Assembly (NCBI RefSeq): GCF_009746565.1
Contig: NZ_WRPN01000002.1
Span: 310,001-374,000, forward strand
Length of the DNA stretch: 64,000 bases
Reading direction: 5' to 3'
Source of the DNA: Mariniflexile maritimum
Lineage (GTDB): Bacteria; Bacteroidota; Bacteroidia; Flavobacteriales; Flavobacteriaceae
Shown: in pieces, positions 1-64,000 of the stretch
How positions within the stretch are numbered: the stretch's first letter is position 1
How the letters are laid out: each line of letters begins with the position of its first letter
Notes under the pieces: generated by a model
Databases searched by the model: none
Told to the model about the DNA's origin: nothing
The model's input: the letters and a program-made list of their open reading frames with translations, nothing else
Position numbers and translations under genes: made by a program

Positions 1-835
1 AATTGGTGTGTATATCAAAAGGTTCGCCACATTGGTGGCATTGCGCAATAATATCGTCGCTTATTTTTTCCGCTCTGCGGTCGTCGAACACAAAATTTTT
101 GCCCAAAAACTTATTTTCCAGCTGCTGTTCCTTTACTTGGCGGGTATATTCAATAATGCCACCTTCCAATTGATACACATTTTTAAAGCCTTTATGTTTG
201 AAATAGGCACTGGCTTTTTCGCAACGGATACCGCCGGTACAGTACATCACCAAATTTTTATCTTCTTTGTGGTCTTTTAAATCGGCTTCAATAATATCCA
301 ACGATTCCCGAAAGGTGTCCACATCGGGCGTGATGGCGTTTTTAAAATGGCCTATTTCGCTTTCGTAATGGTTGCGCATATCCACCAAAACGGTGTTTTC
401 GTCTTCTATAAAGGTGTTGAAATCTTCAGCTTTTAAGTGGATGCCCTTGTTGGTCACATCAAAAGTTGCGTCGTTTAAACCGTCGGCCACTATTTTATCG
501 CGTACCTTTACTTTTAGCTTTAAGAACGATTTATTGTCGTGCTCTATGGCAACATTCAAACGGATGTCCTTTAAAAAATCAATGCTATCAAGATGGTTTT
601 TGAATTCGTTGAAGCGGTCGGCAGGAACTGATAATTGTGCGTTTATACCTTCGTGGGCAACGTAAATACGGCCCAAAACATCCAGTGTGTCCCAGGTTAA
701 AAACAAATGGTCGCGTAAAAGTTGCGGATTGCCAATGTTGGCATATTGGTAAAAAGAAAGTGTTAACCGACTTTTTCCTGCGTGGTCGATTAATGCGGCC
801 CTTTCTTTCGCGCTTAATTTATTGTACAGTTGCAT
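1..835 (-). CDS. trhO: tRNA uridine(34) hydroxylase TrhO, 3' end missing
   Basis: The reverse strand is open from the ATG at 835 through the left edge of the window, so the C-terminus lies outside. The product begins MQLYNKLSAKERAALID and matches the TrhO (YceA) rhodanese-domain family, which uses prephenate-independent oxygen chemistry to hydroxylate U34 of some tRNAs in the cytoplasm. The rhodanese catalytic loop is visible as CTGGIRCEK with the expected active-site cysteine, preceded by DMRNHYESEIGHF. A second Cys-rich stretch (CHQCGEPF) reaches the window edge, typical of the family's C-terminal part. An in-frame stop lies about 35 bases upstream of the ATG with no other start between. 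A -7 element sits at 910-917. Family assignment is firm; the rest of the gene cannot be judged. Confidence 0.92.
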   Translation of the reverse strand, partial: MQLYNKLSAKERAALIDHAGKSRLTLSFYQYANIGNPQLLRDHLFLTWDTLDVLGRIYVAHEGINAQLSVPADRFNEFKNHLDSIDFLKDIRLNVAIEHDNKSFLKLKVKVRDKIVADGLNDATFDVTNKGIHLKAEDFNTFIEDENTVLVDMRNHYESEIGHFKNAITPDVDTFRESLDIIEADLKDHKEDKNLVMYCTGGIRCEKASAYFKHKGFKNVYQLEGGIIEYTRQVKEQQLENKFLGKNFVFDDRRAEKISDDIIAQCHQCGEPFDIHTN

Positions 836-909
836 GCTATACCAATGTTTTAAGGTTAAAGAAGCCCATCATAACCTTCCCAAAAGGAAGGGAAAATGAA
901 ACTAAAGCG

Positions 910-917
910 CAAAAGTA
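910..917 (-). promoter_or_regulatory. Probable trhO promoter (-7 box)
   Basis: The reverse strand reads TACTTTTG, an exact match to the Bacteroidota -7 consensus TAnnTTTG, about 75 bases upstream of the trhO start. No clean -33 TTG is seen; the best is a TTC about 21 bases further upstream. Function is inferred from the consensus only. Confidence 0.5.
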
Positions 918-1023
918 CAATTTTTTAGAAATCTTTTAGAAACGAATGTTACTAATTAGCATGAATTAATGGGTCTTAATATATGAAAACCCTGTCAAGA
1001 AAAAATAAAACTAACATTTTATA

Positions 1024-1058
1024 ACAAAAAAAGCACCTATTAAATTTAATAAGTGCTT
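1024..1058 (-). terminator. Terminator-like hairpin read on the minus strand between trhO and recA
   Basis: AAGCAC and GTGCTT arms (1031-1036 and 1053-1058) with an AT-rich inner stem form a near-perfect inverted repeat. On the minus strand the hairpin is followed by a run of seven T, so it has the form of an intrinsic terminator for leftward transcription. No annotated minus-strand gene lies upstream of it (recA to the right is on the plus strand), so what it terminates is unknown. The whole 836-1234 gap otherwise holds only the trhO and recA promoter elements. Confidence 0.45.
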
Positions 1059-1173
1059 TCCAAGAATAGTTTGAGTTAGTCTGCTTTAAAGCCGATTTAA
1101 TTTTTTTCATAGCAAAAATTTTCCCAACTCTATTTCATAGATGCAGAATGTTGAAAAAGGTTGCGTTATAAAA

Positions 1174-1204
1174 TTGTAAGATGACAAAACTTATAGTATT
1201 TTAG
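1174..1204 (+). promoter_or_regulatory. Probable recA promoter
   Basis: TTG at 1174-1176, a 20-base spacer and TATTTTAG at 1197-1204 approximate the Bacteroidota -33/-7 pattern, 30 bases before the recA ATG. The -7 box has one mismatch. No recognisable LexA-type palindrome is seen. Confidence 0.4.
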
Positions 1205-1234
1205 CATCCATTACTTCAGAAAAAATAAATAAAG

Positions 1235-2248
1235 ATGAGCAGCGAAAAAGAAGCAAAGTTAAAAGCATTAAAACTTACGTTAGATAAATTAGATAAAGCC
1301 TATGGCAAAGGAACGGTGATGAAAATGAGCGACCAAGCAGTGGTTGATGTGGATGCCATTTCATCGGGTTCGTTAGGTTTGGACATCGCTTTAGGTGTTG
1401 GCGGCTACCCGCGCGGACGGGTAATTGAAATTTACGGGCCAGAATCATCGGGAAAAACAACACTGACTTTGCACGCCATAGCAGAAGCCCAAAAAGCAGG
1501 AGGGATTGCGGCATTTATTGATGCAGAACATGCCTTTGATAGGTTTTATGCTGAAAAGTTAGGGGTCGATTTGGAAAATTTAATCATCTCACAACCCGAT
1601 AATGGGGAGCAAGCCCTAGAAATTGCCGATAATTTAATACGCTCGGGCGCCATTGATATTGTGGTGATAGATTCGGTAGCGGCACTAACTCCAAAAAGCG
1701 AGATTGAAGGTGAAATGGGCGACTCTAAAATGGGGCTCCATGCCCGTTTAATGTCGCAGGCCTTACGAAAATTAACCGCTTCCATTAGCAAAACCAATTG
1801 CACAGTTATTTTCATCAACCAATTACGGGAAAAAATTGGTGTTATGTTTGGCAACCCAGAAACAACAACTGGCGGTAATGCCTTAAAATTTTATGCATCC
1901 ATTCGCTTGGACATTCGTCGTTCTACCCAAATAAAAGAAACCGATGGCAGCGTTTCGGGTAACAAAACCCGCGTAAAAGTGGTTAAAAATAAGGTGGCGC
2001 CACCATTTAAAACCGCCGAATTTGATATTATGTACGGAGAAGGCATTAGTAAAGTAGGCGAGATTTTAGATATTGCCGTTGAAAACGAGATCATTAAAAA
2101 AAGCGGTTCTTGGTTTAGCTATGAAGAAACCAAGCTAGGGCAAGGGCGCGACGCCGTAAAAGCACTTATTAAAGACAACCCAGAACTTATGGACGAACTG
2201 GAGGTCAAGGTCAGGAAAGTTGCCAAGGCAGCCTCTGCTGGCGAATAA
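1235..2248 (+). CDS. recA: Recombinase RecA
   Basis: RecA forms ATP-dependent filaments on single-stranded DNA, drives homologous strand exchange and stimulates LexA-type self-cleavage. The 337-residue product has the Walker A motif GPESSGKTT near residues 68-76, the L1/L2 loop region with [21 protein letters not shown], and the conserved AFIDAEHA stretch. It is slightly shorter than the E. coli protein (353 residues) because its C-terminal acidic tail is short. The gene is monocistronic: a strong hairpin follows at 2251-2281 and the next gene starts about 100 bases on. Identification is essentially certain. Confidence 0.99.
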
Positions 2249-2250
2249 AC

Positions 2251-2281
2251 AAAAAAATCCCGATAAGCTCGGGATTTTTTT
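2251..2281 (+). terminator. Rho-independent terminator of recA
   Basis: A perfect 13-bp stem (arms 2251-2263 and 2269-2281, core TCCCGA/TCGGGA, loop TAAGC) with A-run before and T-run after lies immediately downstream of the recA stop. The symmetric tracts would allow it to work in both directions. Confidence 0.93.
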
Positions 2282-2349
2282 GTTTATACACGCAACCTTT
2301 CAAATAAAAATGCATCTAACAATAAAAACAAATCAAAAAAAGTGAAGAG

Positions 2350-2763
2350 ATGAAAAAGTTATTTGCCCTAAGTTTAATGCTAATTTTTATGTCCTCGTGC
2401 AGTCTTAACGATGATAACGAGGCAAATTACAACTTTGAGATATTGCCAGTTGCAAGTGTGGATATTCCCAGTGAATTCACATTAGGGGAAACATACCCCA
2501 TAACGGTTACCTATTTAAAACCTACATCGTGCCACGTTTTCAAAGAATTTTATTATTCAAAAAACCTAAACGAACGCACGGTGGCACCTATCACATTGGT
2601 ATATCAAAATGATAATTGCCAAACTTTGGAAAATACCACGGAAGAGGCTACCTTTAACTTTATTGTTACCAGCAACGGATCGTACGTTTTTAAGTTTTGG
2701 CAAGGTGAAGACGAAGCTGGTGAAGACCAATATTTAATAATAGAGGTGCCGGTAGTAGAATAA
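2350..2763 (+). CDS. Small lipoprotein upstream of an ECF sigma factor
   Basis: A 137-residue protein with a lipoprotein signal peptide: basic start MKKLF, hydrophobic core, and lipobox MSSC (Cys 17). The residues after the cysteine are acidic (SLNDDNE), resembling the surface-export signal of Bacteroidota lipoproteins, so exposure on the cell surface is possible. The mature part is rich in beta-forming residues and has two further cysteines; no enzyme motif is seen. It ends 20 bases before the sigma factor gene and probably shares its transcript, which suggests a role as sensor partner or target of that regulatory system (inference). The family is not recognised with a defined function. Confidence 0.85.
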   Translation: MKKLFALSLMLIFMSSCSLNDDNEANYNFEILPVASVDIPSEFTLGETYPITVTYLKPTSCHVFKEFYYSKNLNERTVAPITLVYQNDNCQTLENTTEEATFNFIVTSNGSYVFKFWQGEDEAGEDQYLIIEVPVVE

Positions 2764-2783
2764 GTTTAGGTATTAATTAATAC

Positions 2784-3335
2784 GTGTTTAATTTGAGTTT
2801 AGAGCAACTCATAGAAAATTGTAAAAACAATGATACTAAAGCACAAAGTGAATTGTACAAACTCTTTTCGAGTAAACTATTTGCGGTGTGCTTAAAGTAT
2901 TCGCGTAATTATGCCGAAGCTGAAGATAATTTGCAAGACGCGTTTTTAACCATTTTCAAAAAAATGGAGCAGTATAAAAATAAGGGATCTTTTGAAGGTT
3001 GGCTAAAACGCATTACCATAAATACGGTGATGCAGCAATACAGAAGCGAAAAGGTTTTTGATATGGTTAACGAAACCGTGGTTGATGAAGTTGAAATAGA
3101 AATGGACGATGAAGACCTGTCCATGGATTATTTGTTGAAAATTATTCAAGAATTGCCTGATAGGTACCGTTTGGTTTTCAATATGTACGTGCTAGATGGC
3201 TATTCGCACAAAGACATAGCAGATATGCTAAACATCCATATTGGGACTTCAAAATCAAACCTAGCGCGCGCCAGGTTCATTTTGAAACAAACTATTGAAG
3301 ATTACAAAACAACACAACGTTTACAGTCATTATAG
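2784..3335 (+). CDS. ECF-type RNA polymerase sigma factor
   Basis: An extracytoplasmic-function sigma-70 protein of 183 residues that directs RNA polymerase to a specific regulon. Region 2 spans about residues 20-90 (YAEAEDNLQDAFLTIFKKM, then GSFEGWLKRITIN), and region 4 about 115-170 (LPDRYRLVFNMYVLDGYSHK, then a helix-turn-helix IADMLNIHIGTSKSNLARAR). There is no region 1.1 or 3. The start must be GTG at 2784, because an in-frame stop lies one codon before TAC GTG and no ATG follows in the N-terminal region. The stop codon abuts the ATG of the downstream membrane protein without any gap, implying tight translational coupling to its presumed anti-sigma factor. Confidence 0.95.
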   Translation: MFNLSLEQLIENCKNNDTKAQSELYKLFSSKLFAVCLKYSRNYAEAEDNLQDAFLTIFKKMEQYKNKGSFEGWLKRITINTVMQQYRSEKVFDMVNETVVDEVEIEMDDEDLSMDYLLKIIQELPDRYRLVFNMYVLDGYSHKDIADMLNIHIGTSKSNLARARFILKQTIEDYKTTQRLQSL

Positions 3336-4829
3336 ATGAATGATAAAAAACATATAGACAGGTTATTCCAAGAGCGTTTTAAAGATTTTGAAGCGACCCC
3401 CAACGATGCTGTTTGGAAAAATATTGAAGCGGTACTTAACCAAGAAAACAAAAAACGCCGCATCATCCCCATTTGGTGGCGCTATGCAGGTGTGGCCGCA
3501 GCCTTGTTGCTTTTTTTAACCTTGGGCGGTTTGTACATTAAAAACTCCCCAAACCCTCCAACAAATAAGGTGGTAAATACCGACCAAGAAGGGCAAACCC
3601 GAAGCTCAAACCCAACAAATGCCGTTAAAGTTGCGGTTGAGGAAGATGCTGTTATGAAAAAAAATAAGGAAGAAGGTTTTGAAAATAAGCAAGAACAAGT
3701 ACTCCCAAATGCCGTAGAAGCTTCAAACGAACCAGCAATGGCCAATAACCCCGCAACCGCTCCTAAAAACGTAAACAAGCTTAATTGGAAGGAAGCTTCA
3801 ACCCAAAAATCGAATAAATCCTCGAATGGTATAGGCGGAAATACAAACACGGTCGCTTCCCATTCCGAAGAAACATCGAAAGATAACAATTTGAACAATA
3901 CCGCGAACAACAAGGTTGCCTCAACATCTGAAACCAAAAAAGAAGCGCTTCAAACCGGGGAAACCTTAATAGCTTCTGAAAAGGCTAAAGAACTTATCAA
4001 CAACGCCTCAAAAGAAAACACAACGATTGCCAATTCGGAAGAAAAAGATAAGAACGCCCTTACTATTGAAGAAGCCCTAGCCCTTGCAAACGATAAAGTT
4101 GAAAAGGAAAAAAGCATAAACAAGTGGCGTATCGCCCCCAATGCGGCGCCTGTTTATTTTAGCAGTTTGGGCGAAGGTTCCTCCATCGACCCGCAATTTA
4201 ACAGTAATTCCAAAACTGGCGAGGTAAACATGAGCTATGGGGTAAGTGCCAGTTATGCGGTAAACGCTAAACTAAAGGTGCGATCGGGCATTAACAAAGT
4301 CAATTTGGGCTATAACACAAACAATGTGGTGGTGTATCAATCGGTTGGCGTAAGTTCCAGCAAGCGCACTTTGAAAAATTTAGATGCCCGTCCTAGCAGT
4401 AGTGCCAACACTTCCATTATTAGTGGCGAAAGTTTAAACGGTAAATCGGAGCTGTTGGCCACGACCAGCACCTCTATCAATCAAGCTCTGGGCTATATTG
4501 AAGTGCCTTTAGAGCTGCAATACGCCCTTGTAAACAAAAAATTGGGCATTAACCTAATTGGCGGTTTTAGTTCGTTTTTTTTAAGTGATAATAAAATATA
4601 TTCTGAAGCCGAGGGTGGTGGAAAAACCTTTTTGGGTGAAGCAAACAATATAAATAACGTAAGTTATAGCGCCAATTTTGGTGTTGGGTTTAATTACCAA
4701 GTCTCTAAAAAAATAGACTTGAATGTAGAACCCATGTTTAAATATCAAATAAATACGTTTAGCAATACATCTGGCGATTTTTCACCCTATTTTATAGGTG
4801 TTTATACGGGATTCGCCATTAAATTCTAG
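3336..4829 (+). CDS. Probable dual-membrane-spanning anti-sigma factor (Dma-like), inner-membrane anchor plus outer-membrane barrel
   Basis: 497 residues in three parts. Residues 1-46 are hydrophilic and presumably cytoplasmic, ending in KKRRIIPIWW. Residues about 47-68 form one transmembrane helix. Residues about 70-265 are low-complexity, rich in Asn, Lys, Glu, Ala and Thr, and look disordered. Residues about 265-497 alternate in the manner of a small outer-membrane beta-barrel and end in a terminal Phe (FAIKF). There is no signal peptidase site. An inner-membrane anchor with an outer-membrane barrel in one chain is the architecture of the Dma anti-sigma factors described in Bacteroides thetaiotaomicron. 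Position directly behind the ECF sigma gene supports that role. Automatic annotation would likely call it only an outer membrane beta-barrel protein. The anti-sigma function is inferred. Confidence 0.75.
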   Translation: MNDKKHIDRLFQERFKDFEATPNDAVWKNIEAVLNQENKKRRIIPIWWRYAGVAAALLLFLTLGGLYIKNSPNPPTNKVVNTDQEGQTRSSNPTNAVKVAVEEDAVMKKNKEEGFENKQEQVLPNAVEASNEPAMANNPATAPKNVNKLNWKEASTQKSNKSSNGIGGNTNTVASHSEETSKDNNLNNTANNKVASTSETKKEALQTGETLIASEKAKELINNASKENTTIANSEEKDKNALTIEEALALANDKVEKEKSINKWRIAPNAAPVYFSSLGEGSSIDPQFNSNSKTGEVNMSYGVSASYAVNAKLKVRSGINKVNLGYNTNNVVVYQSVGVSSSKRTLKNLDARPSSSANTSIISGESLNGKSELLATTSTSINQALGYIEVPLELQYALVNKKLGINLIGGFSSFFLSDNKIYSEAEGGGKTFLGEANNINNVSYSANFGVGFNYQVSKKIDLNVEPMFKYQINTFSNTSGDFSPYFIGVYTGFAIKF

Positions 4830-4888
4830 GTTTTTGGTTAGATCTAGATGTTGGTTTTCAGTAAGCTCGAAAATCAATATCACTGGAA

Positions 4889-4917
4889 AACTGCTCTCCC
4901 CAGAGCAGTTTTTTTTA
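4889..4917 (+). terminator. Rho-independent terminator of the sigma/anti-sigma operon
   Basis: Stem AAAACTGCTC (4889-4898) pairs with GAGCAGTTTT, loop of four bases, followed by a run of T. It closes the lipoprotein-sigma-barrel operon and lies just before the convergent receptor gene. Confidence 0.9.
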
Positions 4918-4926
4918 TGATTTTTT

Positions 4927-7578
4927 TTAGAATTTAAAATTGATAGAGAGCAAAACGAATCGTTCAATTAAATTATGTTCAAAAATGGAAGTTGAAAAAT
5001 CATTACTATTAATATTCTTATAAACTTTCTTATTAAGTAGATTATTGGCTTTAAATTGATATTCTACTTTATTGCTTTTGGGTTTATAAAAAATAAAGGT
5101 GTCTAAAAACAAGTCTCCAGATATACTTGATTTTAAATCTGGTTTAAAATATTGACTATTTACAGTAAATTGAAAATCATCTTTAATATATTTTATAGAA
5201 AAATCATTTTGAAAAGTTGTAACAGTATTAGAATCACTCAAAGCTGTTTCAAACTTATTAATATTAAATAATAACTTATTGTTAAAATTCATGGCTTTTT
5301 TAAAGCCTGTTCTCATATCTAATTGTCCAAAAAATGTTTTACTTGTATTATCCCTCAAACCAGAGTTATTAACCATATTTTGGTATTCTTGAATAGCATA
5401 AGAACTATTTATATTAAATGTAGATTTTAATACATGTACATACTTTTCAATATCTAAGCCAAAATTCAAGCTTTTATTTTTTGTTACATCTACTATTGAA
5501 GTATAAAAATCTGTATTTTCATTAACATTTAATTTATTTATATAACCATATTTTTTAAAACCATATCTAGTATATAAATTAAACTGGAAAAGATTGTAAA
5601 AATCATTGATTCTATAGCCAAAATTAATTGAGCTATTATTAAATGCATTAAAATTGAAACTATTATTTAATAACGTCCTATTATTAATAAACAGTAATCC
5701 TGAATATGTTTTTGATATATTAGGTATTTGATTAGATATATTATAACTTGAATACAAGTAAGATGTTTTATTCAAATAATAGTTAATTGAAAATGTTGGA
5801 TTAAATAATAAAGTGTTTTCTTGAGATGCGTAATCTAAATTAAAATCATTAATTGTAACATTCAATAGTTCGTTTTTTAAACTTGAAGAAAATTGCCATT
5901 TATTTATGTTATATTTATAATTAACATTAAAATAAATTTTTGATAGTTTATAATAAACATTGTTTGATAAAAATTGATTTTCTATTGTTATGCCGTTAAG
6001 ATTAGAATCCATGAAATTTTCATCATAATGATATCCCAAAGCCAATGTGTATTCTGTTTTTTTAATCTTTGATAAATATTTAGTTTCTAAATTAATTACG
6101 CTCTTTTTTAAATCAATATTTTGATTAAAACTTTCTAGATTAGTAAAAACATTTATATTTTGAGGTACATTATTGGTAGATACGTTAGATAAAAATTGAA
6201 AAACTTGGGTATTATTGAATTTATATGTGTACTCTGCTTTATTGCTAAAAAATAAATCTTCACTTTTCGATAAATTTTCAAATGCAATTCCGTTATTAAA
6301 GCCATTTGAAACACTAGTAATGTTCTGAAAATCTATTTTCCCAATAGCAGTGAATAAAGACTTTTTATTGATTTTATATATAAACTCATAATCGAAAGTG
6401 TTTATGAAAGGGTTTTTAACAAAATTTTCTTGAGTATTTATAGAAATATTATTTTCAAAAGTATAATCTGTATCATTAGTTTCGCTTCTTTTTAATTGAT
6501 CCTTAAATAGACCATAGTTAAATCTTAGAGAAAGTTTGTTATTGAATTTATACAGCGCATTAAAACTTGCAAAATAGTTGCTGTTTATTAAGGTTCTGTT
6601 TTCTGCTAAGACAGAATTAAACGTGTTTTTATTAATTAAATTTGTGCTTCGTTGATTGGCTTCGTTAATCTTTGCTATGTCTAAAGAATTTGACGAAAAA
6701 TTGTAAGGACTTAGGTTTTCGCCAATATTATTATAGCTTAAAGTAGAGAATCCTTTTAATTTTTTTGACACCGAAATTGCATTAGCTCTTAAATACTTTT
6801 TGTCCTTTAAGCCTGCTCCAATTTCTATGTCTCCAGAAATATCGGACATTCCTTTTTTCAATACTAAATTAATAGCAACATCTTGAGACGTTTTTACTCC
6901 TTTCAACAAATAATTCGGATCATAATCTTCTATAGCTTGAACGCTTTCTACTATGTCAGAATCTATATTTTTAGTGCCAATAGTATAGTTATCGTTAAAA
7001 ACATTATCACCATCTAATAACAGTGTAGTAACTTGTTTTCCTTTAAATTTTATAGTGCCATTATCGCTTATGGTAATTCCTGGCAGCTTTTTTAATAAAT
7101 CTTCAACCACCCGTTCACTTCCGTTTTTAAATTGAATAATATCATACTCTGTAGTATCTTTCTTTATCTTTATTGGTGTTTTTTTGGAAGCTACATAAAC
7201 TTCTTCTAATCTCGTTAAACGCTCATCTAATTCGAAATCTAAAGTGTAAGCTGCTACATTTGAATCTGAAACATCAATCTCTTTAATAGTTGGTAAATAA
7301 CTAATAATTGATGTTTCTATAATTAATTTTTTGTGCTTACTTGGCAAATCAACAGTATAAAACCCATCATTGTTTGCTATTGAATAAGCAATTATATTAT
7401 TATCAATAGATTTTACCAAAACACTACAAAATGGTATAGGTTCTGAATTACTTGAAGATTTTATGAAACCTTGTAAATAAATTTGAGAATTACCATAAAT
7501 AGATGTAAAAAAAAATAAAACCATACCAATTGGTATGGATTTATTTTTTTTTAGTAAGTATGTATGAGTTAGTTTCAA
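4927..7578 (-). CDS. TonB-dependent-receptor-like outer membrane protein paired with a GLPGLI protein
   Basis: 883 residues. After a signal peptide ending near YGNSQ comes a carboxypeptidase-regulatory-like beta domain (about 32-115), then a plug-like domain (about 120-245, with GITISDNGTIKFKGKQV and LLLDGDNVFNDN), then a long Tyr/Asn/Phe-rich barrel ending in SINFKF. No TonB box is obvious. The start is probably TTG at 7578, which overlaps the TGA of the upstream GLPGLI gene as TTGA; the only alternative is an internal ATG (codon 19) that would leave a signal peptide without basic residues. The gene is clearly more AT-rich than its neighbours. In this operon it may import, export or cut the small secreted protein encoded first (inference). 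It is a SusC-like relative but has no SusD partner here. Confidence 0.85.
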   Translation of the reverse strand: MKLTHTYLLKKNKSIPIGMVLFFFTSIYGNSQIYLQGFIKSSSNSEPIPFCSVLVKSIDNNIIAYSIANNDGFYTVDLPSKHKKLIIETSIISYLPTIKEIDVSDSNVAAYTLDFELDERLTRLEEVYVASKKTPIKIKKDTTEYDIIQFKNGSERVVEDLLKKLPGITISDNGTIKFKGKQVTTLLLDGDNVFNDNYTIGTKNIDSDIVESVQAIEDYDPNYLLKGVKTSQDVAINLVLKKGMSDISGDIEIGAGLKDKKYLRANAISVSKKLKGFSTLSYNNIGENLSPYNFSSNSLDIAKINEANQRSTNLINKNTFNSVLAENRTLINSNYFASFNALYKFNNKLSLRFNYGLFKDQLKRSETNDTDYTFENNISINTQENFVKNPFINTFDYEFIYKINKKSLFTAIGKIDFQNITSVSNGFNNGIAFENLSKSEDLFFSNKAEYTYKFNNTQVFQFLSNVSTNNVPQNINVFTNLESFNQNIDLKKSVINLETKYLSKIKKTEYTLALGYHYDENFMDSNLNGITIENQFLSNNVYYKLSKIYFNVNYKYNINKWQFSSSLKNELLNVTINDFNLDYASQENTLLFNPTFSINYYLNKTSYLYSSYNISNQIPNISKTYSGLLFINNRTLLNNSFNFNAFNNSSINFGYRINDFYNLFQFNLYTRYGFKKYGYINKLNVNENTDFYTSIVDVTKNKSLNFGLDIEKYVHVLKSTFNINSSYAIQEYQNMVNNSGLRDNTSKTFFGQLDMRTGFKKAMNFNNKLLFNINKFETALSDSNTVTTFQNDFSIKYIKDDFQFTVNSQYFKPDLKSSISGDLFLDTFIFYKPKSNKVEYQFKANNLLNKKVYKNINSNDFSTSIFEHNLIERFVLLSINFKF

Positions 7579-8324
7579 TCAATATAAGTTTCTATTCCTT
7601 CTTTAGGTATTCTCCTAGTTGATCCTCCTGGGCCTCTATAATATAAGAATTCATTGAACTTTTCCTTGTAAAGAACTAAAAAATCATCCCAAGAGATAGC
7701 CTTTTGAATGTTTGTTTGAAATGGGTTTTCTATGTTAGAATCAGCATTTTTAATTTGCAATTTATTAGCTGTAAGTTTAAAAACATCATCAACTGAATAA
7801 ACCTCCAGTATTAACCCAGGCAAACCGTAAAATTTCCAAGGGCCTGTTTGATAAGGAATCTCGATGGCAAAAAAAGCTTCATAATTTCTTCCTCTATAAT
7901 GCGTTGTAGCCTTTTGGCATTTGTATCCTATAACATCTTTAAATTCTGTTTTGACTTCCCAGTTAAAAATATTCATAGAATCCTTAACTAGAAACGGCTT
8001 CATCTCTACAAGTTCAATACTATAAATACTTCTTTCTTCAAAATCTTTGAAAATGAAATCGTTATTTTTGGGCTTTATAGATAAAATTACTCCTTTCTCT
8101 GAATCTTCTTCTTCTTTAAAATTTTCATTTCCTAATAAATATGTCTCATACAAAGAGCCATATTGATTTGCCGATAAAGAAGAGTTAACTACGAATGCAC
8201 TTGGAAGACCTTTCATATGAATTGAATAAGTATAATTTACAAACAAAATATTGTTTGAAATTCCTTTTTCTTGAGCAAGTAAACCAAGAGGTAAAAAAAG
8301 AAGTAATTTTATTTTTTTCTGCAT
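7575..8324 (-). CDS. GLPGLI family protein
   Basis: 249 residues beginning MQKKIKLLLFLPLGLLAQ, a signal peptide cleaved after LAQ. The family-defining motif is present literally as YGLPGLILEVYS near residue 166. The TIGR01200 GLPGLI family is restricted to Bacteroidota, is exported, and has no established biochemical role. I place the start at ATG 8324; a TTG 18 bases upstream is possible but would only add KNLK-type residues before the signal peptide. It begins 10 bases after the stop of the small secreted protein and overlaps the start of the receptor by four bases, so the three genes are one operon. The predicted fold is mostly beta. Confidence 0.93.
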   Translation of the reverse strand: MQKKIKLLLFLPLGLLAQEKGISNNILFVNYTYSIHMKGLPSAFVVNSSLSANQYGSLYETYLLGNENFKEEEDSEKGVILSIKPKNNDFIFKDFEERSIYSIELVEMKPFLVKDSMNIFNWEVKTEFKDVIGYKCQKATTHYRGRNYEAFFAIEIPYQTGPWKFYGLPGLILEVYSVDDVFKLTANKLQIKNADSNIENPFQTNIQKAISWDDFLVLYKEKFNEFLYYRGPGGSTRRIPKEGIETYID

Positions 8325-8334
8325 TTTTAAATTT

Positions 8335-8685
8335 TTAATCAAATATTGAAGGCTCTTCCTCTCCTGGATTAGCTCGTTCTCCTAAAAATTCTTCTAAAGA
8401 GTAAAACACAGCTAATTGCTGACTTTTAATATAAGCATCAGCATCGCCTCTTGCCAAAGCACATGCTATTGCTAGCCCTGAATAAGTTGCACTATAATAA
8501 GTAAAACTAGTTCTATAAACCCCATTATAAGTTACAGTTGCAGTACAAGAATACATTGCTACAGCAGAGACCCCATAATCATTATTTTCATAAAGGTAAA
8601 AATTAGTATTTGAATAGTCAACGCCATTAGTAGCAAATGAAATAGAACTGATCGTTAAAACGAATAAAATCAAAATTTTCTTCAT
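8335..8685 (-). CDS. Small secreted protein, first gene of the GLPGLI operon
   Basis: 116 residues. Residues 1-18 (MKKILILFVLTISSISFA) are a typical signal peptide. The mature part, about 98 residues, is rich in Tyr, Ser, Thr and Ala, has two cysteines (in MYSCTATV and IACALARG) and an acidic tail ending in GEEEPSIFD. No T9SS sorting domain, lipobox or known fold is recognisable. As the promoter-proximal gene, with GLPGLI and receptor genes 10 bases and then four overlapping bases behind it, it is a plausible cargo or ligand of that pair. The protein family is not recognised; that it is coding is supported by the signal peptide and the spacing. Confidence 0.8.
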   Translation of the reverse strand: MKKILILFVLTISSISFATNGVDYSNTNFYLYENNDYGVSAVAMYSCTATVTYNGVYRTSFTYYSATYSGLAIACALARGDADAYIKSQQLAVFYSLEEFLGERANPGEEEPSIFD

Positions 8686-8700
8686 AATTTTTAAAGTTTG

Positions 8701-8723
8701 ATCCTAAAAATTAATTTTAGGAT
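8701..8723. repeat. Perfect inverted repeat just upstream of the small secreted protein gene
   Basis: ATCCTAAAA, a five-base ATTAA loop, then TTTTAGGAT. It lies 15 bases before the start codon at 8685, so it can be either an operator or an RNA hairpin in the leader of the operon. There is no T-run, so it is not a classic terminator. Confidence 0.6.
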
Positions 8724-8741
8724 AGTTAGTAAACAAGTTGT

Positions 8742-8875
8742 TTAAGAAGTCTAAAAATTAAGAAGTCGTTTAAAGAAGTCTTTTACTCTTGTAATTATTA
8801 AGGAAAATAAAAAAACTAGCGCTAGCTACGTTGCAACATGTTTTGCTAAATACTCATTTATAGGAGACTTCTTAA
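8742..8875. repeat. TTAAGAAGTC direct repeats with an inverted copy
   Basis: TTAAGAAGTCT at 8742-8752, TTAAGAAGTC at 8758-8767, a one-base variant TAAAGAAGTCT at 8771-8781, and the exact reverse complement AGACTTCTTAA at 8865-8875. The spacing of about 16 and 13 bases between copies suggests binding sites for a regulator, but an RNA structure (first copy pairing with the last) is equally possible. Confidence 0.55.
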
Positions 8876-9034
8876 TTAACCTAAGAATTTTGTAAGTAAC
8901 AATCCAAATGTAAAAAAAAAAAAATCGTCATTTGCAACTTTTTTTTTGCATTTTTAAGTTATTTGATGTTTTATTAAAAATATTGCTGTGGGTATCCCGT
9001 AAAAATTAAAAAACCGAATTGTTTTCTAGGGATT

Positions 9035-9772
9035 TTATACGCTAAACTTTTCTAGTTGTCCCAAAATAACACTTCTTGCTTCTTCATTTAAAGTCTTTGT
9101 GTCGGCAACTTTTAAATGTTCGGTTTCTAAAAACTTATGGATTTTTACGCGCATACGCCCAGGGCCACCACTAAAAAAAGTATAGGATAGCCGTTTTTTG
9201 TTATCGGCAAACGTTATGGGCACAATAGGGATGTGGTGGTTAATGGCGAGCCTAAAAGCACCATCCTTAAATTCGTCCAATATTATATGTTCTTCGGGCA
9301 CGCCGCCTTCAGGGAAAATACAAATGCTAACACCGGTTTTCAATCGTTTTTGTGCTCTTAAAAAAACGGCCTTTCGGCTTTTTTCCGAGCTTCTATCAAC
9401 CAAAATACAGGTGCGTTTATAGAAAAACCCAAATAAGGGAATGTTGGCAAGCTCTTTTTTTCCAACAAACACAAACGGGTTTTTAACGCTCACCAGCATC
9501 AGCATAATATCTGCCATCGAGGTATGGTTGGCTATAAACAGATAGCTTTTGTTTTTTTCGGGCGTTTGCTTTCGCTTAATTTGCCAATTAAAGCCCATGC
9601 CAATTAATATGAATTTTGCCCAAATACGTGCAATTTTAAAAAAGAAAGGATACCACGATTCTTTTGAAATTGAAATTAAAAGTATGGGGAACAGGATAAG
9701 TATGGGCAATGCTACAAGTATGTAGAACCAAATGCGGTACAAAATCCAGAAAATATATTTAAAAAGTTTCAT
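9035..9772 (-). CDS. plsC: 1-acyl-sn-glycerol-3-phosphate acyltransferase (PlsC family)
   Basis: Transfers an acyl chain to lysophosphatidic acid to give phosphatidic acid at the inner membrane. The 245-residue product has an N-terminal hydrophobic region (residues about 5-35), the catalytic HxxxxD motif as NHTSMAD (His 83, Asp 88), and the substrate motif FPEGG near residue 155, where many homologues have FPEGTR. The open frame continues upstream into trpS territory, but MKLFKYIFW at 9772 is the natural start. It is divergent from trpS. A second PlsC is encoded at 55473-56210; the two share motifs but differ widely, so they are probably not recent duplicates. Confidence 0.92.
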   Translation of the reverse strand: MKLFKYIFWILYRIWFYILVALPILILFPILLISISKESWYPFFFKIARIWAKFILIGMGFNWQIKRKQTPEKNKSYLFIANHTSMADIMLMLVSVKNPFVFVGKKELANIPLFGFFYKRTCILVDRSSEKSRKAVFLRAQKRLKTGVSICIFPEGGVPEEHIILDEFKDGAFRLAINHHIPIVPITFADNKKRLSYTFFSGGPGRMRVKIHKFLETEHLKVADTKTLNEEARSVILGQLEKFSV

Positions 9773-9887
9773 CAAGTTCAAAAATACATAATTGTATTGA
9801 GCAATTCTATTAAAAAAATTACCTTTGCTCGCAGAAAGCATATAGTTTAATTTTAATGAAATTCCCGCTTTGGCGAGAATGAAAAAG

Positions 9888-10856
9888 ATGGCAAGAATAC
9901 TTACAGGCATACAAAGTACGGGAACACCACATTTAGGCAATATTTTAGGGGCGCTTATACCAGCAATTGAAATGGCGAACAACCCCAAAAACGATTCGTT
10001 TTTATTTATTGCGAATTTGCACACCTTAACCCAAATTAAAGATGCTGCGATACTACGGCAAAACACGTATTCGGTGGCAGCTACCTGGTTGGCTTTTGGA
10101 TTGGATATTGAAAAAACGGTGTTTTATAGACAAAGTGATGTGCCACAGGTTACAGAACTGTCGTGGTATTTAAGCTGCTTTTTTCCGTATCAACGCCTAA
10201 CGTTGGCGCACAGTTTTAAGGATAAAGCCGATAGGTTGGAAGATGTAAACGCCGGTTTATTTAACTACCCCATGTTAATGGCTGCCGATATTTTACTGTA
10301 CGATGCTGAAATTGTACCCGTTGGAAAAGACCAATTGCAACACATTGAAATGACCCGTGATGTGGCGGCACGTTTTCATGCAAAAATGGGCGATGTTTTT
10401 GTGTTGCCCGATGGAAGAATTGAAGAACACATCATGCTTATTCCGGGAACGGATGGCGAAAAAATGAGCAAAAGTCGCGATAATACCATCAATATTTTTT
10501 TGGATGATAAAAAGTTGCGCAAGCAAATATTGGGCATTCAAACGGATAGCACACCCCTTGAAGCCCCAAAAGACTGGAGTACGTGCAACTGTTTTGCTAT
10601 TTATAATTTATTAGCAAGCGATGAACAAATTAAAACCATGAAAGCCCATTATGAAAACGGTAATTATGGTTACGGACATGCCAAACAAGCCTTATTTGAG
10701 CTAATAGTTGATAAATTTGCGGTACAGCGCGAGCGCTACCACTATTACATGAACAACCTAGAAGAAGTTGAAAAGGCACTTGCTTTGGGTGCCGAAAAAG
10801 CGAGATTGGTGGCAGATGCTGTTTTAAAGCGCGTTCGAGAGAAGGTTGGGTATTAA
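9888..10856 (+). CDS. trpS: Tryptophan--tRNA ligase
   Basis: Charges tRNA-Trp with tryptophan in the cytoplasm. The 322-residue class I synthetase has the HIGH-type signature TPHLGN (residues 13-18) and KMSKS near residues 191-195. Three in-frame starts are close together: TTG 9870, ATG 9879 (MKKMARIL) and ATG 9888 (MARILTG). I chose 9888 because family members begin directly with the ARILTG strand, and the A/G-rich AAAAAG before it could bind the ribosome. The sequence just upstream (9860-9887) is a repeat-like GC hairpin that supplies the extra ATG, see findings. It is divergent from plsC. Confidence 0.96.
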   Translation: MARILTGIQSTGTPHLGNILGALIPAIEMANNPKNDSFLFIANLHTLTQIKDAAILRQNTYSVAATWLAFGLDIEKTVFYRQSDVPQVTELSWYLSCFFPYQRLTLAHSFKDKADRLEDVNAGLFNYPMLMAADILLYDAEIVPVGKDQLQHIEMTRDVAARFHAKMGDVFVLPDGRIEEHIMLIPGTDGEKMSKSRDNTINIFLDDKKLRKQILGIQTDSTPLEAPKDWSTCNCFAIYNLLASDEQIKTMKAHYENGNYGYGHAKQALFELIVDKFAVQRERYHYYMNNLEEVEKALALGAEKARLVADAVLKRVREKVGY

Positions 10857-10965
10857 TTCCTGCAAAAGCTGGGATCTTGTATTCAAATCTTAAATCAAAA
10901 AATGAAATAATGCGATTTACAAATAATCGTCCATTTCGTAAGATTCCTGCTTTCGCAGAAATTTT
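10857..10965. repeat. Intergenic repeat-like palindromes between trpS and dprA
   Basis: ATTCCTGCAAAAGCTGGGAT (10855-10874) and GATTCCTGCTTTCGCAGAAA (10942-10961) are variants of one small palindromic element (ATTCCTGC, loop, GCAGGAAT). A further variant precedes trpS at 9860-9880. They may act as weak terminators for the convergent trpS and dprA transcripts. Confidence 0.5.
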
Positions 10966-12069
10966 TCAAATAACCTCAAACAGTTTCCCCGGCAACGGGC
11001 GTACAACGCCTTTTAGTTCCATATTCAATAACGCGCTGGCAACCTTAAAAATGGGCATGTTACATTCAATGGCAATAACGTCCAGCAGTTGTTTATCCTT
11101 TTCTTTTAGATAGTTGAAAATTAGCTTTTCGGTCGCGTCCAATTCCACAAATAATTGTTTTTGAATGGTTGGTTTGTTTTCATCTTCCAGTTTCCAGTTC
11201 AAAATATAAGGTACATCTAAAGGCGTGGTAAGCATGTGGGCATTTTGGTGTTTTATTAAATTGTTGCAGCCTGTGCTTTGTAAATCGGTGGTTCTTCCAG
11301 GTACAGCAAACACATCGCGGTTGTAGGAGTTGGCAATATCGGCCGTAACCAAGCTGCCACCTTTTTCGGCCGATTCTATTACAATGGTCGCTTCACTTAA
11401 ACCGGCAATGATGCGATTGCGTTTTAAAAAATTGTTTCTGTCAAAAGTATCGGTACTCCAAAAATCGGTAAAAAAGCCACCGTTTTTTTCCATGGGAACC
11501 ATGTATTTTTTGTGCACCGCCGGGTATATTTGATTGAGCCCGTGCGCCAAACAACCAATGGTTTGTAAATGGTGTTTCATAGCCGCTTTATGGGCCGTAA
11601 TATCGGTGCCGTAAGCAAACCCTGAAACAATAACAGGGTTATAAATGGCTAGTTTTTCAACTAAATCTTCGCAAAACGCCATGCCATTGGTTGTGATTTT
11701 TCTAGTGCCAACAATGCTAATAATGTGCCGTTGTTTTAAATTAATGGTTCCAGATTGGAATAATAGCATGGGGCCATCAATGCAGTGCTTTAATTTTTCG
11801 GGATAATGGCTTTCTTCAAAATATAAAACCTCAATGTTGTTTTCCTTAATAAAAACAAGCTCTTTTTCGGCTTCTTTTATATGGTGCGGTTTAAACAGTT
11901 CGCCCAAGATTACGCTGCCAATACCATCGATTTTTTGCAGGTTTTGCCGTTTTTCTTTTAAAACCGCTTCCGCAGAACCGCAATGGTTAATGAGTCGTTT
12001 TGCCGTAATGTCGCCAATATTGGGCACATGTTGTAGGGCAAGGGTGTAAAGCAAATCGGTTTGGTTCAT
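10966..12069 (-). CDS. dprA: DNA-processing protein DprA
   Basis: DprA binds incoming single-stranded DNA during natural transformation and loads RecA. The 367-residue protein has an N-terminal helix-hairpin-helix region (NIGDITAKRLIN), the Rossmann-like core (HIISIVGTRKITTNGM, SGFAYGTDITAHKAA, RNRIIAGLSEATIVIE, EKGGSLVTADIA, FAVPGR) and a C-terminal winged-helix domain. The usual GID of the SGxAxGID signature is GTD here. The open frame extends upstream, but MNQTDLLYTLAL at 12069 matches the family start. Its presence, with recA in the same window, is consistent with competence but does not prove it. Confidence 0.95.
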   Translation of the reverse strand: MNQTDLLYTLALQHVPNIGDITAKRLINHCGSAEAVLKEKRQNLQKIDGIGSVILGELFKPHHIKEAEKELVFIKENNIEVLYFEESHYPEKLKHCIDGPMLLFQSGTINLKQRHIISIVGTRKITTNGMAFCEDLVEKLAIYNPVIVSGFAYGTDITAHKAAMKHHLQTIGCLAHGLNQIYPAVHKKYMVPMEKNGGFFTDFWSTDTFDRNNFLKRNRIIAGLSEATIVIESAEKGGSLVTADIANSYNRDVFAVPGRTTDLQSTGCNNLIKHQNAHMLTTPLDVPYILNWKLEDENKPTIQKQLFVELDATEKLIFNYLKEKDKQLLDVIAIECNMPIFKVASALLNMELKGVVRPLPGKLFEVI

Positions 12070-12160
12070 TTTATGCCATTGATTTTGAAGCTGCAAGAAA
12101 AGAATTTTTAAACTGTTAATAAATACTTCGGCATAAATTTTATCTAAAAGCAAAAAATTT

Positions 12161-12168
12161 TAACTTTG
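12161..12168 (+). promoter_or_regulatory. -7 box close to the start of the HU-SPOR gene
   Basis: TAACTTTG is an exact TAnnTTTG match, and its last base is only five bases before the ATG at 12174. If it is used, the transcript would be leaderless or nearly so. No -33 TTG at a suitable distance was seen. Confidence 0.4.
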
Positions 12169-12173
12169 TTTTT

Positions 12174-13118
12174 ATGCAATTAGAAACCTACATAAGCGAT
12201 TTACTCTATAGATATGAGTGTGTTACCATACCAGGGTTTGGTGCGTTTTTAACACAAAAAGCCTCTGCGTCGATTGATGCGGCCACACATACCTTTTATC
12301 CACCCAAAAAAACCGTGTCGTTTAACGAGCAAATTCAAAAAAACGATGGGCTGTTGGCACATTATATTGCCGATATTGAGAAAATTCCGTTTGAGGTTGC
12401 CAATGAGAAAATTGCAAATCGGGTTAAGTTGCTGAAATCAAATTTAACGCAAGGTGAAACCGTTAGTTTTAAAAATATTGGTGAAATTATTTTTAACAGT
12501 GAAGGCAAGATTATATTTGAACCAACATATCATTTAAACTATTTGACCAATGCGTTTGGCTTGTCGCAATTTGTGTCGCCTTCCGTTTCTCGCGAGGTTT
12601 ACAAACAAGAAGTGGAAGCTATTGAAAAGGTAATACCGCTTACCATAACCCCAGAAAAGCGCAAAGCATCCCCTTATTTTAAATATGCTGCGGTGGCTTT
12701 AATAGCCTTGGCTTTGGGCGCATTGGTGCCCTCAAAATACTATCTTGACCAAATTGAGCAACACAACCAAATTGCCCAAGAAGTGGCCACCCAAAAGCTT
12801 GACAGTAAAATACAGCAAGCCACTTTTAATTTGAACCCATTGCCCGCTATTACGCTAAACGTTGCCAAACAATCTGGTAATTACCATGTGGTTGCTGGTG
12901 CTTTTAGGGTAGAAGATAACTGCGCGCAAATTTTAAGCGACTTGAAAGCCCAAGGTTTTAACGCAAGAAGCATAGGCGTTAACAAATACGGATTGCACGA
13001 AGTGGTTTACGGTAGCTACGAAACTGCCGAAGAAGCCTTAAAAGTGTTGCGCAACGTTAGAAACAATCATAACGAAGATGCGTGGTTGTTGGTTAAGGAC
13101 TTGGATTTGGTTAACTAA
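12174..13118 (+). CDS. HU-like domain protein with transmembrane segment and SPOR domain
   Basis: 314 residues in a recognisable three-part layout. Residues 1-125 form an HU/CCDC81-type domain (METYISDLLYRYECVTIPGF-like opening, then FKNIGEIIFNSEGKIIFEPT). Residues about 169-186 are one transmembrane helix. Residues about 232-310 are a SPOR domain (NYHVVAGAFRVEDN, LHEVVYGSYETAEEA), which binds denuded septal peptidoglycan. The layout places the HU-like domain in the cytoplasm and SPOR in the periplasm, suggesting a link between division septum and a cytoplasmic partner or DNA (inference). Family members occur throughout Flavobacteriia, usually next to dprA, as here. Confidence 0.88.
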   Translation: MQLETYISDLLYRYECVTIPGFGAFLTQKASASIDAATHTFYPPKKTVSFNEQIQKNDGLLAHYIADIEKIPFEVANEKIANRVKLLKSNLTQGETVSFKNIGEIIFNSEGKIIFEPTYHLNYLTNAFGLSQFVSPSVSREVYKQEVEAIEKVIPLTITPEKRKASPYFKYAAVALIALALGALVPSKYYLDQIEQHNQIAQEVATQKLDSKIQQATFNLNPLPAITLNVAKQSGNYHVVAGAFRVEDNCAQILSDLKAQGFNARSIGVNKYGLHEVVYGSYETAEEALKVLRNVRNNHNEDAWLLVKDLDLVN

Positions 13119-13197
13119 ACAGCCGTATTTCTTCCTATTAGATGAGTTTAAACGGTAACACTAGAATATTTTACTGCAATTTGTTCGTGATGGATTT

Positions 13198-14034
13198 TTA
13201 ATGTTGTAGTTTTTTTGGTTTTATACGTTCAAAATAAAACCAAATTGTGCCTATTAGCAAAACTTGTACTACAACAGAAAATATAGAGCCTTCAAAACCA
13301 AAATCGCCCCCATTAATCATGTTTTTCTCTGTTGTTTTAAACTCGATTAAAGAGTAAAAATCTTGACCGCTCACATTAAACCCAAATAAGGTTTGAAACA
13401 AATTCCAGCTAAAATGTAAGGCGATGGGAAACCATAGGTTTTTGGTATAAATATAAGAAGCCCCTAAAACGATACCCGCTAAAAATAAATTTAAAAAGCT
13501 AAACCAGTCCATATTGGGGTTGGCGCCATGGGCGATCGCAAATACAAGTGAGGTGAGCAATAGCGCCCAATAGCTATTAAAGGACGCCATAAAATTGCGC
13601 AGTATATAGCCCCTAAAAAGCACTTCTTCGGTAATGGCCACAAAGATGTATATTAATATGGAGAATAGAAGTTCCTTAAAGCTGAGGGTTATGCCCAAAA
13701 ACTTCACTTGATTGATGGCTAACAGGATAAGCAAGCCTAAGCCCATAATGATAAACCCAAATAGGAGGCCCAAATAAATATGCTTGAACCTGTTTTTTAT
13801 TTGGAAGCCAAGGTTGATGAATTTTTCTTTATCGATAAACACCATAAAAAACCAAAGCAAGACAATTGTGCCCGTAAAATTAAAAAAAGTTATTATCAGA
13901 TGCTGTGCCGTGGTTTTTTCGGCCTCCAGGGATTTTAAATCGACACTCGCCATGAGAAACCCTGTAAATTGAAATATCCCAACAAAAACAAAATAGGGAA
14001 TAATTAATAGTAAGATGCGTTGCCAGCCTTTCAT
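13198..14034 (-). CDS. CPBP family intramembrane glutamic protease
   Basis: A 278-residue membrane protein with about eight hydrophobic segments. The CPBP/Rce1-type motifs are present: EEVLFRGYI (Glu 136-137, Arg 141), FAIAHG (His 169) and ALHFSWN (His about 207). These proteases cut prenylated or other membrane proteins in eukaryotes; bacterial members are linked to bacteriocin immunity, but no bacteriocin gene is adjacent. The gene stands alone, convergent with the HU-SPOR gene. The substrate cannot be inferred. Confidence 0.93.
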   Translation of the reverse strand: MKGWQRILLLIIPYFVFVGIFQFTGFLMASVDLKSLEAEKTTAQHLIITFFNFTGTIVLLWFFMVFIDKEKFINLGFQIKNRFKHIYLGLLFGFIIMGLGLLILLAINQVKFLGITLSFKELLFSILIYIFVAITEEVLFRGYILRNFMASFNSYWALLLTSLVFAIAHGANPNMDWFSFLNLFLAGIVLGASYIYTKNLWFPIALHFSWNLFQTLFGFNVSGQDFYSLIEFKTTEKNMINGGDFGFEGSIFSVVVQVLLIGTIWFYFERIKPKKLQH

Positions 14035-14244
14035 ATTTTTTTGTTTACTATAAATTTATTTGCATTTGGAATTAGTATAAAAGACTATTATTCCTTCAAA
14101 TATCGAGAATATAAAATTGTTTGTAAACCTTTTTTTTTGTAAAAAACGTTTTTTCTGTAATTTTTTAAATTTATTACTGCGGATTTCCCGTTAAATCGCT
14201 GTGGTTCTTTAATAGGAAGGGTCTTTTTAACCTTAGCAGTCGTG

Positions 14245-14272
14245 TTGTAAATTAAAAATCCGCTTACCTTTA
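14245..14272 (+). promoter_or_regulatory. Probable promoter of the acyl-CoA thioesterase gene
   Basis: TTG at 14245-14247, a 17-base spacer and TACCTTTA at 14265-14272 fit the Bacteroidota promoter with one mismatch in the -7 box. The ATG follows 19 bases later. Confidence 0.55.
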
Positions 14273-14291
14273 CAACATATTTAATTTTTTT

Positions 14292-14804
14292 ATGATGCAA
14301 GCGAAAACACCCGAACAATCGAAAACAATCCTTACCGATATGGTTTTACCCGGTGAAACCAACCCATTGAACAATCTTTTTGGGGGCGAACTGTTGGCGC
14401 GCATGGATAGGGCCGCTAGTATTGCTGCACGTCGCCATAGCAGGCACATTGTAGTAACCGCTTCGGTAAACCATGTGGCTTTTAGTAAAGCGGTACCTTT
14501 AGGAAGCGTGGTAACGGTTGAGGCCAAGGTATCGCGGGCTTTTAATACCTCGATGGAGGTGTTTATTGATGTTTGGATTGAAGACCGCATTTCGGGCGCA
14601 CGTACCAAGGCCAATGAAGGTATTTATACATTTGTAGCCGTTGATGATGTTGGCAAGCCCGTAATAGTGCCTGAAATTTTGCCCGAAACCGAACTGGAAA
14701 AACAACGTTTTGAAGCCGCTTTACGACGCAAACAACTCAGTTTATTGTTGTCTGGGAAAATGAAGCCCCATGAAGCAACTGAGTTAAAAGCGTTTTTTAT
14801 GTAG
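14292..14804 (+). CDS. Acyl-CoA thioesterase, hotdog fold
   Basis: 170 residues of the YciA/ACOT hotdog family, which hydrolyses acyl-CoA to free fatty acid and CoA in the cytoplasm. Visible features are MVLPGETNPLNNLFGGELLA with the catalytic-loop Asn and Gly residues, the helix ARMDRAASIAARRHS, and the strand VTASVNHVAFSKAVPLGSVV. One domain only, usual length for this subgroup. The start MMQAKTPEQSKTIL or the second Met are both possible. It is a single gene with its own promoter, closed by a hairpin at 14836-14871. Confidence 0.92.
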   Translation: MMQAKTPEQSKTILTDMVLPGETNPLNNLFGGELLARMDRAASIAARRHSRHIVVTASVNHVAFSKAVPLGSVVTVEAKVSRAFNTSMEVFIDVWIEDRISGARTKANEGIYTFVAVDDVGKPVIVPEILPETELEKQRFEAALRRKQLSLLLSGKMKPHEATELKAFFM

Positions 14805-14835
14805 TTTTGGTTTTGTTCTAATCTGTACTAAAATA

Positions 14836-14871
14836 AGAAACCGCCCAAAGCAATTGCTTCAAACGGTTTCT
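14836..14871. terminator. Hairpin between the thioesterase and lipoprotein genes
   Basis: AGAAACCG (14836-14843) pairs with CGGTTTCT (14864-14871), enclosing a second small palindrome around GCAATTGC. It sits between two convergent genes and probably serves both, although T-runs are short. Confidence 0.65.
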
Positions 14872-14894
14872 AAACTAAATAACCAACCAAAATT

Positions 14895-15830
14895 TTATAA
14901 AACCCTTGTGCTTGTTCTTGGGTTTTCTACTTTATCTTTTCTTTGTTTACGCAACTTTTCGGTTGTTGCGGTTTTTTCTTTTGTATTTGCGGTTTTTAAA
15001 TATTGTATGTAACCCCTTCCTGTAAATTCATATACGGTTTTTGATGCGGGGTGGTACAATTCTATCTTCTTGTCATTTATAACGCTCAATTCAAAGTGTT
15101 CATTGTTGAAGAAATCATAATCTAATGTTAAAGTTTTAAGTTTTAAGTTTCCAGTAATGTTTCCAACGCCATAAACACCTGTATAATCCCAATATAAATT
15201 GTTAACGTTTTTACCGGTTGCATCTTGCGAACTCCTAAATTCCGAGTCGTTTCCGCCCGATAAAAACTGTAAATAGTTTTCGTTGTCAAAATCGTTCAGC
15301 GCGCCAAAATCGCTGGTATAGGTTTTTTCCCAAGCATTGTATTCTTGCAAGAAATAGTGAATGTTATCGTAAAACACGAAATCGTAATCGAAATTATTCC
15401 GTTGATAGCCTTCTAAAAAGTACGAGGTATCGTTGTTTGGGTTGTAAAGTTCTATGGTATTTGAATTGATTTGGTAAATGTCGAAGGTTTCAAAACCATC
15501 AACCAGATGAAAAACATCCAATATCATATCGTAGGCATCATAATTTCCAATTTTAATGCCCAATCCATTGCCGGTATTGCCCAAACCTACAATATTGTTG
15601 TTTGCATACACACTACCGTTTTTAAACGACATGGTAAAGGCCTTTTGCAAAAACGGGGTTGTGCCGTAACCTTCGGTTTTATTAATGTCAACATACCAAA
15701 TTTCGTATGAATTCAGCAATTGGTTCAACGATATGGTGGGTTCGTCATCAAATTGGTTTACTTCAGTGTAGCACGAAGTGAATAAGGTTGCGGTTAGCGC
15801 AACAGCTAAAAGTAATTTTATAGTTTTCAT
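14895..15830 (-). CDS. Lipoprotein of unknown function beside gpsA
   Basis: 311 residues. MKTIKLLLAVALTATLFTSC is a lipoprotein signal peptide with cysteine 20. The mature part is rich in Asn, Asp, Tyr and Phe, looks all-beta, and ends in a basic tail (KLRKQRKDKVENPRTSTRV). No catalytic motif is seen. The start is ATG 15830; the open frame begins two codons earlier at a TTG. Proteins of this kind in Flavobacteriia are sometimes labelled nicotinate mononucleotide adenylyltransferase in databases, but no HxGH nucleotidyltransferase motif is present, so that name should not be carried over. It is divergent from gpsA. Confidence 0.82.
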   Translation of the reverse strand: MKTIKLLLAVALTATLFTSCYTEVNQFDDEPTISLNQLLNSYEIWYVDINKTEGYGTTPFLQKAFTMSFKNGSVYANNNIVGLGNTGNGLGIKIGNYDAYDMILDVFHLVDGFETFDIYQINSNTIELYNPNNDTSYFLEGYQRNNFDYDFVFYDNIHYFLQEYNAWEKTYTSDFGALNDFDNENYLQFLSGGNDSEFRSSQDATGKNVNNLYWDYTGVYGVGNITGNLKLKTLTLDYDFFNNEHFELSVINDKKIELYHPASKTVYEFTGRGYIQYLKTANTKEKTATTEKLRKQRKDKVENPRTSTRVL

Positions 15831-16009
15831 AATCAAACATTTTTAGGGTTATAGGTTAAGGTTTTCAAAACACGTGCCACGTTTTTTTTGGTAGCGGTTT
15901 TCAATCGCATTCTCAGTTTTCGGGTTTTGGTTTTCGGGTTTAAAGTAGCTGTCGTTGGTTTGTATTCGTTGTTCTTTTTACTAATGGTCTTACTTTTCTA
16001 TAAATTATG

Positions 16010-16017
16010 TATTTTTG
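16010..16017 (+). promoter_or_regulatory. Probable -7 box of gpsA
   Basis: TATTTTTG, an exact TAnnTTTG match, 23 bases before the gpsA start. No convincing -33 TTG at 17-23 bases upstream. Confidence 0.45.
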
Positions 16018-16040
16018 AACAATAAACAATCACACTATTT

Positions 16041-17042
16041 ATGGACAAAACTTTAAGATACGCGGTTTTTGGAGCGGGAAGTTGGGCTACGGCCATTGTT
16101 AAGATGCTATGCGAAAATGTGGATGAAGTGGGTTGGTACATGCGAAGTGTGTATGCTAAAGAGCATTTGTTGAAAGAACACCATAACCCGAATTATTTGA
16201 GTTCAGTTGAATTTCATATTGAGCAATTAAAATTGAGTAACGATATAAATGAAATTGCAGAGTATGCCGATGTGTTGATTTTCGTTATTCCTTCGGCGTT
16301 TATCTATTCGGAATTACAAAAAATGACCGTCGATATTTCCAAGAAAACAATCGTTTCGGCCGTAAAAGGGATCATTCCCGAAACCGGTTTGTTGGTGGGC
16401 GAACATTTTCATGAAGCGTATAACATTCCGTATAAAAACATTGCGGTTATTGCGGGCCCGTGCCATTCGGAAGAAGTGGCTTTAGAGCGCTTGTCGTACT
16501 TAACCATTTCATGTTCAGATGCTGAAAAAGCGCAAACCATAGCCGATGCATTAACGAGCGATTATATAAAAACAAAAATTAGCGACGATGTTATTGGCGT
16601 GGAATATGCCGTTATGTTGAAGAATATTTACGCCATTGCCGCCGGTATAGCACATGGTTTGGGCTATGGCGATAATTTCCAGAGCGTACTGATGAGCAAC
16701 TCCATTCGCGAAATGAAACGTTTCATTAAAAAGATGCACAAAATGAAACGAAACATCAATAATTCGGCGTATCTGGGCGATTTGTTGGTAACGGGCTACT
16801 CGGTATTTTCAAGAAACCGCATGTTTGGAAACATGATTGGTAAGGGCTACACCGTAAAAAGCGCACAAATGGAGATGAGCATGGTTGCCGAAGGCTATTA
16901 CGCCACCAAAAGTGCCCATTTATTGAACGAAAAAAATAAAAAGAAAACACGTTTGCCCATTATAAACGCCGTTTACGAGATTCTATACGAAGGCAAGGAC
17001 CCCAAACAAACCTTTAAAAAACTGACTGAGAAGTTGGATTAA
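16041..17042 (+). CDS. gpsA: Glycerol-3-phosphate dehydrogenase [NAD(P)+]
   Basis: Reduces dihydroxyacetone phosphate to sn-glycerol 3-phosphate, the backbone for phospholipid synthesis. The 333-residue protein opens with the Rossmann fold YAVFGAGSWATAIVKML, has the conserved AVKGIIPETGLLVGE stretch, the catalytic-lysine region EYAVMLKNIYAIAAGIAHGL, and GDLLVTGYSVFSRNRMFG. Length and order match the family. It supplies substrate to the acyltransferases found elsewhere in the window. It is monocistronic, with the broken T9SS gene starting about 50 bases later. Confidence 0.97.
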   Translation: MDKTLRYAVFGAGSWATAIVKMLCENVDEVGWYMRSVYAKEHLLKEHHNPNYLSSVEFHIEQLKLSNDINEIAEYADVLIFVIPSAFIYSELQKMTVDISKKTIVSAVKGIIPETGLLVGEHFHEAYNIPYKNIAVIAGPCHSEEVALERLSYLTISCSDAEKAQTIADALTSDYIKTKISDDVIGVEYAVMLKNIYAIAAGIAHGLGYGDNFQSVLMSNSIREMKRFIKKMHKMKRNINNSAYLGDLLVTGYSVFSRNRMFGNMIGKGYTVKSAQMEMSMVAEGYYATKSAHLLNEKNKKKTRLPIINAVYEILYEGKDPKQTFKKLTEKLD

Positions 17043-17093
17043 TTTTTTTTATTATTCTTGCAATGTTTGTAAACTATTTCATTTTTTTGATAC

Positions 17094-18103
17094 ATGAAAA
17101 AACTTTACACTCTAATTTGTTTTGCTGCGCTTTTTTTTTACCACAACAGCATTAAATGCTCAAATTACATTAACCAGTAGTACAAATACACCTGCAATTG
17201 GAGATTCTTACAGCTATGTTTCTATTCCTAATTATACATTTAATGTAAGTCAAAGTGGTGCAAACCAAACATGGGATTTTTCTACTGCTTCTGGCACAAC
17301 AGAGAAAACCAATGTTATTAACTTACTAAATTCCTCTGAACCAGCTACTTTTCCGTCAGCTAATTTTGTGTTTTATTCACTCGGAACAAATGCAGAAAGT
17401 TATCTTTCAAGTTCAAATTCTGATGTTTCAATTGAAGGTAATTATCTGGCAGGCACCTTAAGAGCCGTTTACTCCGACAAACAAGAATATCTTAAATTTC
17501 CAATTACCTATAATGATGTATTTAACGAAACATTTTCAGGAATAGTAGAGAATATTGCTGCGTCTCAAACATATGATAGGTCTGGAACAATCGAAATTAC
17601 TGCTGATGGTTATGGCAATTTAATTTTACCTTATGCAACTATAAATAATGTTTTAAGAATAAAAACTGTCATTAAAAGCACCGATATTTTTTATGGGTTT
17701 CACACTACCCGAAACTACAACAATCTCACATTATTGGTATAATACCTTAAATAAGTTTGCTTTAGCCAATACATCTGAGGTGTATTATACTGGGTCTTTA
17801 ATTTCCTCACAAGCTTATTATTTGGTTGAATCAGATTTAGCTTTAGGAACTAGAAATTTCGCTTTAGTTGATAATAATGTTAGTGTTTATCCAAATCCTT
17901 CAAAAGGCATTGTTTACATTAAAAATGATTCTTACAATAACTTAAATATCGATATATTAGATATAACTGGGGCTTTGATTAAATCTGTAAGAATCAAAAG
18001 TGGACAAAACCGTATTGATGTATCTGATTTACAATCTGGTATTTATTTATTAAAATACTTAAATAAATCTCAAATTCATACTAAAAAACTTGTTGTTAAA
18101 TAA
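17094..18103 (+). pseudogene. T9SS cargo protein gene interrupted by two frameshifts
   Basis: The ATG at 17094 opens a signal peptide MKKLYTLICFAALFF. The frame is lost in a run of nine T (17131-17139); removing one T restores TTTALNAQITLTSS, the natural end of the signal peptide. A second shift of the same sense occurs in a run of six T (17687-17692), where removing one T joins STDIF to MGFTLPETTT. The repaired product, about 335 residues, ends in a complete type A T9SS sorting domain (VSVYPNPSKGIVYI, then SGIYLLKY, KKLVVK). Without repair it is non-functional. Both defects are extra T in homopolymers, so sequencing error, true decay or phase variation are all possible. Confidence 0.85.
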
Positions 18104-18119
18104 TTAAGAAGATTGATTA

Positions 18120-18515
18120 TTACTTCACCAAAACACCACGCGCTTCCATTAAAGGGATGTTTTGCAACGCCTTTAAATTAATCGTGTTTTTTCTGAACAA
18201 ATACGTTTTATCAAACATCGTGTTTCCTTCAAAAAAAGATACTTTAAACGTGTTGTTCAATGCAAACAGGGCTTCTTGCATCAACTCGATTTTGGCATAG
18301 CTTTTCTTAGGAAGCATATCTATTTTTTTACGGAATGTTGAGGTTATTTTTTCTTCGGAAAAACCACTTGTTACAATCAAGACCATTTCTAGATCCACGT
18401 TCTTATCGTTGATGATGTAGGCGTTCCAATCGTGGGTTTTGTAAATATCGTTGTATTCATTTACGATAGCAATGTAAACATCTGCAACTTTAGGGATTTC
18501 AATATCTTTCTTCAT
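18120..18515 (-). CDS. Conserved hypothetical protein at the end of the RND operon
   Basis: 131 residues, no signal peptide, no membrane segment, mixed alpha/beta composition, with Lys/Glu-rich helices (FRKKIDMLPKKSYAKIELMQ). No domain is recognised. It follows the efflux outer-membrane gene by 33 bases on the same strand and could be co-transcribed, but it might also be an unrelated gene that belongs with gpsA/pheS in related genomes. Codon use and the A/G-rich region before the ATG support a real gene. Confidence 0.7.
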   Translation of the reverse strand: MKKDIEIPKVADVYIAIVNEYNDIYKTHDWNAYIINDKNVDLEMVLIVTSGFSEEKITSTFRKKIDMLPKKSYAKIELMQEALFALNNTFKVSFFEGNTMFDKTYLFRKNTINLKALQNIPLMEARGVLVK

Positions 18516-18548
18516 CTAATAAAAAAGTAAGTAAATGAGTTTATTTCA

Positions 18549-19967
18549 TTATTTCCAGCCGCCACCAAGCGCTTCGTATAAATTGACCACCGTTAGCAAT
18601 TGCTGTAATTTGCTGTCTATCACGTTCAATTCGGCGTTTAAGGCACTTTGTCGGGCGGTTAATAAATCCAAATAATTGGCATAACCGTTTTTAAGCAATT
18701 CTTCCGAGTTGCTTTCGGCATTGCGCAACGCTTCAACTTCATTTTGTCGGTATTCAAACTTTTGGGTTTCGGCATGGTAAGCAAACAAGGCATTCGATAC
18801 TTCGTTACCTGCTACTAAAAGCGATTTTTTAAACCTTAATAAAGCTTGCTCTTGTTGTGCTTTGCTAACTTCGTATTGCGTTTTAATTTTTCGTTGGTTG
18901 AAAACAGGCTGTGTTAAGCCACCAACCAAATTGGCAAATAGCGAATTGGCATCAAATAAATTATCAAAATCCAGACTTTGAAATCCGCTGGAAGCCGTTA
19001 ATTTTAACGATGGATAAAATTGACTTCTGGCAACATTGGTTAGCTCAAAGGATTGTATCAAACCGTACTCGGCAGCAATTACATCAGGACGGTTGCTTAA
19101 TAACATTGCAGGTACGCCTAATTTTAAATTGGTTTCAATGCTTTGCATATCAATGGCGCTTCTCTCAAAATGCTGCGGTGCTTTTCCTAATAAAATACTT
19201 AGGGCATTTTCGGTTCTAAAAATGGCGGTTTCTAAATCTACCTGCAACGATTTTGCATTGTTGTACTGCGCAATGTTTTGATCGACTGCTACTTGTGTAA
19301 CTTGACCGGCATCTTTTAAAGCTTTAATGGTTTCCACACTGGTTTCGCGCGTTGCAATGGTTTGTTTGGTAATGGCCAATTGTGCATCTAAGGCCAGCAG
19401 TTGGTAGTAGGTAGCCGCAATACTGGAAACCAATTGCGTTTTTACGGCTTGGTGCGCTGCCACACTTTGCAAATAACCGGCTTGATATGCCCGTTTGTTG
19501 CTGCGCATTTTTCCCCAAATATCGGCTTCCCATGATAATGTGCCCGATAATTCAAACTGGTCGATATGGTCGGTACCAAGGCTGCTTAAAATAGCACCTT
19601 GTTGTCCGTTTCCGGAAATGTAGGAACGGTTTACAGTGGCATTGCCATTTAAGGTAGGGAAATAGCCGGCTTTTCCTTGCTTTAAATAGGCCTCCGCCGA
19701 AAGTATTTGCTGAATGGCGATTCGGATATCCATGTTGTTTTGGAGGCCTTCATCAATATACTGGTTTAAATAAGCATCGGTAAATAAGGTTTTCCACGAT
19801 ACATCGGCCATGGATACGCTATCGGTTGGCAACTCATCGGTTCTGAACAAATTTTGGGTTTCAATCAGTTCGGGTTGTTTGTAATCTTTGGCAACAAAGC
19901 AACTTTGTAGGGTAATGGCTGAAATAGTCAACATTACCATATATTTATGTTTTAGAATTGCAATCAT
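18549..19967 (-). CDS. RND efflux outer membrane channel, TolC/NodT family lipoprotein
   Basis: The 472-residue protein forms the outer membrane exit duct of a tripartite pump. A lipoprotein signal ends at LQSC (Cys 23), as in OprM. The two TolC-type repeats are visible: conserved GTLSWEADIWGKMRSNKRAY near residue 145 and the second-half motif PAMLLSNRPDVIAAEYGL followed by ARSQFYPSLKLTASSGFQS. The gene overlaps the end of the RND permease gene by four bases (ATGA), so the two are translated together. Substrates cannot be predicted. Confidence 0.96.
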   Translation of the reverse strand: MIAILKHKYMVMLTISAITLQSCFVAKDYKQPELIETQNLFRTDELPTDSVSMADVSWKTLFTDAYLNQYIDEGLQNNMDIRIAIQQILSAEAYLKQGKAGYFPTLNGNATVNRSYISGNGQQGAILSSLGTDHIDQFELSGTLSWEADIWGKMRSNKRAYQAGYLQSVAAHQAVKTQLVSSIAATYYQLLALDAQLAITKQTIATRETSVETIKALKDAGQVTQVAVDQNIAQYNNAKSLQVDLETAIFRTENALSILLGKAPQHFERSAIDMQSIETNLKLGVPAMLLSNRPDVIAAEYGLIQSFELTNVARSQFYPSLKLTASSGFQSLDFDNLFDANSLFANLVGGLTQPVFNQRKIKTQYEVSKAQQEQALLRFKKSLLVAGNEVSNALFAYHAETQKFEYRQNEVEALRNAESNSEELLKNGYANYLDLLTARQSALNAELNVIDSKLQQLLTVVNLYEALGGGWK

Positions 19968-22900
19968 AAACGTGTGTCTTTTTTAATTTCTAATGTTTGT
20001 TGGGGTGTTCCCGATATTTTTTCTTGCAACCATTGAAAGAAGATGAACAAGATTGGGATGACAAAAACCCCCAAAACGGTACCTATCAATAAGCCACCCA
20101 CGGCACCTGTACCAATAGAGCGGTTGCCCTGTGCGCCAACACCATTTGCCAAAACCAACGGCATTAAACCAAGAATAAAGGCGAATGATGTCATTAAAAT
20201 TGGGCGTAAACGCGCTTCGGCACCATTGACGGCTGCATCCAAAAGCGATTCCCCTTTACGTCGTCGTTGCAACGCAAATTCCACGATTAAAATGGCGTTT
20301 TTGGCCAAGAGCCCGAGTAGCATGATCAATGCAATTTGAAAATAGATATTGTTTTGCAATCCAGTTAGTTGCGTAACAAAATAAGCTCCAAACACACCCA
20401 AAGGAAGGGAAAGAAGTACCGAGAATGGAATTAAATAACTTTCGTATTGTGCCGCTAGTAAAAAATAAACAAATACCAACGACAATATAAAAATGGTTGT
20501 GGTTTGGTTGCCTGCATTTACTTCCTCGCGTGTAAGGCCGGAATAGGCGGTTGAATAATTGGCGGGTAGGGTTTTTGCCACTTCGTTTACCGCTTTAATG
20601 GCGTCGCCAGAACTATATCCTGGTTTTATGGCGGCGTTTAGGGTAACGGAATTAAAGAGGTTAAAACGTGTTACCGACTGTGGCCCATACACTTTTTTTA
20701 AGTTAACAAAAGCCGTAATGGGGGTCATTTCACCCGAACCAGTGCGCACATAAAGCTTGTCCAAATCGCTTTCCTCGGCACGATCTTCAGGTAAAGCCTG
20801 CACATAAACACGGTACTGTTTGCCAAATCTAGAAAAATCGGCAGCAAAAATACTTCCTATATAACCTTGTAGGGTGGAGAAAATATCGCTGATTGGCACG
20901 CCCAATTCTTTTGCCAATTCGGCATTGAGCTCGATTTCATATTGCGGATATTTTGTGTTGAAGGACGATTGAGCATATAAAATTTCGGGGCGTTGCGATA
21001 GTTTCCCAATAAATTCCTGGGTTACATTATCGAGTTCGGTAAAACTTCCGCCAGAGCGATCTAACAAGTTAACTTCAACACCTGCCGAATTTCCAAAACC
21101 TGGAATACTCGGTGGTGCAAAAAAGATAATATTGGCTTCTGGTATCTGTGCTGCGGCACCAAACATTTGCGCAGTGATGTTCTGTACCGATAGTGCATCA
21201 TCCTTTCGGTCCTTCCAATCATCCAATCTAATAAAACCTAGTCCGAAGTTGCTTCCGGCACCTCCTAAAAAGCTGCGCCCATCAATAAGCGAACCACCTT
21301 TTACACCCGGGATTTGAATTAATTTCTTATATAAATCTGCATTCACTTGATGCGTTCTATCTATGGATGAGCCTGCAGGAAGTTCAACATTAACGAACAC
21401 GATGCCTCTATCCTCATCAGGAACAAAGCCTGTTTTTAATACCGACGAAGACCACCAAATGGCAACAACAGCCACTACAAGCACCAAGGCGGTAATCCAT
21501 TTGTTGCGGTACAAGAAGTGAACGGACTTGCCGTATTTTTTTACCGAAGCGTTAAATCCACGGTTAAAACCATTAAAAAACCGACCCAAGAAGCCTTTCT
21601 TTTTGCTGCTCTGTTTCTCGTCATGTCCTTTTAAAAACAGGGCACAAAGCGCCGGACTTAACGTTAGGGCGTTGACTGCCGAAATAATAATGGCCACAAT
21701 AAGCGTTACCCCAAATTGTTCGTAAAACACACCGGTAGGCCCTTTAATAAACGTAACCGGAATAAAAACGGCCGACATCACCAAAGTAATGGAAACGATG
21801 GCGCCCGAAATATCGTGCATGGCATCAAAAGTCGCTTTCTTTGGATCGTGCTCGCCTTGATCAATCTTGGCATGAACCGCTTCAACCACCACAATGGCAT
21901 CATCAACCACAATTCCGATGGCCAAAACCAACGCGAACAGGGTTAATAAGTTGATGGAATAACCAAACAGGTTCAAGAAGAAAAAAGTACCAATAATAGA
22001 CACCGGAACCGCTATGGCGGGAATTAAGGTCGATCTAAAATCCTGTAAAAAGATGAATACGACCAAAAATACCAGTAAAAACGCTTCGGCCAGGGTGCTT
22101 ACTACCTTTTCAATGGAAGCGTTCAAGAAATTGTTGGTATTGTAAGGCACAAAAATCTCAACACCTTTTGGCAATTCAGTTTCTATACTTTTTAGTTTTT
22201 TTTCAATTTCAACAATAATGTCCCGAGCATTGGAGCCCTTTGTTTGAAAAATGCCCAAGTTTACCGCTGGTTTTCCATTGGTAATAGAGCCTCCCGAATA
22301 AGATTGTGCTCCCAGTTCAATATCGGCCACATCGGCCAATTTTAAAAATTGCCCATTGCCCAAGGCCTTAATGATGATGTTGCTGTATTGCGCCTCGGTT
22401 TTAAAACGCCCGCCGTACTTGATAACATAGCTAAAAGCTTCACCATCATTTTCACCAAATGATCCTGCCGCAGCTTCCAAACTTTGTTCGCGTAACGCCG
22501 CAGTAACATCGGTAGGGATAAGGCCATAGGCAGCCATTTTTTCGGGTCGCAGCCAAATGCGCATGGCGTAATCTTTCGAGCCAAATACACTAACATCGCC
22601 CACGCCATTTACCCTTTGCAATTCTGGGATTACGTTTATTTTTAGGTAATTCTGAATAAAAGTATCATCATAATCGGGGTTGTCGCTGTAAAACGACATA
22701 AACATTAAAGCACTTGTTTGTTGTTTTGAAGTGGTAACGCCCGTTTGAAGAACCGCTTGTGGTAATCTGGAATTGGCACGAGTTACACGGTTTTGTACGT
22801 TTACTGCAGCAATGTCTGGATCCACATCTTGGTCGAAATACACCGTAATGGTTGCAGTTCCTGTATTGGAGGCGCTGGAGGTAATGTAGGTCATGCCTTC

Positions 22901-23116
22901 AACACCGTTGATTTGCTCTTCAATGGGGATGATCACACTTTCTAAAATGGTTTCAGCATTCGCACCCGGATAGGTGGCGTTTACCGAAATGGTTGGCGGT
23001 GCAATATCAGGATACTGCGTAATGGATAATGAGGTAAGGCCAAGGATACCCAAAATAACGATGATGATGGAGATAACCGTTGAAAGTACAGGCCGTTCTA
23101 TAAATGTTTTTAACAT
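19964..23116 (-). CDS. RND multidrug efflux permease, HAE1 (AcrB) family
   Basis: A 1050-residue inner membrane proton-drug antiporter. It starts with the family hallmark FIERPVLSTVISIIIVILG, and has the two large periplasmic loops, twelve transmembrane helices in two repeats, the proton-relay aspartates at D405-D406 in GIVVDDAIVVVEA, and the second repeat LLLGLLAKNAILIVEFA-like segment near residue 935. The length is typical. It lies between the adaptor (19 bases upstream) and the outer membrane channel (four-base overlap). The operon is controlled by the adjacent MarR/GbsR-type gene. Confidence 0.98.
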   Translation of the reverse strand: MLKTFIERPVLSTVISIIIVILGILGLTSLSITQYPDIAPPTISVNATYPGANAETILESVIIPIEEQINGVEGMTYITSSASNTGTATITVYFDQDVDPDIAAVNVQNRVTRANSRLPQAVLQTGVTTSKQQTSALMFMSFYSDNPDYDDTFIQNYLKINVIPELQRVNGVGDVSVFGSKDYAMRIWLRPEKMAAYGLIPTDVTAALREQSLEAAAGSFGENDGEAFSYVIKYGGRFKTEAQYSNIIIKALGNGQFLKLADVADIELGAQSYSGGSITNGKPAVNLGIFQTKGSNARDIIVEIEKKLKSIETELPKGVEIFVPYNTNNFLNASIEKVVSTLAEAFLLVFLVVFIFLQDFRSTLIPAIAVPVSIIGTFFFLNLFGYSINLLTLFALVLAIGIVVDDAIVVVEAVHAKIDQGEHDPKKATFDAMHDISGAIVSITLVMSAVFIPVTFIKGPTGVFYEQFGVTLIVAIIISAVNALTLSPALCALFLKGHDEKQSSKKKGFLGRFFNGFNRGFNASVKKYGKSVHFLYRNKWITALVLVVAVVAIWWSSSVLKTGFVPDEDRGIVFVNVELPAGSSIDRTHQVNADLYKKLIQIPGVKGGSLIDGRSFLGGAGSNFGLGFIRLDDWKDRKDDALSVQNITAQMFGAAAQIPEANIIFFAPPSIPGFGNSAGVEVNLLDRSGGSFTELDNVTQEFIGKLSQRPEILYAQSSFNTKYPQYEIELNAELAKELGVPISDIFSTLQGYIGSIFAADFSRFGKQYRVYVQALPEDRAEESDLDKLYVRTGSGEMTPITAFVNLKKVYGPQSVTRFNLFNSVTLNAAIKPGYSSGDAIKAVNEVAKTLPANYSTAYSGLTREEVNAGNQTTTIFILSLVFVYFLLAAQYESYLIPFSVLLSLPLGVFGAYFVTQLTGLQNNIYFQIALIMLLGLLAKNAILIVEFALQRRRKGESLLDAAVNGAEARLRPILMTSFAFILGLMPLVLANGVGAQGNRSIGTGAVGGLLIGTVLGVFVIPILFIFFQWLQEKISGTPQQTLEIKKDTRL

Positions 23117-23135
23117 GGGTTTGTTTCTTGGTGGT

Positions 23136-24260
23136 TTATCTGAATACTCTTTCTATTGGTTTCGCAATGCTATCAAAAGTAACTTCCATAGGTTTTATGG
23201 GGGTGTCGCCTCTTAATTTGGCAACGCCTTTTGCAACAATTTTATCGCCAGGTTTAAGGCCTTCAGAAACCACAAAAAGGTTGTCAACATCGGCTAAAAC
23301 ATTAATGCGTGATGCCACTGCCATATTGTTTTCAGTTAGTTTGTAAACATACGTGCTGCCCTGTTGTTCGTAGGTAGCTTCCTTAGGTACCACAACCGCA
23401 TCTTTATATGTTTTTGGAATTTTTATCTTGCCGCTATTGCCGTTGGTAAGCAATCTGTTGGCATTATCAAAAACGGCGCGAAATGATATGGAACCCGTAT
23501 TAACATTCACTTGCGAGTTGATGGTTTCGATAGTGCCTTCCGCATCGTAATCTGTTCCATTTGCCAAGACCAATGTAACTTTTGGCAAGTTTTTTATTTT
23601 GGATGGCACATCCTTTCCTTCAGAATTTTGGATAAAATCGAGATAATCACTTTCATTCATGGAAAAATAGGCGTACACGTTGCTAATATCTGAAACTGTT
23701 GTTAAAGGCTCGGGATTTGAAGGACTTACAAGCGTTCCTTTTCGTAATCTAATGGCGCCCACATAGCCATCAACAGGGCTTTTAATCGTGCCGTAATCAA
23801 TGTTGGCACCAATACTGTTATAAGCGCTTTTGGCTTGTTGTAGCTTTGCTTTGGCAGTTTCCAATTGCACGTTGCTAATAATGTTTTTTTCAACCAAAGG
23901 CTTTAATTTTTCCACTTCAACCTGGGCTGCATTCACGGTTGCTTTGGCAGCGGCAGCATCTTGGGAAAGCGATTGGGTTTCTAGCTTAAATAAGGTTTGC
24001 CCTTTTTTTACCTGTTGACCTTCATCAACCAAAACAGCGGTAATGTAGCCCGAAATTTTAGCACGCACCTCGCTATTGTTTACCCCTTCAATACGTGTTG
24101 GATAACTGGTAAAGCCCGTAACGGTTTTTTGCGGAACGGTAGTTACTTGAAAAGGCATGGGGCCTTGTGGTGCTTGTTGTTTCTGGTCGTTATTGCCACA
24201 ACTAACATAAAGTGTGATGCTTGCAAATACAGCTATTAACGGGGTTTTAATTGTTTTCAT
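23136..24260 (-). CDS. RND efflux periplasmic adaptor (membrane fusion protein)
   Basis: 374 residues. A lipoprotein signal peptide ends at LYVSC (Cys 21). Then come the lipoyl/biotinyl-like halves (VRAKISGYITAVLVDEGQQV and IKSPVDGYVGAIRLRKGTLV) flanking an alpha-hairpin (about residues 95-150), a beta-barrel domain and a membrane-proximal domain ending in KGVAKLRGDTPIKPM. This layout is that of AcrA/MexA. It connects the RND permease and the outer membrane channel encoded downstream. It starts 10 bases after the regulator gene. Confidence 0.97.
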   Translation of the reverse strand: MKTIKTPLIAVFASITLYVSCGNNDQKQQAPQGPMPFQVTTVPQKTVTGFTSYPTRIEGVNNSEVRAKISGYITAVLVDEGQQVKKGQTLFKLETQSLSQDAAAAKATVNAAQVEVEKLKPLVEKNIISNVQLETAKAKLQQAKSAYNSIGANIDYGTIKSPVDGYVGAIRLRKGTLVSPSNPEPLTTVSDISNVYAYFSMNESDYLDFIQNSEGKDVPSKIKNLPKVTLVLANGTDYDAEGTIETINSQVNVNTGSISFRAVFDNANRLLTNGNSGKIKIPKTYKDAVVVPKEATYEQQGSTYVYKLTENNMAVASRINVLADVDNLFVVSEGLKPGDKIVAKGVAKLRGDTPIKPMEVTFDSIAKPIERVFR

Positions 24261-24270
24261 TGATTGGGAT

Positions 24271-24765
24271 TTAGTATTTTTTTTCTATTATTTTTGATCT
24301 TAAATTGGCTACCGATTGGGTAACTTCCTCTAAAAATTTTATATAGCTATCGTGAAAATCAAGCTCTAATTTTGGTTCTTCTGGTGAAGCTTTACTGTTG
24401 AATTTTTCCTTATAATCTTTAATTTCAAGATGAAGTTCCTTTTGTGCAATCCATGAGGCCATCATGGTATCGATGCTTTGCAAAATGCTATCTTGATTGA
24501 TGGTATAATACTTTTTTCGATCGCCCGGTTTAGTGAAATAAACAATACGGTTTAAATCGGCCAAATGGTTTAAATGAGTAGAAATGGTGCTTTTGCTGGC
24601 ACACAAAACACGTACTAAATCTTCAAAAGTAGTACCTTTTTTCCCTGTGAGAACGATATACGACAAGATGCGCGCCGCTAGGGGCGCCAATTGCTCTTTT
24701 TGTTCCATAAAAACGCCCAGTCGCTCAACCAAGGCTTGTTTTTCGTTACAAATTTCGGTGGTCAT
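24271..24765 (-). CDS. MarR/GbsR-type transcriptional regulator of the efflux operon
   Basis: 164 residues with a winged helix-turn-helix at about 40-100 (FEDLVRVLCASKSTISTHLN, then IVYFTKPGDRKKYYTI) and a C-terminal helical dimerisation part. The sequence resembles the GbsR branch of the MarR superfamily. It is the first gene of the regulator-adaptor-permease-channel operon, and a palindrome (24796-24813) overlaps the promoter region, so it probably represses its own operon and is released by a small ligand (inference). Confidence 0.92.
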   Translation of the reverse strand: MTTEICNEKQALVERLGVFMEQKEQLAPLAARILSYIVLTGKKGTTFEDLVRVLCASKSTISTHLNHLADLNRIVYFTKPGDRKKYYTINQDSILQSIDTMMASWIAQKELHLEIKDYKEKFNSKASPEEPKLELDFHDSYIKFLEEVTQSVANLRSKIIEKKY

Positions 24766-24781
24766 AAGTACAAATTTCGGG

Positions 24782-24813
24782 CAAAGATAATATTGGTTCG
24801 GAACAAACCGAAC
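24782..24813 (-). promoter_or_regulatory. Promoter and operator of the RND efflux operon
   Basis: On the minus strand TATCTTTG (24782-24789) is an exact -7 box 17 bases before the regulator start codon. Directly upstream is the inverted repeat GTTCGG, six bases, CCGAAC (24796-24813), in the space where RNA polymerase must contact the -33 region. This arrangement is what a repressor operator would look like. Confidence 0.75.
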
Positions 24814-24835
24814 TAATCGAAGTTAAATATAAGTT

Positions 24836-24864
24836 AAAAAAAAAGCCAATGATTTCATTGGCTT
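24836..24864 (-). terminator. Rho-independent terminator of the toxin-antitoxin operon
   Basis: Perfect 10-bp stem AAGCCAATGA (24843-24852) with TCATTGGCTT (24855-24864), followed on the minus strand by nine T. It lies about 55 bases behind the toxin stop codon and insulates the efflux promoter. Confidence 0.9.
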
Positions 24865-24920
24865 CATTTGTTCAGGATGTTTTTATTGGCTCTTGTATGC
24901 TAAAGTGTTTTTGCAAAAGT

Positions 24921-25208
24921 TTAAAGGATATTGTTTAAATCCTGTCTTCCAACAATTACCATTATTTCAACAACGCCATCAGTAATTTTGTAATAAATAG
25001 TGTCGGAGCCACAAACACAGCGTCTGTATCCTTCTTTTATGAAAGAAACAGATGGGAATGAATAAGGACTTTGTGCGATGATGTCAAAATATTTAAAAAA
25101 GGAATCGAAATATACATCGGCTTGCGTCATTCCAAATTTTTCGACCCCGTAGCGATGAATGCGTATCAAATCGTTTTTGGCTTCGTTGCTTAGTTTGTAT
25201 TTAGCCAT
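24921..25208 (-). CDS. ParE/RelE superfamily toxin
   Basis: A 95-residue basic protein of the ParE/RelE fold: YKLSNEAKNDLIRIHRYGVEKFG at the start, then helix ADVYFDSFFKYFDIIAQSP, and strand GYRRCVCGSDTIYYKITDGV near the end. Members block DNA gyrase (ParE) or cut mRNA on the ribosome (RelE); the helix-rich start and the RRCVC-SDTIYY strand favour ParE. It overlaps the antitoxin gene by eight bases, the standard order with antitoxin first. Whether it still acts as a toxin is unknown. Confidence 0.93.
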   Translation of the reverse strand: MAKYKLSNEAKNDLIRIHRYGVEKFGMTQADVYFDSFFKYFDIIAQSPYSFPSVSFIKEGYRRCVCGSDTIYYKITDGVVEIMVIVGRQDLNNIL

Positions 25209-25440
25209 TAAGCAAAGCCTTAGATTGTGCTAAAATTTGGTCCTTGCTGTCGTTGGTAAATCCATTGTTTTCTGCTTTCTCTATTTTGGCCCTAATCCAG
25301 TCTATTTCAATTTGTTTGTTTCGCGCTTGTCTTATTAAGTCATTAATAAGTTCACTTTTGCTTGAATATTCTTGGTTTTCAACCTGTGTTTTTAACCACT
25401 CATCATTTGGTTTTGTAAATGAAATGCTTTGTCGTGCCAT
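25201..25440 (-). CDS. ParD-like antitoxin
   Basis: 79 residues starting MARQSISFTKPNDEWLKTQV, which gives a ribbon-helix-helix DNA-binding domain (residues 1-45, with SKSELINDLIRQARN), then a C-terminal helix that would wrap the toxin. The open frame extends 16 codons upstream across the promoter palindrome, but the ATG at 25440 is the family start. A perfect inverted repeat upstream (25450-25473) is the likely self-binding site. Confidence 0.92.
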   Translation of the reverse strand: MARQSISFTKPNDEWLKTQVENQEYSSKSELINDLIRQARNKQIEIDWIRAKIEKAENNGFTNDSKDQILAQSKALLNG

Positions 25441-25449
25441 TTGATTCGA

Positions 25450-25473
25450 TTTTGGTGCTAATTTACACCAAAA
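25450..25473 (-). promoter_or_regulatory. Operator palindrome of the toxin-antitoxin operon
   Basis: TTTTGGTG, eight bases, CACCAAAA: a perfect inverted repeat ending 10 bases before the antitoxin start. The minus strand between the arms reads TAAATTAG, one mismatch from the -7 consensus, so binding here would cover the promoter. ParD-type antitoxins usually bind such sites. Confidence 0.7.
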
Positions 25474-25775
25474 CTGAATTGTTTGCAAGTTTTTATGTTG
25501 TTTAATGTGGTATGTTTAGAGGTTAAAAGCTACATTAAGCGAATATTAAGTGAGTATGAAAGTTTTAGGATTTTTGATAGTTGACGAGCATTAAGCCATT
25601 ATTTTCAAAAGAAGTTCCCAGTAGTGCTTTATTACCATTACAAATACAGACAAACGTTTTTTTGCTTCAATTTTGATTTTGAAGAAGTATAAAGCTGATA
25701 TTCAAAAACCCGAATTTTTAAGTTGATAGTTTATGTTCATTCTTATTAATGGAAACTATTTTGCTTGCTAAATTT

Positions 25776-26795
25776 TCACAAAGCACTCTTAAACTGCTCC
25801 AGAAACCGTACATCATTTTCGCTTAGTAAACGGATGTCGTTTATTTGGTGCAACAACATGGCAATGCGGTCGATGCCCACACCAAAGGCAAACCCGGAAT
25901 AAACCTTAGAATCTATTTTGCAGTTTTCCAAAACATTAGGGTCCACCATGCCGCAACCGCCAATTTCAAGCCAACCGGTACCTTTGGTAATGCGGTAATC
26001 CGATTCGGTTTCCAAGCCCCAATACACATCAATTTCCGCACTGGGTTCGGTAAACGGGAAGTAGGAGGGGCGCAACCGTATTTTGCTTTTCCCAAACATT
26101 TGTGTGGTAAAATATTGTAGGGTTTGTTTTAAATCGGCAAAACTCACGTTCTTGTCAATATACAAACCTTCTACTTGATGGAAAAAACAGTGCGAACGTG
26201 CTGAAATGGCTTCATTTCTATACACTCTGCCCGGGGAAATGGTGCGAATGGGCGGTTGGTTGGTTTCCATATAGCGTACCTGCACCGAACTGGTGTGGGT
26301 GCGCAACAGCATATCGGGGTTTGTTTGTATAAAAAAGGTATCCTGCATATCGCGCGCAGGGTGGTATTCTGGCAGGTTCAAGGCTGTAAAGTTGTGCCAA
26401 TCATCTTCTATTTCGGGGCCTTCGCTTACGTTAAAACCTATGTTTGAAAAAATAGTGATAATTTGATTTTTTACTATGGAAATGGGATGGCGCGCCCCTA
26501 TTTGAACAGGGTTTCCCGGGCGCGACAAATCGCCATAAATGCCCTTAACTTCCTCCTTGCTTTCCAGTTCCTGTTTTAAGGCCATTACTTTGTCTTCGGC
26601 CGTTTTTTTAAGGGTATTTATTACTTGGCCAAATTCCTTTTTTTGGTCGTTGGCTACGTTTTTAAATTCGGCAAAAAACTGGTTTAACAAGCCTTTTTTT
26701 CCTAAAAATTTAATTCTGAAAGCTTCCACCTCGTCTTTGGTATGTGCTTTAAAGGCTTCGGCCTCAGCTATCAGTTCTTTTATTTTATCTATCAT
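25776..26795 (-). CDS. pheS: Phenylalanine--tRNA ligase alpha subunit
   Basis: The catalytic subunit of the alpha2-beta2 enzyme that charges tRNA-Phe. 339 residues: an N-terminal coiled-coil (1-90, KELIAEAEAFKAHTKDEVEA), then class II motifs: motif 1 HPISIVKNQI, motif 2 region TISPGRVYRNEAISARSHC with FHQVEGLYID, and motif 3 GFAFGVGIDRIAML. The beta subunit gene is not in the window, as is common in Bacteroidota where pheS and pheT are apart. Start at ATG 26795 (MIDKIKELI); the longer open frame from 26819 adds no conserved residues. Confidence 0.97.
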   Translation of the reverse strand: MIDKIKELIAEAEAFKAHTKDEVEAFRIKFLGKKGLLNQFFAEFKNVANDQKKEFGQVINTLKKTAEDKVMALKQELESKEEVKGIYGDLSRPGNPVQIGARHPISIVKNQIITIFSNIGFNVSEGPEIEDDWHNFTALNLPEYHPARDMQDTFFIQTNPDMLLRTHTSSVQVRYMETNQPPIRTISPGRVYRNEAISARSHCFFHQVEGLYIDKNVSFADLKQTLQYFTTQMFGKSKIRLRPSYFPFTEPSAEIDVYWGLETESDYRITKGTGWLEIGGCGMVDPNVLENCKIDSKVYSGFAFGVGIDRIAMLLHQINDIRLLSENDVRFLEQFKSAL

Positions 26796-27033
26796 GGGTT
26801 CATTAAAAAATGATGGCAAATTTACTGTTTTTTACGATAACTGCGCTAGGGATTGCAGTGAAAATCCTTTTGTTTTTTATTCCTAAAAAAACTAGCTCTC
26901 AACTTTGATTGTATGTTCTTGCCTTTGTAGGAATGACAAAAAACAAAAGATTCAAGCCTTTTTTCGAGCAAGAAAAACTACAAGCCCGACCCGGTTCCTA
27001 AACTTGTTTCAGGATAAAGCTAACACCCAAAAA

Positions 27034-27390
27034 CTAATTTATATACTCTGTTTCTAAAAAATAATTTACAATGGCCTCTTTCATTAAAACGCTTTGTTCG
27101 CCTGCCTTTAAATGGGGCAGGGTTTCTAGGGTTTTGTAATGTGGCCAACCTTCCTCATCAACAAAATCGAGCGCATAGTAACCGTAGGGCGTTAACAATT
27201 TACAAATGGCAATATGCATTAAATCAAGTTTTTGGTCTTTTTTAAAAGCCCTGTCCAATTGCCCAAGTTCTTGCACGCCTATTAAATAGATAATGGCATC
27301 GAGGTCCAAGGTGTCGCCATCGGCAAATTGATTTGAAAGTTTGGATACTACCAGTTCCCAGCGTTTTTTTAATTGTTCGTCTCTAGACAT
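27034..27390 (-). CDS. Conserved hypothetical protein
   Basis: 118 residues, cytoplasmic, mostly helical, starting MSRDEQLKKRWELVVSKLSN and containing DLDAIIYLIGVQELGQLDRA, a stretch that hints at a ligand- or protein-binding helical domain. No known motif is recognised. It stands alone between pheS and cvpA, with heptamer repeats immediately upstream of its start. Its codon use resembles that of the housekeeping neighbours, so it is probably an old family gene rather than acquired DNA. Confidence 0.75.
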   Translation of the reverse strand: MSRDEQLKKRWELVVSKLSNQFADGDTLDLDAIIYLIGVQELGQLDRAFKKDQKLDLMHIAICKLLTPYGYYALDFVDEEGWPHYKTLETLPHLKAGEQSVLMKEAIVNYFLETEYIN

Positions 27391-27403
27391 GTTAAAAGTG
27401 AAA

Positions 27404-27448
27404 AGTTAGAAGTTAGAAGTTAGAAGTTAGAGGTTAGAGGTTAGAAGG
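27404..27448. repeat. Heptamer tandem repeat GTTAGAA (about six copies)
   Basis: Units GTTAGAA, GTTAGAA, GTTAGAA, GTTAGAG, GTTAGAG, GTTAGAA run in tandem just upstream of the hypothetical gene start at 27390. Later units carry single A/G changes, so the array is partly degenerate. Confidence 0.85.
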
Positions 27449-27479
27449 TAAGGGTTTCAAGTTCAAATTTCTAAAGTTC

Positions 27480-27507
27480 GTTAATCGTTAATCGTTAATC
27501 GTTAATC
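27480..27507. repeat. Heptamer tandem repeat GTTAATC (four copies)
   Basis: Four exact copies of GTTAATC in the same intergenic region as the GTTAGAA array. The unit length is the same and the units share GTTA, which suggests a common slippage origin. Confidence 0.88.
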
Positions 27508-27559
27508 AAAAATCCTTCGGCTTCAAAGTTACTAAATAGCGCCATTAGTTTCAGGAAAG

Positions 27560-27593
27560 TTGCTTTAAAAAGCGTGCAAATTAAGTATATTTA
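27560..27593 (+). promoter_or_regulatory. Probable cvpA promoter
   Basis: TTG at 27560-27562, 23-base spacer, TATATTTA at 27586-27593 (one mismatch at the last base), 15 bases before the ATG of the CvpA-like gene. Confidence 0.45.
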
Positions 27594-27608
27594 CGCAAAC
27601 TGTTTTTT

Positions 27609-28139
27609 ATGAATGCTTTGGATATTGTTTTATTGGCCTTTTTGGTGCTAGGAATGGTAAGAGGTTTTTGGCGCGGTTTATTTGTTGAAGTGGCCTCTTT
27701 AATTGCCTTGGTTGTCGGGGTATATGGCGCGTTTCACTTTAGTGGTTTTACTGCCGAATTTTTAAGGGAAAAAGTTGAATGGAGCGAAAACACCATAAAT
27801 ATTGCCGCTTTTTTTGGTACGTTGTTATTGGTTGTATTGGCGATTTCGTTGGCAGGAAAGGCATTAACAAAAATTGCCGATTTTGCGGCTTTGGGACTGT
27901 TCAATAAATTATTTGGGGCGTTTTTTGGCGGATTGAAAGTGGCCGTGGTTTTAAGTGCCGTACTTTTTGTTTTTGAAAAAATGCATCGCCCCATACCGTT
28001 TACTACGGAAGAAGATAAAGCCGATTCGCAGCTATACCAACCCATTAAATCTATTATTCCATTGATTTACCCCAGTTTAATCGTGAATGGAAAGCCTATT
28101 GGCGAAGATGCGGAAACAACCAAAACACCAGAAGAATAA
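27609..28139 (+). CDS. CvpA family membrane protein
   Basis: 176 residues with four hydrophobic helices (about 4-22, 28-46, 62-85, 98-118) and the family opening ALDIVLLAFLVLGMVRGFWR, in which the GxxxRGFWRGL turn is typical. CvpA homologues are tied to colicin V export and envelope maintenance in other bacteria; the molecular role is not settled. The C-terminal tail is hydrophilic and acidic. It is convergent with rimM and transcribed alone. Confidence 0.92.
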   Translation: MNALDIVLLAFLVLGMVRGFWRGLFVEVASLIALVVGVYGAFHFSGFTAEFLREKVEWSENTINIAAFFGTLLLVVLAISLAGKALTKIADFAALGLFNKLFGAFFGGLKVAVVLSAVLFVFEKMHRPIPFTTEEDKADSQLYQPIKSIIPLIYPSLIVNGKPIGEDAETTKTPEE

Positions 28140-28237
28140 ACGGTAATTTTCTTTTGAAACTGGGACGGTTTGAGGGTTTGTTTGCACATATTTCAACTAA
28201 AATCCACAGGGGGTCCTTTTTAGTTTAAAAGAAGCAG

Positions 28238-28762
28238 CTAAAGATACAAATCAATTAATCCTTCGGGGGTTTTAACAACGATGGTTTTGTTTTGTTTATC
28301 AACTTTTACGATAAACTCATCGTTCATCGGGATTAAAATTTGCTTGCCTTCGTGCTCAACCTCAAATAATGCTTGTGCTGTGGTATCGTTTATACCAACA
28401 ATGTGGCCTACTTTTCCAAAGTTTACATCTTCGATGGCAAACCCGATAACCTCGTGAAAATAGAATTTATTGCCTTCAAGTTTTGGTAAAAACTCCAAGG
28501 GCAAATATACGTCGCTTTTTAATAAAGCATCCGCATCGGCCTCATTGGTAACATCTTCAAATTGCACACGCAGCAAATCCGATTTGTGTAATTGCGAACT
28601 TTCAATAAAAAAGGGAATTAGCGAATTACGGACTTCAATAAAAACGGCATCCAAATCTTCATACAGCTCAGGTTGGTCGGTGTCCAATTTTATTAAAAGT
28701 TCCCCTTTAAAACTATATTTTGTAACTATTTTACCTAAGTAAAAACAATCTTCCTTTTTCAT
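28238..28762 (-). CDS. rimM: 16S rRNA processing protein RimM
   Basis: Assists maturation of the 30S head, binding S19. 174 residues: N-terminal barrel (YLGKIVTKYSFKGELLIKLD), then the PRC-barrel domain (KFYFHEVIGFAIEDVNFGKV and GKQILIPMNDEFIVKVD). It lies behind rpsP as in most Bacteroidota, but the 150-base gap holds a terminator and several hairpins, so it may not simply be read through. The start ATG 28762 is at the base of a palindrome that could hide the ribosome site. Confidence 0.96.
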   Translation of the reverse strand: MKKEDCFYLGKIVTKYSFKGELLIKLDTDQPELYEDLDAVFIEVRNSLIPFFIESSQLHKSDLLRVQFEDVTNEADADALLKSDVYLPLEFLPKLEGNKFYFHEVIGFAIEDVNFGKVGHIVGINDTTAQALFEVEHEGKQILIPMNDEFIVKVDKQNKTIVVKTPEGLIDLYL

Positions 28763-28862
28763 GACAAATTTTATTTGTCATCCTGAACTGGGTTCAGGAT
28801 CTCATTAATTAAATTTTTGGGATGCTGAAATAAATTCAGCATCATGCAAAACCATTTTGCAT
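28761..28862. repeat. Cluster of four intergenic palindromes at the rimM start
   Basis: ATGACAAA/TTTGTCAT (28761-28781), ATCCTGAA/TTCAGGAT (28780-28800), GATGCTGAA/TTCAGCATC (28821-28843) and ATGCAAAA/TTTTGCAT (28844-28862), all perfect arms with short loops. The second belongs to the GTCATCCTGAA...TTCAGGAT intergenic repeat commonly seen in flavobacteria; a decayed relative is at about 26992-27013. Confidence 0.8.
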
Positions 28863-28865
28863 AAA

Positions 28866-28891
28866 AAACTCCGATAGCGCTATCGGAGTTT
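28866..28891 (-). terminator. Rho-independent terminator of rpsP
   Basis: A 26-base perfect palindrome (AAACTCCGATAGC and its complement) followed on the minus strand by a T-run, 20 bases behind the rpsP stop. The absence of a loop means the central bases must open to form it. Confidence 0.85.
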
Positions 28892-28912
28892 AAAAGTATA
28901 AAAAAATATTTT

Positions 28913-29452
28913 TTATTCTTCTGTTTTGGCCTCTGGAGCTTCCTCAACCGCAGCTTCCGGAGCTTCTTCAGCAGTAGCTTCAGCAGTTTCTACTTCTTCA
29001 GCAACAGGAACAGCGGCAGCAATGCGCGCTTCGTTAGCTACTTTTTCAGCTTCTAGTGCTTTTGCTTTGGCATCGGCTTGCGCTTTTGCCAAACCTTCGG
29101 TTTTTGCGCCAACTTTACCTGCTTTTTCTTCTAACCAAGCATTGAATTTTGCTTCAGCTTGTTCTTCGGTTAAAGCACCTTTTCTAACGCCACCGGCAAG
29201 ATGGTTTTTTAGCAAAGCTCCTTTGTAGGATAGAATAGCTTTAGCGGTGTCGGTTGGTTGTGCACCGTTTTGTAACCATTGTACAGCGCCATCAACGTTC
29301 AAATCGATAGTGGCTGGGTTGGTGTTTGGGTTGTAAATGCCTAATTTTTCAAGATATTTACCATCTCTTTTTGATCGTACATCGGCTGCAACAATCCAGT
29401 AAAAAGGTTTCCCTTTTTTACCATGTCTTTGTAATCTAATTTTTACTGGCAT
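28913..29452 (-). CDS. rpsP: 30S ribosomal protein S16
   Basis: 179 residues. The S16 domain occupies residues 1-85 (MPVKIRLQRHGKKGKPFYWI, DGKYLEKLGIYNPNT). The remainder is a helical, Ala/Glu/Lys-rich extension, with alanine and glutamate repeats from about residue 140 ending in EAKTEE. Most bacteria have S16 of 80-90 residues; long tails occur in Bacteroidota. The promoter is very close (29500-29529), and a terminator follows before rimM. Confidence 0.97.
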   Translation of the reverse strand: MPVKIRLQRHGKKGKPFYWIVAADVRSKRDGKYLEKLGIYNPNTNPATIDLNVDGAVQWLQNGAQPTDTAKAILSYKGALLKNHLAGGVRKGALTEEQAEAKFNAWLEEKAGKVGAKTEGLAKAQADAKAKALEAEKVANEARIAAAVPVAEEVETAEATAEEAPEAAVEEAPEAKTEE

Positions 29453-29499
29453 AATAATTAATTAATTGAGGTTCTCGACCTCGGTTATTAATGAGGGCG

Positions 29500-29529
29500 C
29501 AAAGATAATTAATAATTAACAATTAACAA
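29500..29529 (-). promoter_or_regulatory. rpsP promoter with -33 inside a heptamer repeat
   Basis: The -7 box TATCTTTG (29500-29507, minus strand) is exact. A TTG at 29527-29529 is 19 bases upstream, the ideal spacing, and a second TTG at 29520-29522 is 12 bases upstream. Both are units of the AATTAAC/AATTAAT tandem repeat. The leader to the ATG is about 40 bases. Confidence 0.7.
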
Positions 29530-29536
29530 TTAATAA
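29508..29536. repeat. Heptamer tandem repeat AATTAAC/AATTAAT in the rpsP promoter
   Basis: Four seven-base units (AATTAAT, AATTAAC, AATTAAC, AATTAAT) lie between the -7 box of rpsP and beyond its -33. A change of one unit would move the TTG triplets by seven bases. Confidence 0.8.
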
Positions 29537-29547
29537 TTGCGCTTTTC

Positions 29548-30609
29548 TTAAAACAATAAACAAACGGGCGTAGGGACTTTTACTTCGTGTAAAAATGATA
29601 GTTTTCCGGTAGGCATGTCTATACTGAAAACCGATATGTTTTGGCTCTTTTGGTTGGCTACCAACAGAAACTTTCCAGTAGGGTCCAAGGTAAAGTTTCT
29701 AGGCCAATCGCCATGAACGGGCATGGTTTGGATTTTTTCAATCGTGCCGTTATATTTGTTTCTCTTAAAAACAGCGATGGTATTTTCGCCCCGGTTCGAG
29801 CCATACAGATAAAGCTCGTTTTTTGATAAATGAATATCGGCACAGGCATTTTCGCCTTTGTAATTTTCATCTAAGGTACTATCGTCATCAATTTGTTCAA
29901 AACCTGCATCCGTTCTTTTTACCGAAACCACGGAATTGCCATATTCATTAATCACATAGAAGAATTGGCCGTTTTTGGTGAAAGTAAAATGCCTTGGGCC
30001 AGGGTTTTGGGTTGTGCTGAAAATAGAAGGTGTTGCAAGCGCGTACTGGTTGTTTTTTAAGGTGTAATGATATACAACATTCATGCCCAAATCGGCTATA
30101 AATAAATCGTCTTTAAAAAACTGGGCAGAGTGGGCATGCGCTTTTCTTTCGGGGGTATCATAATTAAAAACTTGCGATGCTTCCTGCAATGTTCCGTCTC
30201 TGGCAATACTGTAAATGGCGGCACTTCCACCCCGGTAGTTGGACACAACGGCTTTGGTGTCTTGTTTGTTTATAGCAATATGGCAAGGGCCGGTGCCATT
30301 GCTGCTTACTTTGTTTAGAAATTTTAACAGTCCATTTTCCTGGATTTTATATGCCGAAACACTGCCACCAAGACTTTCGCTTACGGCATACATGTACTTT
30401 CTATTAGGTGAATAGGCTATAAATGACGGGTTTTCGGTTGCCATTGCCAATTGCAGTTCGCTAAGCGCCCCGGTTTTTGTGTTAAATTGAAACTTATAGA
30501 TGCCTTCGCTGGTGCCATCAGTATAAGTGCCAACGTATAGAGGGATGTTTTGGGCGTGGTTTGTTAAAAAAGTTAAAGTTAGACTTAAAAATAACAGGGT
30601 CGTTTTCAT
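29548..30609 (-). CDS. Exported lactonase-family beta-propeller protein
   Basis: 353 residues with a signal peptide (MKTTLLFLSLTLTFLTNHAQ) and a seven-bladed propeller of the 6-phosphogluconolactonase Pgl/YbhE type: PLYVGTYTDGTSEGIYKFQF, NPSFIAYSPNRKYMYAVSE, GTGPCHIAINKQDTKAVVSN, NPGPRHFTFTKNGQFFYVIN, DWPRNFTLDPTGKFLLVANQ. Cytoplasmic Pgl acts in the pentose phosphate pathway; because this one is exported, its substrate is likely an extracellular or periplasmic lactone or another sugar derivative (inference). It lies alone between rpsP and dnaE. Confidence 0.9.
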   Translation of the reverse strand: MKTTLLFLSLTLTFLTNHAQNIPLYVGTYTDGTSEGIYKFQFNTKTGALSELQLAMATENPSFIAYSPNRKYMYAVSESLGGSVSAYKIQENGLLKFLNKVSSNGTGPCHIAINKQDTKAVVSNYRGGSAAIYSIARDGTLQEASQVFNYDTPERKAHAHSAQFFKDDLFIADLGMNVVYHYTLKNNQYALATPSIFSTTQNPGPRHFTFTKNGQFFYVINEYGNSVVSVKRTDAGFEQIDDDSTLDENYKGENACADIHLSKNELYLYGSNRGENTIAVFKRNKYNGTIEKIQTMPVHGDWPRNFTLDPTGKFLLVANQKSQNISVFSIDMPTGKLSFLHEVKVPTPVCLLF

Positions 30610-30818
30610 GGGTTAAAATTTATGTGATTTCAAAAATAAACTTTTTCATAATACAACACCTTTAAAACGGAGTACTCATTTTATCTGGTTTTCACAATCA
30701 ATCCATTTTGATGTTTTTTTGTTAAAAACTCTTGATAACTTCCTGTTAAGAAAGCGCTATTTCTGTGTAATTTTATAAGCTATAAATTTCTCCCGAAGAG
30801 AAAACAAAGCGCGCTTTT

Positions 30819-33800
30819 ATGTACTTAATTTTCGATACCGAAACTACCGGATTACCAAAACGTTGGGATGCACCCATTACCGATACCGATAATTGGCCAA
30901 GGTGTATCCAAATGGCATGGCAACTGCACGATGCGTTGGGAAATTGTATCGAACATCAAGATTATTTGGTGCAGCCCGATGGGTTTAACATTCCGTATGA
31001 TGCCGAAAAAATACATGGCATTTCCACGGAATTGGCCCAAGAACAAGGCGTTCCGCTAACTACGGTTTTGGAAAAGTTCAACGAGGCCTTAAGTAAAACC
31101 AAATTTATTGTTGGGCAAAACCTCAAGTTCGATTTAAACATAATGGGGGCCGAATTTGTACGTGCTGCCATTGCCAACCCGTTGCAAGAACTGCCCGTTT
31201 TAGATACCTGTACCGAACAAACCGCCAGTTTATGCCAAATTCCGGGAGGGCGTTATGGTAAATTCAAATTGCCAACGCTTACCGAGTTGCACGATTATTT
31301 ATTTAACGTACCTTTTGATGAGGCACACAACGCCACGGCCGATGTGGAGGCAACAACCCGTTGTTTTTTGGAGCTCATTCGTTTGGAGCAATTCACCAAA
31401 GAAGAACTGGACGTTCAACCCGATTATTTCCAAAAGTTTAAAGAGGCAAACCCTAAACAAATTCAGCTTTTAGGCTTAAAGCACATCAACTTAAAACAGG
31501 AAAGCGCCAAAATTCGCGAGCGGCTTAAAAAAGTTGATACGAAAACCATTTCAAACCAAGAAATTAAACAAAACGTATCCAATTTAAAGGAAGTCGATTT
31601 TGTACATCTGCATAACCATTCCCAATTTTCGGTATTGCAATCTACCATCAGTGTTGCCGATTTGGTCGCCGCTGCCGCCGAACATAACATGCCCGCCGTA
31701 GCCCTAACCGACCATGCGAACATGATGGGCGCCTTTCACTTTGTAAAGGCAGTGAGCAATCATAATAAAAACGCCAAGGCAAAAAATGAGGCAGCCACGG
31801 CAAAAGGCGAAAAGCCAACGGTTAATGAAATAAAACCTATTATTGGTTGTGAATTTTTTGTTTGTGAAGACCATACGGATAAAAACAGAAAGGACAATGG
31901 ATACCAAATTGTGCTATTGGCAAAAAACAAAAAAGGCTACCATAATTTGGCAAAATTATCGTCCATTGCCTTTGTTGATGGGTTTTATTACTTGCCCCGA
32001 ATCGATAAAAATTTAATTCAAAAATACAAGAACGATTTAATTGTTCTTACCGGAAACCTTTATGGTGAAGTGCCCAGCAAGGTGCTAAATGTAGGTGAAA
32101 ACCAAGCCGAAGAAGCCTTGATTTGGTGGAAGGAACAGTTTGGCGATGATTTGTATGTTGAAATAATGCGCCACAACCAAGAGGATGAAAACCGTGTAAA
32201 CCCTGTGTTGATAGCTCTTGCCAAAAAGCACGACGTGAAACTGGTAGCCACCAACAACACCTATTATAGAAAAAAAGCCGATGCCAATGCCCACGATATT
32301 TTATTGTGTGTGAAAGATGGCGAAAAACAAGCAACGCCCATAGGTCGTGGGCGCGGTTACCGCTACGGATTGCCCAATCAGGAATATTATTTTAAGTCGG
32401 CCGAAGAAATGAAACAGCTTTTTAACGACGTTCCAGAGGCAATAAGTAACATTCAAAACGTGGTCGATAAAGTGGAAGCCTACGAATTGGCGCGCGAAGT
32501 ATTGCTTCCTGCTTTTAATATCCCTGATGAATTTAAAAATCCTGAAGATTTGATGGATGGCGGTAAACGGGGTGAAAACGCCTATTTGCGCCACTTAACT
32601 TACCAAGGTGCCAAAAAACGTTATGGCGACGATTTTTCAGAGGAAATAAAAGAACGTTTGGATTTTGAACTGGAAGTAATTCAAAATACGGGGTATCCGG
32701 GTTACTTCTTAATTGTTGAAGATTTCATCCGCGAAGCCCGAAATATGGACGTATCGGTAGGTCCCGGTCGTGGTTCGGCGGCAGGTTCGGTGGTGGCATA
32801 TTGCCTATGGATTACCAATATCGACCCACTTAAGTACGATTTGCTTTTTGAGCGTTTTTTAAACCCCGACCGTATCAGCATGCCCGATATCGATATCGAT
32901 TTTGATGATGAAGGCCGTAGTAAGGTTATGGATTACGTTATCAAAAAATACGGTAGCAATCAAGTAGCACAAATTATAACCTATGGTACGATGGCTGCAA
33001 AATCGTCCATTCGCGATACCGCTCGGGTGTTGGATTTACCGCTTTTTGATGCTGATAGGATTGCGAAACTAATTCCTACCATGTCCAAACTGAATAAGAT
33101 TTTCGGTTTAACTGAAAAAGAATTGGGCAGCAAGTTCCGTGCGGAAGATTTGGAAAGAGTCAACCAACTTTTAAACATTTCCGAAGGCGACGATTTAGAG
33201 GCCGAAACCGTAAACCTAGCACGTATTTTGGAAGGTTCGGTGCGCAACACGGGCATTCATGCCTGTGGGGTCATCATCACGCCCGATGATATTACCAACT
33301 TCGTGCCCGTAGCAACCGCCAAGGATTCCGATTTGTACGTTACCCAATTCGACAACTCGGTGGTAGAGGAAGCGGGCCTGTTAAAAATGGATTTCTTAGG
33401 CTTAAAAACCTTAACCCTCATAAAGGATACCGTTAAAATTGTTAAGGCCCGACACGGTATTTTGTTGGACCCCGATACCTTTCCGCTCGACGACGAAAAA
33501 ACTTATGAACTCTTCCAAAAAGGCGAAACCGTTGGGGTGTTCCAATACGAGTCGCCCGGGATGCAGAAGCATCTTAAAGATTTAAAACCCACTGTTTTTG
33601 AAGATTTAATCGCCATGAACGCGCTGTACCGCCCTGGGCCCATGGAATACATCCCTAGTTTTGTTCGCAGAAAACATGGCGACGAACCTATCGAGTACGA
33701 TTTGGATGCCATGGAAGAATATTTAAAGGAAACCTATGGTATTACCGTATATCAAGAGCAGGTAATGTTGCTCTCCCAAAAGCTTGCAGGATTTACAAAA

Positions 33801-35207
33801 GGTGAAGCGGATATGTTGCGAAAAGCCATGGGTAAAAAACAAATTGCGGTACTCGATAAAATGAAGCCCAAGTTTGTAGAGCAGGCAAGTGCCAATGGGC
33901 ACGATGCCAAAACTCTCGAAAAAGTTTGGAAAGATTGGGAAGCCTTTGCCAGTTACGCCTTCAATAAATCGCACTCTACCTGTTACGCGTGGATAGCTTA
34001 CCAAACGGCGTATTTAAAAGCACATTATCCTGCGGAATACATGGCTGCGGTACTGTCCAATAACATGAACGATATCAAGCAGGTTACCTTTTTTATGGAA
34101 GAATGTAAACGCATGAAATTGGATGTATTAGGGCCTGACGTTAACGAGTCTTTTTACAAGTTTTCGGTAAACAAAAACAATGCCGTACGCTTTGGCATGG
34201 GCGCCATTAAAGGGGTAGGCCATGGTGCTGTGGTTACTATTGTGGACAGCCGAAAAAAAGACGGCCCTTTTAAATCTATTTTCGATTTTGCAAAACGCAT
34301 CGATTTACGCGCTGCCAACAAAAAAGCCTTCGAAAATTTAGCTTTGGCGGGTGGTTTTGATGGTTTTAAGGAAACCCACCGCGCCCAATATTTCCACGAT
34401 GATGGCGATGGTATTACCTTTCTGGAAAAAGCCATTCGCTACGGCAGCAAACACCAAGAAAACGAAAATTCGGCACAGGTAAGCTTGTTTGGCGATGCCA
34501 GCACCGTGCAAATTGCCGAACCCCAAGTACCACCCTGCGAAGAGTGGGGCACCATGGAAAAATTGGCACGCGAAAAAGAAGTTGTTGGTATTTACATTTC
34601 AGGACATCCGTTGGATGATTTTAAAATAGAAATGAACACCTTTTGCAATGCCAGTTTAGCTTCGTTTAAAAATTTAGAAACCTTTTTAAACCGCGAACTT
34701 ACTTTTGGTGGCGTGGTTACCGATGTGCAGCACCGTGTGAGCAAACAAGGTAAAGGTTGGGCATTGTTTACCGTTGAAGATTATAACGATAGTTTCGAGT
34801 TTCGCATTTTTGGTGAAGAATACCTAAAATTTAGGCATTTTTTAATGAAAAACAATTTTGTTTTTGTTAAAACCCTCATCCGTGAAGGTTGGATAAACAA
34901 AGAAACGGGCAAAAAAAGTGAACCCCGATTGCAGTTCAACAGTTTTCAATTATTGCACGATGTGATGGAGAATTATGCTAAAAAGCTATCCATACAAATT
35001 GATATTGATGATTTAAAAGCAGAAAAAATCATTCAACTTAAAGAACTTTTGCAGATGCATCCCGGTTCGCAGGCACTTAATTTTGTGGTGTATGATAACA
35101 AAGAGCAGTTAAAACTGAACATGCCCAGTAGAAAACAAAAAGTGAAAGTATCGCAGGAGTTGCTTAATGAGTTACTGCTTCAAGATATGAAGTTTAAATT
35201 GAATTGA
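30819..35207 (+). CDS. dnaE: DNA polymerase III alpha subunit with fused proofreading exonuclease
   Basis: The 1462-residue replicative polymerase has an N-terminal DnaQ-like 3'-5' exonuclease (residues 1-180: DTETTG at 6-11, NLKFDLNIMGAEF, HNATADVEATTRCF), then the PHP domain (VHLHNHS near 262-268), the polymerase palm with PDIDIDFDDEGR near 688-699, tandem helix-hairpin-helix region (FRPGPMEYIP-like YRPGPM, GKKQIAVLDKMK), and a C-terminal OB-fold (FLNRELTFGGVVTDVQHRVS). The fusion of epsilon-type activity to DnaE is typical of Bacteroidota. A weak promoter (TTA, 19 bases, TAATTTTA) ends near 30770. The end is convergent with recX 30 bases away. Confidence 0.97.
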   Translation: MYLIFDTETTGLPKRWDAPITDTDNWPRCIQMAWQLHDALGNCIEHQDYLVQPDGFNIPYDAEKIHGISTELAQEQGVPLTTVLEKFNEALSKTKFIVGQNLKFDLNIMGAEFVRAAIANPLQELPVLDTCTEQTASLCQIPGGRYGKFKLPTLTELHDYLFNVPFDEAHNATADVEATTRCFLELIRLEQFTKEELDVQPDYFQKFKEANPKQIQLLGLKHINLKQESAKIRERLKKVDTKTISNQEIKQNVSNLKEVDFVHLHNHSQFSVLQSTISVADLVAAAAEHNMPAVALTDHANMMGAFHFVKAVSNHNKNAKAKNEAATAKGEKPTVNEIKPIIGCEFFVCEDHTDKNRKDNGYQIVLLAKNKKGYHNLAKLSSIAFVDGFYYLPRIDKNLIQKYKNDLIVLTGNLYGEVPSKVLNVGENQAEEALIWWKEQFGDDLYVEIMRHNQEDENRVNPVLIALAKKHDVKLVATNNTYYRKKADANAHDILLCVKDGEKQATPIGRGRGYRYGLPNQEYYFKSAEEMKQLFNDVPEAISNIQNVVDKVEAYELAREVLLPAFNIPDEFKNPEDLMDGGKRGENAYLRHLTYQGAKKRYGDDFSEEIKERLDFELEVIQNTGYPGYFLIVEDFIREARNMDVSVGPGRGSAAGSVVAYCLWITNIDPLKYDLLFERFLNPDRISMPDIDIDFDDEGRSKVMDYVIKKYGSNQVAQIITYGTMAAKSSIRDTARVLDLPLFDADRIAKLIPTMSKLNKIFGLTEKELGSKFRAEDLERVNQLLNISEGDDLEAETVNLARILEGSVRNTGIHACGVIITPDDITNFVPVATAKDSDLYVTQFDNSVVEEAGLLKMDFLGLKTLTLIKDTVKIVKARHGILLDPDTFPLDDEKTYELFQKGETVGVFQYESPGMQKHLKDLKPTVFEDLIAMNALYRPGPMEYIPSFVRRKHGDEPIEYDLDAMEEYLKETYGITVYQEQVMLLSQKLAGFTKGEADMLRKAMGKKQIAVLDKMKPKFVEQASANGHDAKTLEKVWKDWEAFASYAFNKSHSTCYAWIAYQTAYLKAHYPAEYMAAVLSNNMNDIKQVTFFMEECKRMKLDVLGPDVNESFYKFSVNKNNAVRFGMGAIKGVGHGAVVTIVDSRKKDGPFKSIFDFAKRIDLRAANKKAFENLALAGGFDGFKETHRAQYFHDDGDGITFLEKAIRYGSKHQENENSAQVSLFGDASTVQIAEPQVPPCEEWGTMEKLAREKEVVGIYISGHPLDDFKIEMNTFCNASLASFKNLETFLNRELTFGGVVTDVQHRVSKQGKGWALFTVEDYNDSFEFRIFGEEYLKFRHFLMKNNFVFVKTLIREGWINKETGKKSEPRLQFNSFQLLHDVMENYAKKLSIQIDIDDLKAEKIIQLKELLQMHPGSQALNFVVYDNKEQLKLNMPSRKQKVKVSQELLNELLLQDMKFKLN

Positions 35208-35233
35208 TTTCAAAATAAACCGTATTTTGAAAT
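35207..35233. terminator. AT-rich perfect hairpin between dnaE and recX
   Basis: ATTTCAAAATA (35207-35217), five-base loop, TATTTTGAAAT (35223-35233). It exactly fills the gap between the two convergent stop codons. It lacks GC and a T-run, so termination strength is doubtful. Confidence 0.5.
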
Positions 35234-35236
35234 GCG

Positions 35237-35713
35237 TTACCTAATAAGTTCGTTGGCTTTGTCGTACACCAAATGCGATTCCCAACCACGGTATAAAAAA
35301 TACTCGGTAAATTTCTTCTTTTTTTTCAAAACGTTGGGTTCTTTAATAGAAAGTGCCTTTTTTTCGGCTAAATCATTAAAAACGCCGATATACTCCGCGT
35401 CCGAAATATCTGCAAGTGCCTGATTTATATTAACTTTGCTTACGTCCTTTTGCTTGAGTTCAAAAGTTAATCGGCGTCGGCCCCAAGCCTTAAATTTAAA
35501 CTTACCCCTTACAAATGCTTTGGCAAAGCGTGCTTCGTTTAGAAAGTTATGCTGAATAAGATGCACCACAATCACATCGATGGCCTCGGGTATCATGTGC
35601 ATGCTTTGTAGCTTTTGTACAACTTCTTTATGGCAACGTTCTTGGTACGCACAATAATGCTCCAATTTTTTGGTGGCTTCTTGTACGGTATATGTTTTTT
35701 TTGGTGGCAGCAT
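35237..35713 (-). CDS. recX: Regulatory protein RecX
   Basis: 158 residues, all helical, with three RecX repeats: ATKKLEHYCAYQERCHKEVV, IDVIVVHLIQHNFLNEARFA, and the motif FVRGKFKFKAWGRRRLTFEL followed by LKQKDVSKVNINQALADI. RecX binds RecA filaments and limits strand exchange. In many bacteria it follows recA; here it is 33 kb away and convergent with dnaE. Starts at ATG 35713. Confidence 0.94.
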   Translation of the reverse strand: MLPPKKTYTVQEATKKLEHYCAYQERCHKEVVQKLQSMHMIPEAIDVIVVHLIQHNFLNEARFAKAFVRGKFKFKAWGRRRLTFELKQKDVSKVNINQALADISDAEYIGVFNDLAEKKALSIKEPNVLKKKKKFTEYFLYRGWESHLVYDKANELIR

Positions 35714-35792
35714 GCTCCAAAAATAGCAATAGGAAACTAATAATTGATTAAAAATTTAATAAAACCAAATCTTAAATTTTAAACTTAACACC

Positions 35793-38213
35793 ATGAAAAA
35801 AATTACTTCTTTAAAAACGCTCTCACTTTTAATTAGCCTTTTTTGTGCTGTTGGTTTTGGGTATGGTCAAACTACACTTGTTGCAGGAGATATTGCTATT
35901 ACGGGTTTTAATTCTGGTGCTCCAAGTCAGTTAACATTTGTTCTGTTAAAAGATGTTACTAATACTACACAAATTAAGTTTACTGATAATGGCTGGAATT
36001 TAACTACTGGTTTAAGAACTACTGAAGGAACATTAACATGGCAAGCAACGTCTGATTTACCATGCGGAACAGAAATATTTTTAGAGCGTGTAACAAACGC
36101 AAACCTAACAGCTTCGTATGGAACTGTAAGTGCGGCAGGTGGTTTTGCACTAAATACGGTTAGTGACCAAATTTTAGCTTATCAAGGCGCGTCTTCCTCT
36201 CCAAATTTTATAAATTCAATTCATTATGGGTCAGCTGGTTGGTCTGATGCAATTGACTCAGCTACAACAGCAATACCTCCTGGTCTTACAAATGGAATAA
36301 ATGCTGTGTATTTTGCAAACAATTCTAATGGGAATTATAATTGTACTGTTACTACAAATCAAGTTTTAACCTTAGCAGCAGTATCAGCTGCTACTAATTG
36401 GAATATTAGCACTACCCGATACTCAACTTTAGGCGGTTGTACCTATACTTGTGTTCCATGTCCAACTACAACAACTTGGAATGGCACAACTTGGAGTGCG
36501 GGAACACCAGACATCAATAAAAATGCCATTATTGCAGCAAATTACAATACAACCACCAATAGCAGTTTTAGCGCATGCAGTTTAACCGTAAATGCAGGTT
36601 TTAATTTAAGGGTTACAAATGGCCATTATGTTGAGGTTGAGAATGATGTTGTGGTAAATGGAAATATAATAGTTGATAACCATGGTGCTTTCAAGCAAAA
36701 CAGTAATACTTCTACATATACACATGGTTTAGGTGGAACGTCGGTTGTTAGGAAAGAAACATCCATATTGAATAACTGGTATGATTATACCTATTGGTGT
36801 TCTCCTATTTCTGGTTTAACTATTGGTACAAGCCCATTAACGGACTCTACCATGCGCCATTGGTTTGATGCTTCCAAATATGAAGATATTTTGGCGGAAA
36901 CTGGTAATTCAGGAGTTTTTAGCACAGGTCACGATGATATTGATGATAATGGTGATGACTGGACATTTGCTTATGATAGTTTCCCTATGAATCCAGGTGT
37001 TGGTTTTGCAGCTACACATTCACAAACAGGATATTCTGGGGCGCGACAATATACTTATGAGTTTTATGGAATTTTTAACAATGGTCCATTGTCAGCAAGT
37101 ATTTTCTATAATGGCGCAAATGGAGATAAAGACTGGAATTTAATCGGCAATCCATACCCTTGTGCATTAGATTTCAATGCTTTTTACGCTGCCAATTCTG
37201 GAGTTGTTGAAGGAGCAGCTTATTTATGGTCGCATCGAACTGCAATCGATCCAAATGCTAGTGGCAATGAAGCATTTAATTTTTCTCAAAACGATTATGC
37301 TATTATTACAGCAGGTAGCGGAAGTATTAATTCTGATAATGGAGATGGTATAGTGCCAAATGATTATATTCCTTCTGGGCAAGGTTTTTTTATCTCTGGT
37401 TTAGCTATTGGTGTAGTGAATTTTGATAATTCGATGCGGATGGCTGATGCCACAAGCAACAATCAATTTTTTAAAAGCACAAATAACAAAAGTAAATCTA
37501 ATGATGTAGCGAATAAAATTTGGGTTAATTTAACTTCAGACAATGGAGTATTCAATCAAGTTCTAGTTGCTTATGTAGATGGTGCAACCAACGATAATGA
37601 TGGTATGGCCTATGACGCTACCAGAATGTTGTCAAGTGGTGCTTCGTCTATTATATATACCTTGATTGGTGATGACAATACTAATAAATTCGCCATCCAA
37701 GGGAAAGCAGTTAACAGTTTAGGCCCTGATGAAACAATCAAGTTAGGCTTTTACACGTCAATATCTTCCGCAACACTTTATAAATTTTCATTGGCACACA
37801 TTCAAGGCGACTTTTTAAACAACCACGCCATTTTCCTAAAAGACCATCTGCTTAACAAGGTACATTGTTTAAGTACTTCCGATTATAGCTTTACTTCGGA
37901 AGTAGGCGAGTTTAACAACCGTTTTGAAATTGCTTTTAGCAACCAAGCCTTATCAGTTGAAGATGTGCTTTTAAACAAAAACGCCCTTACTATTGTACAG
38001 CTTGAAAACGATGAAGTTCAGTTTACTGCTACAAACAACCTAAACATAAAAAACGTTGCTATTTTCGATTTGTTAGGAAGGCAGTTGTACCAATTTACAG
38101 GAAACAGCAACCAAGAAACCTATAAGCTTTCAAACTTGCACAACAGTGTTTTTGTGGCAAAAGTAACCTTGTCCAATGGCGGTGTTATCACTAAAAAAGC
38201 GTTTAAAAAATAA
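35793..38213 (+). CDS. Large T9SS cargo protein of unknown function
   Basis: 806 residues. Signal peptide MKKITSLKTLSLLISLFCAV to about residue 25. The first 200 residues form a domain beginning TTLVAGDIAITGFNSGAPSQ, seen in secreted Bacteroidota proteins. The C-terminus (about 735-806) is a type A T9SS sorting domain: NLNIKNVAIFDLLGRQLYQF, SNLHNSVFVAKV, GGVITKKAFKK. It should be moved across the outer membrane by the PorZ-containing machinery and attached to the surface or released. The first 1.9 kb is AT-rich with low-complexity Thr/Asn/Ser, the last 450 bases are less so. No catalytic residues are recognised. Confidence 0.9.
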   Translation: MKKITSLKTLSLLISLFCAVGFGYGQTTLVAGDIAITGFNSGAPSQLTFVLLKDVTNTTQIKFTDNGWNLTTGLRTTEGTLTWQATSDLPCGTEIFLERVTNANLTASYGTVSAAGGFALNTVSDQILAYQGASSSPNFINSIHYGSAGWSDAIDSATTAIPPGLTNGINAVYFANNSNGNYNCTVTTNQVLTLAAVSAATNWNISTTRYSTLGGCTYTCVPCPTTTTWNGTTWSAGTPDINKNAIIAANYNTTTNSSFSACSLTVNAGFNLRVTNGHYVEVENDVVVNGNIIVDNHGAFKQNSNTSTYTHGLGGTSVVRKETSILNNWYDYTYWCSPISGLTIGTSPLTDSTMRHWFDASKYEDILAETGNSGVFSTGHDDIDDNGDDWTFAYDSFPMNPGVGFAATHSQTGYSGARQYTYEFYGIFNNGPLSASIFYNGANGDKDWNLIGNPYPCALDFNAFYAANSGVVEGAAYLWSHRTAIDPNASGNEAFNFSQNDYAIITAGSGSINSDNGDGIVPNDYIPSGQGFFISGLAIGVVNFDNSMRMADATSNNQFFKSTNNKSKSNDVANKIWVNLTSDNGVFNQVLVAYVDGATNDNDGMAYDATRMLSSGASSIIYTLIGDDNTNKFAIQGKAVNSLGPDETIKLGFYTSISSATLYKFSLAHIQGDFLNNHAIFLKDHLLNKVHCLSTSDYSFTSEVGEFNNRFEIAFSNQALSVEDVLLNKNALTIVQLENDEVQFTATNNLNIKNVAIFDLLGRQLYQFTGNSNQETYKLSNLHNSVFVAKVTLSNGGVITKKAFKK

Positions 38214-38338
38214 GGTCATGGCGAGGTACGGTTTCCGTCATGGCAAGTAACGAAGCCATCTGTTTATTGTTTCTAAATTTGAACTCCTATTAGTGAGATT
38301 ACCTCGTTGTAGCTTCTCGCATGGGGATTGTTTCGACT
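38214..38338. repeat. Decayed GTCATGGCGAGG... inverted-repeat element (MITE-like)
   Basis: The left part, GTCATGGCAAGTAACGAAGC plus CATCT, resembles the flavobacterial intergenic repeat GTCATTGCGAGGAACGAAGC; a partial further copy precedes it at 38217-38234. The right part, GAGATTACCTCGTTGTAGCT plus TCTCGCATG, reads as the reverse complement of the same unit. The two ends are inverted around about 40 bases, like a small nonautonomous element that has drifted. Confidence 0.6.
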
Positions 38339-39058
38339 TTAATTAAACACCTGGTTTAATATTTGCAGCGATTTGGGCGGTTTAAAACTTCCCAAATGCA
38401 ACTCAAAATACAACAGCAGCATGTTTAAAAACGATTGCCGTTGCTTGGAGTTTATTTTTACTGCGGAAAGAGCATCGAACGGGGTTTCCAACAATTGTTT
38501 TAGAAGTGTTAAGTTGTGGCCCGAAATGGTATAATCGCCGTGCAAATTGTTTTCAAATTTACCTTCACTTAAATTAAAATAAGGCAAATGCATAGCACCA
38601 GTATCGGGGTAAAAACCCAAATATTTGGATAGATTGAGCATAAAAAGCAGGTGGAAGTTTGAAAAATCGGTTTGCTCGTCTAGCCACAACAAGGTGGTTT
38701 CCAAATAACTAAAAAGGGTCTTGTTGGGTTCTTCTTCCTTTAAGGTGCTTGCCAACACTTCCGATAGAAACATAACGATGGCGCTTTTTAAAACTTGACT
38801 GTGTAAACTGGCGTAGTGATGGTTCATTTTGGTATCGCTCACACTTTGCAACGACCGGTTTTCTTTGTAAACAATGGTTAACTGTACGAGGGAAAGCGGT
38901 TGAAAATAGGCCGCTTTTGTAGGCGACTTTTTGTTTTTTAAAATACCCCGTAACAAGAAACTAACGATGCCTAATTGTTGGGTATAGCACTTTACAATTA
39001 AATCGTTGTCGTTGTATTTAAGTTTTGAAAGTACAAGGGCATTTGTAGTAATAAGCAT
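38339..39058 (-). CDS. recO: DNA repair protein RecO
   Basis: 239 residues: N-terminal OB-fold (ALVLSKLKYNDNDLIVKCYT, then LGIVSFLLRGILKNKKSPTK) and a helical C-terminal part. RecO loads RecA onto SSB-coated DNA with RecR. The zinc-finger cysteines of some homologues are absent, as in other Bacteroidota. Its start overlaps the stop of porZ by one base, so the two are co-transcribed; that pairing is common in flavobacteria. Confidence 0.95.
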   Translation of the reverse strand: MLITTNALVLSKLKYNDNDLIVKCYTQQLGIVSFLLRGILKNKKSPTKAAYFQPLSLVQLTIVYKENRSLQSVSDTKMNHHYASLHSQVLKSAIVMFLSEVLASTLKEEEPNKTLFSYLETTLLWLDEQTDFSNFHLLFMLNLSKYLGFYPDTGAMHLPYFNLSEGKFENNLHGDYTISGHNLTLLKQLLETPFDALSAVKINSKQRQSFLNMLLLYFELHLGSFKPPKSLQILNQVFN

Positions 39059-41397
39059 TATCTAACCACCATTATTTTTAAAACGTTTGTTTCGAAGGTA
39101 TCCAAATCGGAGAGCATTACTAAATAAACTCCCGAAGCGACTTGGTTATTGGCGAGGTTTTTTCCGTTCCAATAGGCTGTGCCACCATCAATTTCCAGAT
39201 TGTAGCCATTGTAACGTGGGTTGGTTCTGGATTGGGCCTCGGCAACCAAATTGCCTTCAATATCGGTTATTTTAATATTGACGTTTTCTGAAATGTTCTT
39301 TATTTTAATCTTTTCGTCTGTCATATTAAAATTGGGGCGTACGGGGTTGGGGTAGGCAAATGCTTTATCTAAGGTATCAAACGTGCCTGAACTTCCAGAA
39401 CGGAAGGATACCAACCCTTTTGTAGTGGCAATATATACGATGCCGTTGGTACCATCGATAGAAATATCGGTGATGGTGTTTGATGGCAATGGTGCATTGT
39501 CTTTTGTGAAATGATAAATGGTTTTTTGTCCGTCGGGCGACAAATAGAACACGCCCGAATCGGCAGTTCCAATCCATTTATTATTGGAGCCATCAACTTC
39601 AATGGCCGTGATGAACTGTTGGAACAGCAATTCTTTGGCGATGCCATCTTCCAAAATAACAATTTCATCAACTTCCGCATTGGCATCTTCAAAAAAGTTG
39701 GAGGTATTGTATAAAACGCGTATGCCCCTAAAAGTACCTATCCAGAGTTGGTTGCGTTTATCCAGCGCTAGGGAACGCACATATTTGGCGGGCATATTTT
39801 CTTCTTCCTTGTCCAGTTTTTTTAATAACGGTTTGTTGCCATTTTCCTTAAAACCAATGAGGCCCTGTTCATAGCTGCCTATCCATTTGGTGCCATCGGG
39901 CGCTATTACCAGATCGCCAAACCCTAAGTTTCGATCTTGGAAAAGACCGGTAAAACTATAGGACGTCCAGCTATTGTTGGAAGGGTTGAAAGATTTTAAG
40001 GGTTTATCAATTAAACTTGTTATAGACCATAACAAACCGTTGGCATCAAAGGCCGTTGAACCTACCCGCACGTCGATATAATTGGGGTCGGTGGGAAGGA
40101 TCAAAGATTCGAGACCACTATTTTTTTCATTGTACAATAGGGTAGGGACTTCATTGTTAACTTCCAATAGGCCACTAAAAAAGGAACTGATAAACACTTG
40201 ATTGGCATTGGCAGGATTAACGGTTATGGTGTTTAGGCATTTGGCATCAAGAACGTCGCTATAAGGCGTGTTAAGCCATTGGTCGTTTTTTAAATGGCTA
40301 AATCCGCGGCTATTTAAAGGATACGGATTGTAAAACGAGTTGTATTCGCCAAAAGTAACCCAAACACCGTTGGGTTGAGCATTGATAGAAAACGGCGCGT
40401 TCAATAGGGGGCCGCTAGGGTGTATTTCCTCAAAGGTATTTGGCGACGAACGAGGGGTTTTTAAAATTCCAAAATCGGTTGTGCCAATATAAATAAAATT
40501 AGCATCGGTGGTTGCCGAAGTGTATTGTGTAGGGAATTCTGGACTTATAGATGCTTGTGAAATAAGGTTAAAATTGGCATCATACACATAAACGGTATTA
40601 GCTAAGGTAACTATTAAAGTATCGTTGCTCGATTTAATTTGTTTCGGCAAACTGGGGTAGGCAACTAGCTCTGTTAGATTATCGGAAACTATACCATACA
40701 AACGTTGGTTATAATTTACGGTATATAAACGAGTGCCAACAGTTTCAATAGCTTTAAAATCGCCATTTGCTATAACCTGCCAATTTTGGTAATCTATTAA
40801 ATTGGGGCTAGAAACCTGGGCTTTTCTCAATCCGTTTCCGCCGGTACATGCAGCATAAATAGCATCGCCAAATATAGCGGTTTGGTTTACGGGTATTTGG
40901 GAGCCGCCATTGCCAATAAAATAGGTGTCGCCAAATTCCAATCGTTCTAGGTTAAAAACCGATATGCCATAATTTGTGGCAACAAAGAGTTGCTTGCCAT
41001 AAGCATTAAAATGGTTTATCCTTTTGTTTGAGGGCGGAATGGTTGGTTTTTCAACAATATCAACCACCGTTAGCACTTTGTCGTCATCATCAAAAGCTAT
41101 TTCAATAAGCCCATTTTCGTAGCCAATAACCAAAAGCGCGTAGGTTTCGCTGTAATAAATGGTTGATATGGTTTCGCCCGATAAACCGTTAATAGTGGTA
41201 AGTTCGCTTAATTGGTTTGTTTGGGTATCATAACTAAAAATTGCATTTTCGGAGGCAGCATATATTTTAGTGGTGCCTTTTACCACCTCTTTAATATTGT
41301 AGTATGAAAAATAGCCTTTCCAAAGCGCAGAGAAATCTTGTGCATCAATTAAAAGAGGCGCAAGGCATAAAATAAGGACAACGAATTTTTTATACAT
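39058..41397 (-). CDS. porZ: T9SS protein PorZ
   Basis: About 779 residues with signal peptide MYKKFVVLILCLAPLLIDAQ. Two seven-bladed propellers follow: first-propeller repeats such as KIYAASENAIFSYDTQTNQL and NYGISVFNLERLEFGDTY, second with GTKWIGSYEQGLIGF, QLWIGTFRGIRVLYN, NKWIGTADSGVFYLS and GIVYIATTKGLVSFRSG. The C-terminal Ig-like domain ends in ASGVYLVMLSDLDTFETNVLK and resembles a T9SS sorting domain, as in Porphyromonas PorZ, where the protein is part of the cell-surface sortase complex and delivers A-LPS. ATG 41397 gives a better signal peptide than the in-frame start seven codons upstream. Confidence 0.9.
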   Translation of the reverse strand: MYKKFVVLILCLAPLLIDAQDFSALWKGYFSYYNIKEVVKGTTKIYAASENAIFSYDTQTNQLSELTTINGLSGETISTIYYSETYALLVIGYENGLIEIAFDDDDKVLTVVDIVEKPTIPPSNKRINHFNAYGKQLFVATNYGISVFNLERLEFGDTYFIGNGGSQIPVNQTAIFGDAIYAACTGGNGLRKAQVSSPNLIDYQNWQVIANGDFKAIETVGTRLYTVNYNQRLYGIVSDNLTELVAYPSLPKQIKSSNDTLIVTLANTVYVYDANFNLISQASISPEFPTQYTSATTDANFIYIGTTDFGILKTPRSSPNTFEEIHPSGPLLNAPFSINAQPNGVWVTFGEYNSFYNPYPLNSRGFSHLKNDQWLNTPYSDVLDAKCLNTITVNPANANQVFISSFFSGLLEVNNEVPTLLYNEKNSGLESLILPTDPNYIDVRVGSTAFDANGLLWSITSLIDKPLKSFNPSNNSWTSYSFTGLFQDRNLGFGDLVIAPDGTKWIGSYEQGLIGFKENGNKPLLKKLDKEEENMPAKYVRSLALDKRNQLWIGTFRGIRVLYNTSNFFEDANAEVDEIVILEDGIAKELLFQQFITAIEVDGSNNKWIGTADSGVFYLSPDGQKTIYHFTKDNAPLPSNTITDISIDGTNGIVYIATTKGLVSFRSGSSGTFDTLDKAFAYPNPVRPNFNMTDEKIKIKNISENVNIKITDIEGNLVAEAQSRTNPRYNGYNLEIDGGTAYWNGKNLANNQVASGVYLVMLSDLDTFETNVLKIMVVR

Positions 41398-41575
41398 TCT
41401 AGTTTGTTGAGTTTCCAAATATATTTATAACTAACGACAAAAGGTTAAAATTATTTAGAATATGGTTTAAAGTAAATCAAAATTTTCTTTTATGTTGCAA
41501 GCAATTCAATTAGATTTGCCTTCGATAGCATCTTTTAAAATTTAGTTGCATTATCCTAAAAGCATTTAGAATCTT

Positions 41576-42883
41576 TTGATACACATTCCAGAACGCTTCC
41601 GCGGAAAGTATAAATTGTTCCTTGTGATATTGGTTGCCCATGGGCTTTTTTTTGCCATCAAACTATCGCTTGGCAACTTTTTTTTCATTGAAGATTCCTT
41701 TGAATATTATCGTTTGGCCGAAAACATAAAGCATGGCGTTGGGTTTTATTCGGGCGATATTCATGCAAACATCCAATTTGAAGATTATACCAAACGGCCT
41801 CCGCTATATAGTATTTTTATCCTTGTTTTTTCATTCTTGCTACATTCAAAAATTGCGGTGCTTTTTGTACAAAATGTGCTTTCCATTGCCAGTATTTTTA
41901 TGTGTTTGCGTTTATTTGAAGCATATTACAAACCCATTAGCCAAAAAATATTACTGGCTTTTTTGTTCACATCCTTGAGTCAATTTGTGTATTCAAACTA
42001 TTTGATGAGTGAAATTTTGTTACAGTTTCTAATAGTACTTTTGTGCTACTTGTTCCATGCGATTGTTACAGAAAAAAAATGGCTGTATCTTGTTTGTTTT
42101 CAGTTGGTTATAATTTTGCTGTTTTTAACCAAGCCTGTTTTTTATTTGTTTTTGGTTCCTAATTTGGTTTTATCCGTATGGTTTACAAAACACATCAAAA
42201 ACGCTTATCTTTACGCTTTTTTACCAATAATTGCCTGTGTTTTGTATATGAACTGGAATTATCAAAGAACAGGTAGCTTCGAGTTTTCGAGCATTCAAAA
42301 CATCAACCTAAAGAACTATAATTTGTATTATTTTAATGTGAATAAGTATGGTGAAGCTTATGCCCAGGAGGTAAATTCTAAAATATCAGCAATTGCCAAC
42401 GCCAAAAACACCTACGCGGAGCAGCAAAAAGCTATTAAGGAACAATCGATAAGTTATCTAAAAAAAGATGGGTTAGAATATGCTTTTATGCACCTAAAGG
42501 GAAGTTTAAGGATATTTTTTGATCCGGGCAGATTCGATATCCATAATTTTTTTGAGTTAAAGAATACTGGTGAAATGGGTTTTTTGAATCAACTGAATAA
42601 AAACGGTATCGGTGGCACTTTAAATTATTTCAAAAATCAACCGTTGTTGGTTATTGTGCTTATACCCATTTTACTGTTGTTTAATGTTTTTAAGTTTATT
42701 GGGTTCGTGCTATTTTGGGTTCGGCATTACAAAACGGCACCAGCCCTATATTGGTTTATGTTGCTCATAATACTTTATATTGTTGGTTTAACAGGCCCCA
42801 TAGGAGCTGCAAGGTTTTTAGTGCCTATCTTGCCAATGTATCTTTTATTTGCAACCTCAGGTTTATCAAAATCATACAGATGA
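41576..42883 (+). CDS. Integral membrane glycosyltransferase-like protein (GT39/ArnT type)
   Basis: 435 residues with about ten hydrophobic helices. The first periplasmic loop has FIEDSFEYYRLAENIKHGVG, comparable to the acidic catalytic loop of PMT/ArnT transferases that use polyprenyl-linked sugars. TKRPPLYSIFILVF follows, as in that superfamily. The start is TTG at 41576: an in-frame stop sits two codons upstream and no ATG is available near the N-terminus. The stop overlaps the ATG of the FAD protein gene (ATGA), so the pair is coupled. A role in lipid-linked glycan or envelope glycosylation is inferred. Confidence 0.75.
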   Translation: MIHIPERFRGKYKLFLVILVAHGLFFAIKLSLGNFFFIEDSFEYYRLAENIKHGVGFYSGDIHANIQFEDYTKRPPLYSIFILVFSFLLHSKIAVLFVQNVLSIASIFMCLRLFEAYYKPISQKILLAFLFTSLSQFVYSNYLMSEILLQFLIVLLCYLFHAIVTEKKWLYLVCFQLVIILLFLTKPVFYLFLVPNLVLSVWFTKHIKNAYLYAFLPIIACVLYMNWNYQRTGSFEFSSIQNINLKNYNLYYFNVNKYGEAYAQEVNSKISAIANAKNTYAEQQKAIKEQSISYLKKDGLEYAFMHLKGSLRIFFDPGRFDIHNFFELKNTGEMGFLNQLNKNGIGGTLNYFKNQPLLVIVLIPILLLFNVFKFIGFVLFWVRHYKTAPALYWFMLLIILYIVGLTGPIGAARFLVPILPMYLLFATSGLSKSYR

Positions 42884-44298
42884 AAAAAGTTATTGTTATT
42901 GGAGCAGGCCCAGCAGGACTTGCTTGTGCGTACCAACTTAGTAAACAAGGGGTTATGGTTACTGTTTTTGAAGCTAGTGATGCCGTAGGCGGTATGGCAA
43001 AAAGTTTTGATTTATGGGGCCAAAGAGTCGATTTGGGTCCTCACCGTTTTTTTTCGAACCAGAAAGAAATAAATGGGTTTTTCAAGGAACTAATACAGGA
43101 CGACTTTACTCTGGTCAATAGGCAAACGCGCATATTCTATAATGGCAAATATTTTCAATACCCTTTAAAATTTAGTAATGTGTTGCGAAACTTGTCGTTG
43201 GTAACCATATTTCAAATTCTATGGGATTATGCCATACAAACCATAAAACCAATTAAAAACCCAAAAAATCTGGAGGAATGGATAAGTAACCGTTTCGGAA
43301 AAAAACTATATACCATTTTTTTTAAACATTACAGCGAAAAACTTTGGGGCGTAAAATGTACACAAATAGATGCCGATTGGGCAGCCCAACGCATAAAAAC
43401 CTTATCGTTGACCCAAGCGGTAATTTCCGCTATTTTTAATAATAAGGGCAATAAGCACAAAACCTTGGTCGATCAATTTGCCTATCCAAAAAATGGTTCA
43501 GGAACTTTATACGAACGTGCTGCAAAAGCTATTGAAACCAACCACGGAAACGTACAATTAAACACACCAATTAAAAATGTTTTGGTTGATTCCAATGATA
43601 AGGTTTACGGCGTTGCCCTAACCGATGGATCTGTTGTAGAAGCAGATTATGTGGTTTCAACCATGCCGTTAACCCATTTGGTAAAAGGTTTTAATGAAGT
43701 GCCCAAGCAAGTAGAAGTAGCTATTCAATCCCTTTTCTTCAGAAATACCATTTTGGTGTATTTTGAGATAGAAGAAAAAGATTTATTTGAGGATAATTGG
43801 CTTTACATACATTCGCCAAACGTGAAATTAGGCCGAATTACAAATTTTAGAAATTGGTGCCCTTCATTGAATAAAGGAAAAAACGCAACCATACTGGCTT
43901 TAGAATATTGGTGCTTTGAAGCCGACCCCATCTGGTCGCAAAATGAAGATGACATTATTGATTTGGCTAAAGCCGAACTTTTAAGTATCAACCTCACGCC
44001 TAAAAAAACAACCATCATCAACGCTAAAATTGTTAAAGTGCCCAAATGCTATCCTGTGTACGAAACCGGGTATCAAGAAAAATTAGATGTTATCATAAAC
44101 TACTTAAAAAGGTATGAAAATTTAATGCCCATTGGCAGGTATGGATCGTTTAAATACAACAATCAAGACCACTCTATTTATATGGGACTTATGGCAGCAG
44201 AAAAAATTGTAAGTAACAACCCAATAGATTTGTGGGCCATAAATACAGATGATGCGTATCAAGAAAAAGGGGTGGTAAAAGATGTTTTGGCCCCTTAA
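42880..44298 (+). CDS. FAD-dependent oxidoreductase, UDP-galactopyranose-mutase-like
   Basis: 472 residues with the Rossmann fold KVIVIGAGPAGLACAYQLSK, then EASDAVGGMAKSFDLWGQRV and DLGPHRFFSNQKEI, the pattern of Glf-related and amine-oxidase-like flavoproteins used in sugar nucleotide chemistry. Further family stretches: KHYSEKLWGVKCTQIDADW, VVSTMPLTHLVKGF, and GRYGSFKYNNQDHSIYMGL near the C-terminus, where the flavin is gripped. It overlaps the membrane glycosyltransferase gene by four bases, so it may supply an activated sugar or process its product. The exact reaction is unknown. Confidence 0.87.
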   Translation: MKKVIVIGAGPAGLACAYQLSKQGVMVTVFEASDAVGGMAKSFDLWGQRVDLGPHRFFSNQKEINGFFKELIQDDFTLVNRQTRIFYNGKYFQYPLKFSNVLRNLSLVTIFQILWDYAIQTIKPIKNPKNLEEWISNRFGKKLYTIFFKHYSEKLWGVKCTQIDADWAAQRIKTLSLTQAVISAIFNNKGNKHKTLVDQFAYPKNGSGTLYERAAKAIETNHGNVQLNTPIKNVLVDSNDKVYGVALTDGSVVEADYVVSTMPLTHLVKGFNEVPKQVEVAIQSLFFRNTILVYFEIEEKDLFEDNWLYIHSPNVKLGRITNFRNWCPSLNKGKNATILALEYWCFEADPIWSQNEDDIIDLAKAELLSINLTPKKTTIINAKIVKVPKCYPVYETGYQEKLDVIINYLKRYENLMPIGRYGSFKYNNQDHSIYMGLMAAEKIVSNNPIDLWAINTDDAYQEKGVVKDVLAP

Positions 44299-44410
44299 TT
44301 TCTATCCATATACGGTCTCGGTTGCGCGCGTTAACACTTAACGTAGCGGTAAACACCAAACTGAAAATTGGCGACAATTTTCAAAAGTAGGCAATTATTT
44401 ATGGTCATTG

Positions 44411-45272
44411 TTTTAAGAGGTGTTTTTCTCATTCACTTGCTTAGTTTCAAAATCCGAAATGCACCTTGGATTACCAATAGAAAGACGATTGTTCCGATAA
44501 TCAAATCAGGTTTATTTGAATTCAAATAATTTACAAAAATTCCTGCAATTATTACTCCTAGATTTATAATCACGTCATTCGAGGTGAAAATCATACTTGC
44601 TTTGATATGTGCATCTTCTTTGCTTTTCGACTTTTGCAGAATGTAAAGACAAATTCCGTTTGCGATAAGTGCAAAAACCGAAACGATAATCATTGTTGAA
44701 AAATCGGGAAGTTTTTCGGCTCCAAAAAATCTTCTTAAAACTTCTATAAATCCAATAATTGCAAGTGTTATTTGAAAATATCCAGCAAGTTTGGCAATCC
44801 GCTTTTTCTTAATCAACGTTCCGCCAACCGCAATCAAGCTAATTCCGTAAACAAAACTGTCCGCAAGCATATCCAAACTATCGGCAACAAGTCCCATAGA
44901 TTTTGAGATAATGCCTGTTGTCATTTCGATTAGGAAAAAGGCAAAATTTATGACAAGTACAGACCAAAGTAGCTTTTTTTGGTTTGCGTTTTCATTAAAT
45001 TCCGTTTGGTCGGTCTGTTCCGTTGAGATTTTCTTTCCGCCTAAATTCAGTTCGATTATGGACTTTTCGATTTGGTCAATTTCTCCGCTGTGAAAAACGG
45101 TCAATTTTCGGTTAGGAATATCAAAGTCCAGATTCGCAATGCTCGAAATTCCGTCCAATTTCATTCGGATAAGATTTTCCTCAGAAGGACAGTCCATTTT
45201 GGTAATTTCAAATATTGTCTTTTTCACTCGGTTTGTTGGTTTTCCAGCATTACTTACAAAAACCTCTTAAAA
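44411..45272. repeat. 11-bp inverted repeats bracketing the CDF transporter gene
   Basis: TTTTAAGAGGT at 44411-44421 and its exact complement ACCTCTTAAAA at 45262-45272. The similarity extends weakly (GTTTTT-type tails). No target-site duplication or transposase is evident. Confidence 0.45.
44433..45227 (-). CDS. Cation diffusion facilitator with N-terminal HMA-like domain
   Basis: 264 residues. Residues 1-70 are a ferredoxin-like metal-binding domain in which the usual MxCxxC is reduced to MDCPSEEN (one Cys). Then six transmembrane segments of the CDF type: SMGLVADSLDMLADSFVYGI contains the metal-site aspartates (DSLDMLAD), and KASMIFTSNDVIINLGVI has the second set as SNDVI. It probably exports divalent metals. 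Start is GTG 45227, needed to include the HMA domain. The gene has 11-bp inverted repeats on both sides (44411-44421, 45262-45272), which may mark an insertion. Confidence 0.88.
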   Translation of the reverse strand: MKKTIFEITKMDCPSEENLIRMKLDGISSIANLDFDIPNRKLTVFHSGEIDQIEKSIIELNLGGKKISTEQTDQTEFNENANQKKLLWSVLVINFAFFLIEMTTGIISKSMGLVADSLDMLADSFVYGISLIAVGGTLIKKKRIAKLAGYFQITLAIIGFIEVLRRFFGAEKLPDFSTMIIVSVFALIANGICLYILQKSKSKEDAHIKASMIFTSNDVIINLGVIIAGIFVNYLNSNKPDLIIGTIVFLLVIQGAFRILKLSK

Positions 45273-45312
45273 TACCTTAAAAGCTTTTTTTAATATGTTT
45301 TCCATTAAAAAT

Positions 45313-46656
45313 TTAAACCACCCCTTGGGCTAACATGGCATCGGCCACCTTAACAAACCCAGCAATGTTGGCGCCTTTCACATAATCAATGTATCCTTCT
45401 TCCGTTTTTCCGTATTGGGTACACGCATCGTGAATGTTGCACATAATGTCTTTAAGTTTTAAATCCACTTCCTCTCGGGTCCAACTAAGGCGTAATGAAT
45501 TTTGGGTCATTTCTAATCCAGAAGTGGCAACACCGCCCGCGTTGGAAGCCTTACCGGGAGCGTACAATATTTTTGCTTTTTGAAACACACGTACAGCACC
45601 GAGCGTTGAGGGCATGTTGGCACCTTCGCTTACACAAAAACAGCCATTGTTTAAAAGTGTTTTGGCATCGTTTTCGTCAAGTTCGTTTTGTGTGGCACAT
45701 GGCATGGCAATATCACATTTTACTTCCCATGGTGTTTTGCCTTCAACGTATTTAGCATGAGGGTAAGTGTTTAGATATTCTTTTATTCTCGCCCGTTTTT
45801 CATTTTTTAATGCCATGATGTAAGTTAGCTTTTCGGTATCGATACCTTCAGCGTCATGAATGTAACCAGACGAATCGGACATGGTTAGTACTTTTGCGCC
45901 TAATTGAATGCATTTTTCTGCTGCATATTGCGCTACGTTTCCAGATCCTGAAATAACTATGTTTTTTCCCGTAAAGTTGTCGCCTTTGGTCTCAAGCATT
46001 TTTTGGGTAAAATAAACGGTTCCGTAACCAGTGGCTTCTGGCCGAATTAGTGAACCACCATAAGTCAGCCCCTTTCCTGTTAAAATGCCGGTAAACTCAT
46101 TTCGTAGTTTTTTGTACATTCCAAAAAGGAAACCTATTTCACGTGCACCCACGCCTATATCACCTGCGGGCACATCGGTATTGGGGCCAATATGTCTAAA
46201 TAGCTCGCTCATAAAGGCTTGGCAAAAACGCATAATCTCACCATCGCTCTTTCCTTTTGGGTCAAAATCACTTCCACCTTTTCCGCCACCCATGGGCAAA
46301 GTTGTTAAGCTGTTTTTAAATACTTGCTCAAATGCCAAAAACTTTAAAATACTCATGTTTACGGTAGGGTGAAAGCGTAAACCGCCTTTGTAAGGGCCAA
46401 TGGCCGAATTCATTTGGATTCTATAACCTCTATTTATCTGTATTTCTCCAGCATCATCAACCCAACATACCCGAAATGTTATGGCACGTTCAGGTTCAAC
46501 CATTCGCAATAACAAATTTTTTCCGTGGTAGGTCTTGTTCGAAACAATAAAGGGAATTAGGGTTTCTGCTACTTCCTCAACAGCTTGCAAAAACTCAGGT
46601 TCGTTAGCATTGCGTTCTTTAACCAGATCTAAAAAAGTTTCAACATTACTTTTCAT
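45313..46656 (-). CDS. gdhA: NADP-specific glutamate dehydrogenase
   Basis: Converts 2-oxoglutarate and ammonium to glutamate. The 447-residue hexameric-type enzyme has the substrate motif PMGGGKGGSDFDPKGKSDGE with catalytic lysine, FKNSLTTLPM before it, PAGDIGVGAREIGFLFGMYK, the dinucleotide-binding VISGSGNVAQYAAEK, and CVSEGANMPST. A -7 box at 46862-46869 predicts a leader of about 200 bases, unusually long. It is divergent from the next envelope gene and stands alone. Confidence 0.97.
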   Translation of the reverse strand: MKSNVETFLDLVKERNANEPEFLQAVEEVAETLIPFIVSNKTYHGKNLLLRMVEPERAITFRVCWVDDAGEIQINRGYRIQMNSAIGPYKGGLRFHPTVNMSILKFLAFEQVFKNSLTTLPMGGGKGGSDFDPKGKSDGEIMRFCQAFMSELFRHIGPNTDVPAGDIGVGAREIGFLFGMYKKLRNEFTGILTGKGLTYGGSLIRPEATGYGTVYFTQKMLETKGDNFTGKNIVISGSGNVAQYAAEKCIQLGAKVLTMSDSSGYIHDAEGIDTEKLTYIMALKNEKRARIKEYLNTYPHAKYVEGKTPWEVKCDIAMPCATQNELDENDAKTLLNNGCFCVSEGANMPSTLGAVRVFQKAKILYAPGKASNAGGVATSGLEMTQNSLRLSWTREEVDLKLKDIMCNIHDACTQYGKTEEGYIDYVKGANIAGFVKVADAMLAQGVV

Positions 46657-46861
46657 TTGTTTAGTATTTATTTAAGATTGACAGAACATCTTACTAAACA
46701 ATATTCCTTACTTAATAGTCTTTTAAAGATGCTCAATTGATTTATTTTTGTTTTTTGATTAAGCGCTGACGCGTGATTAAAAATTAAAATAGACCACAAT
46801 AAGTTTTAATAAACCAATCTTAAGAATGCATTAAAAAAATGGGCTATAAAATTTTCCAATA

Positions 46862-46869
46862 CAAATATA
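46862..46869 (-). promoter_or_regulatory. Probable gdhA -7 box, far upstream
   Basis: Minus strand TATATTTG is an exact consensus match, about 205 bases before the gdhA start. No other good box is nearer. No clean -33 TTG. Confidence 0.4.
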
Positions 46870-46950
46870 CGTTATCTATAAAAATAACCGTATTTTTTTT
46901 ATGTTTCACTCTCAATAATTCGATTATGGTTGGCCTAGGTTTTTAAATGT

Positions 46951-46980
46951 TTGTTTGTTTGCCTAGTTTTTATATATTTG
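46951..46980 (+). promoter_or_regulatory. Promoter of the envelope protein gene at 47015
   Basis: TTG at 46951-46953, 19 bases, TATATTTG at 46973-46980: a full-consensus Bacteroidota promoter, 34 bases before the ATG. Together with 46862-46869 it accounts for the 46657-47014 gap, in which no gene is seen. Confidence 0.7.
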
Positions 46981-47014
46981 TTAATATTAATGCCTCAAAA
47001 TACAGTGTTATATT

Positions 47015-47845
47015 ATGCTAAACTATAAACGGTTAGCTTCGGTTTTTTGCCTTTTCGTTTTCTATCAAACGGCATTCTCTCAATTAGGCTTTTCACATGA
47101 AATAGGCATTGTTGCTGGCCCCGTTCAATTTAGATCCGATTTTGGTAGCAGCAATGAATTTGAAACCAACTTTAAAAATTCCGGAATTGGCATTGGTATT
47201 GTTCACTATATAAATTTTTCGTACCGAGCAGATTGTAACTGCTATACTACCGATACTTACTTTAACGACCACTTTAAGATACGAAACGAAGTTTCATGGA
47301 ACAAAACAAACCTGGACCACCATGGGTTTTGGGTACAACCCGATAAGGTAAGCGTTCAGGCAGACCAACTGAGAGGGCATCATGGTGTTGCCGAAAATTT
47401 TGATATTGGTACACAGTTAGAGTATTTCCCCATGAGCATCCGTTCTTTTCAAGCCTTTGGCCATCGGGTCGCGCCTTATGCAAGTCTTGGGGTGCATTAT
47501 ACCTCTTTTAACCCCAAAGCGAGCACAACTTTTAACAATCCGGATCCAAGTGCCTATGGCGATGTTTTTAACCGCACCAACATTTATTCGTACTGGTTCG
47601 ATAATTTTCCTGTGGGCAGTGGTACCTATCCTATTAATGTCGATGGCGGAAGCACATGGTCCACGGTTGCCAGTGTAGGGATGCGTTACAAACTTGACAA
47701 GTTATCCGATTTATTGGTCGATTTTAGAGGGCAATATTTTTTTAACGATTGGGTTGATGGCCTGAACCACAACTGGCGAAATTACGATAAGAATAACGAC
47801 TGGCTGCTCTGGCTTAATGTTGGGTATATTTACTATTTGGATTAA
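47015..47845 (+). CDS. Exported beta-rich protein of unknown function next to gdhA
   Basis: 276 residues. A signal peptide (MLNYKRLASVFCLFVFYQTA to FSQ) precedes an aromatic- and Asn-rich mature part with alternating strands (GFSHEIGIVAGPVQFRSDFG, VAPYASLGVHYTSFNPKAS) and a C-terminus GYIYYLD, suggesting an outer membrane barrel. Two cysteines occur as DCNCYT. Homologues in flavobacteria carry the family name THC0290_0291 and are sometimes mislabelled glutamate dehydrogenase because of this neighbourhood; there is no dehydrogenase domain. Function unknown. Confidence 0.78.
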   Translation: MLNYKRLASVFCLFVFYQTAFSQLGFSHEIGIVAGPVQFRSDFGSSNEFETNFKNSGIGIGIVHYINFSYRADCNCYTTDTYFNDHFKIRNEVSWNKTNLDHHGFWVQPDKVSVQADQLRGHHGVAENFDIGTQLEYFPMSIRSFQAFGHRVAPYASLGVHYTSFNPKASTTFNNPDPSAYGDVFNRTNIYSYWFDNFPVGSGTYPINVDGGSTWSTVASVGMRYKLDKLSDLLVDFRGQYFFNDWVDGLNHNWRNYDKNNDWLLWLNVGYIYYLD

Positions 47846-47926
47846 AGAAATTAGTATTAAAGCATCTTTTTTGTGCCATATTGTAAAAAGCAATATGTAC
47901 CTTTAAGGAAGGTAAATATCTAACCC

Positions 47927-48643
47927 ATGCTTTTTAAAAAACACCTAGTTGTTGTTCTGTGTCTTCTTTTTTATTCCTGCAACCAGGAATTAAAAACAAC
48001 ATTTTCTGAAGTTGAAATTACTACCGAAACCAATACGTTGGTAACGGTTAATATTCCTAAAGCCTTCGGAAATCCAACGATTTCAAACAACATCAATTTC
48101 GAGATTAATAAACAAGTAATCAATGCTTTGCAGGTTGGTGAGCCAAATAGCGCAACATTGTCATCCGTAGAAGAAAGCATCCATGCATTTAATAATGAAT
48201 ACCAAACATTCAGCAAGGAATATCCTGAGGTTTCCATGCCCTGGGAAGCCCAAATTGATGGCGAATTACTGTTTCAATCGGATGAAATAATAAGTGTTTC
48301 TATTACCTCGTACCTGAATACGGGAGGTGCTCATGGCAATACCGTGATTGTGTTTTTAAATTTTGATGCGCAAACGGGAAAACGTATCAAAAATGCCGAT
48401 TTAATAACAGATGAAGCAGGTTTTAAAAAGTTGGCAGCCTCGTATTTTGAAAGGAATCTTACGGCCGATTCGGTTCTTTTTAAGTCCGATGGTTTCCAAT
48501 TGCCCGAAAATATGGGTTATGTAGATGAGGGCATCCATTTACTCTATAACACCTATGAAATAGCTCCTTACACCACGGGCGTCATCGAGTTTACCATTCC
48601 TTTTAAAGAGGCGGGTTCCTTTCTAGCTTTTAATGGCTCGTAA
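47927..48643 (+). CDS. Lipoprotein with DUF4163/DUF3298 (PdaC/RsiV-like) domains
   Basis: 238 residues. Lipoprotein signal with LFYSC (Cys 19). Then a DUF4163-type region (residues about 30-130, FEINKQVINALQ) and DUF3298 (about 135-235, TSYLNTGGAHGNTVIVFLNF, IHLLYNTYEIAPYTTGVIEF). The same pair occurs in RsiV, where it binds lysozyme, and beside the PdaC deacetylase domain; here neither an anti-sigma helix nor deacetylase is attached. A role in sensing or binding peptidoglycan-active proteins is possible. Its end overlaps the convergent DinB gene by 21 bases. Confidence 0.88.
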   Translation: MLFKKHLVVVLCLLFYSCNQELKTTFSEVEITTETNTLVTVNIPKAFGNPTISNNINFEINKQVINALQVGEPNSATLSSVEESIHAFNNEYQTFSKEYPEVSMPWEAQIDGELLFQSDEIISVSITSYLNTGGAHGNTVIVFLNFDAQTGKRIKNADLITDEAGFKKLAASYFERNLTADSVLFKSDGFQLPENMGYVDEGIHLLYNTYEIAPYTTGVIEFTIPFKEAGSFLAFNGS

Positions 48644-49087
48644 TAGTGCCATGACATAGCCCAAATGCATCCCTTCATGGAACAGGATGAATTGAAACGC
48701 TTCGTCAATATTGGTTAAGGTGTTTCCGGTGGTTGAAACGGTGTAGGTTTCGTAATTTTTAAACAATCCGTTTTTATAATCCTCAGTGGTTTTTTCAATA
48801 GTAGAAAAAAGTAATGCTTTGAGTTTGTTAACTTCAGCCTGTGTTGCATTTTTTTCGGGTTTGCTCCCTTTTTTGTAGGCCTCAACAAGCGTATTGTCTA
48901 TCATCATTGGTAAACCGGATAATTTATAGGCCAAAAGCTGTTGGGTTACAACAATATGGCCAATATTCCAAATTATATTGTTGTTGAAACCTTGGGGTAT
49001 TTTATTCAAATCTTCCAAAGAAGTGGTTTCTAAATACTTGCTAAAAAATCGACGGGTGTTTGGCAGTACTGCTAGTGTAAAATGCAT
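48623..49087 (-). CDS. DinB family metal-binding protein
   Basis: 154 residues forming a four-helix bundle. The putative metal-binding histidines are His 44 (WNIGHIVVTQ), His 137 and His 141 (FHEGMHLGYV). DinB-like proteins include thiol transferases (bacillithiol, mycothiol) and proteins of unknown role. The three-histidine site is intact. The 3' end overlaps the neighbouring lipoprotein gene on the opposite strand, an unusual but not rare convergent overlap. Confidence 0.9.
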   Translation of the reverse strand: MHFTLAVLPNTRRFFSKYLETTSLEDLNKIPQGFNNNIIWNIGHIVVTQQLLAYKLSGLPMMIDNTLVEAYKKGSKPEKNATQAEVNKLKALLFSTIEKTTEDYKNGLFKNYETYTVSTTGNTLTNIDEAFQFILFHEGMHLGYVMALLRAIKS

Positions 49088-49156
49088 GTGATTATTTTTT
49101 TGTAAAAATAGTTAAATGGTTAAAATTACTTTATTTTGTTCAAAAAGATAAATAAC

Positions 49157-49516
49157 ATGAAAAAAGTCTATTATTTAAAAACGTGTAGCACCTGTATCAG
49201 GATTTTGAAAGAATTGAATTTACCTTCTGGGTTTGAGCTGCAGGATATAAAAACTGAGGCCATTACCGTGAAGCAATTGGAAGCGATGCATGCACTTGCG
49301 GGCAGTTATGAGGCACTTTTTAGTAAACGCTCTAATCTGTACAAAGCCATGGGGCTAAAAGACCAAAAACTTGAAGAGCGCGATTATAAACATTATATTT
49401 TGGAACATTATACGTTTTTAAGCAGGCCGGTTATAATTTTGGATGAAGCTATTTTTATTGGAAACTCGAAAGCGGTCGTGGAAGCTGCCAAAGAAGCTAT
49501 TGCAAAAATAAAATGA
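49157..49516 (+). CDS. ArsC/Spx-family thioredoxin-like protein
   Basis: 119 residues starting MKKVYYLKTCSTCIRILKEL, with a CSTC redox motif in the ArsC position, followed by the family pattern IKTEAITVKQLEAMHALAG, SKRSNLYKAMGL and SRPVIILDEAIFIGNSK. ArsC-type proteins reduce arsenate with glutaredoxin or act as Spx-like regulators; the motif here has a second cysteine three residues after the first, unlike the single-cysteine plasmid ArsC. No arsenic genes are nearby, so arsenate reduction is not claimed. I take ATG 49157, not the seven-codon-longer frame. Confidence 0.88.
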   Translation: MKKVYYLKTCSTCIRILKELNLPSGFELQDIKTEAITVKQLEAMHALAGSYEALFSKRSNLYKAMGLKDQKLEERDYKHYILEHYTFLSRPVIILDEAIFIGNSKAVVEAAKEAIAKIK

Positions 49517-49518
49517 TG

Positions 49519-49590
49519 TGACTCCACCAAGATTCGAACTTGGATCTAAAGTTTAGGAAACTTTTGTTCTATCCCTTGAACTATGGAGCC
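49519..49590 (-). tRNA. tRNA-Arg (anticodon CCU)
   Basis: A 72-base cloverleaf on the minus strand. Acceptor arms GGCTCCA and TGGAGTC pair with one G-U; the D stem is GTTC/GAAC; the anticodon stem AAAGT/ACTTT holds loop TTCCTAA with anticodon CCT; the T arm is CCAAG-TTCGAAT-CTTGG. The 3' CCA is not encoded. It reads AGG codons. No terminator or attachment-site duplication is visible next to it. Confidence 0.96.
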
Positions 49591-49740
49591 AAAAAGCATG
49601 GGATGAATGCTTCAGGCCCCAAATATAATAGGTTTTATAAAATTAGCAGCCATGTTGGCACTTAAAAAATGCGTTAATTATTGTTATTTTTTAATTTGTA
49701 TGGTACTCTTTTTTTATGAGAATGGACGTTTTTTTGTTAA

Positions 49741-51381
49741 TTAGAATAATTTCTTGTAGTAGTCATCGGCCATTCTGTGGCTTGTAAATGCAGGAATAAC
49801 ATCGTCCATGGCCTTGAACACAATATTCTGCCAAGTATCCGGGCGGTCATAATACGTTGGAATTACTTTGTTTTCTAAAATATCAAATAAATTGTTTGTG
49901 TCTATTTTATCTTGTTCCCATGTTGGTAAGTTATGGTCTAGGGCAGGTAAAACAAAACAGTTTTTGGTGTCTTTTTCAAATTCTGGAATCCAACCATCAT
50001 TAGTCGAAACGTTTACCGAACCGTTCATTGCGGCCGTCATGCCACTGGTTCCGGAAGCTTCTCTTGTAATGCGTGGTGTATTTAACCAAACATCCGAACC
50101 ACATTTCAGCTTTTTGGAGAGCTCAATTTCATAACCAATCAATACAGCAAGATTTGGCTTGTTTTTAGACTGGTGAATTAAATGGTTAAATAGGTCGATG
50201 GCCCCATAATCAAACGGATAGGGTTTTCCTGCCCAAATAATTTGAACGGGATATGTTTCATTGGTAATTAATTGCATAAAGCGATTAAAATCATGCAATA
50301 GTAAATCGGCTCTTTTGTAGCCAGCAAAACGGCGCGCCCATACAAAGGTCAACACCTTTGGGTCAAACTTCTTTCCGGTTTGCTCAAAAACCTCCTTAAA
50401 CAAATCGTTTTTCAAATCTGTTTTCCTTTTTTTGTAGGTATGGACGTTTTTGGCTATCCATGCGTTATTAATGACATCATCTTGCCAGAATTTTTGATTT
50501 TGGGCGTTTGTAATCGGGATAATTTCGCATATTCCAGGATAGTCTTTCCACATAGCGTTGGCTACTTTGGCATGAAGCTTTGAAACCCCATTTGCTTTTT
50601 TGGCCATTCGCAATGCGGAAACGGTGTAATTGATCATGCCGCCATTAACCATTTCATTTTCAAGTTCTTCATCAGAAAGTGTTCTGCCAAAAAAACCACA
50701 TCTGTTTAGGTGGCGTGCTTCCCGTTCTTCATTCCCAGCTATTTCGGGGGTGTGGGTTGTAAACACCATCTGGTTTTTTGTTATGCCTCGATCTCTTAAA
50801 TAATAAAATGCAGGTAAAGCATGGCCTTCATTTAAGTGGTAGGTATCTGCTCCGCCCAAGGCTTCCACAACCTTGGCTCCACCTATTCCCAATACAATGC
50901 TTTGGGAAACACGAGTAACCGGGTTGTTGTCGTATAGATGATTAGTGATGGTTCTGGACAAATGGTCGTTGCCGTCAACGTCCGTACTCAAAAAATACAT
51001 TGGAACGGTTCCAAAAACCTCGGGCTTTAAAACATAGGCCCTTACTTTTACATGTGGGTTGTCGTGAAGTTTAATTTGCACTTCAATTCCTGTATCTTCC
51101 AAAAAATCAAAGTGCTTTATGTTGAAATCGGTTTTCAAGGTTTGGTCTTCATTTCTCGCTTGGTCGTAATAGCCATATTTCCAGAGCATGCCAATACCAA
51201 TCATGTTTTGTTTTAGCTCATAGCCCGAACGCATGTGGGAGCCTGCCAAAAAGCCCAATCCTCCAGAGTAAATGTTAAACGATTGGTCTATTCCGAATTC
51301 CATACTAAAATAGGCTACTTTTTTGCTGTATTTTTTTGTTGGGGTATAAGGGTGATGCCAGTTGCTGTATGTATGTTGCAT
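49741..51381 (-). CDS. Alpha-glucan phosphorylase homologue lacking the cofactor lysine
   Basis: 546 residues related to the short GT35 alpha-glucan phosphorylases: VAYFSMEFGIDQSFNIYSGG, LGFLAGSHMRSG, HLNEGHALPAFYYL, VFTTHTPEIAGNEE, FVWARRFAGYKRADLLL, and GYEIELSKKLKCGSDVWLN. The C-terminal signature reads REASGTSGMTAAMNGSVNVS; in working phosphorylases the residue after GM or NM is the lysine that holds pyridoxal phosphate, here Thr 449 (codon ACG). It may therefore not be a PLP phosphorylase. No other glycogen genes are nearby. The tRNA-Arg follows on the same strand. Family certain, activity uncertain. Confidence 0.9.
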   Translation of the reverse strand: MQHTYSNWHHPYTPTKKYSKKVAYFSMEFGIDQSFNIYSGGLGFLAGSHMRSGYELKQNMIGIGMLWKYGYYDQARNEDQTLKTDFNIKHFDFLEDTGIEVQIKLHDNPHVKVRAYVLKPEVFGTVPMYFLSTDVDGNDHLSRTITNHLYDNNPVTRVSQSIVLGIGGAKVVEALGGADTYHLNEGHALPAFYYLRDRGITKNQMVFTTHTPEIAGNEEREARHLNRCGFFGRTLSDEELENEMVNGGMINYTVSALRMAKKANGVSKLHAKVANAMWKDYPGICEIIPITNAQNQKFWQDDVINNAWIAKNVHTYKKRKTDLKNDLFKEVFEQTGKKFDPKVLTFVWARRFAGYKRADLLLHDFNRFMQLITNETYPVQIIWAGKPYPFDYGAIDLFNHLIHQSKNKPNLAVLIGYEIELSKKLKCGSDVWLNTPRITREASGTSGMTAAMNGSVNVSTNDGWIPEFEKDTKNCFVLPALDHNLPTWEQDKIDTNNLFDILENKVIPTYYDRPDTWQNIVFKAMDDVIPAFTSHRMADDYYKKLF

Positions 51382-51485
51382 AATAAAACGATAATGAAAA
51401 TGAAAGAGTAAAAGTAGTGAAAAACAGTTGCTTTTTCGATGCTATTTAGTGTTGAAGGTTGGTTTTTTTGTAATTTTTATCAATT

Positions 51486-51587
51486 ATAAATACTATAAAA
51501 AAACGAAATTGAAGCAAAAAAAAGTGAGCCACCACAGCTCACTTTTACCAACTAAACTAAATATGACATTAAACTAATTATTAATGA
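51486..51587. repeat. Direct repeat copy 1 (gene end plus terminator)
   Basis: About 102 bases containing the last codons of the secreted-protein gene and its terminator. It recurs at 52443-52545 with only a few substitutions and one A-run length change. Confidence 0.92.
51516..51546 (-). terminator. Terminator of the secreted-protein gene
   Basis: AAAAGTGAGC (51520-51529) pairs with GCTCACTTTT (51537-51546), loop CACCACA, followed on the minus strand by eight T. Confidence 0.92.
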
Positions 51588-52170
51588 TTGTTGTGTACTC
51601 TTTATTATTAGAGTTAATGGTTACTTTATAAGTTCCTTTTTCTAATTTATAAACTTTTTCAATAACTTTTATGCCTTCAATTTTCTCAGTGTATATTAGT
51701 TCAAAATCTCTATGGTTATCGGCATATATGCTTATATTCATGGTTTCAAAATTTGGAGATAATTTACTGATTAGCAGCAAGTTGTTTTTCTGCTTTACAT
51801 AAGGTTTATAAGTCGTGGTTTCTGAATTTTTGTTTACAGATACGGTGTTTTCTTTTACGGTAAATGGTATTGTGTTTATCTCGAGATCTTTGTCTAATTC
51901 AAAAACATAATTGCCATCTGGAAGCGAAGAAAAATTGAAGCCTTTAGTGTAAACTCCTGATTTCTGGATTTCTTCATTATATAATACAATCCCATTTTTA
52001 TCTTTAATGGAAAATTTATTGCCTTGTTTTACATTGCTTAAGGTAAGAGACGTTTTTTTAACATCATTTTTAATAGAATAAAATGATGGTTCTTTGGCGA
52101 AACTTAACGAGGTAATAAGCATAGTTACCATTAAGAATCTTTTTTTTGAGTTGTTTAATACGTTTTTCAT
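51574..52170 (-). CDS. Secreted protein of unknown function beside an AraC regulator
   Basis: 198 residues. Signal peptide of about 25 residues (basic MKNVLNNSKKRF, hydrophobic core, SFA). The mature part is beta-rich with two repeats of Ig-like character: VKQGNKFSIKDKNGIVLYNE, then FSSLPDGNYVFELDKDLEIN, and later KVYKLEKGTYKVTINSNNKE. The pattern resembles small Bacteroidota secreted Ig-like (DUF3244-type) proteins, but this is not certain. Promoter -7 is at 52199-52206, and an inverted-repeat operator at 52248-52307. Both are duplicated next to the AraC gene at 52835, suggesting regulation by it. Confidence 0.82.
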   Translation of the reverse strand: MKNVLNNSKKRFLMVTMLITSLSFAKEPSFYSIKNDVKKTSLTLSNVKQGNKFSIKDKNGIVLYNEEIQKSGVYTKGFNFSSLPDGNYVFELDKDLEINTIPFTVKENTVSVNKNSETTTYKPYVKQKNNLLLISKLSPNFETMNISIYADNHRDFELIYTEKIEGIKVIEKVYKLEKGTYKVTINSNNKEYTTIINN

Positions 52171-52198
52171 AATTAGGTTTTTTTAACGTTTCACATGG

Positions 52199-52206
52199 CA
52201 AATATA
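52199..52206 (-). promoter_or_regulatory. -7 box of the secreted-protein gene
   Basis: Minus strand TATATTTG, exact consensus, 29 bases before the ATG. No TTG at standard distance, so activation by a factor bound at 52248-52307 is plausible. Confidence 0.65.
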
Positions 52207-52247
52207 GGGCGGGATAACGTGTAAGAAAACATTGATATTGACAAATT

Positions 52248-52307
52248 TATATGCTATTTTATCTGTATATGAAATATTAGAATAGTATAAGGTTAAAATA
52301 ACATATA
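52248..52307. promoter_or_regulatory. 60-bp inverted-repeat operator, copy 1
   Basis: TATATGCTATTTTA (52248-52261) and TAAAATAACATATA (52294-52307), arms almost exactly complementary (one G/A difference), separated by 32 bases. The edge of the left arm is 42 bases upstream of the -7 box. Confidence 0.7.
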
Positions 52308-52442
52308 ACCATGTTAATTTATCACACTCAACTAAATGTGATTTAATACTCTTGGGCGAGTTTGGTGTGTAATGAATGTAGAATTATTCCTTTATAGACT
52401 AACAACAATTTTTGCTTAAACACAACAATTGTGCTTGACCCC

Positions 52443-52545
52443 ATAAATACTATAAAAAAAAGAAATTGAAGCAAAAAAAAAGTGAGCCACCACAGCTCAC
52501 TTTTACCAACTAAACTAAATAAGACATTAAACTAATTATTAATGA
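52443..52545. repeat. Direct repeat copy 2 (remnant of the duplicated gene end)
   Basis: About 103 bases nearly identical to 51486-51587. It contains the terminator (52473-52504) and the region that corresponds to the last codons of the secreted-protein gene. Confidence 0.92.
52473..52504 (-). terminator. Duplicated terminator of the ghost unit
   Basis: AAAAGTGAGC (52478-52487), loop, GCTCACTTTT (52495-52504), with nine T on the minus strand. It closes a unit that starts at the -7 box 52661-52668. Confidence 0.9.
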
Positions 52546-52660
52546 ATATTGTTCACTCCTTTTCAACAGAGTTATATTTATTTTTTTATAATTTTAAATA
52601 TCGAAATTTCAACGATTGTTAAACTATAAAAAGATGTTCACTTAATAACTTTTAACAGTA

Positions 52661-52668
52661 CAAAGATA
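52661..52668 (-). promoter_or_regulatory. -7 box of the ghost transcription unit
   Basis: Minus strand TATCTTTG, exact consensus, aligned without gaps with 52199-52206 in the duplicated promoter. A transcript would run about 180 bases to the terminator at 52473. Confidence 0.65.
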
Positions 52669-52709
52669 CGGTGCAATGAAGGCTATTAAAACATCAAATT
52701 TGACTACTT

Positions 52710-52769
52710 TATGTGCTATATTATCTGTTAACACCATGTTAAATAAATGTTAAGTTAAAATAGCACACA
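52710..52769. promoter_or_regulatory. 60-bp inverted-repeat operator, copy 2
   Basis: Left arm TGTGCTATATTA at 52712-52723, right arm TAAAATAGCACACA at 52756-52769. The same geometry as copy 1, with paired changes in both arms (TGTGC/GCACA against TATGC/ACATA). It also lies 66 bases upstream of the AraC gene, so it could serve both directions. Confidence 0.7.
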
Positions 52770-52809
52770 ATTGGGGCAATTGAATATATATTTTAAGAAG
52801 TATATGTTG

Positions 52810-52817
52810 TAATTTTG
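52810..52817 (+). promoter_or_regulatory. -7 box of the AraC regulator gene
   Basis: TAATTTTG, exact consensus, 17 bases before the ATG at 52835. The nearest TTG is 27 bases upstream, longer than usual. Confidence 0.5.
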
Positions 52818-52834
52818 TAATACAATAAATAGGT

Positions 52835-53707
52835 ATGGCAAATAAAAAACCGGCATTTAGGAAACTTACACCCAGTTTTGGTAGTTCTATATTGGTTAAA
52901 CAACATGTGGATGTTGTAGATAAGGACGGTGCTTATTGGCATTTTCATCCAGAATTAGAACTTATTTATATAAACAAAGGGCAAGGAAAAACACATATTG
53001 GGAACCATTTGTCGTATTTCAATAACAGTCAATTAATACTTATTGGCTCCAATTTGCCTCACAATGGTTTTACGGATAGGTTAACGGCAAATGGCACCGA
53101 AACCACCGTACAGTTCAAATCCAACTTTTTAGGCGATGATTTTTTGCATGTTCCAGAAATGGCTGCCATAGTATCCTTATTCGACAGGGCCAAACAGGGC
53201 ATTCGATTTAAAATGGAAACCAAACAAGTAATTGGGCCCAAAATTGATAAACTCATGCAACATACGGGTTTAAAACGGGTGCTTAAATTTTTGGACATAT
53301 TAAACTATTTGTCAACTACCGATGATTATACCCTGCTAAATGCCGATGGGTTTGCTTTTGAAACCGAACCACAGGATAGCGCTAAAATTGACACGATTTT
53401 TAAGTACGTGAACAAAAATTTCCAAAACCATATCTCTTTGGATGAAATTGCCGATGAGGTAAGCATGACGGTGCCCGCCTTTTGTAGATATTTTAAAAAG
53501 GCTACCGGTAAAACCTTTACGCAAATGGTTAATGAATGTAGGGTAGTGCATGCCACCAAATTACTTAACGAAAGCCAAAAAAGTATTGCCGATATTTGTT
53601 TTGAGTGCGGGTTTAATAATTTTTCGCATTTCAATAAACAATTTAATGAAATTACGGGAAAGAGTGCTTCAAACTATAGGAAGGAAATTAAGCTGATTAT
53701 TCAATAA
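52835..53707 (+). CDS. AraC family transcriptional regulator with cupin domain
   Basis: 290 residues. The N-terminal cupin-like sensor (about 20-110) includes DGAYWHFHPELELIYINKGQ and NHLSYFNNSQLILIGSNLPH. The C-terminal AraC domain (about 185-286) has two helix-turn-helix units: ISLDEIADEVSMTVPAFCRY and SIADICFECGFNNFSHFNKQ, ending in TGKSASNYRKE. The cupin type suggests a sugar or other small ligand. Target sites are probably the paired inverted repeats to its left. No sugar pathway genes are next to it apart from the phosphorylase homologue. Confidence 0.95.
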   Translation: MANKKPAFRKLTPSFGSSILVKQHVDVVDKDGAYWHFHPELELIYINKGQGKTHIGNHLSYFNNSQLILIGSNLPHNGFTDRLTANGTETTVQFKSNFLGDDFLHVPEMAAIVSLFDRAKQGIRFKMETKQVIGPKIDKLMQHTGLKRVLKFLDILNYLSTTDDYTLLNADGFAFETEPQDSAKIDTIFKYVNKNFQNHISLDEIADEVSMTVPAFCRYFKKATGKTFTQMVNECRVVHATKLLNESQKSIADICFECGFNNFSHFNKQFNEITGKSASNYRKEIKLIIQ

Positions 53708-53748
53708 ATATTTAAGGAAGTTCCATTTGTACCTATGGAAACCTCCAT

Positions 53749-54402
53749 TTAAACATTGGCATCCCGTTCTTTATAAAATTGTTCAAGATAAAGTTCCATA
53801 AAGGCATGTCTTTTTTCAGCTAAAGCTTTACCTGTTTTGGTATTCATCTTATGTTTTAAAAGCAATAGTTTTTCGTAAAAATGATTGATACTTGGCCCAT
53901 TTGAAGCTTTGTATTCAGCTTTGCCCATCGTTAAGTTTGGTTCAATATCCGGGTTGTAAATCTCACGGTTTTTAAAGCCCCCGTAATTAAAACAGCGCGC
54001 AATACCAATGGCTCCCATCGCATCAAGCCTATCGGCATCTTGAACCACATCCAGTTCGGCCGATTTGAATTTTTGGGCCTCATTGCCACCTTTAAACGAA
54101 ATGTTTTCAATAATATCTATAACATGGTCAATAACCTGTAAATCAACATCTTGTTTCAATAAAAATTCACGCGCCATTTTGGGGCCTATGGTTTCATCGC
54201 CGTCATGGAATTTACTATCGGCAATATCATGGAGCAAGGCACCTAGTTGTATGACCAAAATATCTGCGCTTTCATTTTTAGCAATTAGCATCGCATTTTT
54301 ATAAACACGTTCTATGTGAAACCAATCGTGTCCGCCTTCGGCATTTGCCAGTTGTTTTTTTACAAATGCAATGGTATTGGTAATAATGTTTTTTTGGTCC
54401 AT
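53749..54402 (-). CDS. HD domain phosphohydrolase
   Basis: 217 residues (ATG 54402; a GTG two codons upstream is possible). The HD superfamily metal site is intact: GHDWFHIERVYKNAM (His), LLHDIADSKFHDGDE (HD pair) and ELDVVQDADRLDAMGAIGIA (Asp). This is the YedJ/YpgQ-like nucleotide phosphohydrolase subgroup. Such proteins remove phosphates from nucleotides; the substrate is not predictable. It stands alone, convergent with the AraC gene. Confidence 0.92.
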   Translation of the reverse strand: MDQKNIITNTIAFVKKQLANAEGGHDWFHIERVYKNAMLIAKNESADILVIQLGALLHDIADSKFHDGDETIGPKMAREFLLKQDVDLQVIDHVIDIIENISFKGGNEAQKFKSAELDVVQDADRLDAMGAIGIARCFNYGGFKNREIYNPDIEPNLTMGKAEYKASNGPSINHFYEKLLLLKHKMNTKTGKALAEKRHAFMELYLEQFYKERDANV

Positions 54403-54466
54403 AGGCACGAAAATAAAAAAATCCTTTCGGTTTTTGAAAGGAATTAGTTTGTATTTAAAATTGGTG

Positions 54467-55462
54467 TTACCGAATTAAAGCAGGTTCCACCCACTTGAAT
54501 TGATATGAGTTTTCTGGTATTTTGATGCGCTCTGATAAGCGGTACATTCTGGCGGGCAATTTCATCAAATAATCCCGGGCTTTTTCGGCTTCATCGGTAA
54601 GTCCGGAAATTTTGTCAATTTCCCAACGGGTTATTAATTTCTCTAAAATTTCAACATAATCATGCGATGTGTAAACGCCTATGCGTTGGGCGGTATTTGA
54701 AAATTCTTCAAAGGCCGTACTTATTTTGTTGCCCGATTCCCGTAAAAAATGTGCTGGCATGGTAATTTTAAGTTTCATCATGTCGTGAAATGCCATCATC
54801 ATTTGGCTAGGATCTACCTTAAAAATGCGCTCTACAAATTCGGAATAGGCGTGGTGGTGGCGCATTTCATCACCTGCAATTATTTTACACATTTTTCCTA
54901 ATTGTTTGTTGCCGTTTTGGGTGGCAATTTTTGCAACACGGTTATGCGAAATATAGGTTGCCAATTCCTGAAAACTGGTGTAAACAAAGTTTTTGTAGGG
55001 GTCTCGGTCGGTGCCAATATCAAAACCATCGGCAATAAGGTGCTGGGTTGTAATTTCAATTTCGCGCATGTTTACACGTCCGGAAAGGTAAAGGTATTTG
55101 TTTAGCACATCTCCATGCCTGTTTTCTTCACCGGTCCATTGTCTTACCCATTTGGCCCAACCATTTTGTTCTTCGCCAACTTGGTTTACGCCCTCAACAT
55201 CCATAAGCCACGATTCGTAAGTGGGCAATGCTTCCTCGGTAATCATATCGCCAACTAAAACCACCCAAAAATCATAGGGCAATTCTTTTGAAAGTTCCCT
55301 TATTTCTTTAACCTCTTCAAAAAAACGGTCGCCTTCAGAGTTTGGTAAAAAATCTGTTGGTTGCCATATTTTATCAATGGGTATCAAATACTTTTCCATG
55401 AGCGATGCGACGTCTTTTTCTAAAAACTGCATCACTTCCAATCGCACATTCTTCAACGACAT
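54467..55462 (-). CDS. Acyl-[acyl-carrier-protein] desaturase
   Basis: 331 residues of the soluble di-iron desaturase family, which puts a double bond into acyl-ACP using oxygen and ferredoxin. Both EExxH-type iron motifs are seen: EENRHG (Glu 112-113, His 116) and DEMRHHHAYSEF (Asp 198, Glu 199, His 202). The gene starts 10 bases after plsC (55473-56210) on the same strand, so fatty-acid unsaturation and phosphatidate synthesis are co-expressed. Such soluble enzymes are typical of plants and some bacteria including flavobacteria and actinobacteria. Confidence 0.95.
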   Translation of the reverse strand: MSLKNVRLEVMQFLEKDVASLMEKYLIPIDKIWQPTDFLPNSEGDRFFEEVKEIRELSKELPYDFWVVLVGDMITEEALPTYESWLMDVEGVNQVGEEQNGWAKWVRQWTGEENRHGDVLNKYLYLSGRVNMREIEITTQHLIADGFDIGTDRDPYKNFVYTSFQELATYISHNRVAKIATQNGNKQLGKMCKIIAGDEMRHHHAYSEFVERIFKVDPSQMMMAFHDMMKLKITMPAHFLRESGNKISTAFEEFSNTAQRIGVYTSHDYVEILEKLITRWEIDKISGLTDEAEKARDYLMKLPARMYRLSERIKIPENSYQFKWVEPALIR

Positions 55463-55472
55463 TTATTCTGAT

Positions 55473-56210
55473 TTATTTGTTAATACTTGCTTTAATAGTG
55501 TTTTCAATACTATTGATGAGGTCTTCATTATTTACAAAGGTACTAACTTTTATAGGTTTATGAACGGTAAATGTAATGTGTGTGCCCAATCCCATAGGGA
55601 AATTACCATATTTTAACATTTTCCATGAGTTGTTTATTGTAATTGGTACCACTAAAGCCGACGGGATTTTTTTAAAAAGTATGTCCAAACCTTTTGTTTG
55701 AAACGGTTTAGGTTCGCCATTTTTGCTTCGTGTACCTTCCGGAAAAATTACAGCGGCGCGTTTGTTGGTTTCAATATATTCGCCAAATTTGATGAGTGCG
55801 GGCAATGATTGTCTTGGGTTTTTTCTATCAATTAAAGCGGCACCACCATGGCGTAAATTGTAAGAAACACTTGGAATGCCTTTGCCCAACTCTATTTTGC
55901 TAATAAATTTGGGGTGGTGTTTGCGCATATACCAGGTTAACGGGTAAATGTCGTGCAAACTCTGGTGGTTGGCAACAATTATTAAAGCTTGGTTGGTTGG
56001 TATGTTATGAGGGTTGGTAAACGTAAATCGCGTACCCAGAATATTGGCACAGCGCATGAGGCAAAACTGTAAAACATCCACACTTTTTTTATGCGCTTGA
56101 TAGCCAAAAACGTTAAAACAAAGCCATTGGATGGGATGAAAAATAACCAGTGTTAAAAAAAAACACAAATAATAAATAACCGATAGTGGGTAGGATAGTA
56201 GTTTTTGCAT
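55473..56210 (-). CDS. plsC: 1-acyl-sn-glycerol-3-phosphate acyltransferase (second PlsC)
   Basis: 245 residues, N-terminal hydrophobic helices (about 5-30), HxxxxD motif NHQSLHD (His 82, Asp 87), the substrate motif FPEGTRSKNG near residues 151-160, and PSALVVPITINNSWK as in PlsC. It makes phosphatidic acid at the membrane, like the copy at 9035-9772. It lies directly upstream of the desaturase and forms an operon with it. The two PlsC paralogues may have different acyl preferences (inference). Confidence 0.94.
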   Translation of the reverse strand: MQKLLSYPLSVIYYLCFFLTLVIFHPIQWLCFNVFGYQAHKKSVDVLQFCLMRCANILGTRFTFTNPHNIPTNQALIIVANHQSLHDIYPLTWYMRKHHPKFISKIELGKGIPSVSYNLRHGGAALIDRKNPRQSLPALIKFGEYIETNKRAAVIFPEGTRSKNGEPKPFQTKGLDILFKKIPSALVVPITINNSWKMLKYGNFPMGLGTHITFTVHKPIKVSTFVNNEDLINSIENTIKASINK

Positions 56211-56237
56211 GCTTCAAAAATAAGCAAAAACAGGCTT

Positions 56238-56633
56238 TTAATAAATAGCAACACAGGTGTTATTTTCACAATTTACGCTGGTGGGCGGCATGGCATAGGC
56301 GCAATCGGAGGCAATATTCCATTTTTGATTAAAAGCTGCCTCACTTTTGTTATAGGTTTCTACCATTGTTTCCAGTTTTTTAACATCGATGGACGTTGAG
56401 TAAACCAGGTAGCTCCATGGGCCGCCACAGGGCTTGCTACCCAGTGCAATGAATTTGCAAGTGGTCGTTTCGTTGCAAACCGATGTCGCCGCCAAAGCTT
56501 CAATGGCTTTTTTTGAATTGTTCAGGGCTTTTTGCTCACTTTCTTTGCTGGTTGGCAAGTTGTCTTCATCATCACATTGAAAAGCCATAAACGTAAAACA
56601 ACAAATAAACAGTAGTAAATGAATATTTTTCAT
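56238..56633 (-). CDS. Cysteine-rich lipoprotein of unknown function
   Basis: 131 residues. Lipoprotein signal MKNIHLLLFICCFTFMAFQC, after which DDEDN follows at once, an acidic patch like the surface-export signal of Bacteroidota lipoproteins. The mature domain has six cysteines (CNETTTC, KPCGG, SDCAY, NCENNTC), probably paired in disulphides, and a conserved look (IALGSKPCGGPWSYLVYSTS). The same fold appears in small bacterial secreted proteins of unknown function. It stands between plsC and the bacilliredoxin gene with separate spacing. Confidence 0.82.
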   Translation of the reverse strand: MKNIHLLLFICCFTFMAFQCDDEDNLPTSKESEQKALNNSKKAIEALAATSVCNETTTCKFIALGSKPCGGPWSYLVYSTSIDVKKLETMVETYNKSEAAFNQKWNIASDCAYAMPPTSVNCENNTCVAIY

Positions 56634-56690
56634 GTTTATATTTTTTTCTAAGACGTGAATTTTCCAGAAAGGTTGCGTGCATTAAAACAA

Positions 56691-56713
56691 AAACCACGAG
56701 GGCATCGTGGTTT
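56691..56713 (-). terminator. Rho-independent terminator of the bacilliredoxin gene
   Basis: AAACCACGA (56691-56699), loop GGGCA, TCGTGGTTT (56705-56713), with a T-rich tail on the minus strand, 24 bases behind the stop codon. Confidence 0.88.
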
Positions 56714-56736
56714 TCATAAATGGTTAGCTACGGTGA

Positions 56737-57147
56737 TTAGCAATACTCGTTAAAAGCATCTTTTAGGTTCTCGGCAATCAATTCTGCGGGCCTGCCTTCA
56801 ATATGGTGGCGTTCTAACATGTGTACCAATTCACCGTTCTTAAACAAAGCCATACTTGGCGAACTTGGAGGGAAAGGTGCCATATAGCCTCGCGCAGCAT
56901 CAACAGCTTCTTTGTCAACACCTGCAAAAACCGTTACAATATGGTCTGGTTTTTTGGCGTTTTGCAAACTTATTCGGGCACCAGGACGTGCATTGGCGGC
57001 AGCACAACCACACACGGAATTAATAACCACCAAGGTAGTGCCTTCTTTTGCCAAAGCCGCATCCACAGCTTGGGCAGTATGTAATTCTTCAAAACCAACT
57101 TTGGTTAAATCTTCACGCATTGGTTTTACTAATTCTGCTGGATACAT
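56737..57147 (-). CDS. BrxA/BrxB family bacilliredoxin
   Basis: 136 residues with the CGC redox motif in NSVCGCAAANARPG (Cys 46 and 48), and the family tail LFKNGELVHMLERHHIEGRP. Bacilliredoxins remove bacillithiol from oxidised proteins. Flavobacteria carry this family and may use bacillithiol. No thiol-synthesis genes are in the window, although the DinB-type gene at 48623 belongs to a superfamily with thiol transferases. Promoter -7 at 57182-57189. Confidence 0.95.
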   Translation of the reverse strand: MYPAELVKPMREDLTKVGFEELHTAQAVDAALAKEGTTLVVINSVCGCAAANARPGARISLQNAKKPDHIVTVFAGVDKEAVDAARGYMAPFPPSSPSMALFKNGELVHMLERHHIEGRPAELIAENLKDAFNEYC

Positions 57148-57181
57148 ATTTTTTAATTTTTAGTATTAATATTTTATTTTG

Positions 57182-57189
57182 CAAATATA
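57182..57189 (-). promoter_or_regulatory. Probable -7 box of the bacilliredoxin gene
   Basis: Minus strand TATATTTG, exact consensus, 35 bases before the start codon. Confidence 0.55.
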
Positions 57190-57322
57190 CAGAAAAATAA
57201 GTGGTTTAATCGTGCGTTTAACGTATCCTTAGCTATCTAAAACAGGTATTTGTTGAAGTGAAATGAGGCAATGGCCTTTTGTTTTTTGATAAGAAACCGT
57301 CGGATAACTCGGTTAACAGTAT

Positions 57323-57330
57323 TATATTTG
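57323..57330 (+). promoter_or_regulatory. Probable -7 box of the DnaJ/TerB gene
   Basis: TATATTTG, exact consensus, 20 bases before the ATG at 57351. No TTG at standard distance. Confidence 0.5.
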
Positions 57331-57350
57331 AAGCCAATAAAAAGAAGTAG

Positions 57351-58100
57351 ATGAATTTTTCAAAATGGATTGGGGCTGCCTTAGGGTGGTCGTTTGGTGG
57401 GCCAATAGGCGCCATTATTGGGTTGGCATTGGGAAGTGCTATTGATGCTCTGGGTAGCGGAAATAGGGATGGTTTTGAGGAAGGTGACCCACGGGAAAGC
57501 GCTTATAGAGCACATACGCAACCTGGCGATTTTGAAGTTAGTTTGCTCATATTGGCTTCTATTGTAATTAAGGCCGACAAAAAACAAGATCCACGCGAGC
57601 TGGATTTTGTGCGTATGCAGTTTGTAGCCATGTATGGAAAGGAGCGTGCTAATAAAGCGTTTAAGCTTTTTAAGGAAATAAGTAAGCAACAACATATTTC
57701 AACGCGAGAGGTTTGCTTGCAAATTAGGCAGATGATGCAACATGCATCGCGCCTGCAACTTGTTCATTTTTTATTTGGAATTGCACAGGCCGATGGTACC
57801 ATAACCGATGATGAATTACAGCAAATACAACTGATTTCGGGGTATTTAGGAATTAGCCACATCGATTACGAAAGTATCAAGGCCATGTTTTACAACAGTA
57901 GTGATAAGGCCTATAAAATATTGGAAATTGATGCATCGGCCACTAACGAAGACATTAAGACGGCCTACCGAACCATGGCTAAAAAGTACCATCCAGACAA
58001 AGTAGCTCATTTAGGAACAGAGCATCAAAAAGGGGCCGAGGAAAAGTTTAAACAAGTGCAGGAAGCGTATGGGCAACTGCAAAAGGAGCGCGGTTTTTAA
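57351..58100 (+). CDS. DjlA-like protein with TerB and J domains
   Basis: 249 residues. A glycine-rich hydrophobic start ([20 protein letters not shown]) may insert in the membrane. Residues about 60-170 form a TerB-like helical domain, and the C-terminal J domain (about 183-249: [20 protein letters not shown]) has the HPD motif in [12 protein letters not shown]. The order is that of DjlA, a membrane co-chaperone for DnaK. The tellurite association of the TerB name does not imply a resistance function here. It ends eight bases from the convergent murF. Confidence 0.93.
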
Positions 58101-58108
58101 ACGGTTGG

Positions 58109-59386
58109 TTAAAGTATTTCCAAAAGCCTTTCCAGTGCCATTCCTCTCGATCCTTTAATTAAAAGTACGGCGTTTTTAATAACCGACCCATTGAAGGTTT
58201 CCTTAAAGTCTTGGAAGGTTTTGTATTGTGAGGCTTTTTCTGAGCTTATTTTTGTTCTGGAAAAATGGTCACCAATAAATACCAATTGGTCTATTTCTAA
58301 AGAAAGGGCCAAATTGGCTATGTTTTGGTGTTCGGTTTCCGCATCGGTGCCTAACTCAAACATATCACCAATAAAGGCTATTTTTTTGCCCTGTTGCTTT
58401 TCAAAGTTAAGAAGGGCCGCAGTCATACTGGTTGGATTGGCATTATAGGCATCCAATATAATTTTATTGGTGTTTTTTTCAATTATTTGTGAGCGGTTAT
58501 TTGCAGGCACATAGGCTTCAATGGCGCGCTTCATGGCGTGATCGTCCACTTTAAAATAATGCCCTATGGCCAAGGCAGCAGCAATGTTGTAAAAGTTGTA
58601 ATCGCCAATAAGTTGACTTTCTATGGTTAGGTTGTTATAGTTGCATTTTACAAATGGCTGCGCTTCCAAAAAATTTATTTGTACATTACAATTGTGGTTG
58701 TTGCCAAAAGTAAACGTTTTTGCGTTGCTGGTTTTTTCGGTTTGAATGGCATCGTTTGCGTTAACAAAAATGGTTTTATGGTTGGCCTTTAAAAAATCGT
58801 ACATTTCACTTTTGCCCTTTATTACGCCTTCTACACCCCCAAATCCTTCTAAATGCGCTTTTCCAAAATTGGTAATATAACCATAATCGGGCTTTGCGAT
58901 ATCGCACAAAAATGCTATTTCCTTTTGGTGGTTGGCGCCCATTTCAACAATCCCAATTTCGGTGTTATGGGTCATGGATAGTAGGGTTAAAGGCACCCCA
59001 ATGTGGTTGTTTAAATTGCCAATGGTGGCCGTAGTTTGGTATTTTCGTGAAAGTACAGCGTTAATAAGCTCTTTGGTTGTGGTTTTGCCATTGCTTCCTG
59101 TAAGGGCGATGATTGGGGTTTTTAAAAATTCACGATGAAAGGTGGCCAGTTCTTGAAGGGTTTCAAGCACATTGTTTACCAATATGGTTTTTGGTGATGT
59201 GCAATATTCAGCTTCATCAATAACGGCATAGCTTGCCCCAAGTGCCAAAGCTTGTTCGGCATAGCAATTGCCATTGAAGTTTTCGCCCTTTAGAGCGAAA
59301 AACATCGCGTTGTTCTTAATTTTTCTGGTATCGGTACACGCAGCGTTGCATGTTAAGAAAAGACTGTGGAGCGTTGCTGTTTTCAA
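58109..59386 (-). CDS. murF: UDP-N-acetylmuramoyl-tripeptide--D-alanyl-D-alanine ligase
   Basis: Adds D-Ala-D-Ala to the peptidoglycan precursor in the cytoplasm. 425 residues with the Mur ATP site ALTGSNGKTTTKELI (97-103), the central EMGANHQKEIAFLCDIAKPD and KGSRGMALERLLEIL at the end. The start is TTG 59386: a stop lies six codons upstream with no ATG, and the following LHSLFL-DTRKI stretch aligns with the family N-terminus. Unlike in most bacteria it is not in a cell-wall cluster here. A separate terminator divides it from clpX. Confidence 0.96.
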   Translation of the reverse strand: MKTATLHSLFLTCNAACTDTRKIKNNAMFFALKGENFNGNCYAEQALALGASYAVIDEAEYCTSPKTILVNNVLETLQELATFHREFLKTPIIALTGSNGKTTTKELINAVLSRKYQTTATIGNLNNHIGVPLTLLSMTHNTEIGIVEMGANHQKEIAFLCDIAKPDYGYITNFGKAHLEGFGGVEGVIKGKSEMYDFLKANHKTIFVNANDAIQTEKTSNAKTFTFGNNHNCNVQINFLEAQPFVKCNYNNLTIESQLIGDYNFYNIAAALAIGHYFKVDDHAMKRAIEAYVPANNRSQIIEKNTNKIILDAYNANPTSMTAALLNFEKQQGKKIAFIGDMFELGTDAETEHQNIANLALSLEIDQLVFIGDHFSRTKISSEKASQYKTFQDFKETFNGSVIKNAVLLIKGSRGMALERLLEIL

Positions 59387-59417
59387 ATGATGGGCTTGTA
59401 GTTATTTAAAAACTATA

Positions 59418-59441
59418 AAACCACGCATTTTAGCGTGGTTT
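59418..59441 (-). terminator. Rho-independent terminator of clpX
   Basis: AAACCACGC (59418-59426), six-base loop, GCGTGGTTT (59433-59441) with short T-tract on the minus strand, about 20 bases behind the clpX stop. It could also act weakly in the other direction. Confidence 0.85.
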
Positions 59442-59462
59442 GTACTATATATAATGGTACTT

Positions 59463-60695
59463 TTAAGAAACGGCTTTAAGTTTCTTTAAAGTTGTTTTAA
59501 CCAGTTTATCTTCAACGTACGATTTTGTGACGTTTAATTTTTTCTCGTTGCTGCTTGGTAGTTCAAACATGGCATCGGTTAAAATTTCCTCGCACAGCGA
59601 ACGCAAACCACGTGCGCCTAATTTGTACTCAATGGCTTTGTTTACTATGTAATCCAAAGCGCCGTCGGTAATGGTAAAATCGACATCATCCATTGAAAAC
59701 AATTTTTGGTATTGTTTGATGATGGCATTCTTGGGTTCAGTAAGTATGGCCCTTAACGCTTGGGCATCTAGGGGGTCCATATAGGTGAGCACTGGTAAAC
59801 GCCCGATAATTTCAGGGATTAAACCAAAATCCTTTAAATCTTTAGGAACAATGTATTGAAGCAAATGGTTGTGATCGACTACATCTTCCGATTTGGAGGC
59901 GCTGTAACCTACTGCTTGCATGTTTAGGCGTTTTGAGATATGGCGTTCAATACCATCAAACGCACCACCGGCAATAAATAAAATGTTTTCGGTGTTAACT
60001 TCAATAAATTTTTGGTCGGGATGTTTGCGCCCTCCTTTTGGCGGTACGTTAACGATGGTGCCTTCCAAAAGTTTTAAAAGTGCTTGTTGTACGCCTTCGC
60101 CCGAAACATCGCGGGTTATGGATGGATTGTCGCTTTTGCGCGCAATTTTATCGATTTCATCAATAAAAACGATGCCTTTTTCGGCCTTTTCCAAGTTGTA
60201 ATCGGCTGCTTGTAGCAAGCGTGTTAAAATGCTTTCTACATCTTCACCTACATAGCCGGCTTCTGTTAAAACCGTGGCATCAACAACAGCCAATGGCACG
60301 TTAAGCATTTTGGATATTGTTTTGGCTACCAAGGTTTTTCCGGTTCCCGTTTGGCCTACCATAATGATATTGCTTTTTTGGATTTCAATATCATCTTTGG
60401 TGGTGGGTTGCAATAAGCGTTTGTAATGGTTATATACGGCAACCGACATGACTTTCTTGGTCATATCTTGCCCTATGATGTATTCATCGAGAAATGCCTT
60501 AATTTGTTGTGGTTTACGCAGTTTTAGTTCAGAGGATAGGTCGCTGCCATCGTGTTGCTTTGATTCTTCCAGCACAATACCGTGTGCCTGCTCTATGCAT
60601 CTGTCGCAAATATGGGCATCTAATCCTGCGATCAATAAGTTGGTCTCGGGTTTTTTACGACCACAAAACGAACATTCTAATTCTTCCTTTGCCAT
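59463..60695 (-). CDS. clpX: ATP-dependent protease ATPase subunit ClpX
   Basis: Unfolds proteins and feeds them to ClpP. The 410-residue AAA+ protein has the N-terminal zinc site (Cys 8, 11, 30, 33), Walker A GQTGTGKT (114-121), Walker B FIDEIDK, the pore loop region AGYVGEDVE, and the ClpP-binding stretch with [14 protein letters not shown] nearby. It is the last gene of the tig-clpP-clpX cluster with a 75-base gap to clpP. Confidence 0.98.
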
Positions 60696-60770
60696 TAATA
60701 TTTTTCTATTTTAGGGAGTGAATTATTATAAATATGGCTATAACAATTCTATAAAATTACAATTTTTTAT

Positions 60771-61445
60771 TTAATTACGGGCCAAAATTTCATCAATCAT
60801 ACCATATTCTTTGGCTTTATCGGCTTTCATCCAGTAGTCCCTATCGCTATCGGCATATACTTTTTCGTAATCTTGTCCCGAATGTTTGCTAATTATTTTA
60901 TACAGTTCTTCTTTAAGGATAAGTATTTCACGAGCTGTAATTTCGATATCGCTGGCTTGACCTTGCGCACCTCCTAGGGGTTGGTGGATCATTACGCGCG
61001 AATGAGTTAAGCCGCTGCGTTTTCCTTTGGCACCCGCACATAGCAAGACAGCGCCCATGGAGGCCGCCATACCAGTACAAATGGTAGCAACATCGGGTTT
61101 TATGAACTGCATGGTATCATAAATACCTAAACCTGCATACACGCTTCCGCCTGGGGAATTGATGTAAATTTGAATATCTTTTGAAGAATCGGTGCTTTCC
61201 AAAAACAAAAGTTGGGCTTGAATGATGTTTGCTACCTGGTCGTTTATGGCGGTGCCCATAAAAATGATGCGATCCATCATTAAGCGTGAGAATACGTCAA
61301 AAATAGCAATGTTCATTTGGCGCTCTTCAATAATATTGGGCGTTAGGTTTGTTGGGTACATGCTACTGATAATTTTATTGTAGTAGGTACTGCTGATGCC
61401 TTGGTCTTTTATCGCGAATTTTTCAAATTCTTTAGCGTAATCCAT
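60771..61445 (-). CDS. clpP: ATP-dependent Clp protease proteolytic subunit
   Basis: Serine protease forming the double-ring chamber that works with ClpX. 224 residues with the triad Ser 129 (TGMAASMGA), His 154 (MIHQPLGG) and Asp 203 (DRDYWM), at the same mutual distances as in E. coli ClpP. The N-terminus is about 30 residues longer than E. coli, as usual in Bacteroidota. A strong hairpin at 61560-61591 lies between tig and this gene. Confidence 0.98.
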
Positions 61446-61559
61446 AATTGTTGCTTGTTGTTGTTTTAAATTAAATAACGAATACCTTTATTGGGTGATT
61501 TTATAATGAAGCGCAAATTAAATTGAAGCCTTCATTTAAGGTTAAATGCACCCAACGAA

Positions 61560-61591
61560 TTAGGCGCTATAAAACTAATTATAGCGCCTAA
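61560..61591 (-). terminator. Strong hairpin between tig and clpP
   Basis: A perfect 13-bp stem TTAGGCGCTATAA (61560-61572) with TTATAGCGCCTAA (61579-61591) and a six-base loop, about 30 bases behind the tig stop. No T-run follows on the minus strand, so it may be an attenuator or RNA-stability element. Confidence 0.6.
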
Positions 61592-61623
61592 ATATAGTGA
61601 ATTATTCCGTATAGGCACAGATA

Positions 61624-62952
61624 TTATTCGTGCCCATACACTTCTTTTACGAAGTTTTCGTAAGTTAACTCCTTTACTTTAAGGTTTGCTTTTTCTTTGT
61701 AAAGTGATAATAATTTTTGGCTTACCAATTGCTCGGAGATACGGCGTGCTTCTTCTTGATTTGATAAAATACGGGCAGCAATGCTATCCAGTTCTTCGTC
61801 GGAAGGGTTTAATTGGCCAAATTGTGCCATTTGTGCCTTGATCATTTCCCTGGAATGATTTCTTATATCATCCATGGTAACCTGTATGTTGTTGTCGGTA
61901 ATAAGTTTGCCCTCGATTAATTGGTAGCGTAAGCTTTTTTCCGATTTTTCGTATTCTTCTTTGGCCTGTTGCACATCCATGGGTTGCTCGCCGGCGGTTT
62001 GCATCCATTTCTGTAAGAAGCTTGCTGGCAAATCGAACTTGGTATGTTCTACCAAATACTCGGTGACGTCGTTTAAAAGTTTTTGGTCTGCTTGTTGCGT
62101 GAATTGCTTTTCGGCATCCTCTTTAATTTTATCTTTTAATTCCGTTACCGATTTAACCAGATCTTTCCCAAAAAGTTTATCGAACAGTTCTTGGTCCAAC
62201 TCGGCAAGTTCGCGTTTGTTGATTTCAGAAATGGTGAAGGAAACCTCAATGTCCAATCCGTGCACGTCATCATGACCCAGTTTCAAAGCGTGCATTAGTT
62301 CGTGGTCGTCTTCATACAATCCTTTGGTTTGCAATGAAATAACATCGCCAACCTTGGCGCCAACAAATTGTTTTTCGGTCGCTTTTCCTTTAAATTTATC
62401 TAAGGTTAGGGTTACTTTGTTTTCAATGTCGCGTTCTTCATTTTTAAAAACCCCTGTAATTTCGCTATCTTTCTCAACTTGGGTTTGCGAAATTAATTTT
62501 CCGTATTGCTTTTGGATGCGTGCCACTTGTTCGTCAATCATTTTAGAATCGGCTACAATGTGGTAGTGCGTTAGGGGTTCCTTGCTGTTTAGGCTTACTT
62601 CAAATTCTGGAGCTAGGCCTAATTCAAATTCAAATGAAAGCGTGTCGGCATCCCAGTTAATGGCATCTTGAGGCTTTGGCAGTGGTTGCCCTAAAACGTC
62701 CAGTTTTTCTTCGGTAAGGTATTTGTTTAAAGCGTCTTGCAGTAGCTTGTTAACTTCATCGACCAATACCGCTTTACCGTATTGTTTTTTTACCATTCCC
62801 ATGGGTACGTGGCCTTTTCTAAAACCGGGGATATTTGCTGTTTTGCGGTAATCGGTTAAGATTTTTTCCACTTTATCGCTGTAATCCTCTTTTGCGATAT
62901 TTACTTTTACTACAGCATTTAATGCATCAACGTTTTCTCTTGTAATATTCAT
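61624..62952 (-). CDS. tig: Trigger factor
   Basis: Ribosome-bound chaperone for new proteins. The 442-residue protein has the N-terminal ribosome-binding loop GFRKGHVPMG (residues about 42-51), a central part corresponding to the peptidyl-prolyl isomerase domain but with little FKBP signature, and a long helical C-terminal domain. This is common in Bacteroidota. It opens the tig-clpP-clpX cluster; a consensus promoter is at 63026-63056. Confidence 0.96.
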   Translation of the reverse strand: MNITRENVDALNAVVKVNIAKEDYSDKVEKILTDYRKTANIPGFRKGHVPMGMVKKQYGKAVLVDEVNKLLQDALNKYLTEEKLDVLGQPLPKPQDAINWDADTLSFEFELGLAPEFEVSLNSKEPLTHYHIVADSKMIDEQVARIQKQYGKLISQTQVEKDSEITGVFKNEERDIENKVTLTLDKFKGKATEKQFVGAKVGDVISLQTKGLYEDDHELMHALKLGHDDVHGLDIEVSFTISEINKRELAELDQELFDKLFGKDLVKSVTELKDKIKEDAEKQFTQQADQKLLNDVTEYLVEHTKFDLPASFLQKWMQTAGEQPMDVQQAKEEYEKSEKSLRYQLIEGKLITDNNIQVTMDDIRNHSREMIKAQMAQFGQLNPSDEELDSIAARILSNQEEARRISEQLVSQKLLSLYKEKANLKVKELTYENFVKEVYGHE

Positions 62953-63025
62953 TTTAAATGATATGAAGCCTTAGGGGCGTTTTACGAACTATTTTATTTT
63001 TAAATATGTCATTAAAATTGGGTTG

Positions 63026-63056
63026 CAAAAATATAACATTTTTACAACCCTACAAA
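63026..63056 (-). promoter_or_regulatory. Consensus tig promoter inside an inverted repeat
   Basis: Minus strand TTTG (63053-63056), 19-base spacer and TATTTTTG (63026-63033), a full match to the Bacteroidota consensus. The -7 box lies inside a 13-bp inverted repeat (GGGTTGCAAAAAT at 63020-63032 and ATTTTTACAACCC at 63038-63050, one mismatch), which could be an operator. Confidence 0.75.
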
Positions 63057-63079
63057 GTTTTTAACAGCTTGATTGTAAG

Positions 63080-63433
63080 CTATTTTTTGTCGTCTTTTAA
63101 AAGCGAATGTAGAAACGATTGCAATATGGAGAGTAGGATGCTAAACAAGATGGCTGTCCAGATGCTGTTTACTGCAAAACCATCGATTAATTTATCGGCC
63201 AGAAGAATGATTAAGGCGTTAATTATCAACAAGAATAGCCCCAAGGTAACAATGGTGATGGGTAAGGTTAAGATAACCAAAATGGGTTTTACCAACAGGT
63301 TTAAAACCGCAAGCACAATGGCTACAATAATGGCAGTAACAAAGGTGTTTCCGGATAGGGTAACGCCTGGTAAAAAATAGGCCAAAATAAATACGGCAAG
63401 GGCCGTTAACAAGAGTTTTAAAATGAGGTTCAT
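63080..63433 (-). CDS. Small four-helix membrane protein, phage-holin-like family
   Basis: 117 residues, almost entirely four hydrophobic helices (about 5-22, 29-50, 55-76, 88-108). The motif VLNLLVKPILVILTLPITIV is that of the family labelled phage holin or DUF360 in databases, found in chromosomes of bacteria without any phage link. No phage genes are near. The ATG overlaps the TGA of the methyltransferase gene upstream, so they are co-translated. Function unknown. Confidence 0.88.
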   Translation of the reverse strand: MNLILKLLLTALAVFILAYFLPGVTLSGNTFVTAIIVAIVLAVLNLLVKPILVILTLPITIVTLGLFLLIINALIILLADKLIDGFAVNSIWTAILFSILLSILQSFLHSLLKDDKK

Positions 63434-64000
63434 ATAGAAAGTTTTTTAAATATTACAATGTCTTGGTATTCTTTTTTGGACGCATCCCTGATGGTGTCCT
63501 TCCAAAAACCATCAATCATCTTCACACATTCAAGGTTCGCCTTTTTTAGCATGAGCTTGATCTCGTTTTTGTGAAAAGCGATGTTGCTGGACTTAACGTT
63601 GTTGTGCATTAACCGGTAATTGTCTTTTTTATAGGGAAAGGCCATGGTGGCTTTTTCGGAAATAAAGGATTCATTTTCAGAATCATACAGAAAGAATGTT
63701 GAAAAACACAAACCCTCTGGTTTTAGTACTTTTTCTATTTCGGAAAAATAATGTTGAATTTCATCTGCCTGCATGTGGGTAAACAATGAAAATGATATGA
63801 TTTTGCTGAAGCTGTTTTTCGGATACGGAAATTGAAAACCAGTAGCTTTTAATGAGGATGTGTTATACAGATCGTTAAAGATTGGCACGTATTTAAAGTT
63901 GAAATTGGGGAAATCTGTTCCTATGCCGTTGTTGCACCAATCGACGCCCTTCTTTACAACATCAAAACCATCATAAGTGCCGTTTTGGTTAAGGTAGCCG
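63430..64000 (-). CDS. SAM-dependent methyltransferase, 5' end missing
   Basis: The frame is open from the stop at 63430 to the right window edge, giving 189 residues of the C-terminal part. Near the edge come GVDWCNNGIGTDFPNFNF, then FPYPKNSFSKIISFSLFTHM and the post-motif helix EIQHYFSEIEKVLKPEGLCF, the pattern of class I methyltransferases (FSVFTHM, LKPGG). The SAM-binding glycine loop lies outside the window. Acceptor unknown. A GTG at 63888 is not the start, since coding continues upstream. It overlaps the small membrane protein gene by four bases. Confidence 0.88.
   Translation of the reverse strand, partial: GYLNQNGTYDGFDVVKKGVDWCNNGIGTDFPNFNFKYVPIFNDLYNTSSLKATGFQFPYPKNSFSKIISFSLFTHMQADEIQHYFSEIEKVLKPEGLCFSTFFLYDSENESFISEKATMAFPYKKDNYRLMHNNVKSSNIAFHKNEIKLMLKKANLECVKMIDGFWKDTIRDASKKEYQDIVIFKKLSI

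Follow-up and report, generated by a model that had tools for sequence, protein, structure and literature searches.

What do three tightly packed genes in an AT-rich island of a Flavobacteriaceae genome do together? The question is raised by an operon of Mariniflexile maritimum that encodes a small exported protein, a GLPGLI-family protein and an outer-membrane barrel, and that lies in the 64,000-nucleotide stretch of DNA analysed here, termed the window. An earlier note on the window had taken the small protein for a cargo or ligand handled by the other two in a dedicated export or uptake unit. Comparison with related loci suggests that the operon may be a small dedicated outer-membrane export unit, with cargo, periplasmic carrier and barrel exporter, a reading to which we give just under an even chance. 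The features referred to below are as follows.

4885..4914, no strand assigned: terminator hairpin between the barrel gene and a convergent neighbouring OMP gene
4927..7578, minus strand: outer-membrane barrel gene, TTG start, 883 aa
7192..7473, minus strand: CarboxypepD_reg-like N-terminal domain of the barrel (residues 36-129), from the domain scan
7521..7538, minus strand: hairpin followed by a T-run in the barrel signal-sequence coding region, a putative attenuator
7575..8324, minus strand: GLPGLI gene (proposed periplasmic carrier or adaptor), ATG at 8324, 249 aa
8335..8685, minus strand: small exported protein gene (proposed cargo), ATG start, 116 aa
8732..8785, minus strand: leader stretch with a 13-nt repeat in three copies, from the repeat search
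8905..8937, minus strand: weak candidate Bacteroidota-type promoter (TTG, 22 bases, TACATTTG)

The tight packing on the minus strand stands as the earlier note described it, with open reading frames found at the coordinates given above: the ATG of the GLPGLI gene lies ten bases past the stop codon of the small gene, and the barrel frame, opening with TTG at 7578, overlaps the GLPGLI gene by four bases. A non-ATG barrel start four bases within the GLPGLI gene is also present in the relatives L047 and L046, and a TTG at 8342 would lengthen the GLPGLI frame, as a mechanical ORF call only. The block was said to be more AT-rich than its surroundings; its GC content is indeed 26.0%, against 38.2% in the rest of the window, and a sliding window of equal length reaches its lowest GC almost at the same place. 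Such AT-richness is general to modules of this kind, both with a detected cargo (39/41) and without one (32/35). The site is closed in two congeners of the window species, where the module is absent, and the window barrel is found in 0/5 congeners. A recent acquisition by this species alone was considered and dropped in view of these observations and of the module's presence at the same site in a different genus (G141).

The block is bounded by the terminator hairpin on one side, as had been claimed, and by a leader on the other; to call the latter repeat-rich is fair in that a 13-mer occurs three times, but the repetition is modest given such AT-rich DNA. Promoters of the Bacteroidota type have the consensus TTG, 22 bases, TACATTTG, and if transcription begins at the candidate listed above the leader would be about 220 nt long; the candidate is weak because 18 such matches occur across the whole window on both strands. 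The hairpin and T-run within the barrel gene recur at the same position in L047, L050, L049 and L046, with two-sided pair changes, and none was seen in L045 or L051. An Rfam histone stem-loop match scored under the gathering score and was dismissed as chance.

The first gene encodes an exported, Tyr/Ser/Thr-rich protein, as proposed: by inspection the signal peptide spans about residues 1-18, and 28/97 residues counted from position 20 are Tyr, Ser or Thr. Its two cysteines, C47 and C75, belong to a C..G..C pattern in which C, G and C are invariant across ten relatives. Neither this protein nor 13 other cargos have a Pfam or NCBIfam family above cut-off, the top sub-threshold matches of one cargo being AimP_fam (20.8 bits, cut-off 35) and DUF6520 (19.9, cut-off 25.4). 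Cargo sequences are highly variable and their format is constant, with an even number of cysteines in 48/52, a set picked for at least one cysteine in which the L128 entry is a spurious overlapping ORF. A single-sequence search with the small protein gave matches at E up to 0.01 in 12/397 family genomes, its own included; four of these (L006, L007, L010 and L012) lie inside very long frames and are probably due to chance. A 10-row profile raised this to 211/397 genomes at the same threshold, where matches below about E 1e-4 mostly cover the signal-peptide part only and were left uncounted; all of the non-training matches with E < 2e-5 (6/6) lie upstream of a GLPGLI gene. A tblastn search of the small protein against plasmids gave no match, and a beta-lactamase match of the cargo profile (E 0.25) was set aside as chance. 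The predicted structure of the small protein has a mean pLDDT of 47.

The assignment of the second protein to the GLPGLI family is confirmed by TIGR01200 (134.9 bits, cut-off 50) and accompanied by a match to Porph_ging (PF09697; 37 bits, gathering cut-off 25). The N-terminal domain of PNGase F-II, PF22252, falls just under its gathering cut-off (27.1 bits against 27.6), and is reached both by a profile of 18 GLPGLI proteins (PNGF-II, E 5.6e-6) and by a fold search with the weak predicted model, whose mean pLDDT is 48. That model also matches RseB/MucB at Z 8.7-9.6 and LolA/LolB at about 6-7, and the protein has no Pfam or NCBIfam match to the LolA or RseB families. Across 141 proteins, L and G of the GLPGLI motif are present in 100%, the preceding G and P in 99% and the last I in 94%; a catalytic GLPGLI cysteine was dropped as a candidate, its position not being among the columns above 75% in these proteins, and the similarity of GLPGLI to a staphylococcal toxin chain (E 0.035) was regarded as chance. 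GLPGLI proteins occur in 87/296 genomes sampled from Bacteroidota (E up to 1e-8), and in the portions of the literature available to us the family is mentioned in tables, regulon lists and an annotation remark that give no function.

With RseB and MucB among the best fold matches, the small protein might be a periplasmic regulator that controls GLPGLI or the barrel, for instance as an RseB-like inhibitor or sensor ligand, and stays inside the cell; the exchange of a periplasmic domain described below would also fit contacts in the periplasm. Set against the weakness of the GLPGLI model and a hypervariability unexpected for housekeeping control, this appears quite improbable.

For the third protein, 'TonB-receptor-like' is a fair label but not a clean Pfam assignment, its domains remaining under their cut-offs: CarbopepD_reg_2 scores 27.1 bits (cut-off 32.2) and Plug PF07715 13 bits (cut-off 23.9), the best of ten relatives reaching 19.2 for Plug. 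The CarboxypepD_reg-like extension is above cut-off in 5/10 relatives, and in the PDB a profile built from 15 relatives finds a SusC homologue by its N-terminal domain (E 6.2e-7). The absence of a SusD partner also held, no SusD-like match being found in the four neighbours and two partner proteins scanned.

Recurrence was assessed in 101 loci that hold most of the GLPGLI clusters among the matches listed and were chosen mostly by GLPGLI homology, the exceptions being L157, chosen by its small-protein match, and L067, a second copy in the window genome. Export of small ORFs was called with a simple hydrophobicity rule. At these sampled loci, among the matches listed, a small exported ORF with at least two cysteines lies just upstream of 55/137 GLPGLI genes, compared with 7/219 other genes (Fisher p about 2e-19) and 0/92 barrels (about 2e-15), the barrel control being weak because the GLPGLI gene mostly occupies the space ahead of the barrel. 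Without L157 and L067 the counts are 54/135, 7/209 and 0/90, respectively. The upstream ORF association exceeds chance, and the three-gene unit occurs in part of the Bacteroidota phylum. Counted per sampled GLPGLI cluster, the upstream ORF is present in 51/105 and a downstream barrel in 86/105, fractions that hold for the sampled loci and not for GLPGLI genes at large. About half of the clusters lack such an ORF under the automatic rule, and GLPGLI and barrel must therefore work without cargo too. The expectation that a conserved small exported ORF would precede other GLPGLI genes is thus borne out in one respect, since homologues lie directly upstream of GLPGLI in the close relatives G141 and G088 (and, more weakly, G153) and ORFs of the same format in about half of the clusters, but many of these are unrelated in sequence, which under the condition set in the earlier note tells against the cargo idea, and the other half of the clusters have none. 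A FastTree phylogeny with long branches, in which L047, L058 and L059 were scored 'none', serves for rough grouping only.

How the genes of the unit relate to one another can be read from loci at which they have been replaced. In two congeners (L060 and L065) a block of 1,496 nt has no blastn match, between flanks that are 96.1% and 95.2% identical. Its left edge falls exactly after cargo codon 19, at the end of the signal peptide, and its right edge at barrel residue 128, at the end of the N-terminal domain; identity is 30% for GLPGLI, 35% for the barrel N-terminal domain and 97% for the barrel body. As a control, the second module in the same genomes is 96.4% identical along its entire length. 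Further replaced pairs are L108/L143, L110/L119 and L060/L157. Replacement extends to the barrel N-terminal domain in the L060/L065/L157 set, but in L108/L143 and L110/L119 that domain is only moderately diverged (62%); in L054/L055 it is 41% identical despite 70% for GLPGLI. A search for more alleles in the L060 genus found that barrel in only 2/16 genomes. In these alignments cargo and GLPGLI, sometimes with the periplasmic domain of the barrel, are exchanged together and the barrel body is kept, in loci outside the window's own clade.

These exchanges bear on the direction of transport. TonB receptors can have small exported partners of the HmuY type, and a TonB-receptor-like barrel with a SusC-type N-terminal domain would suit uptake or capture, with the small protein a secreted, hemophore-like nutrient binder whose ligand or complex is imported by barrel and GLPGLI. 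In L060/L065, however, the cargo is replaced and the barrel body stays 97% identical (surface loops not being mapped singly), which makes recognition of the cargo from outside unlikely, and the cargos have no evident common ligand site. Uptake is rather improbable, and export is favoured over it because the barrel body is constant while the cargo changes.

Pairs of modules give a looser picture of the partnership. Related cargos occur in 24/28 pairs with a GLPGLI identity of at least 0.42 and in just 5/23 pairs with a barrel body of at least 0.60 (21/23 and 4/21 without the hand-added L047, L049, L058 and L059). Conversely, 10 of the 27 cargo pairs with Z > 10 have a GLPGLI identity of only 0.28-0.40, close to the background median (0.30), examples being L152/L159, L159/L176, L150/L158 and L138/L143. 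Over the full set of 1,326 pairs, cargo and GLPGLI have a partial rank correlation of 0.04 given barrel (reached by 108/1,000 permutations), and cargo and barrel one of 0.12 given GLPGLI (0/1,000), both calculated with the spurious ORF as L128 cargo; pairs share modules, and the pair tests are indicative only. Cargo-GLPGLI pairing is a tendency and not strict. The idea of a dedicated unit with a cargo gains support from co-replacement, but its strict form does not hold.

A toxin and its immunity protein would also travel together. The small disulfide protein might be a toxin secreted against kin, with GLPGLI as the periplasmic protein that confers immunity and the barrel as exporter or shared receptor; exchange would then keep toxin and immunity together, and cargo-free GLPGLI arrays would be immunity banks. 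Joint replacement of the hypervariable cargo and GLPGLI fits this, as do the tandem GLPGLI gene arrays, in some of which no small ORF was detected. Immunity would, however, hardly allow related cargos beside GLPGLI proteins of unrelated level (10/27), the near-invariant GLPGLI motif is unusual in immunity proteins, GLPGLI-barrel pairs exist without a detected cargo, and PADLOC gave no match for any of the three proteins of the operon. We consider this reading unlikely. Toxin and immunity functions could be combined with export.

The same loose pairs raise the question of whether any joint function exists, since small exported ORFs might be common in AT-rich variable DNA and simply collect upstream of GLPGLI. 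Many of the small ORFs are unrelated, related ones lie beside dissimilar GLPGLI proteins, and AT-richness is general to the modules. Against this, such ORFs precede very few other genes of the same loci, cysteine parity is kept in nearly all cargos, and the exchange edge falls at the end of the signal peptide; replacement of cargo and GLPGLI as one block is a better fit to a cargo with its partner than to chance neighbours. Mere adjacency is very improbable.

Under the export reading, the 116-residue protein would pass through Sec, lose its signal peptide and close its two cysteines in the periplasm. GLPGLI, which in the weak model resembles the open half-barrels of the PNGF-II N-domain, RseB and LolA, would bind the cargo and hand it over to the barrel at its N-terminal domain in the periplasm, and the barrel would release it or show it on the surface. 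The hairpin and T-run early in the barrel gene may hold the channel below the levels of cargo and carrier. Swapping would proceed via recombination in conserved signal-peptide and barrel sequences, and the diversity of the cargos would suit a molecule exposed to rivalry, for instance a protein of bacteriocin-like or surface-recognition type. More broadly, and more tentatively, such loci may form an undescribed Bacteroidota system of export and competition, in which a constant barrel serves many hypervariable disulfide mini-protein alleles, each usually accompanied by a GLPGLI carrier and sometimes by a docking domain in the periplasm that matches it, with recombination in the barrel gene and at the signal-peptide end exchanging the sets; this is possible, at somewhat less than an even chance. 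A literature search, with preprints and most subscription papers outside its scope, found no description of such a unit. The exchange events suggest that GLPGLI acts as partner of the small exported protein. If true, this would be a first function for the family, and small proteins of Bacteroidota would have one more route through the outer membrane; the loci would also yield variable secreted mini-proteins that might serve in antimicrobial action or recognition, and natural allele pairs would be ready for specificity tests.

Parts of the proposed unit resemble known systems. SusC/SusD and RagA/RagB are transporter pairs, and the window barrel shares the SusC-type N-terminal domain with them; unlike SusC, it adjoins GLPGLI and a small exported gene, and the scanned neighbours include nothing SusD-like. 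Polymorphic toxin/immunity and bacteriocin cassettes combine a constant delivery part with an exchanged effector and its neighbour, whereas the neighbour here, GLPGLI, has a near-invariant motif and is found, too, where no effector was detected. The weak GLPGLI model suggests an open half-barrel arrangement like that of the periplasmic carriers and sensors LolA/LolB and RseB/MucB. By profile and by fold, GLPGLI matches the bowl-like N-terminal domain of PNGase F-II (4r4x, 4r4z and 7zgn, the molecule of 7zgn itself being named a GLPGLI family protein); in the text available, the PNGF-II domain is fused to an enzyme and is without known function (PMC9522356), whereas the window protein stands alone. 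A precedent for export through such a barrel is Oar of Myxococcus xanthus, a TonB-dependent transporter that carries a CarboxypepD_reg extension and is required for secretion of PopC, a periplasmic protein substrate, although the extension is dispensable for secretion (PMC6434023). What the two would share is an outer-membrane barrel extended by a CarboxypepD_reg-like domain, sub-threshold in the window protein, and the exit of a periplasmic protein. PopC differs from the window cargo in being a protease and not a variable mini-protein, and the available part of the same source reports no GLPGLI partner for Oar/PopC.

The earlier note had placed a compact, AT-rich block of three minus-strand genes at 4927-8685, and the reading frames lie as it described, with a GC content of 26.0% in the module and 38.2% across the remaining window. 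The first gene encodes a small exported protein, the proposed cargo, whose signal peptide occupies (by inspection) residues 1-18 and is followed by cysteines at 47 and 75 and an acidic tail; the second encodes a firm member of the GLPGLI family TIGR01200 (134.9 bits, cut-off 50). The third product, a barrel, had been called TonB-receptor-like, a description that stands in so far as a plug and, at residues 36-129, a CarboxypepD_reg-like domain are both matched, and that is tempered by the weakness of the plug match and by scores below the Pfam cut-off for both. When 15 relatives are combined into a profile, the PDB yields a match to a SusC homologue, over its N-terminal domain (E 6.2e-7), and the CarbopepD_reg_2 cut-off is passed by five of ten relatives. 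GC is lower than in the flanks in 39 of 41 modules with a detected small gene and in 32 of 35 without one; low GC is thus general among modules and does not prove a recent arrival from a foreign source.

Matches to the window GLPGLI protein (E up to 1e-10) occur in 79 of the 397 genomes of the bacterial family, and the sample drawn for comparison comprised 101 loci with 109 GLPGLI clusters, most of the clusters among the matches listed. Where the downstream sequence reaches 1,500 nt or more (105 clusters), a barrel follows in 86. The small exported ORF expected ahead of other GLPGLI genes was sought by an automatic ORF and signal-peptide rule: it precedes 56 of the 105 clusters whose upstream sequence extends to 500 nt or more, and with two or more cysteines beyond position 18 it is present in 51/105 (50/103 without L157, chosen by its small protein, and L067, the second GLPGLI copy of the window genome). 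Counted per gene, with the limit narrowed to 250 nt, such an ORF stands before 55/137 GLPGLI genes, 7/219 other genes from these loci and 0/92 barrels (Fisher p about 2e-19 and about 2e-15, respectively, against GLPGLI genes), the barrel control being weak because the space before a barrel is usually filled by the GLPGLI gene. The rule overlooks some small genes (L047, L058, L059). Ten small proteins, in which C, G and C are invariant, were combined into profile A1, which gives six matches at E < 2e-5 beyond its own members in the 397 genomes, all six upstream of a GLPGLI gene, in five loci. Outside the family, the rule recovers such an ORF in four of 20 neighbourhoods (L211, L222, L228 and L212, the last with three cysteines and a 263-nt gap) and in two of 29 further short loci (L181, L203). 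At L067 the barrel is present and a small ORF was not found.

The arrangement varies in several ways. Two different small exported genes stand in tandem ahead of one GLPGLI gene in L101, L102 and L157, and in L181, L183 and L191 the upstream exported protein is of another kind (123-196 aa, one to three cysteines), perhaps another cargo type. Tandem GLPGLI arrays are frequent, and one row (G613:C5:141395-147959) holds seven matches, one with an internal stop. In Bizionia saleffrena (L045, 5989-6759) a stop breaks the first of two tandem copies, and a small ORF is missing upstream; in L046, too, the small gene appears degraded. In L047 (G153), upstream of 6194, the small gene has its signal-peptide portion in another frame, at a T-run, for which assembly error, decay and slippage are the alternatives.

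Across 52 modules the small proteins share a format of 67-137 aa in which a signal peptide precedes, in most cases, two, four or six cysteines; the number is even in 48 of the 52, a set chosen to have at least one cysteine. They fall into several sequence types, and none of the fourteen scanned, the window's included, reaches the cut-off of any family in Pfam or NCBIfam. L109, L120, L128, L137, L155 and L222 have an SCG motif and additional cysteines in common, with L172 similar, and both such proteins scanned (L120, L137) match DUF6520 below threshold. Of the signal peptidase I substrates of Bacteroidetes, over half have glutamine after the cleavage site (PMC5837995); A/S/G followed by Q within residues 13-34 is found in 45/52 GLPGLI partners versus 1/52 cargos.

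Two congeners (G134, G323) carry the site without the module: 76 and 89 bases separate the match to the OMP gene from that to the acyltransferase, and the flanking genes are collinear:

Collinear site genes in G134 and G323: recA, lipoprotein-like gene, ECF sigma factor, OMP gene, acyltransferase, trpS, dprA

G141, from a different genus, has the module at exactly the window's site; in G153 and G088 it does not adjoin the acyltransferase. The barrel (E up to 1e-60) is found in one of six genomes of the genus, the window's own. The closed site, its occupation in G141 and this distribution together make the module an accessory element that is acquired or lost in one piece. Beside it, the stretch 2350-4829 encodes a lipoprotein-like product, an ECF sigma factor and an OMP-domain protein of 497 aa that has a hydrophobic segment at its N-terminus. 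These genes are collinear in two congeners and G141, and resemble a sigma factor system whose regulator is unusual in being linked to the outer membrane.

Modules also differ internally. L060 (G273) and L065 (G053), from two genomes of one genus, align by blastn in only two blocks, at 96.1% identity over L060 1-5408 and 95.2% over 6905-11723, and no match lies between them. The L060 cargo ORF starts at 5352, so that base 5408 is the last of codon 19, the signal-peptide end by inspection, and base 6905 falls at barrel residue 128, the end of the N-terminal domain. Inside the block the GLPGLI proteins are 30% and the barrel N-terminal domains 35% identical, and the mature cargos are at an unrelated level (Z 0.7; 33% when forced into a global alignment); the barrel bodies are 97% identical. 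In the other module of these genomes (L241, L138), which serves as control, identity is 96.4% across 7,602 bases, the cargo among them. L157 and L060 have the cargo-gene start and barrel in common and not the middle. The L108/L143 match covers 177-445, just past the signal peptide (base 440 completes codon 19), and resumes at 1477, beyond the GLPGLI stop at 1458, and that of L110/L119 begins at 1206, within the barrel gene (start 1104); the N-terminal domain is 62% identical in both pairs, so the right edge of exchange varies. These alignments show that joint replacement of cargo and GLPGLI gene is real in the L060/L065, L157, L108/L143 and L110/L119 blocks. The close pair L054/L055 (GLPGLI 70%) shows no exchange picture; where no small gene was detected, neither do L064/L112 and L112/L153 (GLPGLI 90% and 78%, barrel 83% and 81%), and L124/L141 is exchange-like (GLPGLI 36%, barrel 60%).

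Over the 52 modules, cargos are related (Z > 4) in 24/28 pairs with GLPGLI identity of at least 0.42 and in 5/23 pairs with barrel body identity of at least 0.60. Among cargo pairs with Z > 10, 17/27 have GLPGLI identity of at least 0.42; the other ten lie at 0.28-0.40, near the 0.30 background, and the partial rank correlation of cargo with GLPGLI over all pairs is not significant, which together make the pairing a tendency and not a law. In L152, L159 and L176 closely related cargos accompany GLPGLI proteins mutually at an unrelated level, the reverse of joint exchange. The window's clade (L047, L049, L050) shows ordinary divergence, with barrel at 56-59%, GLPGLI at 45-58% and cargos at 30-41% over the matched part.

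Expression may be adjusted within the module by one element:

7521-7538, minus strand: hairpin and T-run inside the barrel gene, where it encodes the signal sequence

It would lower the barrel relative to the cargo and to GLPGLI, the putative carrier. A like element, scored in these loci partly with a looser rule than the strict scan, occupies the same place in L047, L050, L049 and L046, with two-sided changes at five pairs and some broken pairs, and was not found there in L045 or L051. The strict scan detects such an element in 3/92 other barrels, 3/219 other genes and 2/137 GLPGLI genes, a rarity that makes it chiefly a feature of the clade to which the window belongs; because both arms also encode conserved residues, its conservation is partly protein-driven. 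A leader of about 220 nt (8732-8937) contains repeated GACTTCTT-type motifs with predicted pairing, possibly a regulatory RNA or binding sites.

The gene set, the cargo format, the variability, the joint replacement in several loci and the constant barrel body can be read directly from the sequences. Since the parts expected in the periplasm change together while the barrel body is kept, we infer a mechanism of export, in which GLPGLI would bind the cargo and dock on the barrel's N-terminal domain, and the cargo would exit through, or onto, the barrel. Uptake, by contrast, would predict the reverse pattern of change. A toxin with its immunity function is a possible reading, and could be what the export serves. 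No variation is seen among 141 GLPGLI proteins at one tryptophan or at the motif's L and G. A weak structure model (from three sequences, mean pLDDT 48) finds its best fold matches in the PNGF-II N-domain (Z 10.5), VioE (10.1) and MucB/RseB (8.7-9.6), with LolA/LolB lower, in a search where middling Z is common. A profile of 18 GLPGLI proteins also matches the PNGF-II N-domain (E 5.6e-6), a sequence-level link independent of the model; the function of that domain is given as unknown in PMC9522356.

The available passages of the literature found that names GLPGLI give the family no function, and a description of such a three-gene unit was not found in the literature searched. Barrel-dependent secretion itself has a precedent: Oar, a barrel with the same type of extension, is needed for secretion of PopC, although its extension is dispensable for that secretion (PMC6434023).
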